A stretch of DNA of 64,000 nt from Siphonodentalium dalli. Its lineage: Eukaryota; Mollusca; Scaphopoda; Gadilida; Siphonodentaliidae. The DNA lies in assembly GCA_032622095.1 (NCBI GenBank), contig CP136069.1:159701043-159765042 (forward strand). Direction: 5' to 3'. The notes beneath the pieces are model-generated. The model saw nothing but the letters and a program-made list of their open reading frames with translations, did not search any database and was not told the DNA's origin. The translations under genes were made by a program, and so were the position numbers. Below are positions 1 through 64,000 of this stretch, one piece after another (the stretch's first letter is position 1; the number at the start of each line of letters is the position of its first letter).

Positions 1-712
1 TTTTAAATACAAGACCATAAAAAATGGATTTTAACTAATTTTGAGAAATTGAGCCTCCGAAATTAGACGAACACCAAATTTTGGAGGCACATAACTCAAA
101 AAATACTGAACGTATCTAGGAAAGGTTTTCTGTTCTGTAATCAGGGTTGTGCACTCTACAAAATGGATATATAAATGGAAGGACATGTGAAAGGAAGTTT
201 TTTATAAACATCCTTAAAAAGCTATAAAATTAGTATTTTACCAAATTTATTTCACTAATTAATCAATTTCTCATTTCTTGATTCTTGTTGATTTTTAGTA
301 TATTATTTGTGATGGGTTAAAGTACTTATTCCCACTGAGAAACTTTGTGTTGCAATTATTTTGAGGTGAAACCATAAATGCACTGGACTATATCACAACA
401 GCTCCCTGCCTCAAAATATTTAACACAGTTACATAATTTCAATTTCTGGTTATATTCTAACCATTGTTACAAGCTCCTACTATGCTGTATGTTTATCAGT
501 GATTTGGTGCTGAAAATTCGAGTGACATTTTGAGAACAGCCTTCAGTTTTCACACCCCTAATTTTATTTCGCCCCCTACTCTTATTTGATTTTGATATAT
601 TTTCCACCCCCTATTTTTATTCTGCACCCTTCTTTTATTTGGATCCTGAGAGTACATTGTTAGCCACAAGCTTTTATTAGCTATACTATGTTGTCTATTA
701 GGCCATGGTTCA

Positions 713-973
713 TTAACCTTTCCATGACTGGAGCTTCCAGTAATTTTGCGAAAACCCTGTGCCAATGCATTCTCTTATATATGCAAGTCTCTCATAGAGA
801 GCCTTGCATATAAAAGAGAATACATTGGCCTAACACTTTACCTTGACCTTGTAAGCCAGTGCATTCTCTTATATATTCGAGGCTCCCTATGGGAGACTCG
901 CATATATAAAAGAATGCACTGGCATAGAATCTTTAATGCTGCACCAGTGCAGCTTCCATCATGAAAGGGTTAG
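713..973 (+). mobile_element. TTAA MITE family B (CCTTTCCATGA ends)
   Basis: TTAA|CCTTTCCATGACTGGAGC start, TCATGAAAGGG|TTAG end. It shares the CCAATGCATTCTCTTATATATG hairpins with family A but has different termini. Confidence 0.85.
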
Positions 974-1125
974 TTGTGCCCCGAAAAAAATGTTATGGTC
1001 TGGTATGGTCATTGAAGACTTAGAATTTAATGATTATTCTGGTGTCTAATCAAATAAAACTAGTTGTGTTAACAACATAGACAGTTGGAAGCAAAGTTTG
1101 ATTCAATGATTGTTCCCAGAATCTA

Positions 1126-1520
1126 ATTTTTATTCGCCCGTTTTGAAAAAAAAAAAACATATTATGTTATTGGTCTGTCTGTCCGTTCCCTTTTTTTAAT
1201 TCTGTGAGATAACTTTAGTAATTCTAAATTGAATGGACTGAAATTTGAAATATGTGTGTTAACTAGTACAAAATACAGGTCAAGTTCAAATTTGGGTTCC
1301 GTCTGCCAATTTTCAATAGAGCTACGGCCCTTTTTGTTGGAATATGCACTTAATTTTCGTTTCCGGATGACAATTGTAGTAAGTCTGAATTGAAGGGACT
1401 GAAATTTGGTATGTGAGTTTCTAGCCCAAAATTCAGGTCAAGTTAAATTTTGAATTCCGCCCGCCGATTTTCACCTGAGTTATGGCCCATTGTTGAAGTT
1501 ACCATGGGCATATTTTGCCA
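1126..1520 (+). repeat. Decayed TCTGTCCG / CAGGTCAAGTT repeat
   Basis: Contains CTGTCTGTCCGTTCCC, twice ACAGGTCAAGTTCAAA-like blocks and TTTCGTTTCCGGATGA; the same blocks lie at 42860-43260, 50450-50820, 56690-56960 and 32128-32390. Related to the GGGGGTATA family by layout. Bases 1-700 and 1740-2140 show nothing assignable. Confidence 0.6.
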
Positions 1521-2144
1521 CGCCCTCGCAATGCTCTTGTTTATTTCTAAAAACCACCAATCAAATAAAGCCACCTTATTTGGGAGGCATGTGGCCTAGC
1601 GGCCTTTTATTATCTTTTGATCAGGCTTCACTGGAATTTCGAAACAGAATTAAGTATTCGAGGTCTTATATCGACATCAACATTGTATCCAAATCGAACG
1701 AAAACGAGCACTGCTATAACAAGAAATCATAGCATCTAATATGTTCCTATCTCTATGTATGTGGCTTAACATGATGTACATGCACATCTCCTTGCACAAA
1801 CTTGTGATGACTGTGATTATTGACTTGGTATTCTGCACTCAGTTTGAGGGGGGATGGTGGCATTTATTACAATTACGCCATGAATGGAATGTGATCTATG
1901 GCTTTACTTCATGATAATTTATCCGTGTAAATACACACCAATATTTTCAGTTGAGGCGAAACAGAGTGTAGAAACAGATAACTATTTCCCATTCATTACC
2001 AATCAATTGTTGGGTTCTATTCCACTGATAAAAAAGCATTGATTGCCCTTGCCTCTCCTAATAAAAAACGAGAGTAGAATTTGGGAATACACAAATCAGG
2101 GAGACGAGAAGATGCCAAATCGATAAGATCACCGATTTCAACAC

Positions 2145-2543
2145 TTAACCCTTTACCCAACAAACCGGCCAAAACCGGCCAAATAAAGCTTCAACAGCCT
2201 AAAATATCTTCGGTCTGTCTCAATAGAACCATACAAATATGGATATCATTGGAACCGGCTCCTTGACCACATTGTGATAGTTACAGTTATGCCCTGTGCC
2301 AATGCATTCTCTTATATATGCGAGTCGACCATAGGTCGCCTCGCATATATAAGAGAATGCATTGGCCTAAACAAATCTTTTTTTAACACTTTTTACCATT
2401 TTTTCTTACATTCTTTAACAATTTTATAATTTTTAATGTGTTAAGCCAATGCATTCTCTTATATATGCGAGGCGACCTATGGTCGACTCGCATATATAAG
2501 AGAATGCATTGGCACAGGGCCCTTCTGTTGGGTAAAGGGTTAA
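2145..2543 (+). mobile_element. TTAA MITE family A (double hairpin), copy 1
   Basis: TTAA|CCCTTTACCCAACA left end and TGTTGGGTAAAGGG|TTAA right end. It contains two about 75-bp near-perfect hairpins (CCAATGCATTCTCTTATATATG arms split by a GTCGAC-type loop). No ORF. Opposite orientation to copies at 9.2 and 27.4 kb. Confidence 0.93.
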
Positions 2544-2654
2544 TCAAAATTTTGAATCTTCGCAGAGCCATAATTATGACTAGTATTGTTGATTATATAG
2601 TTATTACACTACATACTGCTTTTTATCGGATCACTCATATGTGTGTAATTTGTA

Positions 2655-2865
2655 AAGTAATGCCCTAAATAATTGACTCCTTAACCACAGCAGAATTATG
2701 GGTAATTTTTCAGGATTAAGTCGGAAATATGGCTTGTTGCCATTCAACGGAAAGCTCTCACTGAGCTTTCCGATGAATGGCAACAAGCCATATTTCCGAC
2801 TAAATCCTGAAAGATTACCCATAATTCTGCTGTGGTTAAGGAGATGATTATTTAGGGCATTACTG
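2655..2865. mobile_element. Palindromic TA MITE (CAGTAATGCCCTA family), copy 1
   Basis: Long inverted repeat: arms ACCACAGCAGAATTATGGGT ... CGGAAATATGGCTTGTTGCC around a short AGCTCTCACTGAG loop; ends AGTAATGCCC / GGGCATTACTG next to TA. Ends just before the first USP14 exon in the window. Confidence 0.88.
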
Positions 2866-2914
2866 TACATATCTATGCACAATAAAAATAATCTGCTTTA
2901 TCCTTTTTTTCAAG

Positions 2915-3045
2915 GATTGAGAGATTTGTACAAATCTATGGACAAATCAACGTCAGCAATACCACCTGTGATTTTTCTGCAAGTATTACATATGGCTTAC
3001 CCGAGGTTCGCTGAGAAAACAGATCAGGGTGGATATGCTCAACAG
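2915..3045 (+). CDS. USP14: USP14 exon (first in window)
   Basis: Acceptor TTTTTTTCAAG, donor CAG|GTGACG. Encodes LRDLYKSMDKSTSAIPPVIF, then LQVLHMAYPRFAEK and GGYAQQ, matching human LRDLFDSMDK...AEKGEQGQYLQQ. Begins in phase 2 (two bases complete a codon from an exon outside the window). Confidence 0.93.
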
Positions 3046-6000
3046 GTGACGTATTTGTATGCCATTAAACTTTTATTAACCTCTTCGCTGCTATACTTCT
3101 GCTTTATAGGTCCGTATTGATGACCTAATTTAGAAAACCAGCAGTCGGCCATTATTCGTAACTGGAACTCTGAGATTGGTGCATCAGAATAATTGTATTT
3201 CGATGTTGGAAACAGTGTATCATCAGGATTGTGAATGATAATTGCCTTTCAACAGAGTCAGGTTTAGGGTTTTCCTGATATTCTCATTATAATGTTCCAC
3301 TAGAAAATGACCATAACGTCAATGTCCCAGCACATGATGTCATTCAGCAGTGAAGAGGTTAATAAATGGATTCACCCATTCACTTCTAAATGGATTCATT
3401 GGAATGGTCTATTATTCATCTAGAGGGGTGTTTTGAAAAATATTTAAATATTCTCATATTCTCTTTAGGGGGAGACGCACGTTTTTTGCATAAATCAGGC
3501 CAAAAACGGCAAGAGATTTTCAAGAAAGAAAATCTCTGGACCGTTCTGGTGAAAAATATTCATTTTATATAGAAACTGAGCAATTATTAAGAGATGATTA
3601 AAAACAATGGATACATTTGAGAGCTTGAAAATAATTGTTTTGTTTTTTTGTCTCTTTCGGTACAAAGAACTGCTAGAATAATTAATAATTTAGCACAAAA
3701 CTCCAATCACCAAATAGCTTATTGTCTTGGCTCTATGAGAGGTGGTTTCATTTGTATTAGAATATCTAGTTAAGATTTTTAATTGCATAATATAGCGTCA
3801 TATTCCCATGTATTATAATGAAGAATAAAGCAGTCACAAATATTCCAGCACAACGAAAAAAAATGTTGGCATACAGTGTGGTCCAATCAACTGGAATTCG
3901 GCCACAGTGTTAACCCTTTGAACCCTGACGTCCTGAACGTTAAATGACCCCAACCCGAGGCGCCTGACGTTATATAGTGTTCCGACGACGTAACTAATAA
4001 AGCTCTTAATTGGGACGTATATATACATGTATACACGCTCAACTATACGGCAATCTACTATGCTAACTTAACAAGTGTGCGGTGAAATATGTCACAATGT
4101 ATTTCAACGAGACAGTCTATTCCACGTTCAATATACATGTATATATATATTGCGGCTTCCTATGGCCGCGCTATATATTTATAACGAAATTCTTACATTT
4201 TGCCTACAATAGAAGGCATTTCTCAAAATGCACATGTGTGCTTGCGCGAAGAAACAGACCCGCTGTTTCCAATTTGGCTGCTAAAATCAAAGGTATGAAC
4301 ATGTGAGTCATTCGCGCAAAGTATAGAAGCACTATTCTAGTTAATTTGTGTTTTTATCGCGAAATTATTAACGAAATACTTCCCCTTTTCCGACGATAAA
4401 AAGCGGGTTTTTTTCCTCTAAATAGGCCTCTGCGCATGCGCAAAGAAACAAACCCTCTGTCGTCAGTTTGTCGATCAAAGTCACGTGGGTAAACGTGTGA
4501 CACGTGTGTGCAAAGTAGAAGTACAACTCTAGCTGATATGTGCGTTTATTGAGCTGTAATTTCATGTCAAATATCGTCTGATTTCCGGACCGGTATTCCG
4601 GTCTCCCGGGATATAGGAATATAAGGATTGGACCGGTATTCCGGTCTCTCGGGTTCAAAGGGTTAAGAGATATGGTGGTCAGCTTTAAGATGGTTATGAA
4701 CCCATGACCCATGACATGACATGAACATTCTCAAATATAGAATATTATTTGTGGGTAGTTGCCTTTCTAATTGAAAATAATCATTAAATTTCATGAATCA
4801 AGAAAAACTAAGTCTCCTCTCGTGATCTTCAGATATGATATCATGGATATATGAACTGCACGTTTGAAAACATTCTATTTTACAGAAGTTCTTGGTACCG
4901 GAAAACAGTGAAATGTTAAATATTTTTCATTCCATAAAAATAAAGTAAATGAGTTTATTATATCCAGTGGGTTGATGATTCATAAATTTTGTGTCAAAAT
5001 AAATTGTACCAAATTTCACAAAGAAACTCCTGACAGATTTGAGAAAATTTTGAAACACCTTGAAACACCAGGAAATTTTGGCAAAACGTGTGTCTGACCC
5101 TCAAACCCCGCTGTCAAGGGTGACTGAGCTATGGTGGCATTGTAGCCAAACAGATTGCAAGTTACAACCAGATTTTGGGACATGAAATCTTATCACTTAA
5201 AGGCCCACTTAATTTTCGAACCCCCAGATCACAATATATGCCATATTATATACCATTTGAAAGAGGAATATGTTGTTTTTGTTGAGGTACCGATGTGTTT
5301 TCAATACTTAAGTTTCAAAGCTATTATTTTCAATGGAAGGGGAATAACTCTATATCATAGTTTGAATTCTGTTGCATTCTGGGAGCGATATTGGTGAAAT
5401 GTTTCTATGATTTCAGCTATTTTCTATTACTCTAAGGGCACCTTCTGAGATACAGATGTTCCAAATGGTGATGAATGATAGTATTTTAATTATATTTTAT
5501 GTCACAGATTGTTAATAAAACCATATATCAAATAACTATAACAAAAATAATCAGTGACTCGAACATTAAATGGGCCTTTAAAGGTACTCAACCCGTAAAG
5601 AGGGTCCCCATCTCAACAGATTCCAACAACAACAATCCGATCAGAGGGTCCTATATTACTATTTCTTTGGCTTTGGGGGTAAAAAATATTTGATTCGAGT
5701 CGAGGAACCCATCAAACAAAGCTCAGAGTTATTAGATATTGATTTTTCAAATTTGTTATGTTCTCGAGATGAGTACTGATAACTGCCGTAATCTGCTCTG
5801 GATGTGTACTCCAAATCTATTCAAACAGACAAGGATGAATAACTCTAAAATCAAGTGGTAATTTTAACGCAATTTTTACTGAGTTCTGGGCCAGATAGTA
5901 TTCCCGATAATGAAAAATAATAGATTTCTAAAATCGATATCTAACAAATCTGAGCTTTGATGGGTGACTTCCTCGACTCGAATCAAATATTTTTGACCCC

Positions 6001-9000
6001 CGAAGCCATTGAAATAGTAATTGAGAGGAGTTTTATCGGGTTGAGTACCTTTAAATAGAATGTAAAGTTTGTTTTAAAATTCCCATAAAAAATATAAGAT
6101 ATTAAAATTGGTTCTAAATGGAACATTGATGTGAGATATTTTCTCAGTCAGTTTCTGTTTTTGATTTTCAGGACGCTAATGAATGTTGGACAGAAGTTGT
6201 TCGGTGTTTGCAACAGAAATTACCTGCTTTATCAGTAAGTAATTAAAAAAAGGGTTTTCTTCTCACAATAATGACTACCTCCCTGAATTTAACAAACAAA
6301 AAAATTAATTTTTAAACATGTTATAAAATTTGAAAAAAGTGACACCATTATAACATCCGCAGTTATGAAACTTTAATCTTTAATGATATTACGGAAACAT
6401 TCCATTACCCATCCCCCCTCCCACATGACCCAGATCCAACCCCCACACCCTGCACCCAACCAACATCCCTTCCAACCGATATCATCTCCAACTTCCAACT
6501 TTAATACCTGTTCTATCCAGAAGCAGATATATCTCTGCAGAGAGACAGAGAGAGAGACACAGGTCATAAATCTAGATTAGAATAATATATGTCATCTGGC
6601 AGCTTTGTGTAAACAACACTGCTAGCAAATTAAAACAAACTGCCTGAATTTAGTGTGTCTGACATTTGCAGAATGAGGTCCCCAGAGGGTGAATTTAGTG
6701 TTGCTACCCCATACAGCAGGCTAGCATCACCAAATACACCCCCAGGGACCTAATTCTGCTTAGGCATCATCTTCTGGGAAGTATCTTAAGTATCAAATTG
6801 AAATTTTGTTTTAGTTACTTTTTGACTTTTTCCCTTCTGTTCAGTTTCTATGTCCCCCTAATTTGCAGAAGATAGAATGCATAATTGAGGTGCTCAATGG
6901 GTGTGCATTACAAGCTTCAACTGTAGAACTTCAATCTGTTCCCAGGTTTCCCATGGCTGTTGAGGCCTAATCAGACTGAGGATGAATCCGGTGATGCTAG
7001 CCTGCCTTGCGGAATAGTGTCATTAAATTCACCTTTTGGGGACCTCATTCTGCAAATGTCAGACACACTATATTCAGACTTGGCTGGCATGTTATTTTCT
7101 TAACCACCACTTATCCAGATGAAATCATACCCTGATTTTTCAAAGAAAAATTGGGGGGTATATTGGATTGAATTTGTCTTCTGTCTGTCAGGCGGTCCTT
7201 CCATCCGTCTGTCTGTTGGGATGTCTATCCATCCGTCTATCAACAATTGTTTTCTTCTCCATATTAAAGACCAAATATGTTTATATATTTCAGTGTGCAT
7301 GTTTCCTAGGTGACTCGCAATCAGATTTGTTCAATAAGTTCATCAGATCAAATAGGTGCGAAGCTAGGGCCATAACTCTTTCCCTCCATAGTAAATCTTA
7401 AAACAATTTCTTCTCAAGAACCATTGAACCTATATTAACTTATATTTGGTATGGATGGGCCTTGGGTGACCGGGTTCAGATTTGTTCAAATGGGGTCATT
7501 TCAGGAAATGAGGTCCCCAGAGGGTGAATTCGTTGATGCTATTCCACCTTGGGGAATAGTGTCATTAAATTCACCTTTTGGGGACCTCATTCTGCAAAGG
7601 TCAGACACACTAAATACACACACTAAATAACCACACATTTTCTTAACCACCACTTATCCAGGTGAAATCATACCCTATTGGATATTGGGGATATATTGAT
7701 ATTACTAGATGAATGGATCTCATAGATGGGGATTCACATTTGTTCTAATAGGGGCAGAGATAAGAGATTTAACTCTCCTCTATCCTGTTTGGTACTGGTA
7801 TAATAATATTGATTTCTAGGCAGCCTGGGTGGGGGAAATGTTTGAGGCAATGGGGAAGGAGTGTAGAGGGGTGGAGTTTTGACCCCCTACTTTGATCAAA
7901 ATTTAAACAGTTGAAAATTTCATGCCTGATACAACATTAGTTGTAGATTATATGTTCACATTAAAAATAGGTTAGAATTGTTCTCATAGTTTGGTTTGAT
8001 TTTCCAACATGTATGTTTTTAAACCAACAGTCCATATGTTCCTACTTCAGGTTAAACTGTTGGACCAAATTGGCCACAAATTTTAACTTTATGGGGTTGG
8101 TAAATTTCAAACGTTTGAGAGCTTGAAGTACTGGTACCAGTTGTAAAATTCAACCTAAAAGGGATGTGCAAAAGGATTTTTGTAAACTTAGTACTGTGGT
8201 ATGGTTGTCTTCTTTAAAAGGTAAGAGCTTGGAGATTTGTCAGTGGTGTGCAATTAGAAATTTCAAGTTGAAGAGCCCTGCTCATCTGAGAACCTCCAGC
8301 TATGTCCATGTTTAGAACTACTTGTCTTAAGTGATATTTACTGACTCTTGTAGTCTTCTCCCAGTCTTTACAGTCTGGTGAGCGACCCACAGTCATTGAC
8401 TGTCTTGTTGTATAATAAATAGAACAATCATCATCTACATTGGGCGATTAGTAAATTTTAACAACTGAGCATCAGCCAATGGTTCCTCACTAGAATAGCA
8501 TGTCAGAATTACACTGTTAGAACATTATTAATTTATTTTTAATTATCATTACAGGCGCAGCCATCAATCACAGCATCTGGTGGTCGAGGATTCATGGACC
8601 AATACATGTCAGGAGAGTTTGAAGTTGTGTATCCTTTGAATACCTTTGTCAGTTTTAAAGGTACGGTTGGCCTTGGCGGTGGGTATCCTGTGAAAATATT
8701 TCCACCCGTCAAAAACCGCCACAAACAGAAAGAACATCAAAATGTAGACAGACTTTGTCCGTATACAAATAAGAAATATCGCATAAACAGTATGTTATTG
8801 TCATATTTTTTACCATTGTTATGTAAACAAAGGCATAAAAAGTTACTTTTCTGGTGTTTGTTTATATTATGATGGTAAACATAAAGAGCGTTCTTTGTGG
8901 GTGAATTCCTGATATGGAACGAATAAAGAGCGTTTATGCCATTTGTGTGTGATTAGCCAGCAGCATTGTGTTGTATTCTGTAACACAATCAGGCTCTTGC

Positions 9001-12000
9001 TTAGGTAAAATATAGTAAATCTTAATGATAACATGCTGTTTACGAGATGGTCATGGTATATATGAACGAAACTGAATGCGTTTTAATGTTTTTCTGTTTA
9101 CGGTGATTGGAACAAATATGAATATTTTCGACAACTAAGGCCGCACGTGCCTTTAATGATAATGATTAATTAGAACAACAACATAATTTTTATAAAACCC
9201 TGATTTAACCCTTTACCCAACAGAAGGGCCCTGTGCCAATGCATTCTCTTATATATGCGAGTCGACCATAGGTCGCCTCACATATATAAGAGAATGCATT
9301 GGCTTAACACATTAAAAATTATAAAATTGTTGAAGAATGTAAGAAAAAATGGTAAAGAGTGTTAAACAAATTTTTTTTTTAGGCCAATGCATTCTCTTAT
9401 ATATGCGAGGCGACCTATGGTCGACTCGCATATATAAGAGAATGCATTGGCACAGGGCTAATTGTAACTATCACAATGTGGTCAAGGAGCCGGTTCCAAT
9501 GATATCCATATTTGTATGGTTCTATTGAGACAGACCGAAGATATTTTAGGCTGTTGAAGCTTTATTTGGCCGGTTCTGGCCGGTTTGTTGGGTAAAGGGT
9601 TAAAGGCTACAAATATCTTTTTTGTGAATAAAATACAGATAAAACTGAAGATTGGGTATAATGTTTATCTGTAAAGGTAGAACAAAGTTGTTAATTTCAG
9701 ATGCAGCTGAGCGTGATTCACTAAGAAGATAGAGTTCTCCCTCCTGGTATGCTCCAGGTACGCTTTGAATGTTTTTGCGAGATTTCTCTTGTTAAAACGG
9801 CCCGTTACCATCCCGATAGAAGGTATTTTCTATGAGAAAATGTCTAAATAAAATTGATATTAATTGATAGAAACTTTTCCAGATAGGTGTCCTCGATTGA
9901 TATTTATTATTTGTTGCTCTAGAATCTATATAATGCTTGCTAGGAAATGATACACTATCTTTAAACCATATTCGTAAAGTGACATTTCTTGCTCTTCTTT
10001 GTTTTTTTTATGGCCCCAAAAAGGGGTCCATTTTACAGACCCTGTGCTGCCCTAGTGGAAACCCTGCATGGGTTATCGGATCTGAATGAAATTTGGTACG
10101 GATACTCACCATCATGACTGCTTTAAAAAGAGGGGCCATTGGCGTTGTTTCCATTTATGTTCTTCACTTTTTCTTTATCTGTTTATTTCAAATTTGAGAT
10201 TGGTCCTGTCCATGTTTCAATTTGGCAGTGTGGGTGTATGCCAGAAATCTTCTTGTTTAAAAATTACAACGAAAACCAAAATTTATCAGACATGAATAAA
10301 CCTCAGCAATCTTAATTAGCACATCGCGTGTCCAAGCTTTTGTTGCCGAATATCGAGAATGTTAATAACAGGATTTTATTGCATAAGTCTACATAAGATA
10401 GGTGAAAGTCACTCTCTTCTCAAAAACAATAAATTCGAGAATGGGGATTATTTACCGAAGCCAACATCTCATTAATCTACTTAATACAAATATGTCTCTT
10501 AAAATCTGGTTACAAAAGTAGACTTGTGATTGTGTCATGTTTCACAAAAGCCGGACTGCTATATGTTGCTGTTAATACTTAATAATTCAAACATTTGTTA
10601 TTTATATTTATATTTATAAGTTAGATTGATTAAACATTGTAATTAGACCTTAGATACTCTTCCCTTAATATACTTCAAGATCGATCAAGTTACCTCCTTA
10701 GGCTTTGAATGTACATCGGGTCTATAGAGTTACCTCCCGCATGACATTTCTCCAAACAGTGACCACGATAGTTTCAAAGAAATTTTTTTCCATGGAGTTT
10801 TTAATTTTGTTGTTATCAACAACCACGAAAACCACAAAAATTGGACCACCACGAAAAAATGTACTTTTACAGTATTCCTTATCTAAGCTTAGATTACAAT
10901 GTGATGAAGATTCAGAAGAACCTGTGACCAAATCCACCGAGACATTCTTCCAACTAAGCTGTTTCATAGAAAAAGGTTGGTTTGTTTTTCAGTCAAAAAA
11001 CATGATATTGGAAAATATGCTCTGCTCCCAGTTTATTACTATCTGTTGCTGCAACTCCATTAACTTGTATATATAGAGGATCTCTAATGAGTCGCAATTC
11101 TATTAAAAAGTTATTAACTGAGTGCACTAAATTTTATTGAATTTAGTGGACAAGGTTAAAGGTACTCAATCTGATTCGATGGTCCCCATATCATCCGATT
11201 CCAACAAAAATATTTTTTGAAATGCCGCTTCAGTTATCAGAATCGATTAATTGCCCGAAAATAATGCTAACAGTCATCTATAGTATAAAATCGCCCAAAA
11301 CGTGTGATTTATCAACATTTTGTTCAACAAAATCGGGCCAGATTGTCAATTTTCTAACACCGAAAGGCGGTTGAGTTTAGTGTTATCCATCATCGTCCGC
11401 AATTTGGTCCGAGACCATCGGCATGATGAATATTTGCCAGGCCAACAATAAGTACATATCTTGAAAAATAACAGATTTAAAAAATTTATATCTGATCACT
11501 CTTATCATTGATTGGTGGGTTCCGAAACCAAAGAAATAGTAATTTGGGAGCGTTAATTCGGATTATTAGAATTGCGATGAATTTGAGATCCATTTTATCA
11601 CATAACATTTTAGCAAGGATAAAATGATCTTGAAACGGCTGAGGTTAAAAAACTAATTAATATTGATTTCCTTATCACAACCAGAGGAAGTAAAGACACA
11701 TTCAAGAAAAAATATAGTTCCATTTTAAATGTGTCTTTTCATGTTGACAACATTGTTCAACCACCCTTATCACCCATGTTTATCTCACAGTCAACACTAA
11801 ATAACCCAACACAAATTGAATATCTTAATAACAAAGTCCCGGCTTTAACATTGACATCACTGCGCTAAGCTCTTACATCACTGTGCATGCCGATAATACA
11901 CTTGTGTCTTTCTAAAAAATATGAGGCCATGTTTAGGGGCTAATTATGTGATAAAAGGCTATTTTGCAAGCCTTGAAATAGTGTGTCTTGTCATTTGCAG

Positions 12001-15000
12001 AATGAGGTCCTCAAAGAGTCGGCAGGCTAGCATCATTAAATTCACCCTCGGGGACCTCATTCTGCTTAGGCCTCATAATCTGGGAAGGACCTATAGTCTA
12101 AACTTAACATTGTATTTAGTTATCTTTTTCCCTTCTGTTCAGTTTCTATATCCCCTAATTTGCAGAAGATAAATTTATAATCGAGGTGACTAATGGGTGA
12201 ATATCACCAACCTCAACTGGTCAACTTCAATCTGATCCTAGGTATCCCATAGCAGTTGAGGCCTAAGCAGAATATGAGGTTCTCAGAGGATGTACGGATT
12301 CGGGATAGCATCACAAAACTCACCCTCTGGGCACCTCTTTCTGTAAATGACAGGTTTCGAGTTAAGTGGAGTGTGACTGTAGAGTTAAGCTCTGTCCAAA
12401 TCTCACCACCTAGTTCTGACCCTTGAGCAAGGTCGCTTGTGCTGTGATGACTTCGCACCACTCATGCGTTAAACAAGTACCATTCAGCTTGTCATATTGG
12501 TGAGTATCAGCGCATGTCCTGATCAAACTAGCGCCTGTACAAAATGGCTGCAGCAGGTTCATTGGTTGTCTTGTACAATTGATTTATTTATGATTGTTAT
12601 AATAGTGTAATGTTTAAAAGTATCTAAGGGCAAGCAATTGCTCAAGTGCTATAGAAAACCGTCATTATTAAACTGGCCTGATGTGTTTCATATACATGTT
12701 CTTGGTAACCGTACATTCAATACTTATTATATATTGAAATTAATAACCATCTTTCTTCCTTTTCAGAACTGAAATATATGCAAACAGGGTTGAAAAATGT
12801 AAGTTTAATCTCAGCTCATATAATATCCCAAATGAAATTTCATCATTAATTTTATCTCCGAAATCCGAACACGGAAATCGACACCAACCGAATGCAGATT
12901 TGACATACTTGCATGATGTTGAGCTCATGTTGGCTTTAGTAAAGACTGGGGTTCCTTTCTAAGTTTAAATCTGGTCTACATTCAACTCTGAGTGGTCTTT
13001 TTCGTGATGGCTCATTCATTGTGACAGGTTGATTAAAACTGTATTGGTGACGATGCACTACCATTGTGTACTTTTTGTGAGCTTCATTATAGCGTTTAGT
13101 TTGGACAGTTCTCGTAAAGATAAAGAGCCCACCTCAGCGCAATGATTAATGTAAAAACAAAATCTCAGTGCTCTATTCTCTGTGAAGTCACCATTGTTCA
13201 CTCAATGTGTGAAATAAGCACACAGTTAACTAATCAGACACCTGCTATTATAATCCGGTTCAAATCGTTCAAATAGTCAGCTAATTAAATCGGTACTCAT
13301 TTACAAGAGTACGAAACTACAATACCTGTGCTACATTAATTTTGTCAGCAACATTTTCAAAAGCTGCAAATCACTGAAAAAAAATTCTTCCCATGTTTCC
13401 TGTCTTATCTATTTAAGAAATAACACTTATAACTCTTATTTTGATTAAGTTTATGCAGTTATAACCGAAAATTTAGAAGACAAATTATATAATGCGCATG
13501 TCGCATTATAGAAAATTTGTCTCCAAACGTTTTGGATATAACTCATAACCTTAATCGAAACAAGAGTTATTTCTTATAATTTAATCAGTCATTTAACTGG
13601 AGAACCATCATATGTAGAAGGTGGAAGTATAATGAGTGTACAACATTGGGACTATTCCAAACGAAACAGACATGGGAAGTTGAAAGAGACGCCTGTCACT
13701 CAAAACGTAAACTTATCAATTGATCAAGTGACGTCTGAAATTCAGTGTTTTTTATTGCTAGTCACAACTGATCAGGAACCGGCCAGCTGTATAGTTGCAC
13801 ATGAGATTCATAAATTCGAACGCGGTGACACTAACCCTTGTTTAATCTATTGTTATTATACCCCGACTTTCGAAGAAAATGGGGGGTATACTGGATTGAC
13901 TGCGTTTGTCCATCACACTTTCTCCCTCTGTGTGTCCGTCGCACCATCTGTCCGTCCGTCCATCCGTCCGACCTCATAACTCGAACAACTATGAACCGAT
14001 TTCAATAATTTTTTGTATGCAATCTCCTTAGGACTGGCTCTCTGCATGATGCTAATTGCGGTTTGGTCCGACTTTTTTTTTTTAAGTTACGCCTCATTTT
14101 CGACTTGATATCTCGGATGATATCTCAAGTTTGGATCCTTTAATTGCAAATACTGTTTTTTTGTAGATCAGTCATATCAAGATATAGGTTGAGTTCGAAT
14201 TTGAGTTTGATCCGATGATTTTTTCTAGAGTAATGGACTTTTTTCGACTTAGAAAATTCAATTTTTTTTTCTCCGGATGATAACTAAAGTTTGGACTGTT
14301 CAATTGAAAATTACGTTTTTGTGTGAGTCAATGATATCAAAATACAGGTCAAGTTCGAATTTGAGTTTGATCTGATGATTTTTCTCAGAGTTAAGTTGAA
14401 AATTAAATTTTTCTTGTTTTTTCTTTGGTTTCCGGATGATAACTCAAGTTTGGATTGTTTAATTGGAAATTCTGTTTTTTTTTGTGGGGCGTTCATATCA
14501 AATTGTAATACGACCCTGCCTAACTATGCTTAAAAGCCATGTCCTGATTGGCCAGTGGCCCGAGTTACCATGGCTATCTCGTTCCAGTTTTGTGGTACAA
14601 TTCTACTTTTTCCAATTGTACCACGAAAAAAATCGGTTTATTCAGATCGCCGCACGCGACTTTTCCCGTCTTTTCTAACTCCGCGCAAACGGGGCATCAA
14701 CGGAGTACACCCGCACCCGTAACCCTTTGAATTTTGCTACATCTTGACAATCTTGCGAATTTTCTAGCGATTTGTCGCTTGAAACCAGTTTGGTTGCCAA
14801 TGAATATGGTCCAAATGATGTTATGTTATATTGATATATGTTACGACCAAAGAAAGTTACTTAATAAGTATATTAAATGACAAAATAAATCCATGGGGCC
14901 GGGCCACAGAAGTTGGAATCACTGACTGTTATGCTATTTTTTGAGATTTTTTTGGAGTTCTAGGTATATAGTTGACAACTATATACCTAGAACTCCAAAA

Positions 15001-18000
15001 CAATCTAAAAAAATAGCATAACAGTCAGTGATTCCAACTTCTGTGGGCCGGGCTGTGCATTGGTCGATTCGAATCTCAATCATATTCGATATTTCGGAAT
15101 CAAGTTGAAAATGAAAGCGTGTGTTCACCAGTACAGAAGGGGAATAAGATTAGTTTAGTAAACTAGATCACTTAGATCGCTTAGATGATCATATTCATGT
15201 CCCAACAACGTTCAAAACAGAAATGACGGCAATCGTATTTCCTGTACAATTTAAATGAAACGCACGGGCGCCGCTGAAAACACATCGATTTTTTAGCCAA
15301 TCACAACGATTATTTCTAGAAGAGGTGCCTCGAAAAGTCAACGGGGGAATTTCATAACAAGACAAGACATTACCAGAGTACTCCATGCAAAGAAATCGAG
15401 TACGCCCAATACGAATTACACCACGAAATGTTTTCTCACCTGAGACCGAAAAAGCGGTGTATTTCGTTGACTATTCAGTCGAATTGTGACCATAAACTTT
15501 CAGTCGTATTACAAAAGAAATAAATACACGGTGTATCGGTGTGTATGGTCAAGTTGTACCACAAAAAACTGATTGTAGGACTCCGCTACGCGTCGTCCTA
15601 CAATCAGTTTTTTGTGGTACAACTTGACCATACACACCTCTACACCGTGTATTTATTTCTTAAATACAGGTCAAGTTCGAATTTGAGTTTGATCCAATGA
15701 TTTTTCCCAAAGTTATGGGCCTTTCGACTTCAAATTTTTTTTTTATAATTTTCTGTTTTTCTGTGTGAGGTTACCTTCATGGTGTAATCAACTCCTCCTA
15801 CAGTTTTGATCGTAGATATTTGAAACTTCCTTTTTTTTGGATGCTATCACACTCGACAAAAGCCATCTTAGATGTTAAGGTTGCGTTTCATTTTCTACCC
15901 TTTTTTTGGTTTCTGCAATCATTCGAACAAATATGAACCAATATCAAAATTATTAATCCAAATTTTTCTTTAACTCTTTCGCTGCCAAACGCGCATAAAT
16001 GCGAACTTCGCAGACGCTGCCAATCGCGCATTTTTGCGAATTTGATATGTAGTCTAATGTATGGGATATAACTCTATTCTTTCCGGCATGTTTGACAGTG
16101 TACAATGTATTTATCTGTAGTACTGTTGCGCGCGAACAATTTAAAGCCACAATGTGTTCAAGGTCATGCTATTTCTGACGTTATGGGAGTACAGTCAGAG
16201 CCAGATATTGCGTCATTGTTGTTAGCACGTGGTTATCAGTCGAAAATGGCCGCTCGCAAAAGACTCAGGACTGAAGAAGTTATTGTTATTACCTCTATAC
16301 TCTAATGATCGAGGGGCGCCTGCGGCGCATAAGATACTTATACCTATTATTTATGTGGGCAGTAGCCTCTATAGGGGCGTCTGCGGCGCATAAGATACTA
16401 TGGGTGGCGGGATGGGGTGGTAACTAACCTCTATACTCTAATGATCGAGGGGCACCTGCGGCGCATAAGATACTTATACCTATTATTTATGTGGCAGTAG
16501 CCTCTATAGGGGCGCCTGCGACGCATAAGATACTATGGGTGGCGGGATGGGGTGGTGGATGGGTAACTAACATCTATACTCTAATGATCGAGGCGCTCAT
16601 GCTGCACATAAGATACTTATACCTATTATTTATGTGGCAGCAGCCTCTATAGGGGCGCCTGCGGCGCATAAGATACTATGGGTGGCGGGATGGGGAGGTG
16701 GGTGGGTAACTAACCTCTACACTCTAATGATTGAGGGCGCCTGCGGCGCATAAGATACTTATACCTATTATTTATGTGGCAGTAGCCTCTATATATAGGG
16801 GCGCCTGCGGCGCATAAGATACTATGGGTGGTAGGATGAGGAGGTGGGTGGGTAACTAACCTCTATACTCCAATGATCTAGGGGCGCCTGCGGCGCATAA
16901 GATACTTATATCTATTATTTATGTGGGCAGTAGCCTCTATAGGGGCACCTGCGGCGCATAACATACTATAGGTGGTGGGTAACTAACCTCTATACTCTAA
17001 TGATCGAGGGGCACCTGCGGCGCATAAGATACTTATACCTATTATTTATAATACACCTTTACTGGTTTTGAACAACCCTTGTCTATTGTATCGTTTTCCA
17101 GTGGTGATAACAGGCAACTAAATTAATTATGCTGGTGAGTTGACCACGCGTACGTCCGCGTGACCCATATAATTCACATAAATCATTGTAAAACCCAAGT
17201 TTCCTGAAATTCAAGATGGCCGTCAAGATCATGTGACTTATAAGGGGCGGAGCAGGGTCATATGTCCCCCTGCAGGTATATATACATATTGGTATGGTTA
17301 TATATATATATCTATATTTGGAATTGTACCTATCAGGGAATATTCAAGCAACAAAAGCACGAACTCAACAAAGTGCGCCATTGTATCCCATTTTCCTACA
17401 AATAGGTGGCAACTTACATAAATCCAAGATGGACGCCAAGGTCACGTGACCTATTTTATGTCCAAAGTGGGTTCATATAGGTTACTCCCGTGTACCTTAC
17501 TGTTGGACATCGTATAATTGGGTTGAAAATTAGAAAACAAACAACACACCCATTCATACCCACACAAACTGTACATATACCGGCAAATAGCCACTAATCC
17601 AAGATGGCCGCCAATGTCACGTGACCTTGGTGGGCGTGTCCACGGCGGCATTCGACAGGGTATACCTATGTCTATATACATGTGAAGTTTCAACTAATTA
17701 TTTTAGAAACTGCTTGAGATATAATGTATTACCCATATATGCCTGAAATACATGGATATATGTACAGGATGCGTGGCACTGGGGGGTACGTCTGTGGTGG
17801 CGGGTGGCAGCGAAAGAGTTAAAGTTAAAAATCTTTTTTGTTGGGTTTACGGATAATGCGGGTTTAATTTGCCACGGTGGGGGTATGCTAGCACTCGAGT
17901 GCACACCTCTTGTTTATATTTTATTTGGTATTTTATTGAATAAAGTTAAATTAATCAATAATGAGTTGCTTGTGTTTCGACAACTCTTTGTAACACCTCT

Positions 18001-21000
18001 TTAAACCGAACAGAATGGCCTGTCCGAAAGGGGTTCGGTTTGGATTATATTCGATTATGTACATAATTTTGGGGTTCGAACCAGCCATGTCCATTTAACT
18101 TCCTGATACTCCAATGTGCTACCTGGCCGAAGTAGGTATTGTCATACCAAAGAGAAACTCCATCTCATTGGTTAAATTGCTATGCAGTAAATCATCCTTG
18201 ACTCCAGCACAATATGACAGTGAAGCATGATAGTTCTCTGGGATTAAGTTGATTTTCACTCAGTTTTTCAGGAATTGTTCATGATTTGATTTCTTTAACA
18301 GAGGTTGAAAGAATCAATAACAAAGAATTCCCCTACACTGGGCAGAGATGCCTCCTATACAAAAAGTGTGAGTATATATCTTATGTGTTAACTATTGGAT
18401 GAATTCTTCCATTTACTTATAAATATTTACATAGATATTTACATTTATATAGATCACATTATCATAGCTAAGAGTTTGGAAATCCTATATCGTTCTGACT
18501 TAATGTGCTGCATGGGCTAGTCTCAAATAATAGGCCATTATGTGAAAATAAATAAGAATACACTCAGGGTTTTTTTATGTGAATAAATCATCAAAAAGCT
18601 ATATAAATGTAAGAAATGAATGTTATGCGTGTATTATTGGGGGATACAGCATCGTAGTTGTTAGGGGCACATTTAATGTAAACTGCGAACAATGTATCAC
18701 ACCGACCACAGCGCCGTATCCTCCAATAACACACACACCTACTTTATTTATATCTTAAATAATTACTTTCACTCCATTTACTATTGTATTTTGCCATTGG
18801 TTTTTGAATGATTAATGTTTTTAAATAGGACAATTACATTAGGGCAGAAGTGAAATTGAGTGAACACAATCATGGCAACACACAATGTCACTGTAAAGTT
18901 CCTGTTATTTAACAATATTTCCAACTGAAAATGAATTTTCAGGTCGATATTTTTCACCGAGATGTAATTATATGTAATAATCATAGCTATCTAATATAAT
19001 TAAACTGTTTAAAGGGAATATGATGATTCACAAACTGTTTTTAAATTGCTTAAAGAGCATATGTAAAGTAAAGTTGGTGAATAAATTCATATCTGCCCAT
19101 GCACAGTAGGTGTTTGCTACTGTATATGGGGTGTTTGCCGCCACAGCAGGAAGAAAAGCCCCCCCCCCCCCCCCACCCAATTCCGGACATGGACTGGTGA
19201 TTGTGACTTATCTTGTTTTCTTTTTGTGAATTGTGTACATATATCATATTGAATATCATTTTAGATCCTGAATTGGTGTAATCTAATGGCCTGTTAGTGC
19301 TTTGCCGATTGAAATCAATAAAGTGGTTGATAAACTCTGTGTGTCTTTAATTACTAGAAATGCCTTGTTTTTTCAGAGCACGATAAAGAGATTGCCAGCA
19401 TACTTGACAATACAGTTTGTTAGATTTTATTATAAAGAAAAAGAATCTGTGAATGCCAAAATATTGAAGGTAAGCACTGGATAATGTCACCTAAATTATC
19501 CTCTGGACCTGGACACCTTACTCTGCATGGCCTCATCTGCTATGGGAGACCTAGACTTAGAATTAAGTTCTCAGATGGTGATGTGCACCCATTGGGCACC
19601 TCGAATATGCATTGTGTCATCTGCATATTTGGGGATATAGAGAAACTAAACTAAAAAAAGTAAAACAAACTTTCTACAGATGTTTCTAAAGAGACTAAAA
19701 AGCTTGTTGATTTGATAATAAAGATCCTTTCCAGAGAAGATGAGGCCTAAGCAGAATGAGGTCCCCAGAAGGTGAATTTAGTGATGCTAGCCCACAGTGC
19801 GGGTGTAGCGTCACTAAATTCACACTCTAGAGGACCTCATTCTGCTTGTGATATATAAGAGAATTGGCCTAACAATATTTACCTTGACCTTGTAAGCGAG
19901 TGCATTCTCTTATATATGTGAGGCTCCCTGGGATATATAAGAGAAGGCACAGGATCTTTAATGCTCAACAGCGCAGCTCCCGTCATGAAAGGGTTAATTT
20001 CGTTAACAGGTTATCAGCAGTGTATGAATAACAATTTATCAAAAGTTACGTATGACATATGCTTACTTATCAAAACAATGATGATTAACTGCCTGATAAA
20101 TTGTCCGCTTGACCTATTTCAGTTGTTGTGGTTCCCATCGATGCACATTTCCATTATCACTTTTGTCCAACTCAAAGTTTATCAGTTATTTTTATACCCC
20201 CATATAAAATGGGGGGTATAACTGGATTGACTGCGTCTGTCCGGCTGTCCGTCGTACCGTCCGTCCGTCACACTTTCTCCCTCCGTGTGTCCGTCCGTCC
20301 GACCTCATAACTCGAACAACTATGAACCGATTTCAATACTTTTTTGTATGCAATCTCCTTAGGACGCCTCTCCGCATGATGCTAATTGCGGTGCGGTCCG
20401 ACTTTCTTTTTTTAAGTTACGCCTTACTTTTCGACTTATTTTGACTTAGAAAATTCTGTCCGACTTAATAACTTTAACAAATATGAACCGATTTCAATAA
20501 TATTTGGTATACATGCTTCTCACAACACCCTCTCTACATGATGCAGCTCAGGGTTGGGTCGGACATTACACTTCATTTTCGACTTATTTTGGGATTATTT
20601 TTGTGTGGATGCTATCAAGTTAGGATATTTTCCGGAAGTTTCTTCGAATATGGATTCGGAACAATGATTTTTACCACAGTTTTGGGTCCGTCCGTCTTTT
20701 TTTCTGTACAAGCTTCTTGTGACACCATATCGATATTATTAATCCAAATTTTCCTTTAAAGTTAAAAATCTTTTTTGTTGGGTTTACGGATTATGTGGGT
20801 TGAATTTTCCACGGTGGGGGTATGATAGCACGCGAGTGCACACCTCTTGTTGTGCTCGTATCTTTATATTTTTGTTTTAGCTTTGGTTTACTCAATTATC
20901 CCATATTTTGGTTTCCAATATGGCCAAAGTTTCTGAAAAATGACCAAAATAAATCAGAAATAGCCAAAACAAAATTTAGGCTAGAGTGAACCCTGGTAAC

Positions 21001-24000
21001 TATTGACTTCTTATATATATATTTTTATTTCCTCTAGCTAGGAGAGTATTATCTTTAATAAAACTTCTGAATTTTGATTTTTTGATACTCACTTGTATAA
21101 AATTTTGACCTTGCAGGATGTTAAATTTTCTATGAATCTAGATGTCTATGATCTGTGTTCAGAAGAGCTTCAAAAGAAACTGGTACCAGCGAGAGATAAA
21201 TTCAAACAAGCTGAAGACAAGTTTCTTGAAGATGCTCAAAAGGTATATTTTGCTTTATCAACCACTGGGGTTAAAGTTTTATTTATCCCCTGCCCGAAAA
21301 TTTTCATCGGGGGGATACAGGAATGGGTTTCGTCCATCTGTCGGGGAGGGGAGTCTGTCCATCCCAAAAAGTTGTCCGGGAGTTATTTCGTACAATTATC
21401 AACAGATTTCAAAGAATTTTGGTATATGAGTTCACAAAGCGAATATCTTAAATGAGTTTTTAAACTAGGCCCGGGCAGATATTTTCACCAGCGTTACAGC
21501 CCTTTGATTGTCATATTTTTGAAAAGTTGTCCGGGGTGTTATTTCGAACAATTATCAACATATAAAATATTAGTCTCCCTTTAATTAGTTATCTGAGGTC
21601 AAAGGCACCTGTCGCATAATATTCCCCTGGCCATTATATTCCCCTGGTCATGTGAACATATGTTTACCAATTTTACTACATATCTTTTAAGCTTATAAGG
21701 AATGCTCTGTATTGCTCATTTATGCCCCTTCACAGATTACACAGATGCACCTCTGATAACCATTAAAGAAAGCCAGCAAACAGATGCACGGAATTTGTCC
21801 GGAATTTAGCTTTGGCACGCACCCCGTTGAAACCACATTCGTCTATATCATCTTGTTCGCATCATATCAGTAAAACATTGACTTGATAACCCCTTTGGGA
21901 AATGCATTATATCTCAGGTTGTCTTGCACCGATTGGCCTGAAATTTTGCATGTCTTATTCTGAGATGTGCCGCAGGATATGGTAAAAGTTTAGGTGCAAT
22001 CGGACATTAGGGTGATATATTTTTAAATGCACTAAAATCGTGACAAATAAACACTTGGTTCCATCTATAGATAGATTAATCTAGCTATATTAACCTAGCA
22101 TTTTTAACTTTAATATATCTAACTTGTTTGTTATGGTTATTTTAGCATGTTAAACTATGTTAACATAACATCTTAGAAATGTTACTCAATGTATGTTTAA
22201 CTACGCTAGAAAGATTTTCAAGTTCCCAGACCTCCAATGACAACATTTTTGATGCAGTTGATTTTATTAATGAATAATCACATGATTAAATACACCAGCT
22301 CTGATCACATCATTTTAAGATTGCAAAATATAATGACATATATGCTCTACTTAATTACTTCAGGCAAAGGCAGCTGGTAAAAAATTAAATAAGGAAGCGC
22401 CAAGTGATGGGCCAATGGAACCATATGCATTTGATGATGGTGAGTTTATCATTCTGCTTCCAAATTCCTATAAAACTCCACATAACATTCCTCCATTATT
22501 CCTTCACACGATTTGCAAGTACCATAACCGAATTGGAGCAATCTCAATCAACTTCATTGCCGCCACCTGCCATAGAATTCAAAGGAAAATTAAAACCAAA
22601 ATTGATCAACAAAATATCGTCAAAAATGTAGTGTCCAACGAGACTACGGGTGCCCCTAACAAGAAGTACGCCTGCTGTAGATGATGCGATGATACAATGC
22701 AAAGCACAGGTGTTCTTGCATCATCGCCAGCAGAACTCTAAATTTAAAAATTCATACTATAAGGCCAAGCCAGAGTTTAGTGAGCTTGTCATTTGCAGAA
22801 TGAGGTCCCCAGAGGGTGAATTTAGCATGGCAGGCTAGCATCACTAAATTCACCCTCTGGGGACCTCATTCTGCTTAGGCCTCATCTTCTCCGGAAAGTT
22901 TCTTTATTATCAAATTTCTATAGAAACTTATATTCTATTTCTTTTTTAGTTTAGTCTCTCTATATCCCCAAAATGGCAGACGACACATTGCATAATCAAG
23001 GGTTCCCAATGGGTGTACATCACAATCATCACCATTTGGGAACTTCAATCTGAGTCTATGTCTCTCATAGCTGATGAGGCCATGCAGAATGAGGTTCACA
23101 GAGGGTGAATTCAGTGATGCTAGCCCGATATGCGGGATAGTATCACTAAATTCATCCTCTAGGGACCTCATTCTGCAAATGACAGGCACACTAAACTCAG
23201 ACTTGTTTAAGGCCAAATAAAAAATTTCATTTGAGTCTCAGACACTGCCACATTGAAATAAATGGCCAGCTTTGGCCATATTATTTTGATTTTTGATATT
23301 ATGACACAAAAAGTTGAGCTTCAGTGTCACTGACACTTTCATTTTACTACCTTGCCAGAATAAAATATCTTCTTCAAATACTCAGTGGATTATACAACAT
23401 AGGTTCCATTTTTAGCTCAACTTACTTTGTAAGTTTGAGCTATTGCCATGGTTTGGCGTCCGTCGTCTGTGTGTGCGTGTGTCCGTCAACAATTTCCTTT
23501 GGCGCGGGATACAGGTCGTACCTTTGTTCTGATCTTTATGAAATTTGTCATGGATGTTAATATTGACATGTAGATGGGAACGAGTGATTTTGGGGTCGTT
23601 CGGCCATAAAACATGGCCGCCAGCAGCCATCTTGGATTTTACTCTTTGCATGACTAAATCCTTTGGCGCGGGCTACAGGTCGTAGCTTTGGTCGGAACTT
23701 CATGAAATTTGTCATGGATGTTAACAATAACATGTAGATGGGAACTAGTCATTTTGGGGTCATTCGTCCAAAAAACATGGCCGCCAGCAGCCATCTTGGA
23801 TTTTACTCTTTGCATGACTAAATCCTTTGTCGCGGGCTACAGGTCTTAGCTTTGGTCAGATCTTCATGAAATTTGTCATGGATGTTAACAATGACATGTA
23901 GATGGGAACAAGTCCTTTGGGGTCAATTGGCCAAAAAACATGGCCGCCAGCAGCCATCTTGGATTTTACTCTTTGCATGACTAAATCCTTTGGCACAGGT

Positions 24001-27000
24001 CAGACATTGCAATTAGCACCTTTCCTTTCCTATCATTAAATTATTCCCCTTCCTAAGTTGAGCTACAGTGTCATTGACACTTTCATTCTGTATACCAGCA
24101 TATCTGACTTTATGTAGAGCATAAATGTGTGGTACATGATGAATTATGTATACCATAATTCTCTTCCTTTATCACTAGATGTTGGTTCAAATAACAATGG
24201 ATATTACGAGCTGCAAGCAGTGCTGACACACAAGGGCAGGTCCAGTTCTAGTGGTCATTACGTCGCCTGGGTCAAACGGAAAGGAGGTTTGTATGCAACT
24301 AATTATATACCACATTATTATTTCTTAGGATGATAATTTTAGGGATGCTACATATTCACATATATACTGCATGCATGTGTGTTACTGGCCAATGATTTAT
24401 GACATGAGGGAGATGGCGTACAGTTGGCACGACACACAGCAATCGCAACAGTGCCATTTAAAACTATCATCAAGTAACACATGTGCAGTTCTTAGAAGAA
24501 TGTTCTTATTCACCTGTATTATCTTTCTTCTGCTCATATCTCCTTGACATCCTCCAGTTGAATATAGACCATTCCAAGGTAGACTCAGTTTTAACTGAAT
24601 GGGATAATCCATTTAGTAAAGAAAGGGTTAAACCAGTTTGAAATAGCTTTAAAGATGCATAATCTGAGGCTTACGGATGATCGTTTAGAATTCCGTAAAC
24701 TGTTTTAAATAGCTTATGGACTCAACTGAAAATTTTAACTGACTTTATCTGGAGCTTCTCTTCGAATGACTTTTTAACCATTAATTTATATCTGTGATTT
24801 TTTAGGATTTGCCATCTCTTAGACTTATTTTATCCGCGTGTTTGCTCTTTTATCCTATAGTATGATGTTCTTTTATATATATATATTTTATTTTTTTTAT
24901 CACATATTTTATGTAACAGCGCCTATGAACACAACTCTGTAGTGAAATAGGCGCTCTACAAATGTTAATAATAATAATAATAATAATCAATGATTAAGTG
25001 CCCTTCAATTACTATTTATTTGGTTTCAGGGATTAAATTATCTGATTCGAGTCGAGAAACCCACCTATCAAAGCTCAGAGTTATTAGATATCGATTTTTG
25101 AAATCTATTATTTTTCACCATCGATACTTATTAGTGGCCCAGTAAAGAGTCAACGAGTCGACGGCCTCAGGCCAAATTGCGGATGAAGATGGATAACTCT
25201 AAAATCAAGAGGCTTTGTGTTGATAATAAGGCCAAATTTCGTCGAACAATATGTTGATAAATAACATGTTTTGGGCAATTGTATACTATAGTTGACAGTG
25301 GTTAGCATTATTTTTGGGCAATTAATAGATTCTGATAACTGAAGCGGCATTTCTAACAATATTGTTGTTGGAATCTGATTATATGGGGACCATCAAATCG
25401 GATTGAGTACAGTTAATGACTCCAGTGTAATGATGATATTTTTCCAAGTTTGATCTGTATTATATTTTAAGAAGTTAATTCTCATATCCAGATTATGTCA
25501 TCAATACAAATGCTTCCATCAATTCATAGCTACTCAAATTTCCTTGCAGATGAATGGCTCATGTTTGATGATGACCGAGTCACTCCCGTCTTGGCAGAAG
25601 ATATCCTCAAGCTATCAGGAGGAGGTAAATATTTGTATTACCATATGCAGCTCTGTCCCTGTTCGTAACAGTAAAAGAAATAAGTTTTTAATGATCTTTA
25701 ACATTGTCAATATTTAAAGACCCACTTAATTTTCGAATGCCCATCTCACATTATATACAACATATTTCATATGTTATACCATTTGAAAGAGGCACCAAAA
25801 ATATGTATATTCAACCGGAATATGGAACATCTGTCCACAATGTGACAGAGATTCTCATATTCACACTAAGACTTCCCCTGTTATTAACCCCAGAATGCAT
25901 CATAATTCATAACTAAGAGATAGAGTTATTCCCCTTCCATTGAGAATAATAGATTAGCAGTACAGACTAGATCAAAATTAAGCACAGAACGCACGTCGGT
26001 ACCTTGACAAAAACAACATGACCACAGTTTAATCGACCGGATCAGTTGATAATACAATGTTTTGGAGCTTCCTCTTTCAAATGGTATATAATATGGAAAA
26101 TGTTTTATATAATGTAATCTGGGCATTCAAAAATTACAGTAATGCTCTAGATAACCACAGCAGAATTATGGGTAACTTTTCAGGAAATATGGCTTGTTGC
26201 CATTCATTGGACGGCTCTCGGGGAGAGCTTTCCGATGAATGGCAACAAGCCATATTTCCGACTAAATCCTGAAAAGTTACCCATAATTCTGCTGTGGTTA
26301 AGGGGTCGATTAATTAGAGCATTACTGTAAGTGGGCCTTTAAAGCTGGTGCATCTCTTCCCTGGACTTGCTGAAAAGATGTGGGGTTAAAAACTATTAAT
26401 TTTAACCCTTTTAGAGCTCTTTCCATCAATGTATCACAATATTATAATCAATAAATTTGAAATATGATCAAGGAAATATGGGTTGATACAAAAATCGGAC
26501 TTGGCACTGAAAGGGTTAAAGCTGGTGCATCTCTTCCCTGAAAAGATGTGGGGTTAAAAACTATTAATTTTAAGTCATTGATAACAGGGGCTTCTGTCAC
26601 AAGGAAATATCTTTTTTCTTAATATCACAAATCGATCTATTAAAATACTTTTAAGTGGAATGTGTGCAACACCAGATTAAGCCTGCAATTAGTGTGTCTG
26701 TCATTTTCAGAATGAGGTCCCCAGAGGGAGAATTTAGTGACACTATCCCGCACTGTGGGCTAGCATCACCAAATTCACCCTCTGGTAACCTCATTCTGCT
26801 TCAACTGCTATGGGAGACCTAGGATCAAATAGAAGTTCCCCAGGTGATGTTTACCCATTAGTCACCTCGATAACAGATAATGCATTTTATCTTCTGCAAA
26901 TTAGGGGATATAGAAACTTCCCAGAACAGAAAAAGTAACTAAAAACAATGTTAATTTGAGACAACAGATAAAACTATGTTAATTTGAGATTATAGATACT

Positions 27001-27291
27001 TCCCAGATGAGGACTAAGCAGAATGAGGTCCACAGAGGGTGAATTTGGTGATGCTAGCCCACTGAGGGATAGCATCACTAAATTCACCCTCTGGGGACCT
27101 CATTCTGCAAATGACACACTATTTGCAGGATTGAACCCTAGCTTTATTTTCTCCTTTCAGGTGACTGGCATTGTGCATATGTTCTGCTCTATGGTCCCAA
27201 ACTGTTGGAGAAACCAGCTGCTGAGGCTAGTGCTAACGAAGAAACAACAACAACAACGGAAGAAAAATCTCATGAGATGGAGACGAGCTAG
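2915..27291 (+). CDS. USP14: USP14 ubiquitin-specific protease, 5'-incomplete gene (12 exons)
   Basis: Proteasome-bound deubiquitinase that trims ubiquitin chains at the 19S particle. Exons: 2915-3045, 6172-6234, 8555-8628, 10893-10975, 12767-12798, 18302-18367, 19377-19469, 21117-21242, 22364-22439, 24179-24286, 25550-25624, 27161-27291. All have AG/GT borders and every junction keeps frame, giving about 352 residues ending in TAG. Visible family motifs, compared with human USP14 from memory: DANECW, LPAYLTIQFVRFYYKEKESV, GRSSSSGHYVAW (BL2 loop plus catalytic His), DEWLMFDDDRV (catalytic Asp) and GGGDWHCAYVLLYGP. The acidic Thr-rich tail ends METS. The ubiquitin-like domain and catalytic Cys exon lie before base 1. 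Exons are 32-131 nt and introns up to about 5.5 kb, full of MITEs. No frameshift or stop is seen, so the gene looks functional. It converges on WDR36. Confidence 0.96.
3910..4666 (+). mobile_element. TTAA element with CCCTTTGAACCC termini (757 bp)
   Basis: TTAA|CCCTTTGAACCCTGA left and CGGGTTCAAAGGG|TTAA right. Inside is a direct repeat of GACCGGTATTCCGGTCTC. The ORFs here match nothing recognised. Confidence 0.82.
5197..5580. mobile_element. AGGCCCACTTAATTTTCGAA element, copy 1
   Basis: Ends CTTAAAGGCCCACTTAATTT and AAATGGGCCTTTAAAGG form an inverted terminal repeat at TTAA. No ORF. It abuts the next element at a shared TTTAAA. Confidence 0.75.
5578..6057. mobile_element. AGGTACTCAA inverted-repeat element, copy 1
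   Basis: TTAAAGGTACTCAACCCG left, GGGTTGAGTACCTTTAAA right; long inverted arms with GATTCGAGTCGAGGAACCC and related blocks. Other copies at about 11158-11574, 24990-25415 and 32389-32876. Confidence 0.82.
6172..6234 (+). CDS. USP14: USP14 exon, DANECW motif
   Basis: Acceptor TTTTCAG, donor GTAAGT. Its 21 codons begin DANECWTEVVRCLQQKL; DANEC is the conserved QQDA(N/H)E(C/F) element of USP proteases near the substrate groove. Phase 0 at both ends. Confidence 0.94.
6653..7073. mobile_element. GAGGTCCCCAGAGGGTGAATTT inverted-repeat family, copy 1
   Basis: Outer ends TAGTGTGTCTGACATTTGCAG and its complement; AATGAGGTCCCCAGAGGGTG arms at both sides; an inner ATTTGCAGAAGATA segment. Non-coding; USP14 intron. 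Confidence 0.85.
7506..7610. mobile_element. GAGGTCCCCAGAGGG family, short palindromic copy
   Basis: AATGAGGTCCCCAGAGGGTG arm, short centre, complementary arm, then CAGACACACTA. Only the hairpin half is present. Confidence 0.8.
8555..8628 (+). CDS. USP14: USP14 exon
   Basis: Acceptor ATTACAG; donor GT|GTATCC. Encodes AQPSITASGGRG, then FMDQYMSGEFEVV, aligned to human SLIDQFFGVEFETT. The variable Ser/Gly-rich linker is shorter than in human. Ends phase 2 and joins cleanly to the next exon. Confidence 0.9.
9205..9603 (-). mobile_element. TTAA MITE family A, copy 2
   Basis: About 399 bp between TTAA sites, same termini and two hairpins as the 2.1-kb copy but inverted, and highly similar by eye. 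Lies in a USP14 intron. Confidence 0.93.
10893..10975 (+). CDS. USP14: USP14 exon
   Basis: Acceptor AAGCTTAG; donor AAAG|GTTGGT is non-consensus. Encodes LQCDEDSEEPVTKSTE, then FFQLSCFIEK, matching human MKCTESEEEEVTKGKENQLQ and LSCFI. Phases 2 in, 1 out. Confidence 0.9.
11073..11952 (+). mobile_element. GAGGATCTCTAATGAGTCGC repeat, copy 1
   Basis: Shared with 46949-47479 and, inverted, 35725-36056. It includes AGTCAACACTAAATAACCCA and ends AGGGGCTAATTATGTGATAA. Copy 1 is enlarged by the AGGTACTCAA insertion. Confidence 0.75.
11158..11574. mobile_element. AGGTACTCAA element, copy 2 (nested)
   Basis: Starts GGTTAAAGGTACTCAATCTG inside the GAGGATCTCTAATGAGTCGC repeat; the right end is decayed. 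Confidence 0.7.
11981..12355. mobile_element. GAGGTCCCCAGAGGG family copy
   Basis: GTGTGTCTTGTCATTTGCAG start, ACCTCATTCTGCTTAGGCCT, an inner GCAGAAGATAAAT block, and a decayed right arm. Confidence 0.78.
12767..12798 (+). CDS. USP14: USP14 micro-exon (32 nt)
   Basis: Acceptor CTTTTCAG, donor GTAAGT. Encodes (K)ELKYMQTGLKN, human EVKYLFTGLKL. Too short for ORF scans, but phase and homology fit its neighbours. Confidence 0.9.
12970..13330 (-). mobile_element. DNA-transposon remnant related to 63365-63740
   Basis: Same ordered blocks as the 63-kb copy; coding frame destroyed. USP14 intron. Confidence 0.62.
13856..14500 (+). mobile_element. GGGGGTATA-type dispersed repeat, 5' part
   Basis: Begins TATACCCCGACTTTCGAAG, then GGGGGGTATACTGGATTGAC, TCCGTCCG runs and repeated CAAGTTCGAATTTGAGTTTGA blocks. 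It resumes at 15661-15969 and 17823-17912 around insertions. Non-coding, bivalve-like in character. Confidence 0.75.
14501..15515. mobile_element. Possible inserted element with TTGTAATACGAC ends
   Basis: TTGTAATACGACCCTG at the left and GTCGTATTACAA near 15505 form a short inverted repeat interrupting the host repeat; the 141-bp palindrome is nested inside. No ORF recognised. Confidence 0.45.
14905..15045. repeat. Near-perfect palindrome (141 bp)
   Basis: Arms of about 70 bp (CACAGAAGTTGGAATCACTG ... GGTATATAGTTG and its complement) with virtually no loop, flanked by GGCCGGGC on both sides. Probably a foldback MITE. Confidence 0.9.
15516..15660. repeat. Near-perfect palindrome (145 bp)
   Basis: Arms AGAAATAAATACACGGTGTA ... 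CAATCAG pair with the complement around a short CGCTACGCG centre. It ends where the host repeat resumes (AATACAGGTCAAG). Confidence 0.88.
15970..17822. mobile_element. piggyBac-type non-autonomous element, 1.85 kb, inserted at TTAA
   Basis: TTAA|CTCTTTCGCTGCCA left and TGGCAGCGAAAGAG|TTAA right. The host repeat has an uninterrupted relative at 20740-20790 in which the same flanks meet at one TTAA (20756-20759), showing target-site duplication. No transposase ORF; the inside is largely a tandem repeat. Confidence 0.88.
16293..17050. repeat. Tandem repeat of about 130-140 bp units
   Basis: About five and a half copies of CTCTATACTCTAATGATCGAGG, GCGCCTGCGGCGCATAAGATAC, a CTATTATTTATGTGG segment and a GGTGGCGGGATGGGG segment. 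Each unit contains two GCCTGCGGCGCATAAGATAC sub-blocks. Lies inside the 1.85-kb TTAA element. Confidence 0.9.
17925..18060 (+). repeat. Repeat shared with 60767-60905 (inverted)
   Basis: Contains TTTATTGAATAAAGTTAAAT, ATCAATAATGAG, ACTCTTTGTAACACCTCTT; the reverse complement matches 60767-60905 block for block. Family not recognised. Confidence 0.6.
18302..18367 (+). CDS. USP14: USP14 exon
   Basis: Acceptor TTTAACAG, donor GTGAGT. Its 22 codons include RLKESITKNSPTLGR, matching human RLQEEITKQSPTLQR. Phase 0 both sides. Confidence 0.92.
19377..19469 (+). CDS. USP14: USP14 exon, central catalytic-domain strand
   Basis: Acceptor TTTTTCAG, donor AAG|GTAAGC. Its 31 codons include RLPAYLTIQFVRFYYKEKES, nearly identical to human RLPAYLTIQMVRFFYKEKES; LPAYLTI is a USP core beta-strand motif. 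Confidence 0.96.
19515..19848. mobile_element. GAGGTCCCCAGAGGG family copy (left arm decayed)
   Basis: Contains GGCCTCATCTGCTATGGGAG inner block and a complete right hairpin AATGAGGTCCCCAGAAGGTG ... AGGACCTCATTCTGC. Confidence 0.78.
19848..19997 (-). mobile_element. Family B MITE, truncated
   Basis: Degenerate hairpin pieces with TCTTATATATGTGAGGCTCCC, ending CGTCATGAAAGGG|TTAA at 19994-19997. Confidence 0.7.
20191..20852 (+). mobile_element. GGGGGTATA-type dispersed repeat, uninterrupted copy
   Basis: Starts TTATACCCCCATATAAAATG, ends CACGGTGGGGGTATGATAGC and ACACCTCTTGTT. This copy supplies the empty site for the 1.85-kb insertion at 15970-17822. Confidence 0.8.
21117..21242 (+). CDS. USP14: USP14 exon
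   Basis: Acceptor CTTGCAG, donor AAG|GTATAT. Its 42 codons begin DVKFSMNLDVYDLCSEELQK (human DVKFPLMLDMYELCTPELQE) and continue into a charged helical linker. Confidence 0.95.
22364..22439 (+). CDS. USP14: USP14 exon, variable linker
   Basis: Acceptor ACTTCAG, donor G|GTGAGT. Encodes AKAAGKKLNKEAPSDG, then PMEPYAFDD; the end matches human EPFSFADD before IGSNNCGYY. The Lys/Ala-rich start is poorly conserved. Confidence 0.88.
22786..23206. mobile_element. GAGGTCCCCAGAGGG family copy
   Basis: Both hairpin arms and outer ends (CATTTGCAGAATGAGGTCC, CAAATGACAGGCACACTAAA) present. USP14 intron. Confidence 0.85.
23418..24075 (+). repeat. ACATGGCCGCCAGCAGCCAT tandem block
   Basis: Three units of about 155-175 bp, each with CCTTTGGCGCGGG, CATGAAATTTGTCATGGATG and ACATGGCCGCCAGCAGCCAT, after a TTTGAGCTATTGCCATGG leader. 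Related single units at 30050-30580 and 45500-45610. Confidence 0.85.
24179..24286 (+). CDS. USP14: USP14 exon with catalytic histidine
   Basis: Acceptor ATCACTAG, donor G|GTTTGT. Encodes VGSNNNGYYELQAVLTHKGR followed by SSSSGHYVAWVKRKG. The His of GHYVAW is the USP catalytic base (His435 in human), and the RSSSSG loop is the autoinhibitory BL2 loop. Confidence 0.97.
24990..25415. mobile_element. AGGTACTCAA element, copy 3 (partial)
   Basis: Contains GATTCGAGTCGAGAAACCCA and ends GGGACCATCAAATCGGATTG AGTAC; the left end is truncated. USP14 intron. Confidence 0.7.
25550..25624 (+). CDS. USP14: USP14 exon with catalytic aspartate
   Basis: Acceptor CCTTGCAG, donor GAG|GTAAAT. Encodes DEWLMFDDDRVTPVLAEDIL, then KLSGG. 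The first Asp of FDDD is the catalytic-triad Asp by alignment to human. Confidence 0.95.
25715..26344. mobile_element. AGGCCCACTTAATTTTCGAA element, copy 2
   Basis: Left TTTAAAGACCCACTTAATT, right AAGTGGGCCTTTAAAG; contains the 191-bp TA MITE near its right end. Confidence 0.78.
26137..26327. mobile_element. Palindromic TA MITE, copy 2, nested
   Basis: CAGTAATGCTCTAGAT ... TTAGAGCATTACTG flanked by TA. It interrupts the right terminal repeat of the element at 25715-26344 exactly at a TA. Confidence 0.9.
26402..26519 (+). mobile_element. Short TTAA MITE (118 bp) between direct repeats
   Basis: TTAA|CCCTTTTAGAGCTC ... GCACTGAAAGGG|TTAA. Flanked by a direct repeat (AGCTGGTGCATCTCTTCCCTG to TATTAATTTTAA) of about 60 bp at 26343-26405 and 26519-26575. 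Confidence 0.75.
26692..27120. mobile_element. GAGGTCCCCAGAGGG family copy next to the last USP14 exon
   Basis: Complete copy ending 40 bp before the terminal exon's acceptor, so it supplies much of the local intron 3' end. Confidence 0.85.
27161..27291 (+). CDS. USP14: USP14 terminal exon with stop
   Basis: Acceptor CTCCTTTCAG. Encodes GDWHCAYVLLYGPKLLE, then an Ala/Thr/Glu-rich tail ending SHEMETS and TAG at 27289-27291. Human ends similarly with DWHIAYVLLYGPRRVE and an acidic tail. The poly-A signal was not located with confidence. Confidence 0.95.
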
Positions 27292-27433
27292 ACAGTGTAA
27301 TATTAAGAACTGTTTTATAATTCAAAATCCATGAGAGAATCAACACCAGGTCATATCAATGGATGAAATCGTTCAAAGAACTATCGTGACAGATCTAAAT
27401 TCAGCCATAAGATAGGAACAACACCAGGTCACA

Positions 27434-27833
27434 TTAACCCTTTACCCAACAGAACGGCCCTGTGCCAATGCATTCTCTTATATATGCGAGTCGACCATAG
27501 GTCGCCTCGCATATATAAGAGAATGCATAGGCTTAACACATTAAAAATTATAAAATTGTTAAAGAATGTAAGAACAAATGGTAAAAAGTGTTAAAAAAAG
27601 ATTTTTTTTAGGCCAATGCATTCTCTTATATATGCGAGGCGACCTATGGTCGACTCGCATATATAAGAGAATGCATTGGCACAGGGCATAACTGTAACTA
27701 TCACAATGTGGTCAAGGAGACGGTTCCAATGATATCCATATTTGTATGGTTCTATTGAGACAGACCGAAGATATTTTAGGCTGTTGAAGCTTTATTTGGC
27801 CGGTTTTGGCCGGTTTGTTGGGTAAAGGGTTAA
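27434..27833 (-). mobile_element. TTAA MITE family A, copy 3
   Basis: About 400 bp between TTAA sites, just downstream of the USP14 stop; probably in or next to its 3' UTR. Same termini and hairpins. Confidence 0.93.
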
Positions 27834-28004
27834 CGAATGAAATCGTTCAAAGTACTATCATGACAAAAATAATTCAGCAATAAGATAGTAACTGGGCGTG
27901 GCATCCTAAACTTGTGGACTTGAGTATAGATAAAGTCCTTTACTGTTTGACATGGGAGAATCAACAGAACTGGGTGTGACATCTTGAAAACATGCTGAGT
28001 TATA

Positions 28005-28215
28005 CAGTAATGCCCTAAGTATATGATCCTTTAACCACAGCAGAATTAGGCGAAAATTTTCAGGATTTAGTCGGAAATATGGCTTGTTGCCATTCATCAG
28101 AAAGCTCTCACTGAGAGCTTACCGATGAATGGCAGATAGCCATATTTCCGACTAAATCCTGAAAAATTTCTCATAATTCTGCTGTGGTTTAGGTTGATTA
28201 TTTAGGAAATTACGG
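28005..28215. mobile_element. Palindromic TA MITE, copy 3
   Basis: Same family (CAGTAATGCCCTAAG ... AAATTACGG), slightly decayed, flanked by TA. Lies 0.7 kb past the USP14 stop. Confidence 0.85.
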
Positions 28216-28219
28216 TAGG

Positions 28220-30740
28220 GATTAAGTTTTAGACTAAAACCTTCATAGCTTGGAACAATAATTTGAGTCTCTTGTGTTTTCAATAACTTTAAACCTAGTA
28301 ACTTGGTAAAGAAAATCTGCTTTTAAAGTGGAAAAGTTAATCCTGGTTAAACTGTTAAAATTGGATATTGAGAAATACAGCCTGTCATGTATATTAGCAG
28401 TTTACAGAAGATGTGCCACGAATTCTAGATGCAAACCGTGTGCTAAAAGAGGCTATGGGTTAGATTTTTGTCTATGACAGCTTTTGGCGAGCTAATATCC
28501 CAAGCTGGTGTAGACAAAGAGATTTGTTGGATCAATTGAAACACAAGCGTTTAGGAAATTTTCAGAGCCCCCATAGCCTTCTTCAGATGATAGTATGAAC
28601 AGGTTACATTTCACAGATAAGACAGTCTGTCAGGTTGTACGTCAGTGCCAGACCATGACCTGACCATCTATTTTATTTTATTACCGAAACATACTGCCGT
28701 ATGTATCTCTCCGAGGCTACAGTGAAATACGATTTCATTATTTCATTGCAGCTATGTTGTTATTTCAATGTAGGGCTTGAAACTAACTCGATCTGCCAAG
28801 GTCAATCGAGTGATCATTGATTGCATGCACAATGTCCACTAGCCAATCAAAAGTGACTAATTTATGACGGCATGTGATCAATCAATAATTCTGTTTGAGT
28901 CACAGCGTGTCAGCTATAAGCCTGTTTGTAAACACTGACACATGCAGGGGTGGGTGGAAAAAAGTTTTTTCCGGGCACGTAGATGTTAATAATTTAATTA
29001 ACTATGAGTTAACTTAGCAACTTTGAGCATAAATAAGGCACATATAATAAAAATAATACCTACAGTTTTTTGTTTGAACACCTGAAACATCTCATTCGTG
29101 TCCGGAAAGAAATATATAATTTTCACTCGCGGCTGTATGTAGTCTCTATGTATTATCTTTGAAATGTAACATGTTTATGATATCATTTAGCTGAAGAAGG
29201 CCATGTATTATCTGTGTTTATGATATAATTTGGCTGAAGAAGGCTATGGGACCAAAAAGTTCAGAAAAATAAAGAATACTTTAACCCTTTCTATACTAAA
29301 TGCTCATTGATGTTTTCAAAAGTTCCCTTAGGAAAAGTTCTGATAATAAGTCATTTGTTGAACTTATTATTTAAACATTTCCCACCAATATGATTTCTTC
29401 TGCACTTGTATTATCTTTTTGTCTGTCTGACGTCTGCTTTTATTAGAATCCATTTAGTAAAGCAAGGGTTAAATTGATCCTCTGGACAATAATCCACAAA
29501 GATAATTAGTCTACAATCTTCCTTGCCTCTCATTCTGACTGAGAACAAACTTATTTGTCAAATTTGAATTTTCCACAAATCATTTGAATAAATCATTAAT
29601 TTATATACATCTTAAGTGAGTGTTTGATTTTATCCAAGATGAGATGATCATCCTCGGTTTCTTACTATTAATGGTGCAGTATTTTCATTTCAATATGTGA
29701 AGTGGGTTAATATTCATCTTTGGTAAGCTTATTTTAATAGATTAAATTCTAAATGACAGAGTTTATAGATTGGTGGTTGAGTGATTTCCAAATGTAGGAA
29801 TAATCTTGATCAGAGTTGACACTGGCCCAAAATTTGTAGTTAGGGCTGGTTAGGGAGCCCAGAAAGTTTTTTAATTAGTCGAGTTCGAAAGGTTTGATGT
29901 GCCTGAATTTTTGGGGAAGACCTGGCTAACGGAATAACTCAATTCTTATGTTCCACAATTACAGAATAAAGGGACCAGGCATCCAACAAAATTCATCCCT
30001 TGACCGATGATTACCAAACTCATATCGATCTTCAAGGTGACTACAAGATGGCAGCAGTTGATTTTTTCCCCAAAATTCATTACAAAATTATGGCTGCCAT
30101 CTTGGTTGTCAAATTTGAATCCATTGGCACATCCTGCATTTATTGGAAAAATATTTTAAAACTTTACAGGTGTGTTTAGGATCACCTCCAGATGGGAGCT
30201 ATCAAATTGTTCCGAATTTTGTTTAAAAAAACATGACCGCCGGTGGACATTTTGTTTACTCTGACTAAATCCTCTGGCACACCCTACAGACCACATCCTT
30301 AATACGATCGTCACAAAACTTTATATGGATCTTCTGGGTGACCACAAGAGGAGAGCTATAAAATGTTTTCCAAATAGCTCAACTTGGGGAGGCGTTAATT
30401 TTATGCTGTAGAATGATAAAGAAGGAAAGTTAAAAAAAAGTTTCCGTAAGGGATTGTCTTGTGCAAATGAAATTATTTTCATTTAGGGTTTGCCACAGGA
30501 TTTAGTCATGCAGAGTAAAATCCAAAATGGCTGCCCCCAGCCATGTTTTTCAACAGAAAAATAGATAGCTCCCATCTAGGTCAGTTTTGATGCCATTTAT
30601 TCAGGTGGTAGGAAACAAACTATCTTTTTATTATAGACATAAATAGGTCAATGAGCCTAAAGTGAGTATAACCCAGAGTGAGTGAAAGGAAAAAGAATGT
30701 GGAAACCATAAGACGACAATTAGTATAATTCAAAATTTAA
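28220..30740. other. Intergenic region between convergent genes
   Basis: Holds a family C MITE and, from about 30050, CATCTTGGTTGTC/CAAAATGGCTGCC repeats. AATAAA occurs near 29267 on + but is not assigned. No exon was found on either strand. Confidence 0.6.
29281..29472 (+). mobile_element. TTAA MITE family C
   Basis: TTAA|CCCTTTCTATACTAAATG left, CCATTTAGTAAAGCAAGGG|TTAA right; 192 bp, no coding potential. Sits between the convergent genes. Confidence 0.85.
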
Positions 30741-30746
30741 TAGGAA

Positions 30747-30896
30747 TCACAATGTGGCAGACCTCAGGTAATTCGTTAAGCATAGTGTCTGTGTGAACAA
30801 AGTCTGTAGGTTAATCCATGAACTGTCGAGCTTCGAGGAGAGATTCTTGGCAGCCTCTGCCAACATGGACTCCTGGGTGATGAGCTCGCCATGCAC
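30747..30896 (-). CDS. WDR36: WDR36 terminal exon (Utp21 C-terminus)
   Basis: Acceptor TTTTACAG; 50 codons including TGA at 30747-30749. Encodes VHGELITQESMLAEAAKNLS, then SKLDSSWINLQTLF and TNYLRSATL-stop; human ends NYLKSALL-stop. ATTAAA follows the stop within a few bases, but its use as poly-A signal is unproven. Confidence 0.94.
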   Translation of the reverse strand: MHGELITQESMLAEAAKNLSSKLDSSWINLQTLFTQTLCLTNYLRSATL

Positions 30897-33800
30897 CTGT
30901 AAAACAAAGGTATCAATGTGTGGACAGAGATGAATAAAGAGGTGTCACTGCTACAATGGGAGTACGTATCCCCCACATGTGCATACGGCTCACAAATTTA
31001 GAATCCATGTCCCCCAACAAGGTGGCTTTTACCAATGTTGGCTTTCTGAGGGGATATTGACTTTAAAAAAAATTATATTTTCTGAGTAGAGGTAACTTAT
31101 GTCACAATCTGGAAACTAAAATAATCACAGTTGAGAATGAATATGTAACTTTGACAAAAATGTTAAGTTTCTAAGTCTAAATAAACTCGAAGCATCGAGA
31201 ACCAGAGAGTATATACCTAGCGTCAACATGACAGTGGGAATAAGCCTGAGTTTAGTGTGCCTGTTATATGCAGAATGAGGTCCACAGAGGGTGAATTTAG
31301 TGATGCTATCCAGCATAGGAGACATAGACTCAGATTGAAGTTCCCAAATGGTGAATATTGTGATGTACACCCATTGTCATGTACACCTCGATTATGCAAT
31401 CTGTCGTCTGTCAATTTGGGGAGAGAAACTAAAAAAGAAATAGAATCTATGTGAAGAAGTTTCTATAGAAATTTGATAATGAAGAAACTTTCCCGAGAAG
31501 ATGAGGCATAAGCAGATTGAGATCCCCAGAGGGTGAATTTAGTGATGCCAGCTCGCTATGCGGGATAGCGTCACTAAATTCACCCTCTGGGGACCTCATT
31601 CTGCAAATGACAGACACATTAAAATCATGCTAGAGTGCGAATCAAGATATTGTCATATGAGAGTCCAATGATGTGCGCCTACTTCAGATAGAATTAAACC
31701 CTTTCTTTACTAAATACCCTTTTGGCGACAAGTTCTTTTAGGAAGTGTTCGGATAATAAGTTCAACAACAATTATTGAACTTATTATCTGAAAATTTCCC
31801 ACCAATCAATAGGATTCCTTCTGCACTTTTATTATCTGTTGTCCACTTATTTTTCCTGAATACCCCTCCAAATGAATAAAAGACCATTCCATGTATACTT
31901 TTTTAGCTTGGTGGGAGAATCCATTTAGTATAGAAAGGATTAAATATGCACAGTATGTCGGCTGATGTTCATGCTGAGTCTATGGCTGTGGGCCAATTTG
32001 AACTTTTATCCAAAGTTTTGCGGATAAAAAAAAAAGAATCCAGCAATATAAATTCCAATTTAGAAAATGAGACTGCTACAAGATCTGCTGATCAGAGGTG
32101 GATGTTATTACTCGCACCAGTAAATGGACGCTTATTGTCCCCCGAAAAAAAATTCGGGGGACTATTAAAATAGCCGGTGTCCGTCCGTGCGTCTGGAAAT
32201 GGTTTCCGGATGATGACTTTAGTTTCGGTTATTAGATCAAAAGCAAATTTCATAGGTGAGTTTATCAGACCAAAATAAAGGTCAAGTTCGAATATGGGTT
32301 TGCTGCGCCCATTTTTGCAAGAGTTATGGCCCTTTTTTTACTTAGAAAACCCCTGAAAGTTGGTTTCCGGATGATAACTTTATATATACTTAAAGGTACT
32401 CAATCCGATAAAACTCCTCTCAATTACTATTTCAATGGATTCGGGGGTCAAAAATAATTGATTCGAGTCGAGGAAGTCACCCATCAAAGATCAGATTTGT
32501 TAGATATCGATTTTAGAAATCTATTATTTTTTTCATTATCGGGAATACTATCTGGCCCAGAACTCAGTCAAAATTGCGTTATTATTACCACTTGATTTTA
32601 GAGTTATCCATCCTTGTCTGTTTGAATAGATTTTGGTGTACACATCCAGAGCAGATTACGGCAGTTGAAGGCAATTATTAGTACTCATCTCGAGTAAATA
32701 ACAAATTTCAAAAATCAATATCTAATAACTCTGAGCTTTGTTTGATGGGTTCCTCGACTCGAATCAAATATTTTATACCCCCAAAGCCAAAGAAATAGTA
32801 ATATAGGACCCTCTGATCGGATTGTTGTTGTTGGAATCTGTTCAGATGGGGACCCTCTGTTCGGATTTTTGGTAATAAATCTGTCATATTAAATCTGTCA
32901 TATTGGAAACCAGTAAAGGGGTCATGACATCACGACGCATATCATGATGTCACAACCTAACTCCAGACAGGACTGCATCGATGACCAGACAGCTGAGACT
33001 CGCATTACACAGACAGGCTAAATGATCCAACAGCTTCGTGTTTTATTATAATACATATTACATGCAAGGAAAATAAGTGGGCAATAATACTGCCCATTAG
33101 AAGCCCATTTATTTAACTTGCAACTTGGAAAATAAGTAATGATCGCACCTAAAAGATGCTTGCGGAATAAAAGACTAGCCCATGCCCGGATATACAATAG
33201 ATATTCAACAGTTGTCACCTCATGATAATAAGCAACATCTCAGTGAAAATAGCGATGACAACTAACACACCTCATTACTTTATTAGTGGGCGACAAAGAG
33301 TTATTGCACTTGGTTAAGCGGATTTATGTGATTATAATTATATAGAATGTTAGATTTGTGTTTGCGAATTTTGTTTTAATTTCTATTGTGAACCGCCCAG
33401 AAAATGAGGATTTAATTTGGCCAAATTATTTCTTTAATTTGGACAATAAAATTTTCATTTGGCATTAGACAGGTGTTGATTATTTTGATGTATCGTTACC
33501 ACTCAGCTGTAGAAATAGTCCCAGATAGGCATTGATTATTTTGATGTATCGTTACCACTCAGCTGTAGAAATAGTCCCAGATAGGCATTGATTATTTTGA
33601 TGTATCGTTACCACTCAGCTGTAGAAATAGTCCCAGATAGGCATTGATTATTTTGACATATCGTTACCACTCACCTGTAGAAATAGTCCCAGATAGGCAT
33701 TGATTATTTCAAAGTTCTTGTTAGATTCCAGAATGTTTTCCACAAGCTTTATGAATGAACACATAACTGATATGGATCCACCTGCATCTGGGGCCAGAGA

Positions 33801-36800
33801 ACGAATTTCCACATCTATGGCTGAAGGTCCGAGCTTCTTCATGTAATTCAGCACTGGGCCATCTGAAATGTATTGGATTCCATGCAAGCTTGCAAATTGT
33901 GTTTGTCATTTGCAGAATGAGGTCCCCAGAGTTTGAATTTAGTGATACTATCTTGCATAGTGGGCTAGCATCACCAAATTCACCCTCTGGGGACCTTATT
34001 CTGCTTTGGGTGGCTTTATGCATATTCGGTTAATGGCATAAGAAAAGCCATGCACCAATGCTATACAATTAAGTGAAATTGATTAGAGCAAAATTGGCAC
34101 AAGGACCCTTAACTTCAAATAATTTGAGAATTTGTGTCATTATGTACATTTGTCTATACATGTACTTCTTAAGTTAGTTCTCCCTGCCACAAAACTAAGG
34201 CAAAGTTGGTGTTACAAAATATCAAATTGGACAATACAACATGATTTAACGCCATAATGTGAAATTTAGATAATGACTTAGGGATTATTGTATACAGCAT
34301 TTATCACACTTCTTTTCCACCTACTTTATTATCTTTCTTGTCTATTTCATAATCTCCTCCCTTTTATCACTCCTCCATCTTTCTGATCCCTGCACTCGCT
34401 TAACTAACTTCCCAACATTTATTTGAAAACACAGAACAATATTCAAATTCCCGTCCTCTTTACCCTGTAGCTGTCTATTGACACTCGGGGTAACATTTTT
34501 GGAGGAAAAGATTTTTATAAAAGCCATAGGCTCATGGCTTGTTATCTAATCCTCATTTGAACTATGTTTTTTTCTCAATATGTATAATTGTCAATGTGAT
34601 GTTCTGTTCTTTTGTTCAAATAAATATTGTTTACACTAAATTGATATTGACGATAACTTGATAAGCAGTCGCTACACAACGAAAATAGGAGAGCTGTAAT
34701 ATGTAAATTAAAATTATGAAATAATGGTTCAGATATGGAGTCTTTATGTTCACATCATCACCCTGATAACTATGAATAACATCCAAACATAATTGTGAGA
34801 GAATGGCAGTATTTAATAGCATTGTTTTGGTAGAATGGCAGCATTTATTTTAATATTTTTTTTTTATTAGAGGTTATTTTAAAATGCCAACAGTAACCAA
34901 AACGAAACGAAATCCTAAAAGCGCACGCTCATTTATAGCGCTCGAAGTCCGGTTCAGATATTAATATGCTGCACAATTGAATTTGTTTTCAAAGTTCTTT
35001 TACCAAACAGAGGGAATGGTGAACTGACACATTTTGAGATGAAAAGTTGTAATCTTCATTGTAAGGTGTGATAATCTCAACTGTCAGTCTCACAGTTGAA
35101 GACACCTAACAATGTTTTCACAGCTCTCAGCAAGCAAGACTCAGGTGTGAATATATGTTTCCAGTTTGGATCAATAAAGGTGTTAATTGTTTTGATAACA
35201 CACAGTGAATGGACAACTGTGTGAAATCACTGTTGGCAGTGGTAAGGAAGTTAATTAGCATGAATATATGGGGGGGGGGGCATTTAATGCAATTCTGACA
35301 ATTATAGTGGTGGAGGAAAGACCATGCATGGGTTAACATAGAATTGGAAATGACACCATTGGATGTAAAATTCACAGACCCCTGTGATGGTCAGTGGTGA
35401 CCGTTTATTAGTAGACTATTTAATGAGCTAACCTGACTATTAACTAAGAAAATGAGGCTGAGCCATCACTGAAAGTGGTACATGTGTAAAAGAACACTAC
35501 ATAATACATGTATACAATTAAACAAGATGAATGGAAATCATGGATTCATATAAAATTACATATTACTTAAATATGTCATTTTGGGGTATCTTTTTGAGAT
35601 TTAAAAAAAAAAAAAAAAAAAAAAAAGCCTCCCTGCCTCGTCTGATATTTATGGAAAATTGCCTGAGAACACGGGTATTTTTTTTAATGGCCTACGTAGA
35701 AATTTTTATTGGCACGCTCAGTGACGGAAGAGCTTAGCACAATGATGTCGATGTCAATACATTTATTATTATGTTAATTAGAATGTAATTATGATATTTG
35801 ATTTGTGTTGGGTTATTTAGTGTTGACTTCGAGATAAACGTGGGTGATAAGGGTGGTTGAACAATTTTGTCAACATGAATAGACACATTTAAAATGGAAC
35901 TGTATTTTTTCTTGAAGGTGTCTTTACTTCCTGTTTGGTTGTTATCCACTAAATACAACTCGAGCCCAGCTAAAGCTTGGCTCGAATCGAAATAAGTGCA
36001 CTCGGTTAATATATTTTGTTAGAATTGCGACTCATTAGAGATCCTATATTTAATTTTGATAATATATATTTGATGAAGAAGAAAAATTGTTCCTGTTCAA
36101 GTTACTATGATGCGAGATAAGTCAAGATATGAAGAGAAGATCTTGATTTGTTTGTTGAATATCTCAAATACATTTTTTTTGGACAAAATAAGTAATAGAA
36201 GTAAATATTGTATATCAAATTTAAAAGATAAAGTATTATAGCAATAATCGATGCCTGGCTTAAAATTCTTTGATAATTCATAAAGTTTAGAGACTTACAG
36301 TTATCTGTCTCACTAGAGGCTACGATAAGTTTTCCAAGGTCTGATAGAGGCTGTATGCTGCCTGGTATGAGCTTGCTCGATTCCTGAAATGAAATATAGG
36401 TTTACATGCAAAGTAGCAAACAAATTGGCAATGATTTTGGCTTTAATTAATGACCTGTTTTACATGACTAAGTCATACTTGAACATCTATGAAAAAGAAA
36501 TAGCACCCATTCAACTTGGTTTTCAGTGATGGCAGGTCTAAACATGAGTTTATGGCTTTATACTTCAGACACTTATTGAGTTAACACTTTCTATATTGAA
36601 TGGATTCTCCCATTCAGTCATGAAGGTATACATTGTAAAGGTTTATAATTCATATGGTCGTTTGTTGAACTTATTATCTGAACATTTCCTAAGGGAACTA
36701 CTCAACAATGAGTATTTAGTATAGAAAGGGTTAATCTCAAACACGACTCACATATTTATGTTCGTATTAACTTCATTTGCACTAGGGAAAAATCCTGATA

Positions 36801-39800
36801 GCTAGTCTGAATTTAGAGTGAAAACAAAACCAAACCTAACCACGTGATTTTGGTAAAATAAAACGAACCACAGGTTAAAAATAATAAATACCAGTCCCTA
36901 TGATGAACACTGAAAACACTGGACAGTGTATATAATAGAAAAACATAATATAATACATGACAGGCAGACAAACAGATTATACAAGTGCAGAAGGATGCCT
37001 AGTAATTGATGAGTAATGTTCAGATAATAACCCACAGACAGTTTGTTAAAACTTATTATCTGAACATTTCCTAAGGGAACTACTCAGCATTGAGTATTTA
37101 GAAAATAAAGTGTTAATATAACAGACACGAATCTAATTAGATACTTTGTTATTGTACCTTATCCTTATCTATGGAATCGTCATCATAAGCAAATTTTGGC
37201 TGCAGTCCAGCAATGGTCGGAAGGAAGAAAGGTGCTGCTTTAGGTGCCTTTGGTGGTTCTTTTGGTTTATTTCTTTGCTGAAAAGAATAACTACATTTAA
37301 AGAGATACCCTTTTCTCATTTGAAGAATTTTAATGGTGCAATCAAGTCTTTAAATAGTGTGTCTATCATTGGAGGAATGAGGTCCACAGAGGGTGAATTT
37401 AGTGATGATATCCCACACAGTGGGCTAGCATCACCAAATTCACCCTCTGGGAACCTCATTCTGTTTAGTCATCATCTTCTGGGAAGTGTCTATTGTCTCA
37501 AATTAACATTGTTTTTAGTTACTTTTTCCCTTCTGTTCAGTTTCTAATCCACTAATTTGCAGAAGATAAAAAGCAAAATCAAGGTGACTAATGGGTGAAC
37601 ATCGCCAACTTCAAATGGGTAACTTCAATCTGATCCTAGGTCTCCCATAGCAGTCGAGGCCTAAGCAGATTGAAGTCCCCAGAGGGTGAATTTGGTCCTC
37701 TGTGGACTTCATTCTGCAAATGTCAGACACACGATATCCAGGTTTGGTATCTTTTCAGTAAAATATCAACAACAATGGTTGAAAATCTTCATAATGACTC
37801 ACCTTTATCACATCCAGGTTAATAACTCACTTCATAATGACTCACCATTATCACATCCAGGTTAATAACTCACTTCATAATGACTCACCTTTATCACAAC
37901 GAGGTCCAATAAGTTAAATCTTCATAATGACTCACCTTTATCACATCTATGTTAATAACTCACTTCATAATGACTCGCCTTTATCACATCTATGTTAATA
38001 ACTCACTTCATAATGACTCACCTTTATCACATCTATGTTAATAACTCACTTCATAATGACTCACCTTTATCACATCCAGGTTAATAACTCACTTCATAAT
38101 GACTCACCTTTATCACATCCAGAATAAATCACATAATGATGACTCACCTTTATCACATCCAGGTTAATGACTCACATCATAATGACTCACCTTTATCACA
38201 TCCATGATAATAAATCACATAATGATGACTCACCTTTATCACATACAGGTTAATAACTCACATAATGATGACTCACCTTTATCACATCCATGATAATAAA
38301 TCACATAATGATGACTCACCTTTATCACATACAGGTTAATGACACACCATTGTCACATCCAGGTCATAATGACTCATCTTTATCACAACGAGGTCCAATA
38401 AGTTGAATCTTTATAATGACTCACCTTTATCACATCTATGTTAATAACTCACTTCATAATGACTCATCTTTATCACATCCAGGTCATAATGACTCACCTT
38501 TATCACATCCAAGTTAACAACTCACTTCATGACTCACCTTTATCACATCAAGTTTAATAACTCACCTTTATCACATCCAGGTTAATGACTCACCTTTATC
38601 ACATCCAGGTTAATGACTCACCTTTATCACATCCAGGTTAATGACTCACCTTTATCACATCCAGGTTAATGACTCACCTTTATCACATCCAGGTTAATAA
38701 CTCACCTTTATCACATCTATGTTAATAACTCACTTCATAATGACTCACCTTTATCACATCCAGGTTAATAACTCACTTCATAATGACTCACCTTTATCAC
38801 ATCCAGAATAAATCACATAATGATGACTCACCTTTATCACATCCAGGTTAATGACTCACATCATAATGACTCACCTTTATCACATCCATGATAATAAATC
38901 ACATAATGATGACTCACCTTTATCACATACAGGTTAATAACTCACATAATGATGACTCACCTTTATCACATCCATGATAATAAATCACATAATGATGACT
39001 CACCTTTATCACATACAGGTTAATGACACACCATTGTCACATCCAGGTCATAATGACTCATCTTTATCACAACGAGGTCCAATAAGTTGAATCTTTATAA
39101 TGACTCACCTTTATCACATCTATGTTAATAACTCACTTCATAATGACTCATCTTTATCACATCCAGGTCATAATGACTCACCTTTATCACATCCAAGTTA
39201 ACAACTCACTTCATGACTCACCTTTATCACATCAAGTTTAATAACTCACCTTTATCACATCCAGGTTAATGACTCACCTTTATCACATCCAGGTTAATGA
39301 CTCACCTTTATCACATCCAGGTTAATGACTCACCTTTATCACATCCAGGTTAATGACTCACCTTTATCACATCCAGGTTAATAACTCACCTTTATCACAT
39401 CGAGTTTAATGACTCACCTTTATCACATCAAGTTTAATGACTCACCTTTATCACATCAAGTTTAATGACTCACCTTTATCACATCGAGTTTAATGACTCA
39501 CCTTTATCACATCCAGGTTAACAACTCACTTCATGACTCACCTTTATCACATCCAGGTTAATGACTCACCTTTATCACATCGAGTTTAATGACTCGCCTT
39601 TATCACATCCAGGTTAATGACTCACCTTTGTCAATTCCAGGTTAATGACTCACCTTTATCACATCGAGTTTAATGACTCACCTTTATCACATCCAGGTTA
39701 ACAACTCACTTCATGACTCACCTTTATCACATCAAGTTTAATGACTCACCTTTATCCCATCCAGGTTAATAACTCACCTTTATCACATCCAGGTTAATAA

Positions 39801-42800
39801 CTCACCTTTATCACATCGAGTTTAATGACTCACCTTTATCCCATCCAGGTTAATAACTCACCTTTATCACATCGAGTTTAATGACTCACCTTTATCACAT
39901 CCAGGTTAATGACTCACCTTTATCACATCCAAGTTAATGACTCACCTTTATCACATCGAGTTTAATAACTCACCTTTATCACATCCAGGTTAATAACTCA
40001 CCTTTATCACATCCAGGTTAATGACTCACCTTTATCACATCCAGGTTAATGACTCACCTTATCACATCCAGGTTAATGACTCACCTTTATCACATCGAGT
40101 TTAATGACTCACCTTTATCACATCGAGTTTAATGACTCACCTTTATCACATCCAGGTTAATAACTCACCTTTATCACATCCAGGTTAATAACTCACCTTT
40201 ATCACATCCAGGTTAATGACTCACCTTTATCACATCCAGGTTAATGACTCACCTTATCACATCCAGGTTAATGACTCACCTTTATCACATCGAGTTTAAT
40301 GACTCACCTTTATCACATCGAGTTTAATGACTCACCTTTATCACATCCAGGTTAATGACTCACCTTATCACATCCAGGTTAATGACTCACCTTTATCACA
40401 TCGAGTTTAATAACTCACCTTTATCACATCCAGGTTAATAACTCACCTTTATCACATCCAGGTTAATGACTCACCTTTATCACATCCAGGTTAATGACTC
40501 ACCTTTATCACATCCAGGTTAATGACTCACCTTTATCACATCGAGTTTAATGACTGACCTTTATCACATCGAGTTTAATGACTCACCTTTATCACATCCA
40601 GGTTAATGACTCACCTTTATCACATCGAGTTTAATGACTCACCTTTATCACATCCAGGTTAATGACTCACCTTTATCACATCGAGTTTAATAACTCACCT
40701 TTATCACATCCAGGTTAATGACTCACCTTTATCACATCGAGTTTAATGACTCACCTTTATCACATCCAGGTTAATGACTCACCTTTATCACATCGAGTTT
40801 AATGACTCACCTTTATCACATCGAGTTTAATGACTCACCTTTATCACATCCAGGTTAATGACTCACCTTTATCACATCCAGGTTAATAACTCACCTTTAT
40901 CACATCGAGTTTAATGACTCACCTTTATCCCATCCAGGTTAATAACTCACCTTTATCACATCGAGTTTAATGACTCACCTTTATCACATCCAGGTTAATG
41001 ACTCACCTTTATCACATCCAGGTTAATGACTCACCTTTATCACATCCAGGTTAATGACTCACCTTTATCACATCGAGTTTAATAACTCACCTTTATCACA
41101 TCCAGGTTAATGACTCACCTTTATCACATCGAGTTTAATGACTCACCTTTATCACATCCAGGTTAATGACTCACCTTTATCACATCGAGTTTAATGACTC
41201 ACCTTTATCACATCCAGGTTAATGACTCACCTTTATCACATCGAGTTTAATAACTCACCTTTATCACATCCAGGTTAATGACTCACCTTTATCACATCGA
41301 GTTTAATGACTCACCTTTATCACATCCAGGTTAATGACTCACCTTTATCACATCGAGTTTAATGACTCACCTTTATCACATCGAGTTTAATGACTCACCT
41401 TTATCACATCCAGGTTAATGACTCACCTTTATCACATCCAGGTTAATAACTCACCTTTATCACATCCAGGTTAATAACTCACCTTTATCACATCGAGTTT
41501 ATTGACTCACCTTTATCCCATCCAGGTTAATAACTCACCTTTATCACATCGAGTTTAATGACTCACCTTTATCACATCCAGGTTAATGACTCACCTTTAT
41601 CACATCAAGGTCCAATAAGTTTTGCCATCGTGAATTTGGTAGCAGAGAGAGGGTGATCAGTTCATTTGAAATTTGTTCTCTCGACTTGAATTCTGACATC
41701 TCGTATTTTTCTAATTCTTCTGAAGACTCCTCTTCTTGTTCTGTGAAACAATGAAATCATGAAAATGTCATAATGGGCAGAGCATAGTGGTTGCTAGAAG
41801 ATGCAATCATCTCCTCAAATACATTAATTAGTTTTACAGCCTATGCTTATGCAGGTTGACACACACAAGAACATACATTGTTCTAATCTTTAGTAGTGAA
41901 ATATTCATGGATAAATTTGCAACGCCAGTGCACAAATCACAAATTCAGTAAATTAATATTTGAAAACAATTTTTTTTTTTAATACAGTCAAACTTGCCTT
42001 GAAACATGAATAAGATTCCTTTGTGCGGATCAATATTCTGTGTTAACCGGTAATAATCACACCATCTGCATTCACACAATTAGCTTCAGTAAGAACCCTG
42101 TTTTTAAGTTATTAGGTCTAAATTAGGAACAGTCCCAGATAGGCATTGATTAAATAAAACAAATGGTCTTGTATATATATAGAATTAGTGCATAATAAAT
42201 TAATCAGATTCCTTTGTGTGGATCGAAATTATTACAGGAATTGAACCAGAATCGTTATTGCAGGATAGATTATGAAGGCTTAATGTACTTTGCACCTTAT
42301 TTGGTTAGAAGGAACTAAATGTTTTACATATGCCTCAGTGTTAAAGTTTGGCCACGCCCACGCTAAATTCCAAACTGAGCTACTAAAATCACCTTGTGAC
42401 AATCTTCCAGCCGCTGGCATGTGTAGAGTAACAGGAACATAATCTGAGGGCAAAGGTCGCAGGGAGACATGTGTGAACAATGTCATATTGGACCAGAGAT
42501 ATACCCCAATGTCGTCTACATGAGATGTCGCCAGGAAATCTCCAGTTGGTGAGAAAGACATCGAAGTTACAGCCAAGTCAACAAGAAAACAATCAATCAA
42601 CCTGAAATTTATTGAATCGAAAAATAAACAATCGATCAACCTGAAATTTATTAACAATAACATTAAACCTTCCATGACTGGAGCTTCCTGAAATATTATG
42701 AAAACCTTGTTCCAATCCTATGGGAGACTTGCATATATAAGAGAATACATTGGCCTTGCAATATTTACCTTGACCTGAAAAGCCAGTGCATTCTCTTATG

Positions 42801-45800
42801 TATATGATAAATTTCTTCTCATGATATTTTCATTGCAAAATGTATGGATCAAAAGATGTTAATATTTCGTTGACAAGAGCATCAATAGGGTGTGGCAAAA
42901 TACGCCCCCTGGTAATTTCAACAAAGTGCTATAACTCTGGTCAAAATTGGTGGTCGGAACCCAAATAAAAAATTTACCTGTATATTACAGGTATATTAGG
43001 CTAGTAAATTCACATACCAAATTTCATTTCATTCAGTTCAGACTTACTAAAGTTATCATCCGGAAACAGAAAATGTGTGCAAATTACAACAAAAAGGGCC
43101 ATACTCTGGTGAAAATTGAAGGACAGAACCCAAATTCGAAGTTGACCTGTATCTTGTACTAGTAAACCCACATAACAAATTTCATTCCATTTAGTTCAGA
43201 CTTACTAAAATTATCATCTGGAAACGAAAAAGCAAACAGACGGATGGATGGACTAATAACAAAATACAACCATTTTATATTCAAAACAGGCAAATATTAA
43301 AAGGTAAATTGCAATGAGAGGTCGCAAATCAGTTGATGAGGGTGAAAGTTGACTTTCATGAACTTAATTAGTTACTTTTTTAGTTAGCTTGCACAGAGAA
43401 AATTGGGGAGGAGAGTTTACTCATAATTACTCAGTATACCTACCTTCCTGTAGGCATGTCCCATATTCGGACAGATGAATCCATAGATGATGTTACAAAC
43501 CATCTCGCATCTGGACTGTATGTCTGAAAGTGAAAGGGTACAAAGTAAGTCCATGGATTCACATACCTTACAAAATATTCAGGATAATGAATGTTTTTTT
43601 GCAGAATTTGAGATAATAAAGTTCTGTTATTATTTTGAGATAATCAACATTTACTCAAAAGGTATGGAAACATCCATGATAAGGTATTTTGTGGAAAAAT
43701 GTTTCTGTTATTATTTTTCTCAACTCTGTGGACATCATTCTGAAAATGACAGGTACACTATTTGCAGACTTGTGCCCCTTTATGACTTACCATATCTGTT
43801 ATCACATTTGTGTGACCTGTGAAACTCCTGACCACATTTCTTGTGTCTATATCAATAATTACTACACTAAAGTTATCCAGAGAAACAGCCAACATGGAAC
43901 TGAAATGGACAAAATATTCTCTATTAAAAAAGGCAATCAAGGTAAGAAAAATGCTGACAAGATTCTGTATCTATTCCAGATATAGTTTCAGGGTATGGGA
44001 GACTCACATATATAAGAGAATGCACTGGCACAGGATTTTTAGTGCAATTTTTTCTACCTGAGTTCTGGCCCTTAGTTTGTCTAATATATTTTTAGCAAAT
44101 TTAAGACCTTCAGCATGATTTCTTGAACAAACATCACCGAAATCCATTTATATTTAGTTCTCTATGGAGCTTCATATGGATTGTTAACAACTGTATCTCA
44201 ATCGAGTTGGCTCACCTTTCTCTATGGAGCTTCATACGAGATAAGTATGAGTCTAGTTTTATATCACTTCCTAATGCTTCCTTTGTTTTAAATCTCCAGA
44301 ATTTTACACAGCCATCTGCTCCACCTGTCACCACAATCTGATTAAGACTGTCCACACATAATCCACGGACAGCATCATTATGAGCTGCAAAAGACATGGA
44401 AGACTGTAAGCAACTCTGGATATAGTGAGTAGGACATTTGCAAAAGGAGGTCCCCAGAGGTGAACTTTGCAGTTGATAAACAATTGGAGATTGTGAATAA
44501 AGAACTTGAAGAGAGGAATGTTATAAGGTAGCTAGAAGAGAGCGTGCATCAACGGGAGAAAGCAAAGGAGTTTGAAATATCAAAACTCTCTGTGGAGGTT
44601 AGCTAGCCTGGATATAGTGTGTCTGAAATTTGCATAATGAGTCCCTAGAGAGTGAATTTAGTGACATTATCCCGCACAGTGGGCTAGCATCACAATATTC
44701 ACTCTCAGGGACCCATTGTGCTTAGGCTTCAACTGCTATGGGAGACCTAGGATCAGACTGAAGTTTCCCAGTTAAAGTTGGTGATGTTCACCCTTAGTCA
44801 CCTCGATTATGCATTTAATCTTCTGCAAATTAAGGGATATAGAAACTTCCTAGAAGGCAAAAAGTGACTAAAACAATGTTAATTTGAGACTAAAGATACG
44901 TCCCAGAAGATGAGGCCTAAGCAAAATGAGGTCCCCAGAGGGTGAATTTGGTGATGCTAGCCCACCGTGCGGGATAGCATCATTATATTTACCCTCTGGA
45001 GATCTCATTCTGCAAATGGCAGACACACTATTTGCAGGCTTGCCAATTAGCAATTTTACCAGTGATAAAATGCTGATAAGTTCACCGGTCAACCACATAT
45101 TTTACCACTGAGAGGGGTAACCAATGTTTAAACTTCGCTATTCTGACATGGTCCCTATCTTGGACAGGTATTAATTTACCTTGGGGATTGCCAACGCTTC
45201 CTCTGTGGAGACCAGATTGTAGATTGTAGATGTCTACATGACCAGAGCTGTAACCTATCACAACGAAGTTACCGCATGACGTGATGTCTGCACACTGCAA
45301 GGATAAAGCAGCGTTAAAAGAATCAGAAACCAAAATATTAGGCTTTGCTTTTTGCAAATGGTACAAAGCCTGAAAAAAGACCCACATTTGAGACAAAAAC
45401 AAAAAGAAAGTGTCAATGACACGGAAGCTCAACTTGATAAAGGGTCTATTGTCAAATGTTACAGTTAATGAAGTGATAGAAATGCCCAAATACTAAACAC
45501 CCAATGGATTTAGTCATACAAAGAGTAAAATCCAAGATGGCCACTAGAAGCAATGTTTTTTAACAAAATTTGGAAAAAATGGTAAGCTGCCATCTATATG
45601 ATGCCATATTGGCATAAAACATAAAAAAAGAAAAAACCAAGGAATCAATAGTTTTTTTTGTGATCTCACCAGAGCTGCTGCTTGACAATGATCTGGTCCT
45701 GATTTGAATCTACTGTGTTTCAACATGTGTTCACCCATTGTGGCTCGCTGATAACTCCATGTGGTGGCCACACATACATTTCTATGACAAGCTACAATGT

Positions 45801-48800
45801 TATCCCAATCACTCTGTCGACATGGTTCTGTAAAAATAATAAACAGTACAGAAAACAAACCAATAAAATATATGTATGCAATGTCACACTATCAATACTA
45901 ATGGAAGGTATTTCCATTATATGACTTAATATCTCATGTATATGGGTAAAAAGAGTTTGTGCTATATAATTTATATACTCCCAATTGCTTCTTCTACGAA
46001 TCATATCTTAGTTCTATTTAGTGAATGAAAAACTAAACATAACACATAAACTAAGTAAAAACTAAAGATGTTTAACCTTTCTATACTAAATGAAAGTTAT
46101 GAAAGTACATTGGAATGGTCTAGTATTCATCTGGAGAGGTTTTCAGAAAAACTAAGAAAATGACAGGTAACTAGAGGTGTGACTGTCCCAATGGGACTAC
46201 GGATACCCCCGTTTTTAAAATACTAAGATGTTTCACATGTCAGTGAACATTTAGTTAAAATAATAAAATAACAGTTCCCATTGCAGGTGTACAATCATAA
46301 CCCTAATCTTAAACCTATTGACCGAAAAATGTAGGAATAAAAGCTTGGACAAAATTATGTATTTTGCGAAAAAAAATCTAAGTCGAAAAAGGGGAATAAC
46401 TCAACCAAAAAATGTCGGACAGACGTCATAATCGCAGGTGCAAAAGTTCCCATGGTACTAAATATATGTGCCACATTTTAAAAAAATTGACCGAAAAATG
46501 TAGGAACGGACGGACAGACAAGCTGACTCCAGTATACCTCCCCTAACTTCGTTGCGGGGGGTATAATAACAAGTACAGAAGGAATCCTAATTATTGGTAG
46601 GAAAACGTTCAGATGCTATGCTATGTGGGTTGCGTCACAAAATTCACCCTCTGGGAACCTCATTCTGCAAATGTCAGGCACCTTATTCTCAGGCCTGGTT
46701 TTGTGATGCTTATGAAAATATTTTAGAAACCCAAATTGAGTATTATTTTTACCTGATGTGAAGTGCACAATGGGTGGCATCTCATGTGTGTCATGTTTTA
46801 ATCCCTGTCGTCTCGACTTAGCTTTGTTGTATGATGCTCTGCCCAAGCTTTTATTGTGCTTGTCGTGAACCACAGAGAATGATCGTAGAGTACTGTCTTG
46901 ACCTGAAATTTAAAAAATAGTTGTATGGAAATTTCATTTACATGTTCTTTATAGAGGATCTCTAATGAGTCGCAATTCTAGACAAAATTTATTAATCGAG
47001 TGCACTAAATTTTGCCAGACTCGAATCAAATTTAGTGGATGAAGTTAACAAATTTTGTATAGAATTGCAACAAATTTGAGATCCAGTTGATCACATAATC
47101 ACAATTTAGCAAGGAAAAATGACCTCCAAATGGCTGGAGTTAAAAAACATTATTATTGATTTCCTTATCACAAATTGACTGTATTCACAATCAAAGAGGA
47201 AGTAACGGCACCTTCAAGAAAAAATACAGTTGCATTATAAATGTGTCTTTTCATGTTGACAAAATTGTTCAATCACCCTTATCACCCATGTTTATTACAC
47301 AGTCAACACTAAATAACCCAACACAAATTGAATGCCATAATTATATTCTAATTAACATAATAGTAATATTGATTGATATCATAGCGCTAAGCTCTTACCA
47401 TCACTGGGCATACCGATAACAGATGTGTGTCTTACTAAAAAATATGAGGCTGGGTTTAGGGGCTAATTATGTGATAAAATAATTGTAAGGTTAATTCACA
47501 AGAATCAGAGTACTGTATACACCCATCTGTAAGCCCATCCTCGAAGATAAGCCCAGTTCAATTTTGTTTTAACCCTAAATAAAACATGGGGTGCTCCTCG
47601 TAAATAAGCCCATAAGTTTTAATAAGAATTAGCTAGATTAATAAGCATTAGTGTAACTAAATTAACTTGTGAACACATCATATAACCAACCCTATTGTGT
47701 TTACAAATTAATCCCAAATTTACAACCTTATTTAAATTGACCCCAAATGTATCTGTCTATCACTGTTTCTGGTTATTATCATGTGATTTTATCTTCTTAA
47801 CTAGAGGTGTAAATGTCCCAATGGGACTAAGGATACCCCCCCCCTGTGTTTTTAAAATACTAAGATGTTTCACATGTCAGTAAACATTTAGTTAAAATAA
47901 TAAAATAACAGTTCCCATTTCAGGTGCACAACCCTAACCCTAATCTTAAACCTATTGACCGAAAAATGTAGGAATAAAAGCTCGGACAAAATTATGCATG
48001 TTGCGAAAATGTTCTAAGTCGAAAAAGGGAAATAACTCCACACAAAAAAGTCGGACAGACATCATAATCGCAGGTGCACAGGTTCCCATGGTACTAAATA
48101 TCAGTGCCAATATTAAAAAACATTGACCTAAAAATGTAGGAATAAAAGCTCGGACAAAATTATGCATGTTGCAAACAAATTTCTAAGTCGAAAAAGGGGG
48201 ATAACTCCACCAAAAAATGTCGGACAGACGTCGTAATCGCAGGTGCACAGGTTCCCATGGTACTAAATATTGTGCCAAGTTAAAACAAAATTTACCTAAA
48301 AATGTAGGAATAAAAGCTCCGACAAAATTATACATGTTGCGAAAAATTTCTAAGTCGAAAAAGGGGGGGGGTAACTCCACCAAAAAAAGTCTGACAGACG
48401 TCATAATTGCAGGTGCACAGGTTCCCATGGTGGTTGATGTCTGTGCCAAGTTTCACGGAAATTGATCAAAAAAACGACTGAGAAAAACTCCGGACAAATT
48501 TGTGTCCACGGACGGACAGACGAGCTGATTCCAGTATACTAATATAAATACTAATCCAGTATAAGGCCACATAAAAATGCAACTTCGTTTCTCAAGGACC
48601 GCCGTGTCTTAAAAAACTGTGCGCATTGGCACTTTTTATCGCCGGCTTATAATAAGCTTACTACCCTACCGCGCGTTCCAAATTTTCACTGTTGAGATTG
48701 GCAGGATGAAAGCAATGTAAGTATATACGGTAGAGTTATGCCTCTTTGGTGGTAAAAGTACACCGGATTCCGGGCTGCGAGATCGAGCGCACCTCCTCGT

Positions 48801-51800
48801 TGTTTCCGGTATGAAAAATGGCCACGCTCGTAACTAATAAATGTTGCCGTGTTTGAAAAGAAGCTGGGAGCACCTCTTCAACACCTTGTACCATGGACAG
48901 TTATACCATGCCCTAATACACATTCTTTTCAATTCCTTCGGGAGAAAGTTATTGACGAAAACAAACGGATAATTCTTACTGAATACCGAGAGGAAACTCA
49001 GGCGAACAATTCTGAAATCACTTTTCACACTGTTTCAAGTTCGCGTTTCAAAATTGAAAACATCGGATTTTTATTGTGTTGATGAACAGTTAAATGCCTC
49101 TGATGTTGCAACATCGTTCGGATGTCCGGTCGATACATACAACTCGAAATAATTATAAAAAAGGATGACATTGATGTTACAGTTCCAAATTATGCTGGTG
49201 ATTCATGTATTAAAAAAAAATGCTTTTGAACTTCTATTCTAATGAAGAAGGAAAGTACCACATTTCCAACATACAACAGCAAACAAAGAAGAGATGATTT
49301 ATCGAGAGACTTTGTGTGTTTCAATGAAATGAGAACACTTGGATTTCAAAAGGCATGCTCTTTATCAAAAATGTTTGAACATTTCATTGGGTATAATGAC
49401 CCCAAAAATAAAAAAATAATAAAAAATTTCTGCTTCTATATCATTTCTAATTGCATATATAAATTCCTTCCCAAATGGAATATAGTTTCAGACTTTCAGA
49501 TACTTTCCCATTTCAGATCTGTTATCATTTAGCTGCATGTACTCTGTCCACCACCTAAGGCTTTCCATGTTATATGATAAATTTGAATAAGGAGTGTTTT
49601 GTTTACACGGTATCATTAAAATAAAATTATAAACGAGAGGCCGATCACGATCGGCAGATGTTAACCCATCCCTTGGCGATAAAAATTTAATATGATCGGA
49701 TAAATGAGAGTTTTGGTGTTGAATTATAGAGTATACTGTTATGTACTATTATAGACAAATGTACATAACACAAATTATTGGAATTTATGGGTCACTGGCA
49801 TTTATATAAGAGAATGCACTGGTACAGGATCTGTAATGCTAAACCACCACAGCCAGCAAGTCCGTGGGTTAAATGTGTAGGTGTGACCTGGACATGGAAT
49901 ACTTGGGTTAAGAGAGTCCAATTTAAGTTTACAATAATAATGTGTCCTAGTATACAGATAAGCAACCTCACCACTGACCCATTAATATCAATTATATAGC
50001 ACAGCTGTCAAAAAATCACAGGAATTGTTTATGTTGAACACTGACCTCTATTAAACCAATAACAATTATAATGATATCAGACCATCTGAAGATATAACTC
50101 TGCAGCACAGATGTCCAAGTCCACTGTTAATATCATGTGATGTTTATTGTTGAATCTTATTTTAAATTAGATACCATAGCCTTCTTTATCAGATTATTTG
50201 CACATTGGCATAAGAAACATCAGAAAATAATATAGCTTTATCAATAGCTAAGTAGTCCAAATGCAATTGGTGAATTAATTAAAAAATTAAAGGGACACAT
50301 TGGAAATCTTTTTATCAACTTGTATCATAATCATCAATATCTAAATGAAAACAAATGACAATGTCAATGACATTTTTTTTATTGTTATTATAAAAGTTAA
50401 AAATATTTTTTTTTTTAAATCGATTTTTTTTTTCAAATTTTTTTTTGTTGAAAAATGGTCATAACTCCTTTAAAATAAATCGGATCAAACCCATATTCGA
50501 ACTAGATCTGTATTTTGGGCTGTGAAACTCACATACCAAATTTGGTTCCAATCAGATAAAAAATGTTTGAGTTATGGCAGAATGTGTGAATTCTAAGTCG
50601 AAAAAGGGCCATAACTCTGTAACAAAAACTCGGATCAAACCCAAATTCGAACTCGATCTGTATTTTGGGCTGATATACCCATATACAAAATTTGCTTCTG
50701 ATTGGATAGAAAATGTTTGAGTTATCGCATTACACGTGAAGTGTCTACGGACGGACAGACGGACGGACAGACGGACGGACGGACGGACGAACGACGAGTG
50801 GTCAATCCGGACAACGACACTATGTTTACCATACATGGTATGGGTAAACATAAAAACAAAAACCTGCCTCTCTCATCTGAAAAATTTGAAATAAATAATA
50901 ATAACATATACCTGCCTCCCTCATCACTTTTGAAAAAAAAAATTCCTTCAGAAACAAACACCTTTTTTTATGTGGCCTAATAATATAAATAAAACACATT
51001 ATTATATTTATTCAATACAAAACATGGTATTGGTATAAAATATGATGGTAGGTGCCTAGGGGGCACATGAAGGCAAACAGTATTTTTGCACAGGGGGGTT
51101 CCTTGTGAGTTAGCCCAGTACCCACTTTATTAGCAAAAACGTAAACTTCCCACCCCCCCCCCCCCCACCCGGGCATACTGACAGGTGTATACAATAATTC
51201 TTAAACTTACCTGCACTCAGAATGTTCTGTCCATTCTTGCCATAATGTTCCACTATGTTAGGTGGGGCACTGTGACCAGACCTCTCTCTTAGTAATCGGC
51301 CACCTCCATCAGCCAGATCAAATATCCAAACCTTCAAAATAATGATTATGACACAGTGTAAGGATATTCAGAAAATTAGCACAGGACTTATATATAGCTG
51401 TTGAATGTTAGGTTATAACTTAGTGCATTCACAGGATCAATAATAAATGCAATGATTATATGACTGGTTTTTCTCGCTAAAATACGGTATTTTTTGGTGA
51501 TTTTTTCCAGAGCATCGGAAACCACACTGCGTGGTTTTCCGATTCTGTATCAAGGTACTCTGAAATGAGAAAGAGTCCGGTGTACTGACGGATAGTGTAC
51601 CGGCAAAGCGAAAGAGAATTTGTGTTATTGAGAGCGATTCGGACAGTGATTTGACTTTATTGAAGACAATCGTATTGAAATTGTTCATTAAAATGTGAAT
51701 TGTTCATTAAAATGTGAATTGTTCATTAAAATGTGAATGTTTTAGCCCTTTCTTTACTAAATGGATTCCCATATCAGTTACAAAAGTATACATTGGAATC

Positions 51801-54800
51801 ATCAATTACTCATTTAGAGGGGTGTTAACCCTTTCATGACCAGAGCTGTGCTGGTGTAGCACTAAAGACCTTGTGCCAATGCATTCTCTTATATATGTGA
51901 GTCTCCCATAGGGAGCCTCACATATATAAGAGAATGCACTGGCTTACAATATCAAGGTAGATATTGTTAAGCCAATGTATTCTCTTATATACGCAAGGCG
52001 CAAGGGCGAGCCCGCATATATAAGAGAATGCATTGGCACAGGGTTTTCGTAAAATTTCCATTTGGAAAGATAACCACACAGTCAAACACACAATAAATAC
52101 AAGTGCAGAAGGATTTCTATTACTAAATTGGTGGGAAATGTTCAGATAATAAGTTGAGATAATGTTTGTTGAACTTATTATCTGAACACTTCCTGAGAGA
52201 ACTACTCGTCAATGAGTATTCAGCATAGAAAAGGTTAGGCAAAAACCTTAAGAGAGTTGTCTGGAGATGATGTGGTTAGTAGTGGTTCGTTCGGGAGGCA
52301 CTGCAGTCCAGTTATAGTGCTGTTATGTGCATCTCTGATCTGGCTCTGTAGCTTCTTCTCCTCAAGATTCCATAACGCTATGTGGCCATCCGTACTCCCC
52401 GATACCATTATGGGGTGTCCATCTGTTCAAAAGAAACACGCACAAACTCGTTACACATGAACCATAACACTATGTGGCCAGCCATACTCTGATACCATGA
52501 TGACATGCCCATCTGTTCAAGCTAGTTACATATGACCCGTAGATGTTTGGGTGTCAAACAGCCTTATACTTTGGATTGTTGAAATTGGGGGGGGGGGGGG
52601 GGGGGGGGGGGGGTGTTACTAGTATTTAAGGGGCCTTCCTTCATCCATTAAAATGCACTGTGGATGTTCTAAAACATTTTCTTTCAAAATTTATTTCCAA
52701 TCTTGGATCAAATGAAAGCCCTATCAATCTGTGAATCAATTGTTTGGATTCACAGATCAATTCCATTGCAATCCGATAATCCATGGTTGAGATATCTAGA
52801 ATCTGGAAATCATTATTTCATCTTGTTAATTAAAGTAAAAAAGTCTAAGCCTATAGCAATTGTTGGGCATATTTGTTGAAAATTCCCAATTAATATTCAT
52901 CGTTTTGCAGCAATTTTGACATTATATTTAATAATTTATTTTATTAATTTATCTTTAAATCTCCTTGAGCAACTTAATTATACCACATATCCTCAAGAAG
53001 AAACCAGAATCGGTCTAGCAAACTTTTAAAAAATAATCTCACAGGCTGGGACAAGTGTATTTACACAATATAAAAGAACGGGTATGTAATAACATTATGA
53101 TAACACATTATTTCTTACCTGTTCTGAATGATATTTGCTGTGACTGCTCCCCAGTCTTGTCTAAACTTTACAATCGTTTCGTCAAACCTGATGTTATGCA
53201 GGATAATTTCACCATCTGATAGTCCGATGGCAAACAACATCTATTGCAGGAGCCTGGTGTAAAAATAAAATAAGTCATTTTAATACCACTGATTTCATTT
53301 TATAGTATAATCAAGATGTGGACTATATTATATATATATATTTATTATATGGCTTCCGCCATTAAATAAATAGTGGGGAAATTATATCCATCACCAGTTT
53401 TGGTGAATTTTATAATGTAGCACATATAATAAAAAGAACACCTGCAGGTTTTGGTTTAATACCCAGACTCAATCAAGGATACACGGAAATACAGAATTTC
53501 CACTCGTGGCTGAAATCACTCATAGAAATACTGTATTTCCTTGTAGCCACTCATGAGATAATCTGGGTATTCAACCAAAAGCCGTGAGTATTCTCTATAT
53601 GTCAGAGTTTATGGATGCACGGACTCAGTATGAGTGTTCATTGCTTCAAATGTGCTTAATTGAGTGAGCGTGAACAAATTCTCAGTTCTTATCGTAATGG
53701 CCATGTCTCGATCGGAATGGCACATTGAGATGTCCCTCAACTCAGATCAAGCTTGAAATTTGGTCCCAATTATAAAAGAGGACCAGCCTAGAAGTTTCAA
53801 ATTGGGAGAAGTAATAATTTCTGAAGTTCAAGTTTTCACCCCAACATCACCCTTTTGTGATCCAATAAGTAAATAAGCCATAAAAGAGCCAATTTATAAA
53901 CCATTATAATGAGTAATGCACCATTTTATTATATGCTAAGCTATCAAATAGTAGTATTTTTCAACAGGATAAAAACCGCTATCCGTTCTAGTGAGATATC
54001 GATATCTCACTCGTATCCATCCGCGCTAAATGAAAAGTGATTCGGTTCTTGATGGAACACTGCCATAAGTCTGATTGTTCAGGTTGAACAAAACTTTAAT
54101 ATGTGATCAATTAAATATGTTTTTAAACATACTATGATGATAGCCCCTTATCCTCAACTAATCTGTCTGAAAAATGAAACTACTTTTATATGCGCAAGCT
54201 CATTACCATGGCTGTGCTTGTGTATACAATTGTTTTTGCACTTTTTACTCTTCTTTCGAGTTGAGTTATGGGCCAACTGAGCGGAGCCTATAATAAACAG
54301 AACATCTATACTTTTTGGTTGGATATGGGTAATTATCTCATTCGTGATGACAAAAACAATTCATTTTTTTTGTCATCACTCATGAGATAATTCCCATATC
54401 CAACCAAAAAGTGTAGATATTCTCTATGTAATCAGCTAGTATATACACTGTTTGGACATAAGCATTTGAGACTCAGAGAAGACACTTCTCCCTGGGACAA
54501 AAATAGAAAGAAGTGGCACAATTTGGGGAGAAGATATCTCCCAATCCACCCTCTAGGCTGGTCCTCTCCCAAGCCGCCCTCTAGGCTGGTCCCTGTGTTT
54601 GAAAATATATTTTGACAATCTGCCTCATGAACATTGTATACAGTCATATATACTATATATCTATCTATTGTCTCAAATTAACATTGTTTTAGTTACTTTT
54701 TCCCTCCTTGGGAAGTTTCTATATCACCTAATTTGGCAGAAGATAAAATGCATAATTGAGGTGACTAGTGGGTAAACATCACCAACTCAACTGGGGAAAT

Positions 54801-57800
54801 TCAATCTGATCCTAAATTAAATTCACCCTCTGGGGACCTCATTCTGCAAATGAGAGACACACTATTTACAGGCTTGTTTGAATAAAGTGTCGTTGTGTTC
54901 TTAAAGTGAATATGCTGCCATATTTTTTGGGAAATAGTAACCAGAAATACGCCATAATGTTAGCCTTACCTGCTCTAAGGACAGTGATTTCTTTGCCCCA
55001 GCCAGGGAACGTGTATAGTAGTTTGTTGGACTTTATATTCCACAGCTGCAAGGCTCCCTGTTTGCTGGCAAACAAAAGTTTGTTGAGGTATGTGCTCGGG
55101 TGAAGCAGACATGTTATCTGGAAAGACTTGTTCTCAAATTGTAGCTCTAAGTATATTCCTGTAAAAAGAGGGCAAGTCTTGAAATAGTGTGCCTGTCATT
55201 AGCAGAATGAGGTCCACAGAGGGTAAATTTAGTGATGCTACCCCGCATAGCGAAATGTTTCATATAAAAGTCTTTTCCTTGAATTCTGAGTATTTTGCTG
55301 TCGGATTATAGTTTTTGGAACGGGAAAAAAATTATAGCGGGCTAGCATCACCAAATTCACCCTCTGGGAACCTCATTCTGCTGAGTTGTAAGCAGAATGA
55401 GGTCCCCAGAGGGTGAATTTGGTGATGCTAGCCCGCTATGTGGGGTAGCATCCACTAAATTCACCCTCTGGGGACCTCATTCTGCAAATGACAGACACCC
55501 TATTTCAAGGCTTGTATCTATATAAATTTTAGCTTGCTTGGTGTAGAGACCTGCAAATCGGCACTTTTCCACATCTGATCTCAAATCAGGAGTCCAACGT
55601 TGATATCGAATCAATTCTCAAATCTCGAATTGAATTGGCTAGCGCAAGTGCATGGCATAGGTCCTCAAAGTCAATCGTTATTTTTGTTCCTATACGGCAT
55701 TGATGAATTTCAGTATATAAAGTATTTTGAATGAAAATAACATCCTATGTGCAATTCACCAGTTGTATAATTTGTATACATTCTGATTAAAGAGGTACTG
55801 GTAGAGTCATAAACTCGTTTTCATTATAATTACCAGTGTGTTTGCATCGTTCATAGAACACACAAGTGTATTTTGCACTAATACATGGCTCAAATCTCAT
55901 TCATTTGTTGCATATATGCTGTAGAGTACAAAATGAGATGGTCCCATAAATAGCAGGATTTAGCGTTACCAGCCCACCCCCCCCCCCCCCCCTTTAAAGT
56001 TTTAGCAATTAAACTAAATTATGCAGTTTACTAATAATCTAGATGTGATATTACTACAATAAAATCTGTGGTTGGATTTGTGCTGTAATCATGCATATGA
56101 CACTCACTAGCGATGTGTTTGTGCTGTCATCATGTAAACAACCCTATAAGTTAATACAATTAATTAGGAATGCACTTAAAATAATATTAAGGCAACACAA
56201 GTCAATTCCGGTTTCTCAGGCGAGTATGGTCCCTAAACCCCACGCATGTAACATTTGTATTCATACTCAATCTGTTGGGGAAAGTTTTAATCAGTACAAA
56301 ATTAATTGCAGTACATTTTTCATACAAACACATTGATTGCTTGCGAGTGCAATCTCAGTAAAAGATATGAATCGATCATACTTGATTAGACTATTTTTTA
56401 CTAAATAAATCGCAAGGAATCTATCAACTAACTTTTTATGGACATTTGGTCATGAAGTAATTGCCATGGCAATTGAAATAAAAGGTCACCAACCACGTTT
56501 CTTCATATTCCGATGAAGATAAACCATAATGTACCCAGCAATGGGCCGGTATGACCTGTAAACGCAATAATACCGTCTTCAAGGTTTACCGATTGTGAAA
56601 AAACGATGGTAATGGTATTGAAAATCTTACCGATTATAATCGGTATACCGAAATACCGGCCAACACTAACTAAAAGTAAAGTTATCCGCAAACAAAAATA
56701 ATCAGCAAATTTGACCTGTATCTTCATGTGGTTTATCCACATACCAAATTTAAAAACAATCAAATAACAAAAAAAGTTATCATCCGGAAACCTCAAAACG
56801 ACAAAATTATAAGTCGAAAAGCGGCCATAACGCCAGCAAAAATGGGCGGAACGAACACATATTCGAACTTGATCTGTGTTTTGAGATGATAAACTCACAT
56901 ACCAAATTTGGTTTTGATCCGATAGCCCAAAATAAAGTTCTCATCCGGAAACTTTCAGAACGGATGGCAAGACGGACACCAGCTATTTTAATATTTTCGG
57001 GGTCAATTAGACCCGGAGCTTGCCGATACGGAGGTGGAATGCTTCGTTGGTGTGTGTCCCAGAAATAAAAAATAAAATAAAAATATGCGCGCATGCTTTT
57101 CAAAATCTTTTGGCCTGAGAAATGACAAATTGACTTTGCATGGCTGCAGGGTCCGCGCTGGACCAAAATTTACTTTGCCAAATAATTTGCCAAATGCTAT
57201 CCCTGATAGTATAATTTTCTGCAACAATGAGTCTTATGTTGTGATTTATCATACAACATTAAACCAATCACCGAAAAATAAAATTGTTGAAGGGTTGCTT
57301 CATCCGAAGGGCACGTTATAAGAGGATTAGATATGTAAACACGACCACCACACTAAATACGGATAATCCCTCACTCATCAATACTAATGCTATCAGATTA
57401 ACTGCTTCTTAATAAAGGTGCTAATTTGTCCTAGACCTTATAAAACACCGCTAATATAATTATATTGTGAGAGTTTCCTGTAATGAATGGCATTGATTCA
57501 CCAATATTTTTAAACTTTCTTGAGGAATTAAAAAGTGACTTGCCAAAACTTTCGCCAAATGAAAATATTTTTTGCCAAATGTGAATTATTTTTGCCATTG
57601 GCAAATTTGGCAAGTGGTAGCACGAACCCTGCATGGCTGGCCATTGGATAAAAAAACAGAAGAATGTATCTAGGTTCCTAGGTGCAACCTCATTATACTT
57701 GGGAAATGAAAATATACAGATAGTAATTCTATGGTCTCAGTTCAGATGGGTGGGAAATCTTTAATCCAACCTTCAGTTTTGATGTCCCAGATGATGACAT

Positions 57801-60468
57801 GACCAGCATCGTCGACAGAGATTAGATTGTGTCCAAATGGCAGCAGGATTTGTACATTGTTCTTATGGCCTTCATATATATGGACAACCTGAAAATATAC
57901 CAAGGGTTGATAAGAACGAATACTCACATTAGGCCCAATAAATAAAAATACTGAGGCACCTCTCTCGTCACCTGCAGAGAGCCTCATCAAATAAATAAAA
58001 ATACTGTGTTCTCAGGCACCTCCCTCGTCATCTGATGAGAGCCTCATCAAAAATAAAAATACTGTGTTCATATTTGCGGCAAATTGCCAAACTCGGTCAT
58101 ACTTCAAAAAATATATTTGATGAATATAACAAGTTTCCTTTTGTTTTCTTCTTCTGAGTCAACTTCATTTTTTGAAATTAGTTTTTAATTCTCACTGCTG
58201 ATATATAATACTCAAAAAATATATTTCATGAATAAATCAAGTTTCCTTTTGTTTTCTTCTGAGTCGACTTCATTTTTAAAAATTATTTTACATACATTCA
58301 AAACATTGTTGCGAACACTATGCGTCACTTTAAACCTACCCTGGACCAGAAGGACAGACCTGGGACCAACCCAAAACTACATTTTCATGTGCTCTTTAAT
58401 ATATTGCCATCGGCCACTATAAGGAAGTAAATGAGAGTATTTCATTAGAGTGTTTCCACATTTTGAGCATAGGATTTTTCTGATGCCAGCATATGTTTTC
58501 CTTTGCACATTTGTGTTTGTTCATGCTATATTGGCAGAAAAGTAGAAAAACACAAAACCTTTAAATAACTTTTCTAACTGGTGACAGCTAGAACGGCAAA
58601 CCCACTTTTTTACGGGAATTCCCAACTCAAAAAATACCAAAGCTCCGCCTACTTAAATAGTACCAGTTCTATGGCAGCGGTCTGTGACTAGTATTGTTTT
58701 ACGGGAATTCCAAACTCCAAAAATATCAAAGCTCCACCTGCTTAATAGTACCAGTTCTATGGCAGCGATCTATGGAGTATGCACGGAGGGGCGCTGTTTG
58801 CAGTTTGGACCAATCCCTGCTATATATCTTTATTTAATATAGTGAATCCTGCACGTGTCCACTGTGGTTGGGATTAGATATTAAACAATATCTAATCACC
58901 CTTCTAAATGCATGTTGAAGACGTCACACATACAGAGAATAGCACCTAGAGAATACAGCACCAGCAGTTAAAGCACCAGTGACATTAATCAGCTACAGAT
59001 GATTACGAAGCCAACAACAACAACAAATAAATGCATGTACTTACATGGGTGTTCTTTTCATAAGCTTGAATCAAGTTATGATAACTTGTGAATACTAGTG
59101 TCTCATTTATAGCTAAACACTCAATATCAAATGGATGGCTGTTACCTGTAATACAAAAAAAGTAAGATGAGTTGTATGTCCCCAGATAAACTTTGTGGAA
59201 TTTTAAAAGTATAAATAGTAATAATTGATAAAAGTCACACACCCTCAGTGACAGTGAGCAAGGCTTGAAATAGTGTGTCTGTTATTTGCAGAATGAGGTC
59301 CCGCATGATGGGCTAGCATCACCAAATTCACCCTCTTGAAATCTCATTCTGCTTAGGCCTCATCTTCTGAGAAGTATCTATAGTCTCAAATTAACATTGC
59401 TTTTAGTGACTTTTCCCCTTCTGGGAAGTTTCTGTATCCCCTAATTTGCAGAAGATAAAATGCATAATCGAGGTGACTAAGGGACGAACATCACCAACTT
59501 CAATCTAATCCTAGGTCTCCCATAGCAGTTGAGGCCTAAGCAGAATGAGGTTTATAGAGGGTGAATTTGGTGATGCTAGCCCACTGTGTGAGATAGTGTC
59601 ACTAAATTCACCCTTAAGTTTGAGGACCTCATTCTGCAAATGACAGACACACTATATGCAGGCTTGACAGGGAGTACTTTACAGGATTGTAAATAAGTGT
59701 TCGAACTGGCCCACAAAAGATTGTGGTAAAATAATTTAGCTATTTCCAGATTTTTGTTTTAGCCAAATGAAAACATTTTAAGCCACTTTTTCCCCAGATG
59801 ACGTTTAATAACACAGATTAATTTTTTTTTTAATATTGTCCCTGTTACTATAAATGATTTCAATATCAGTATAACTGATAATAGAACATTGAAATAACTT
59901 GTACAATACAGCGCATTCATTAAGGATATCGCACATGTAGTTGCAACATACATAAACTTATATGATGAACTGATTGTAGATACTGCTGGCACAATCATTC
60001 TCATAAAACAGTCAGCAAGCTTGAATAATTGTCAACAATAGATTGGAACATCCCTCAAACTATAGCCACATGTTGTACACACATATTTAATATTCGTTGA
60101 GCTGTGGTATCGATTGGAGAGAATAATATGAATTTATGAAATGGACAACCAGAGAATACACAACGACTTAATCACACACACCTTCAAACTGCAGTGAGGT
60201 GACTCTCATTTGTGCAACTGCAATTAGCTGCATTCATGGTAATTAATTAGATCCGTGACAATGACGGCATGAAGCCAACGCCACTGTCGTTAATGTATGC
60301 TGTATATGTTTTACTTTTCATACACAATATACAGTAAAATGTTGTAAAATGAGCAGCTTGACTCAACGTACATGTAATACAAAATTTGTATGAAAACAAC
60401 GACAATTTGATATATTATTAACGGATAACTATGTACTCACTGACAGCTACAATGCCAAGTCTGGAACA
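30747..60468 (-). CDS. WDR36: WDR36/UTP21 UTP-B processome WD-repeat protein, near-complete gene (19 exons)
   Basis: Nucleolar scaffold of the UTP-B complex needed for 18S pre-rRNA processing. Exons in gene order: 60441-60468, 59045-59145, 57771-57888, 54970-55158, 53119-53253, 52247-52422, 51211-51331, 46753-46902, 45670-45827, 45180-45294, 44216-44384, 43791-43899, 43444-43523, 42393-42601, 41595-41740, 37158-37277, 36299-36383, 33675-33862, 30747-30896. All joins are in phase, giving about 848 residues that align from LVAVSN to the end of human WDR36. They cover two beta-propellers (SPTGDFLATSHVD, WNIKSNKLLYTFPGW) and the C-terminal Utp21 domain (APFFLPTI, NYLRSATL-stop). The N-terminal exon(s) are outside. 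One exon (53119-53253) carries three apparent +1 shifts. Several exon borders are duplicated in adjacent introns (see findings). Otherwise intact and probably functional. Confidence 0.95.
31251..31614. mobile_element. GAGGTCCCCAGAGGG family copy
   Basis: TAGTGTGCCTGTTATATGCAG start, both arms, AATGACAGACACATTAAA end. WDR36 last intron. Confidence 0.85.
31694..31943 (+). mobile_element. TTAA MITE family C
   Basis: Starts TTAAACCCTTTCTTTACTAAA, ends CCATTTAGTATAGAAAGGATTAA. Contains an inner AACTTATTATCTGAA inverted segment. Lies in the last WDR36 intron. Confidence 0.8.
32389..32876. mobile_element. AGGTACTCAA element, copy 4
   Basis: Starts TTAAAGGTACTCAATCCGAT, with paired GATTCGAGTCGAGGAAG and TTCCTCGACTCGAATC blocks. 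Last WDR36 intron. Confidence 0.78.
33476..33699 (-). repeat. 56-bp tandem copies of a WDR36 exon end and donor
   Basis: Four exact-period 56-bp units, the last merging with the real exon 33675-33862. Each has the exon's final 29 nt and the flanking intron. The three intronic copies read CAG|CTGAGT, the real one CAG|GTGAGT. Confidence 0.95.
33675..33862 (-). CDS. WDR36: WDR36 exon, Utp21 domain
   Basis: Acceptor ACATTTCAG, donor CAG|GTGAGT. Encodes YGPVLNYMKKLGPSAIDVEI, then RSLAPDAGGSISVM and NAYLGLFLQ, matching human ELRSLSPDCGGSIEVMQSFL and AYLALFLK. The last 29 nt and the donor are tandemly copied three times immediately downstream. Confidence 0.95.
33897..34005. mobile_element. GAGGTCCCCAGAGGG family, short palindromic copy
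   Basis: Starts TTGTGTTTGTCATTTGCAG 35 bp upstream (gene sense) of a WDR36 exon acceptor; hairpin half only. Confidence 0.8.
35609..35631 (+). repeat. Poly-A run
   Basis: About 22 A followed by GCCTCCCTGCCTCG. No retroposon body is recognised upstream. Confidence 0.85.
35725..36056 (-). mobile_element. GAGGATCTCTAATGAGTCGC repeat, copy 2
   Basis: Inverted, partly deleted copy: GGGTTATTTAGTGTTGACTT ... GCGACTCATTAGAGATCC. Confidence 0.72.
36299..36383 (-). CDS. WDR36: WDR36 exon
   Basis: Acceptor CATTTCAG, donor GTAAGT. Encodes ESSKLIPGSIQPLSDLGKLI, then VASSETDN. Its leftover base joins the next exon as a Tyr codon, giving NYGPVLN against human KYDTALN. Divergent linker; phase and position support it. 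Confidence 0.85.
36581..36734 (+). mobile_element. TTAA MITE family C (154 bp)
   Basis: TTAA|CACTTTCTATATTGAATGG ... ATTTAGTATAGAAAGGG|TTAA. A related truncated copy ends at TTAA 37113-37116. Right-end fragments also at 24598-24631. Confidence 0.78.
37158..37277 (-). CDS. WDR36: WDR36 exon, KEPPK/APFF motif
   Basis: Acceptor CTTTTCAG, donor AAG|GTACAA. 40 codons: QRNKPKEPPKAPKAAPFFLP, then TIAGLQPKFAYDDD; human KNKPKEPPKVPKSAPFFIPT is almost the same. Confidence 0.95.
37356..37734. mobile_element. GAGGTCCCCAGAGGG family copy
   Basis: Lies between a WDR36 exon and the start of the splice-junction satellite; the right arm is partly deleted. Confidence 0.82.
37790..41615 (-). repeat. Splice-junction satellite in WDR36 intron (about 125 units)
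   Basis: Tandem array of 27-28 bp units (longer, 40-50 bp, at the 37.8-39.2 kb end). Read on the gene strand each unit holds exon-like GATGTGATAAAG followed by donor-like GTGAGTCATTAA; variants alternate CTGGATGTG and CTCGATGTG. The array runs directly into the end of the 41595-41740 exon, whose LDVIK codons and true donor are the last unit. It occupies about 3.8 kb of the 4.3-kb intron. The unit count is estimated by eye. Confidence 0.97.
38017..39384. repeat. 684-bp higher-order tandem duplication inside the satellite
   Basis: The blocks 38017-38700 and 38701-39384 look near-identical at a constant offset of 684 bp, checked at several landmarks (AGTTGAATC at 38401 and 39085; divergence only after 38717/39401). 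A recent unequal exchange is the simplest cause. Confidence 0.85.
41595..41740 (-). CDS. WDR36: WDR36 exon whose 3' end is the terminal satellite unit
   Basis: Acceptor GTTTCACAG, donor AAG|GTGAGT. Encodes an acidic stretch, then NELITLSLLPNSRWQNLLDL and DVIK, matching human NEQLVTLSLLPESRWKNLLN. Its last bases (GATGTGATAAAG) and the donor are the unit iterated through the following intron, so this exon end is the edge of the satellite. Confidence 0.95.
42393..42601 (-). CDS. WDR36: WDR36 exon, SPTGDFLATSHVD
   Basis: Encodes RLIDCFLVDLAVTSMSF, SPTGDFLATSHVDDIGVYLW and SLRPLPSDYVP, a close match to human SGCLIDCFLLD...SPTGDFLATSHVD. Donor G|GTGATT. The acceptor AATTTCAG is duplicated 39 bp upstream; the proximal one gives human-like length. 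Confidence 0.95.
42602..42640 (-). repeat. 39-bp tandem duplication of a WDR36 3' splice site
   Basis: AATTTCAG|GTTGAT(T/C)GATTG occurs twice, 39 bp apart, at the acceptor of the 42393-42601 exon. 39 bp equals 13 codons and the stretch is open, so either acceptor keeps frame. Confidence 0.9.
42663..42806 (+). mobile_element. Family B MITE fragment
   Basis: Starts TTAAACCTTCCATGACTGG and includes decayed hairpin arms (AGAGAATACATTGGCC). Fragments of the same family lie at about 43998-44040 and 49790-49850. Confidence 0.7.
43444..43523 (-). CDS. WDR36: WDR36 exon, WD repeat
   Basis: Acceptor CACTTTCAG, donor AG|GTAGGT. Encodes TYSPDARWFVTSSMDSSVRI, then WDMPTG, human FSPDGRWLISAAMDCSIRTW DLPSG. 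Confidence 0.94.
43791..43899 (-). CDS. WDR36: WDR36 exon, WD repeat
   Basis: Acceptor CATTTCAG, donor ATG|GTAAGT. Encodes SMLAVSLDNFSVVIIDIDTR, then NVVRSFTGHTNVITDM, human LGLALDDFSISVLDIETRKI and FSGHQGQINDM. Confidence 0.94.
44216..44384 (-). CDS. WDR36: WDR36 exon, WD repeat
   Basis: Acceptor TTTTGCAG, donor AG|GTGAGC. Encodes HNDAVRGLCVDSLNQIVVTG, GADGCVKFWRF, then MKLHRE. The last 18 nt recur at 44158-44175 without a donor. Confidence 0.93.
44618..45032. mobile_element. GAGGTCCCCAGAGGG family copy
   Basis: Full-length copy (TAGTGTGTCTGAAATTTGC ... TGGCAGACACACTATTTGC). A second fragment at about 44440-44465 precedes it. Confidence 0.82.
45180..45294 (-). CDS. WDR36: WDR36 exon, DITSCGNF
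   Basis: Acceptor CCTTGCAG, donor AAG|GTAAAT. Encodes CADITSCGNFVVIGYSSGHV, then DIYNLQSGLHRGSVGNPQ, human DITSCGNFAVIGLSSGTVDV YNMQSGIHRGSFG. Confidence 0.96.
45670..45827 (-). CDS. WDR36: WDR36 exon, WDNI(I/V)ACH
   Basis: Acceptor TTTTTACAG, donor CTG|GTGAGA. Encodes EPCRQSDWDNIVACHRNVCV, then ATTWSYQRATMGEHML, human ESDWDGIIACHQGKLSCSTW NYQKSTIG. Confidence 0.95.
46172..46567 (-). mobile_element. GGGGGTATA-type repeat inserted in a family C MITE
   Basis: AGAGGTGTGACTGTCCCAAT ... GCGGGGGGTATAATAAC. Flanking family C pieces (TTAACCTTTCTATACTAAATG at 46074; ACAAGTACAGAAGGAATCC after) show the nesting. Confidence 0.7.
46753..46902 (-). CDS. WDR36: WDR36 exon
   Basis: Acceptor AAATTTCAG, donor CAG|GTAAAA. 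Encodes GQDSTLRSFSVVHDKHNKSL, a Lys/Arg-rich stretch, then LKHDTHEMPPIVHFTS; human SQDGTLQSFSTVHEKFNKSL and LPPITKFA. Confidence 0.94.
46949..47479 (+). mobile_element. GAGGATCTCTAATGAGTCGC repeat, copy 3
   Basis: Uninterrupted copy used to see the extra DNA in the 11-kb copy. Lies in a large WDR36 intron. Confidence 0.75.
47512..48730. mobile_element. Possible TA-type transposon carrying a nested GGGGGTATA repeat
   Basis: TACTGTATACACCCATCTG at the left and AGTATATACGGTA at the right form imperfect inverted ends. A GAGGTGTAAATGTCCCAATGG repeat (47805-48540) with repeated AAAATGTAGGAATAAAAGC units lies inside. Confidence 0.45.
48731..49770. other. Non-repeat stretch with short ORFs, no gene assigned
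   Basis: Plus-strand ORFs of 77 and 96 codons (48849-49082, 49242-49532) resemble no family I recognise, and the reading breaks repeatedly. May be a decayed captured gene or transposon interior. Sits in the largest WDR36 intron region. Confidence 0.4.
51211..51331 (-). CDS. WDR36: WDR36 exon
   Basis: Acceptor ATTTTGAAG (not CAG), donor CAG|GTAAGT. Encodes VWIFDLADGGGRLLRERSGH, then SAPPNIVEHYGKNGQNILSA, human IWIFDGPTGEGRLLRFRMGH and YYGQNGQQILSA. Confidence 0.94.
51742..52238 (+). mobile_element. TTAG-flanked family C MITE with family B nested inside
   Basis: The outer element starts CCCTTTCTTTACTAAATGG and ends ATTCAGCATAGAAAAGG, flanked by TTAG at both ends. A family B element (TTAA at 51825, CCCTTTCATGACC, hairpins, to about 52073) interrupts it. 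It lies between two WDR36 exons. Confidence 0.8.
52247..52422 (-). CDS. WDR36: WDR36 exon
   Basis: Acceptor TTGAACAG; weak donor AAG|GTTTTT. Encodes GHPIMVSGSTDGHIALWNLE, then EKKLQSQIRDAHNSTITGLQ. Its first part with the acceptor is duplicated just upstream in the gene (52462 onward). Confidence 0.93.
52370..52545 (-). repeat. 92-bp tandem duplication over a WDR36 acceptor
   Basis: CCATAAC(G/A)CTATGTGGCC at 52370 recurs at 52462, and GTTCAA with following intron bases also recurs. The second copy has the exon start and an intact TTGAACAG acceptor but has diverged. Confidence 0.88.
52587..52613 (+). repeat. Poly-G run (27 nt)
   Basis: Uninterrupted G tract. Similar G or C runs at 19158, 35270, 51150 and 55977. 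Confidence 0.95.
53119..53253 (-). CDS. WDR36: WDR36 exon with three apparent +1 insertions
   Basis: Donor CAG|GTAAGA, acceptor CACCAG. Homology runs through three frames: APAIDVV, then AIGLSDGEIILHNIRFDETI with VKFRQDWGAVT, then ISFRTD joined to the next exon. Each shift is a one-base gain at a repeated-base run (GG, TTT, AAA). Length is 135 nt against 132 expected, so phase is kept overall, but the literal frame hits a stop. Sequencing error or real lesion. Confidence 0.85.
54283..54432. repeat. Foldback hairpin
   Basis: CTATACTTTTTGGTTGGATA ... TCATTCGTGATGACA pairs with its complement around AAACAATTCATTT. A related arrangement lies at 53400-53600. Confidence 0.75.
54655..54880. mobile_element. 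GAGGTCCCCAGAGGG family, right half
   Basis: Inner block plus one arm (CACCCTCTGGGGACCTCATT) and outer end, adjacent to a WDR36 exon. A half copy also lies at 46620-46685. Confidence 0.78.
54970..55158 (-). CDS. WDR36: WDR36 exon, WNIKSNKLLYTFPGW
   Basis: Acceptor TTTTTACAG, donor CAG|GTAAGG. Encodes LLHPSTYLNKLLFASKQGAL, then QLWNIKSNKLLYTFPGWG, human ILHPSTYLNKILLGSEQGSL QLWNVKSNKLLYTFPGW. Confidence 0.97.
55184..55502. mobile_element. GAGGTCCCCAGAGGG family, interrupted copy
   Basis: First arm is interrupted by about 75 bp (GAAATGTTTCATATAAAAG ...) before GCGGGCTAGCATCACC; a second complete hairpin follows. Starts 26 bp upstream (gene sense) of a WDR36 exon. Confidence 0.8.
57771..57888 (-). 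CDS. WDR36: WDR36 exon
   Basis: Acceptor ATTTTCAG; donor AAG|GTTGGA is weak, but phase fits. Encodes VVHIYEGHKNNVQILLPFGH, then NLISVDDAGHVIIWDIKTE, human VHTFKGHKAEIHFLQPFGDH IISVDTDG. Confidence 0.94.
57945..58280. repeat. Two local tandem duplications
   Basis: CAGGCACCTC(T/C)CTCGTCA ... AAATAAAAATACTGTG is duplicated at 57953 and 58013; CAAAAAATATATTT...AAGTTTCCTTTTGTTTTC is duplicated at 58106 and 58214. Confidence 0.75.
58599..58790. repeat. About 95-bp tandem duplication
   Basis: TTTACGGGAATTCC, AAAGCTCC(G/A)CCT, and TAGTACCAGTTCTATGGCAG occur twice in order. Confidence 0.8.
59045..59145 (-). CDS. WDR36: WDR36 exon
   Basis: Acceptor GTATTACAG, donor CAT|GTAAGT. Encodes NSHPFDIECLAINETLVFTS, then YHNLIQAYEKNTH, human SNSVPQDICCMAADGRLVFA AYGNVFSAFARNK. 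Confidence 0.92.
59265..59655. mobile_element. GAGGTCCCCAGAGGG family copy
   Basis: Complete outer ends and inner block; the left hairpin is partly deleted. 5' region of WDR36. Confidence 0.82.
60441..60468 (-). CDS. WDR36: WDR36 micro-exon (28 nt), most 5' exon in window
   Basis: Acceptor TTATTTCAG, donor CA|GTGAGT. Encodes CSRLGIVAVS, joining to NSHPF; human KLSLVAVSNS supports it. The preceding exon (human VGKSFHTYD region) was not found before base 64000. Confidence 0.82.
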
Positions 60469-60681
60469 CTGAAATAAAGTAAAGTAAATAACAGAAAATG
60501 AGTTGACACAACCATGAAAATATTCCAGTATGCATATAATTTACCTGTTCATTTTGGATACATATGAGTTTCAATAAGTTGCAAAATGTGATGGATTAAT
60601 TCATGTTTATTAATCATAAGCACAAAGTCTTAAATATATATATACTTTCCATTATAAATTCCATTGTCCAATGTGTTATAT

Positions 60682-60708
60682 GTGCTTCTCGGCCTTTTGA
60701 CTAAGATC
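60682..60708 (+). other. U2 snRNA 5'-end-like fragment
   Basis: TGCTTCTCGGCCTTTTGACT followed by AAGATC matches the first 26 or so bases of U2 snRNA with one change (GGCT to GACT). The branch-site pairing segment GTAGTA and Sm site are absent, so it is not a functional gene. Confidence 0.5.
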
Positions 60709-60766
60709 CAAGAATCTATAATGCAATTGACACATTATTTCCAGATCTAAGTTATAGTACAGTAAC

Positions 60767-60905
60767 ACCTCTCAGATTAGAGAGGTGTTCGGTTTATAGA
60801 TAATCGCGCCACCATCCGAATATATTGTCGCCGTTACAAAGAGTGACCAAGACACAAACACTGCATTATTGATTAATTAATGTGACTTTATTGAATAAAC
60901 TATAA
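60767..60905 (-). repeat. Repeat shared with 17925-18060
   Basis: GAGAGGTGTTCGGTTT, GTTACAAAGAGTGACC, CATTATTGATTAAT and GACTTTATTGAATAAA match the 18-kb copy in reverse. Confidence 0.6.
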
Positions 60906-60960
60906 ATAAATAACTACAAATATAAATAACACAGATATAAAAAACAGATAAATATAGATA

Positions 60961-63104
60961 AGGCCAAAACAAAAATGATGCGTGTTTCCCGTAACCCGAC
61001 CGACCGTCTTCAAAACCCCCCGACCCAAGTTCATTTTATTGGTTTTAAATTAAAAAAATCAATCTATAAACCGACCGACCGCACTGATAACCAAACTATG
61101 TACACGTGGTTCCATTTTATCTGATTCATCTCACGAGATAAATAATATCTTTGATATATTTATATATTTTTTGCAAAGCCACATCGTCACTCTAACGGAA
61201 AGTCAAATTTAATACGATCTGATGCAATACCGGAAAATCACGAGTTATCGTTCCTCTTCGCTGACCGGAAGCACGTGTTTTTGTTGATATTTACATTAAA
61301 CATTGATGTTTTCCGCGGTTGATTCAAATCGATTTGGATTCGAATCGAACCGAATCGATTCGAACAAGTTCATCTCAACGATGGCGGTCGCACATGGGGC
61401 GATTCGAAGTCTCTGGGTAAAAAATGCCACTGAAAATGGAGACGTGTTCTCTTTAATATTTACAAGCTGTATAACCACATAGTCATACTACAATCGATGC
61501 AATCAGGTTCCTCGTTCGGTGTCCGGTTCGGAGATATATCGTCCGGTTTGATAGCACAAAATACACTGTTTTTGAATGTCGTTCTCTTTCTCAAGAATTG
61601 ACAAGTTACTGAATCAGATTTTTGGCGCATCAATTAGAATGGTTTTTCGTCACAAGAACACAACAATGATCGGATTGCCAGATCACAATTTTACTGGGTG
61701 CATACAAAATTCAGGATGTGTTGATAAAAATCTTATAAATGTTGTCTCACATTCAATTATGTGATTTAATCGCTCGTTTCATATATATAAAAACAGAAAT
61801 ATCATTTACATCTAAATATTAACTCAAATAATAGTTATCTTCCTCATAAACATGCAAGATTTGCGATCGAAAACTCGGAAAGTTTGTGCTGGTTGTTAGC
61901 AAGTGCAGGGCTTTGTATTTTTTTTCGCATGCATGTTAATCGCAATTTACAACAGATATAAAACACAAATTGAAGCCCATGGAATGACTTTGCATGAACA
62001 GGATGTTGTATTGTCTATTGTGGTATGGTAAGATATATTACATATAGAATACCTTTACTTTGTCCATAGTATGCACAATTTGAATTCCACATGCCATGCA
62101 TGATTAACTAACTGATAAGCTACATACTATGATATACTAGTAGATACCAACACTAACTAGTAATCAACAGAAAACCGACTTGCCACTTCAAATTTTCTGG
62201 TAACAAAACGTCCAACAGGACATCGAAAGTGGGCCTGTGATAACACAAAATTTCCATTCATGGGGTGTAAGGTCCACTCATGGAGTGTTAGGTCCATTCA
62301 TGGGGTGTTAGGTCCACTCATGAATATTCCCAGCTCAAAATTTTGCTTGGTTCAGGGGGTGTGAACTTCAGTTTGAAATAGGGGGTCCTGACATTTCCCA
62401 ACAAAGACCCTGAAGCCAACTAATAAATTACTCATCTCTCCCCTGCGCCCCCTAAAATGTTAACTGTCAACTAATAAATTACTCATCTCTCCCCGTGCCC
62501 CCTACAACAACTCATCTCTCCCCCGCATCCCCTACAATGTTAACTGTCAACTAATAGATTACTTATCTCTCCCCCATGCCCCCTACAACTCATCTATCCA
62601 CCACTCCCCCTACAACGTTGACTGTTCCCCGCACCCACTACAACATTAACTGTCCACTAACAAATTACTCATCTCTCCCACGTGCCCCCTACAACGTTAA
62701 CTGTCAATTAATAAATTACTCATCTCTCCCCGGTGCCCCCTGCAACTTTAACTCACCTCTCCCCTGTGCCCCCTACAACAACTCATCTCTCCAATGCGCC
62801 CACTACAACAACTCATCTCTCCCCCGTGCCCCTACAACATTAATTCATCTCTCCCCCGTGCCATGCGGACATGTAAACTGTCTACTGTTATCTGTTTTAT
62901 ATGTTTCCCCTCAATATATCAGTTTTGTCAGCAATTTGCCGGTTGCTCTGTGTCATTGTATGGTGTTTGATGGTGGTTAGGCATGGCCCACACGAGACCA
63001 TAAAAAAATAAAATGAAAAAATAAAATAAAATGAAAAGCCTACCGCCCGCCCCTATTTTTTTTGGGCTCGTTACGGGAAACACGCATTCATTTTGTTTTG
63101 GCCT
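60961..63104. mobile_element. 2.1-kb element with about 35-bp terminal inverted repeats
   Basis: AGGCCAAAACAAAAATGATG ... TTTCCCGTAAC at the left pairs with GTTACGGGAAACACGC ... GTTTTGGCCT at the right, 1-2 mismatches. No transposase seen; target duplication not evident. The right part holds CT-rich tandem repeats. Confidence 0.65.
62402..62865 (+). repeat. CTCATCTCTCCCC(G/C)TGCCCCCTACAAC tandem repeats
   Basis: Irregular units combining TCATCTCTCCCC, GCCCCCTACAAC and TTAACTGTCAACTAATAAAT. The long ORF across it is a low-complexity artefact. Confidence 0.8.
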
Positions 63105-63205
63105 AAACATGAAATACATATTATAAATAATATATGAAATGATCGATTTTATGGTGATTGAGTCTGACTTTACAAAAGAAGCTATCTAGCGTTGACTGTG
63201 TATGG

Positions 63206-63415
63206 TCATATGCTGACTTGACGATCATTGTTATTATCATTAAGTTGCTTCATCTTGTCACGGTTTATAAACATGCCGATGCCATACTTTATGCTGAGCT
63301 CTTTGTATGTCAACTGAGGTGTAGACTGGAGACCTTTAATAATTTTCACTTTTTGGTCTGAATTCAACTCTGTACGCTGTTTTCGTGATGGCTCATTAAT
63401 TATCGAAGATTGATA
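63206..63415 (-). pseudogene. pogo/Tigger-like transposase N-terminal fragment
   Basis: Minus-strand peptide NEPSRKQRTELNSDQKVKII, then KGLQSTPQLTYKELSIKYGI, resembles the psq-type helix-turn-helix of pogo/CENP-B-like transposases. No catalytic DDE part follows. A decayed relative (MNEPSRKRP) lies near 13010. Confidence 0.5.
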
Positions 63416-63740
63416 TAAACAGCTATGGTAACATTTTATGAAGTAGTGATTGCGCACATAGTGCTCCTTCACCTTAACTATGGTAATACAGCACTATTGT
63501 GTATTCATAGCAAATTGGTGTTTGAACAATGGTTGTATAAACAGAGTCCAACACAGCACAATAACTGTTGTAAAAACAAACTGTCACTGCTCTAATTTTC
63601 CTTGTGGTCACCATTGTACACTCAATGTGTGAAATAAGTATACAGATATCTAATCAGACACCTGATTCCAGTTCAAAGCGTTCGCCAAACAAAAGACCAC
63701 AAATTAAATCGGTATGCTTATACTAGTACAACAGTACATA
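63365..63740 (-). mobile_element. DNA-transposon remnant related to 12970-13330
   Basis: Shares CGTGATGGCTCATT, ACTCAATGTGTGAAATAAG, AATCAGACACCTG and AATTAAATCGGTA in the same order as 12970-13330. Carries the transposase fragment's 5' end. Confidence 0.65.
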
Positions 63741-64000
63741 ACTACTTTACATGTGCGCACACGCATTCGGTTACCAGAGGTAAAAATACATGTGTTGCTG
63801 AATTATTGACAAACAAACCTGTCCGATGTTCAGAATAGATTATAGAGAGGTTCCATTTCATAGAGATACATGTAACATTTAAGTTGCGAGAATGTATTTG
63901 GGTGAATGCAAGCCGAAACAGAGTCAACTTAAGAACGAATAACAACTGTTCATTACTTCGATTTTGAGGTGCACAATTGCTATAGAGCGCCATCGCAAAA

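Follow-up and report, generated by a model that had tools for sequence, protein, structure and literature searches.

A minisatellite built from the end of WDR36 exon 14 and its 5' splice site

The minus strand of the window, the 64-kb stretch of DNA that was analysed, carries a WDR36 gene in which 17 exons have been placed between 59145 and 33675. The placement, made by reading frames and tblastn, covers exons '1' to '17' and not those before or after them; all 17 are bounded by AG and GT, and all 16 introns placed are at least 267 nt long, which holds for both copies of the gene described below. Exon 14 joined to the next exons matches human WDR36 in 7mq8 with an E value of 1.3e-26 (phmmer), as well as Utp21 chains, and Pfam assigns the second propeller of WDR36/Utp21 and the Utp21 domain. 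The exon ends at phase 0 with the residues LDLDVIK, and its end is conserved, reading LDVIK in 7mq8 WDR36, IDIIK in 5ica/5oql and LDVIR in 7suk (the last two sets being presumably from Chaetomium and yeast, respectively). On the minus strand, this end reads ...AACTTATTGGACCTTGATGTGATAAAG and is directly followed by GTGAGTCATTAACCTGGATGTGATAAAGGTGAGT..., a pattern that runs over 3.8 kb. The features of the region are as follows.

41595..41740, minus strand: exon 14 of WDR36, 146 nt long (phmmer match to 7mq8 WDR36; GT-AG gene model)
41589..41594, minus strand: GTGAGT, the real donor of intron 14 (GT-AG gene model; predicted U1 pairing)
37790..41594, minus strand: minisatellite of 121 further exon-end and donor units, mainly of 28 bp, taking up most of the 4317-nt intron 14
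39263..41607, minus strand: more uniform part near the exon, units 1-84, 79 of them 28-mers
37790..39234, minus strand: mixed distal part, units 85-122, of 28-, 30-, 40-, 43- and 47-bp types
37889..37915, minus strand: interior stretch with a 25/27 match to the last 27 nt of exon 14, a putative trace of the founding duplication
37158..37277, minus strand: WDR36 exon 15 (QRNKPKEPPK...), the authentic downstream partner (WDR36 match, gene model)

The array is arranged head to tail, with one TRF call of period 28 (109.9 copies, 84% matches, 38529-41611) and a second of period 43 (29 copies, 37787-39031). A fuzzy search of the array, allowing up to three substitutions, one insertion and one deletion per 18-mer, identified 122 units when the real exon 14 junction is counted; the original prediction gave about 125. 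Most of the 121 spacings between units are of 28 bp (87), followed by 43 bp (18) and 40 bp (6), with rarer classes of 30 bp (4), 27 bp (3) and 47 bp (3). In addition, a 702-bp stretch (39401-38700), which lies partly inside the distal mixed part, is exactly repeated at a lag of 684.

The array appears to be private to this gene. The array contains the motif AAGGTGAGT 112 times, and the rest of the 64-kb window lacks it on both strands. The exact junction 18-mer GATGTGATAAAGGTGAGT was found in 103 copies among the 2,226,750,531 bases of the genome, every one of them at WDR36 and divided between the window (99) and a second gene copy (4), compared with 0 for the reversed control. The head-to-tail organization at 28 bp would also be expected of a dispersed satellite that had invaded the intron and resembled the exon end by chance. 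Nevertheless, the restriction of the exact 18-mer to this gene (103/103), in a genome-wide search confined to exact matches, led to the rejection of this candidate, and the 25/27 exon matches within the array also argue against it; its probability is close to negligible. Since the exon end is conserved in WDR36/Utp21 proteins, exon 14 is regarded as the source and the array as its derivative. The exon, donor and array had been described in the original prediction much as they are found here, and its proposal that the units derive from the exon's own end and donor is supported by both the conserved exon end and the locus-restricted 18-mer. A chance match is excluded by the 103 genomic copies against none for the reversed control, and the homology extends further than had been claimed, given that three interior units match the exon at 25 of 27 positions.

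These three exon-like stretches start at 39088, 38404 and 37915, and each is preceded by the intron-like sequence AAGATT..AAC. Past the last unit, the intron reads GAAGATTTTCAAC|CATTG, compared with GGCAAAAC|TTATTGG in the exon. The simplest founding event was probably a tandem duplication of approximately 49 bp (24 nt of exon and 25 of intron) spanning the boundary of exon 14 and intron 14, with a 3-bp microhomology, AAC, at both breakpoints. Slippage, unequal exchange and block duplication would subsequently have generated the 43-bp and 28-bp units, and this expansion would have reached 122 units in the window copy and 6 in the other copy of the gene. As the 43-bp and 28-bp unit types are common to both gene copies, the array is older than their split.

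The second WDR36 copy lies 226.6 kb away, beyond a 100-N gap at 159887291-159887390, and its exon 14 was located at C9:159969215-159969360 with 96% identity, several sites of this exon distinguishing the two copies. All six matches to PF04192 in the genome belong to these two genes (three per copy); the 'stop inside' flagged by this search is no evidence of a pseudogene, the stop being located in intronic sequence after exon 17. Intron 14 of the second copy comprises 672 nt, as opposed to 4317 nt in the window, and contains 6 units rather than 122 (28, 43, 43, 43, 28 and a terminal one), indicating an array that is short but still present. The flanks of the two copies are collinear with interruptions at approximately 88-99.7% identity, from C9:159670654/159887542 to 159765822/159993238, in a partial comparison that left out 159765822-159881043 (115 kb) and its expected counterpart. 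One of the interruptions corresponds to 159985619-159992165 of the second copy, after which collinearity resumes, and 159985501-159992000 has no counterpart match in the left block; the 10 kb to the right of the window gave one weak match to their expected counterpart. The sequence from approximately 150 bp past the gap onward matches that from 159670654 onward at 93%, parts of the query also matching dispersed repeats, and on the other side of the gap, the stretch lying 2.2-6.2 kb ahead of it is 99% identical to 160114752-160118749. Because these matches suggest overlapping contigs joined end to end through the gap, the two gene copies are treated as probable alleles, one of them representing an uncollapsed second haplotype. 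The alternative, a genuine tandem duplication with its junction exactly at the gap, is less probable.

The two copies also differ in their coding state. The reading frame of the second copy stays open over 788 codons, whereas exons 3 and 4 of the window copy, upstream of the array, contain three +1 differences, which introduce one in-frame stop before the frame returns. Since these differences break the frame, the window copy may not be a productive allele, and the long array may thus reside on a non-functional copy, provided that the differences are real rather than assembly errors; this sits uneasily with the explanation of the array that is preferred below. It could accordingly be supposed that the gene in the window, whether allele or paralogue, is defective and let the array grow without cost, while the protein is supplied by the 6-unit copy. 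The interrupted frame in exons 3-4 and the intact 788 codons of the other copy are both consistent with such a relaxation. On the other hand, single-base length differences in short runs may result from assembly errors, and the other coding differences between the copies, which affect 37 positions, are mostly synonymous (30, the remaining 7 falling in 6 amino-acid-changing codons), implying that the window copy was constrained until recently. Growth of the array on a relaxed copy is therefore regarded as rather unlikely, albeit with a probability that deserves some weight.

The donors within the array are largely intact. As predicted for most units, the splice site GTGAGT is preserved, the extended motif GGTGAGT being intact in 113 of the 122 units and GT in 116 (column tally), so that the typical unit holds the donor of the authentic exon, as in a splice-donor minisatellite of the IFI6 type. 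The predicted pairing of the real donor with U1, for an assumed sequence of the U1 5' end, is -10.7 kcal/mol, which ranks sixth among the 17 placed donors and makes it a good donor but not the strongest. An equal pairing is predicted in 109/122 units, and three more contain a 1-bp deletion upstream while AAGGTGAGT remains intact. Across the 122 units, the six donor columns contain 9 variant cells and the 12 exon-derived columns contain 25 (or 22, with the 1-bp deletion scored a single time in each unit), which amounts to no clear excess or lack of change in the donor hexamer relative to exon-derived columns. Constraint on the donors, or their purging, is thus not apparent, since the similar variation of the exon-derived columns gives no sign that donors have been kept or removed; judged by their sequence, the donors appear to be passengers. 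Among the 23 columns tallied, variation is highest at the position just after the donor (C or T), where 21/122 units differ.

This position is relevant to a possible function of the array at the DNA level. TGAGTCA, the AP-1 consensus, is found 98 times in the 3.8-kb array, compared with 5 times, both orientations counted, in the remaining ~60 kb of the window, and 4 times in the array of the second copy, as might be expected if the array were a closely packed enhancer cluster of the AP-1 type and the donor motif its by-product. However, the motif results from the donor GTGAGT plus CA, it is lost in 33 occurrences of TGAGTTA, and the high variability of the C/T position is the opposite of constraint. 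Such an enhancer role is considered very improbable.

The consequences of using a donor other than the first are readily deduced from the reading frame. Any later donor in the window copy adds GTG AGT CAT TAA in frame, giving DVIK-VSH-stop, while TAT in place of CAT in the second copy gives VSY-stop. The original prediction of a stop after four codons was right in substance, the added codons being V, S and H, followed by TAA. Every alternative product from a later donor would consequently carry a premature stop, as in a poison exon or NMD switch. The length of the exon increases from 146 nt with the first donor to 174, 202 and 230 nt with donors 2 to 4 and 258 nt with the fifth, and only three extra donors (2-4) therefore hold it at or below 250 nt.

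Two published proximity rules bear on the choice among these donors. According to the across-exon rule, as presented in PMC9225289, the upstream donor wins in exons located between long introns, and clear upstream use is described there for minigenes whose two donors were identical and separated by 52 nt. The across-intron rule, attributed in the same account to Reed and Maniatis, predicts use of the downstream donor, which runs counter to the reading favoured here, and among near-equal human donors genome-wide the upstream one is reported to be preferred in only about 60% overall (PMC9225289). The tests of donor choice covered by that account are human and involve two donors, not 122 (PMC9225289). 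Nevertheless, the strong preference for the exon-proximal donor that had been anticipated agrees with the published cross-exon rule. With introns of at least 267 nt, and an exon that exceeds 250 nt from the fifth donor onward, splicing is expected to take the real donor and to leak slightly to donors 2-4. Under these rules, exon 14 would be defined across the exon, so that the donor nearest the acceptor would be used; donors 2-4 may leak a little, yielding VSH-stop transcripts open to nonsense-mediated decay, and the remaining ~118 donors would be silent passengers in a mostly neutral array. The array is thus best explained, with reasonable but incomplete confidence, as a neutral, locus-private donor minisatellite that grew from the exon 14 boundary and in which exon definition would pick the real donor.

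A different outcome would follow if the ladder of donors competed with the real one, the number of units setting the share of WDR36 transcripts that end in VSH-stop and are subject to decay. The ability of 109/122 units to pair with U1 as well as the real donor (by prediction), together with the three more that keep AAGGTGAGT, would suit such a rheostat, as would the large difference in unit number between the copies (122 and 6). Furthermore, in the account of MIR137HG given in PMC6692358, VNTR length correlates with 5' splice choice, an observation that also stands against a neutral array. In contrast, no donor beyond the fourth leaves the exon within 250 nt, which implies that additional units would have little effect. 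There is also no indication that the donors are maintained, and the long copy carries the frame differences. Tuning of WDR36 output by copy number is consequently not supported by the sequence, and a rheostat is deemed improbable. Equally doubtful is its allelic form, in which a ladder of identical donors, long or short depending on the allele, would act as a device in one diploid that sets the fraction of WDR36 transcripts reaching the immediate stop.

The top matches in the open-licence literature include no account of the WDR36 array. Human introns are said to have been traced to tandem arrays by Zhuo et al. in 2007. Several described systems share some of the properties observed here. The closest precedent is the human IFI6 (6-16) minisatellite, whose units act as alternative splice donors (Turri et al. 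1995, cited in PMC4526556) and thus, as in WDR36, supply donors of the authentic exon; according to the latter source, two downstream units are used as donors, resulting in three mRNA species. Unlike IFI6, as described there, the WDR36 array contains 122 units that combine a conserved coding exon end with an immediate stop, and is known from DNA. In the potato RdRp gene, an intron was gained by a tandem duplication across an exon-intron boundary (PMC4974935). The duplicated segment similarly crosses a splice boundary with its splice signals, the WDR36 unit holding AGGT, but, as reported in that source, the potato duplication created a new intron, whereas in WDR36 donors are only multiplied, in more than 100 units. 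Human segmental duplications contain internal tandem repeats that alter the structure of genes (PMC2812944). These resemble the WDR36 array in their units of ~30 bp, in changing exon or intron lengths and in differing between recent copies, although they are described as averaging 4 repeats and 160 bp, compared with 122 units over 3.8 kb, most of them with the authentic donor, in WDR36. In MIR137HG, VNTR length goes with 5' splice choice and, as in WDR36, a tandem repeat lies beside 5' splice sites that may compete; the VNTR presented in PMC6692358 is, however, not made of donors and has 3 to 14 repeats. The WDR36 array is, in this light, an extreme variant of the known splice-donor minisatellites, and one whose founding coding sequence is still recognizable.

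The locus may also be of use in studies of splice site choice. Donor choice among identical 5' splice sites has been tested in minigenes with two sites, as outlined in PMC9225289, while this locus offers an authentic exon whose end and donor are repeated 121 times behind it, mostly with an identical donor, compared with 5 times in the other copy, and a fixed VSH-stop read-out. If the copies prove to be allelic, a single heterozygote could supply allele-specific RNA that pits the across-exon rule against the across-intron rule on a far larger scale than those constructs, and if the allele-length-dependent ladder proves true, it would itself serve as a natural test of the ranking of identical donors by the spliceosome.

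Duplications are also present at two other splice junctions of the gene.

33476..33709, minus strand: second exon-end array, at the end of exon 17 (donor after 33675), period 56, 4.2 copies
42601..42653, minus strand: duplicated exon 13 acceptor, 39-bp shift, 2 copies here and 3 in the second gene copy

A preference of tandem duplication for splice junctions, as might be supposed from exons 14, 17 and 13, is not established. When recurrence within 1 kb was scored with up to two mismatches, 3/34 junction 18-mers recurred in the window copy and 4/34 in the second copy, compared with 147/2500 and 198/2500, respectively, of random gene-body 18-mers (a set that leaves out the exon-14 and exon-17 arrays). 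Among random 18-mers overlapping exons, 4/315 and 10/345 recurred, a background against which the junctions look higher, and the test is thus ambiguous. In the exon 17 array of the window copy, GT is missing from the three extra donors, which read CTGAGT, while the second copy has a single donor. One change followed by copying explains the CTGAGT as well as selection would.

The assembly carries a 100-N gap at positions 159887291-159887390 of contig CP136069.1, and the sequences flanking it match each other (about 159.67-159.89 versus 159.89-160.12 Mb), which, judging from the sequence, probably reflects an uncollapsed haplotype overlap. WDR36 is present in the window and, as a second gene copy, across the gap; the following features were located in the window:

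33476-33709, minus strand: array of the exon 17 end plus donor, period 56
42601-42653, minus strand: tandem duplication of the exon 13 acceptor region (AATAAATTTCAGGTTGATCGATTG...)
42131-42151, minus strand: exact 21-nt piece of exon 17 (AATCAATGCCTATCTGGGACT) in intron 13
23495-23994: 164-bp satellite, 3.1 copies
2145-2543, 9205-9603 and 27434-27833: ~400-bp repeat element, three copies

The exon 17 array belongs to the same gene copy as the main array of intron 14 and has CTGAGT at all three extra donors; in the second gene copy, the exon 17 end is followed by one donor only. The exon 13 acceptor region is present twice in the window versus three times in the second gene copy (about 8580-8670 in the L003 numbering of that copy). 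The 21-nt exon 17 piece, which lies about 8.5 kb upstream of exon 17 itself, was not found in intron 13 of the second gene copy. For the exon 5 acceptor and the exon 10 donor, it is only in the second gene copy that the junction 18-mers (spanning exon/intron boundaries) recur two times within 1 kb.

Among the repeat elements, the 164-bp satellite also occupies about 2.4 kb of the second copy (contig positions about 159959146-159961588) as a block, and at the matching place the window contains nothing between 31184 and 31185. In the second copy, intron 15 of WDR36 contains an insertion of the ~400-bp element (about 159967985-159968371), which is absent from intron 15 of the window copy.

Relative to the second gene copy, exons 3 and 4 of the window copy (54970-55158 and 53119-53253, minus strand) show three +1 differences, through which the frame is shifted, encounters one stop and is then restored; these differences may be real or may be assembly errors.

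The AP-1-like motif TGAGTCA occurs 98 times in the main array (37790-41594) versus five times in the remainder of the window.
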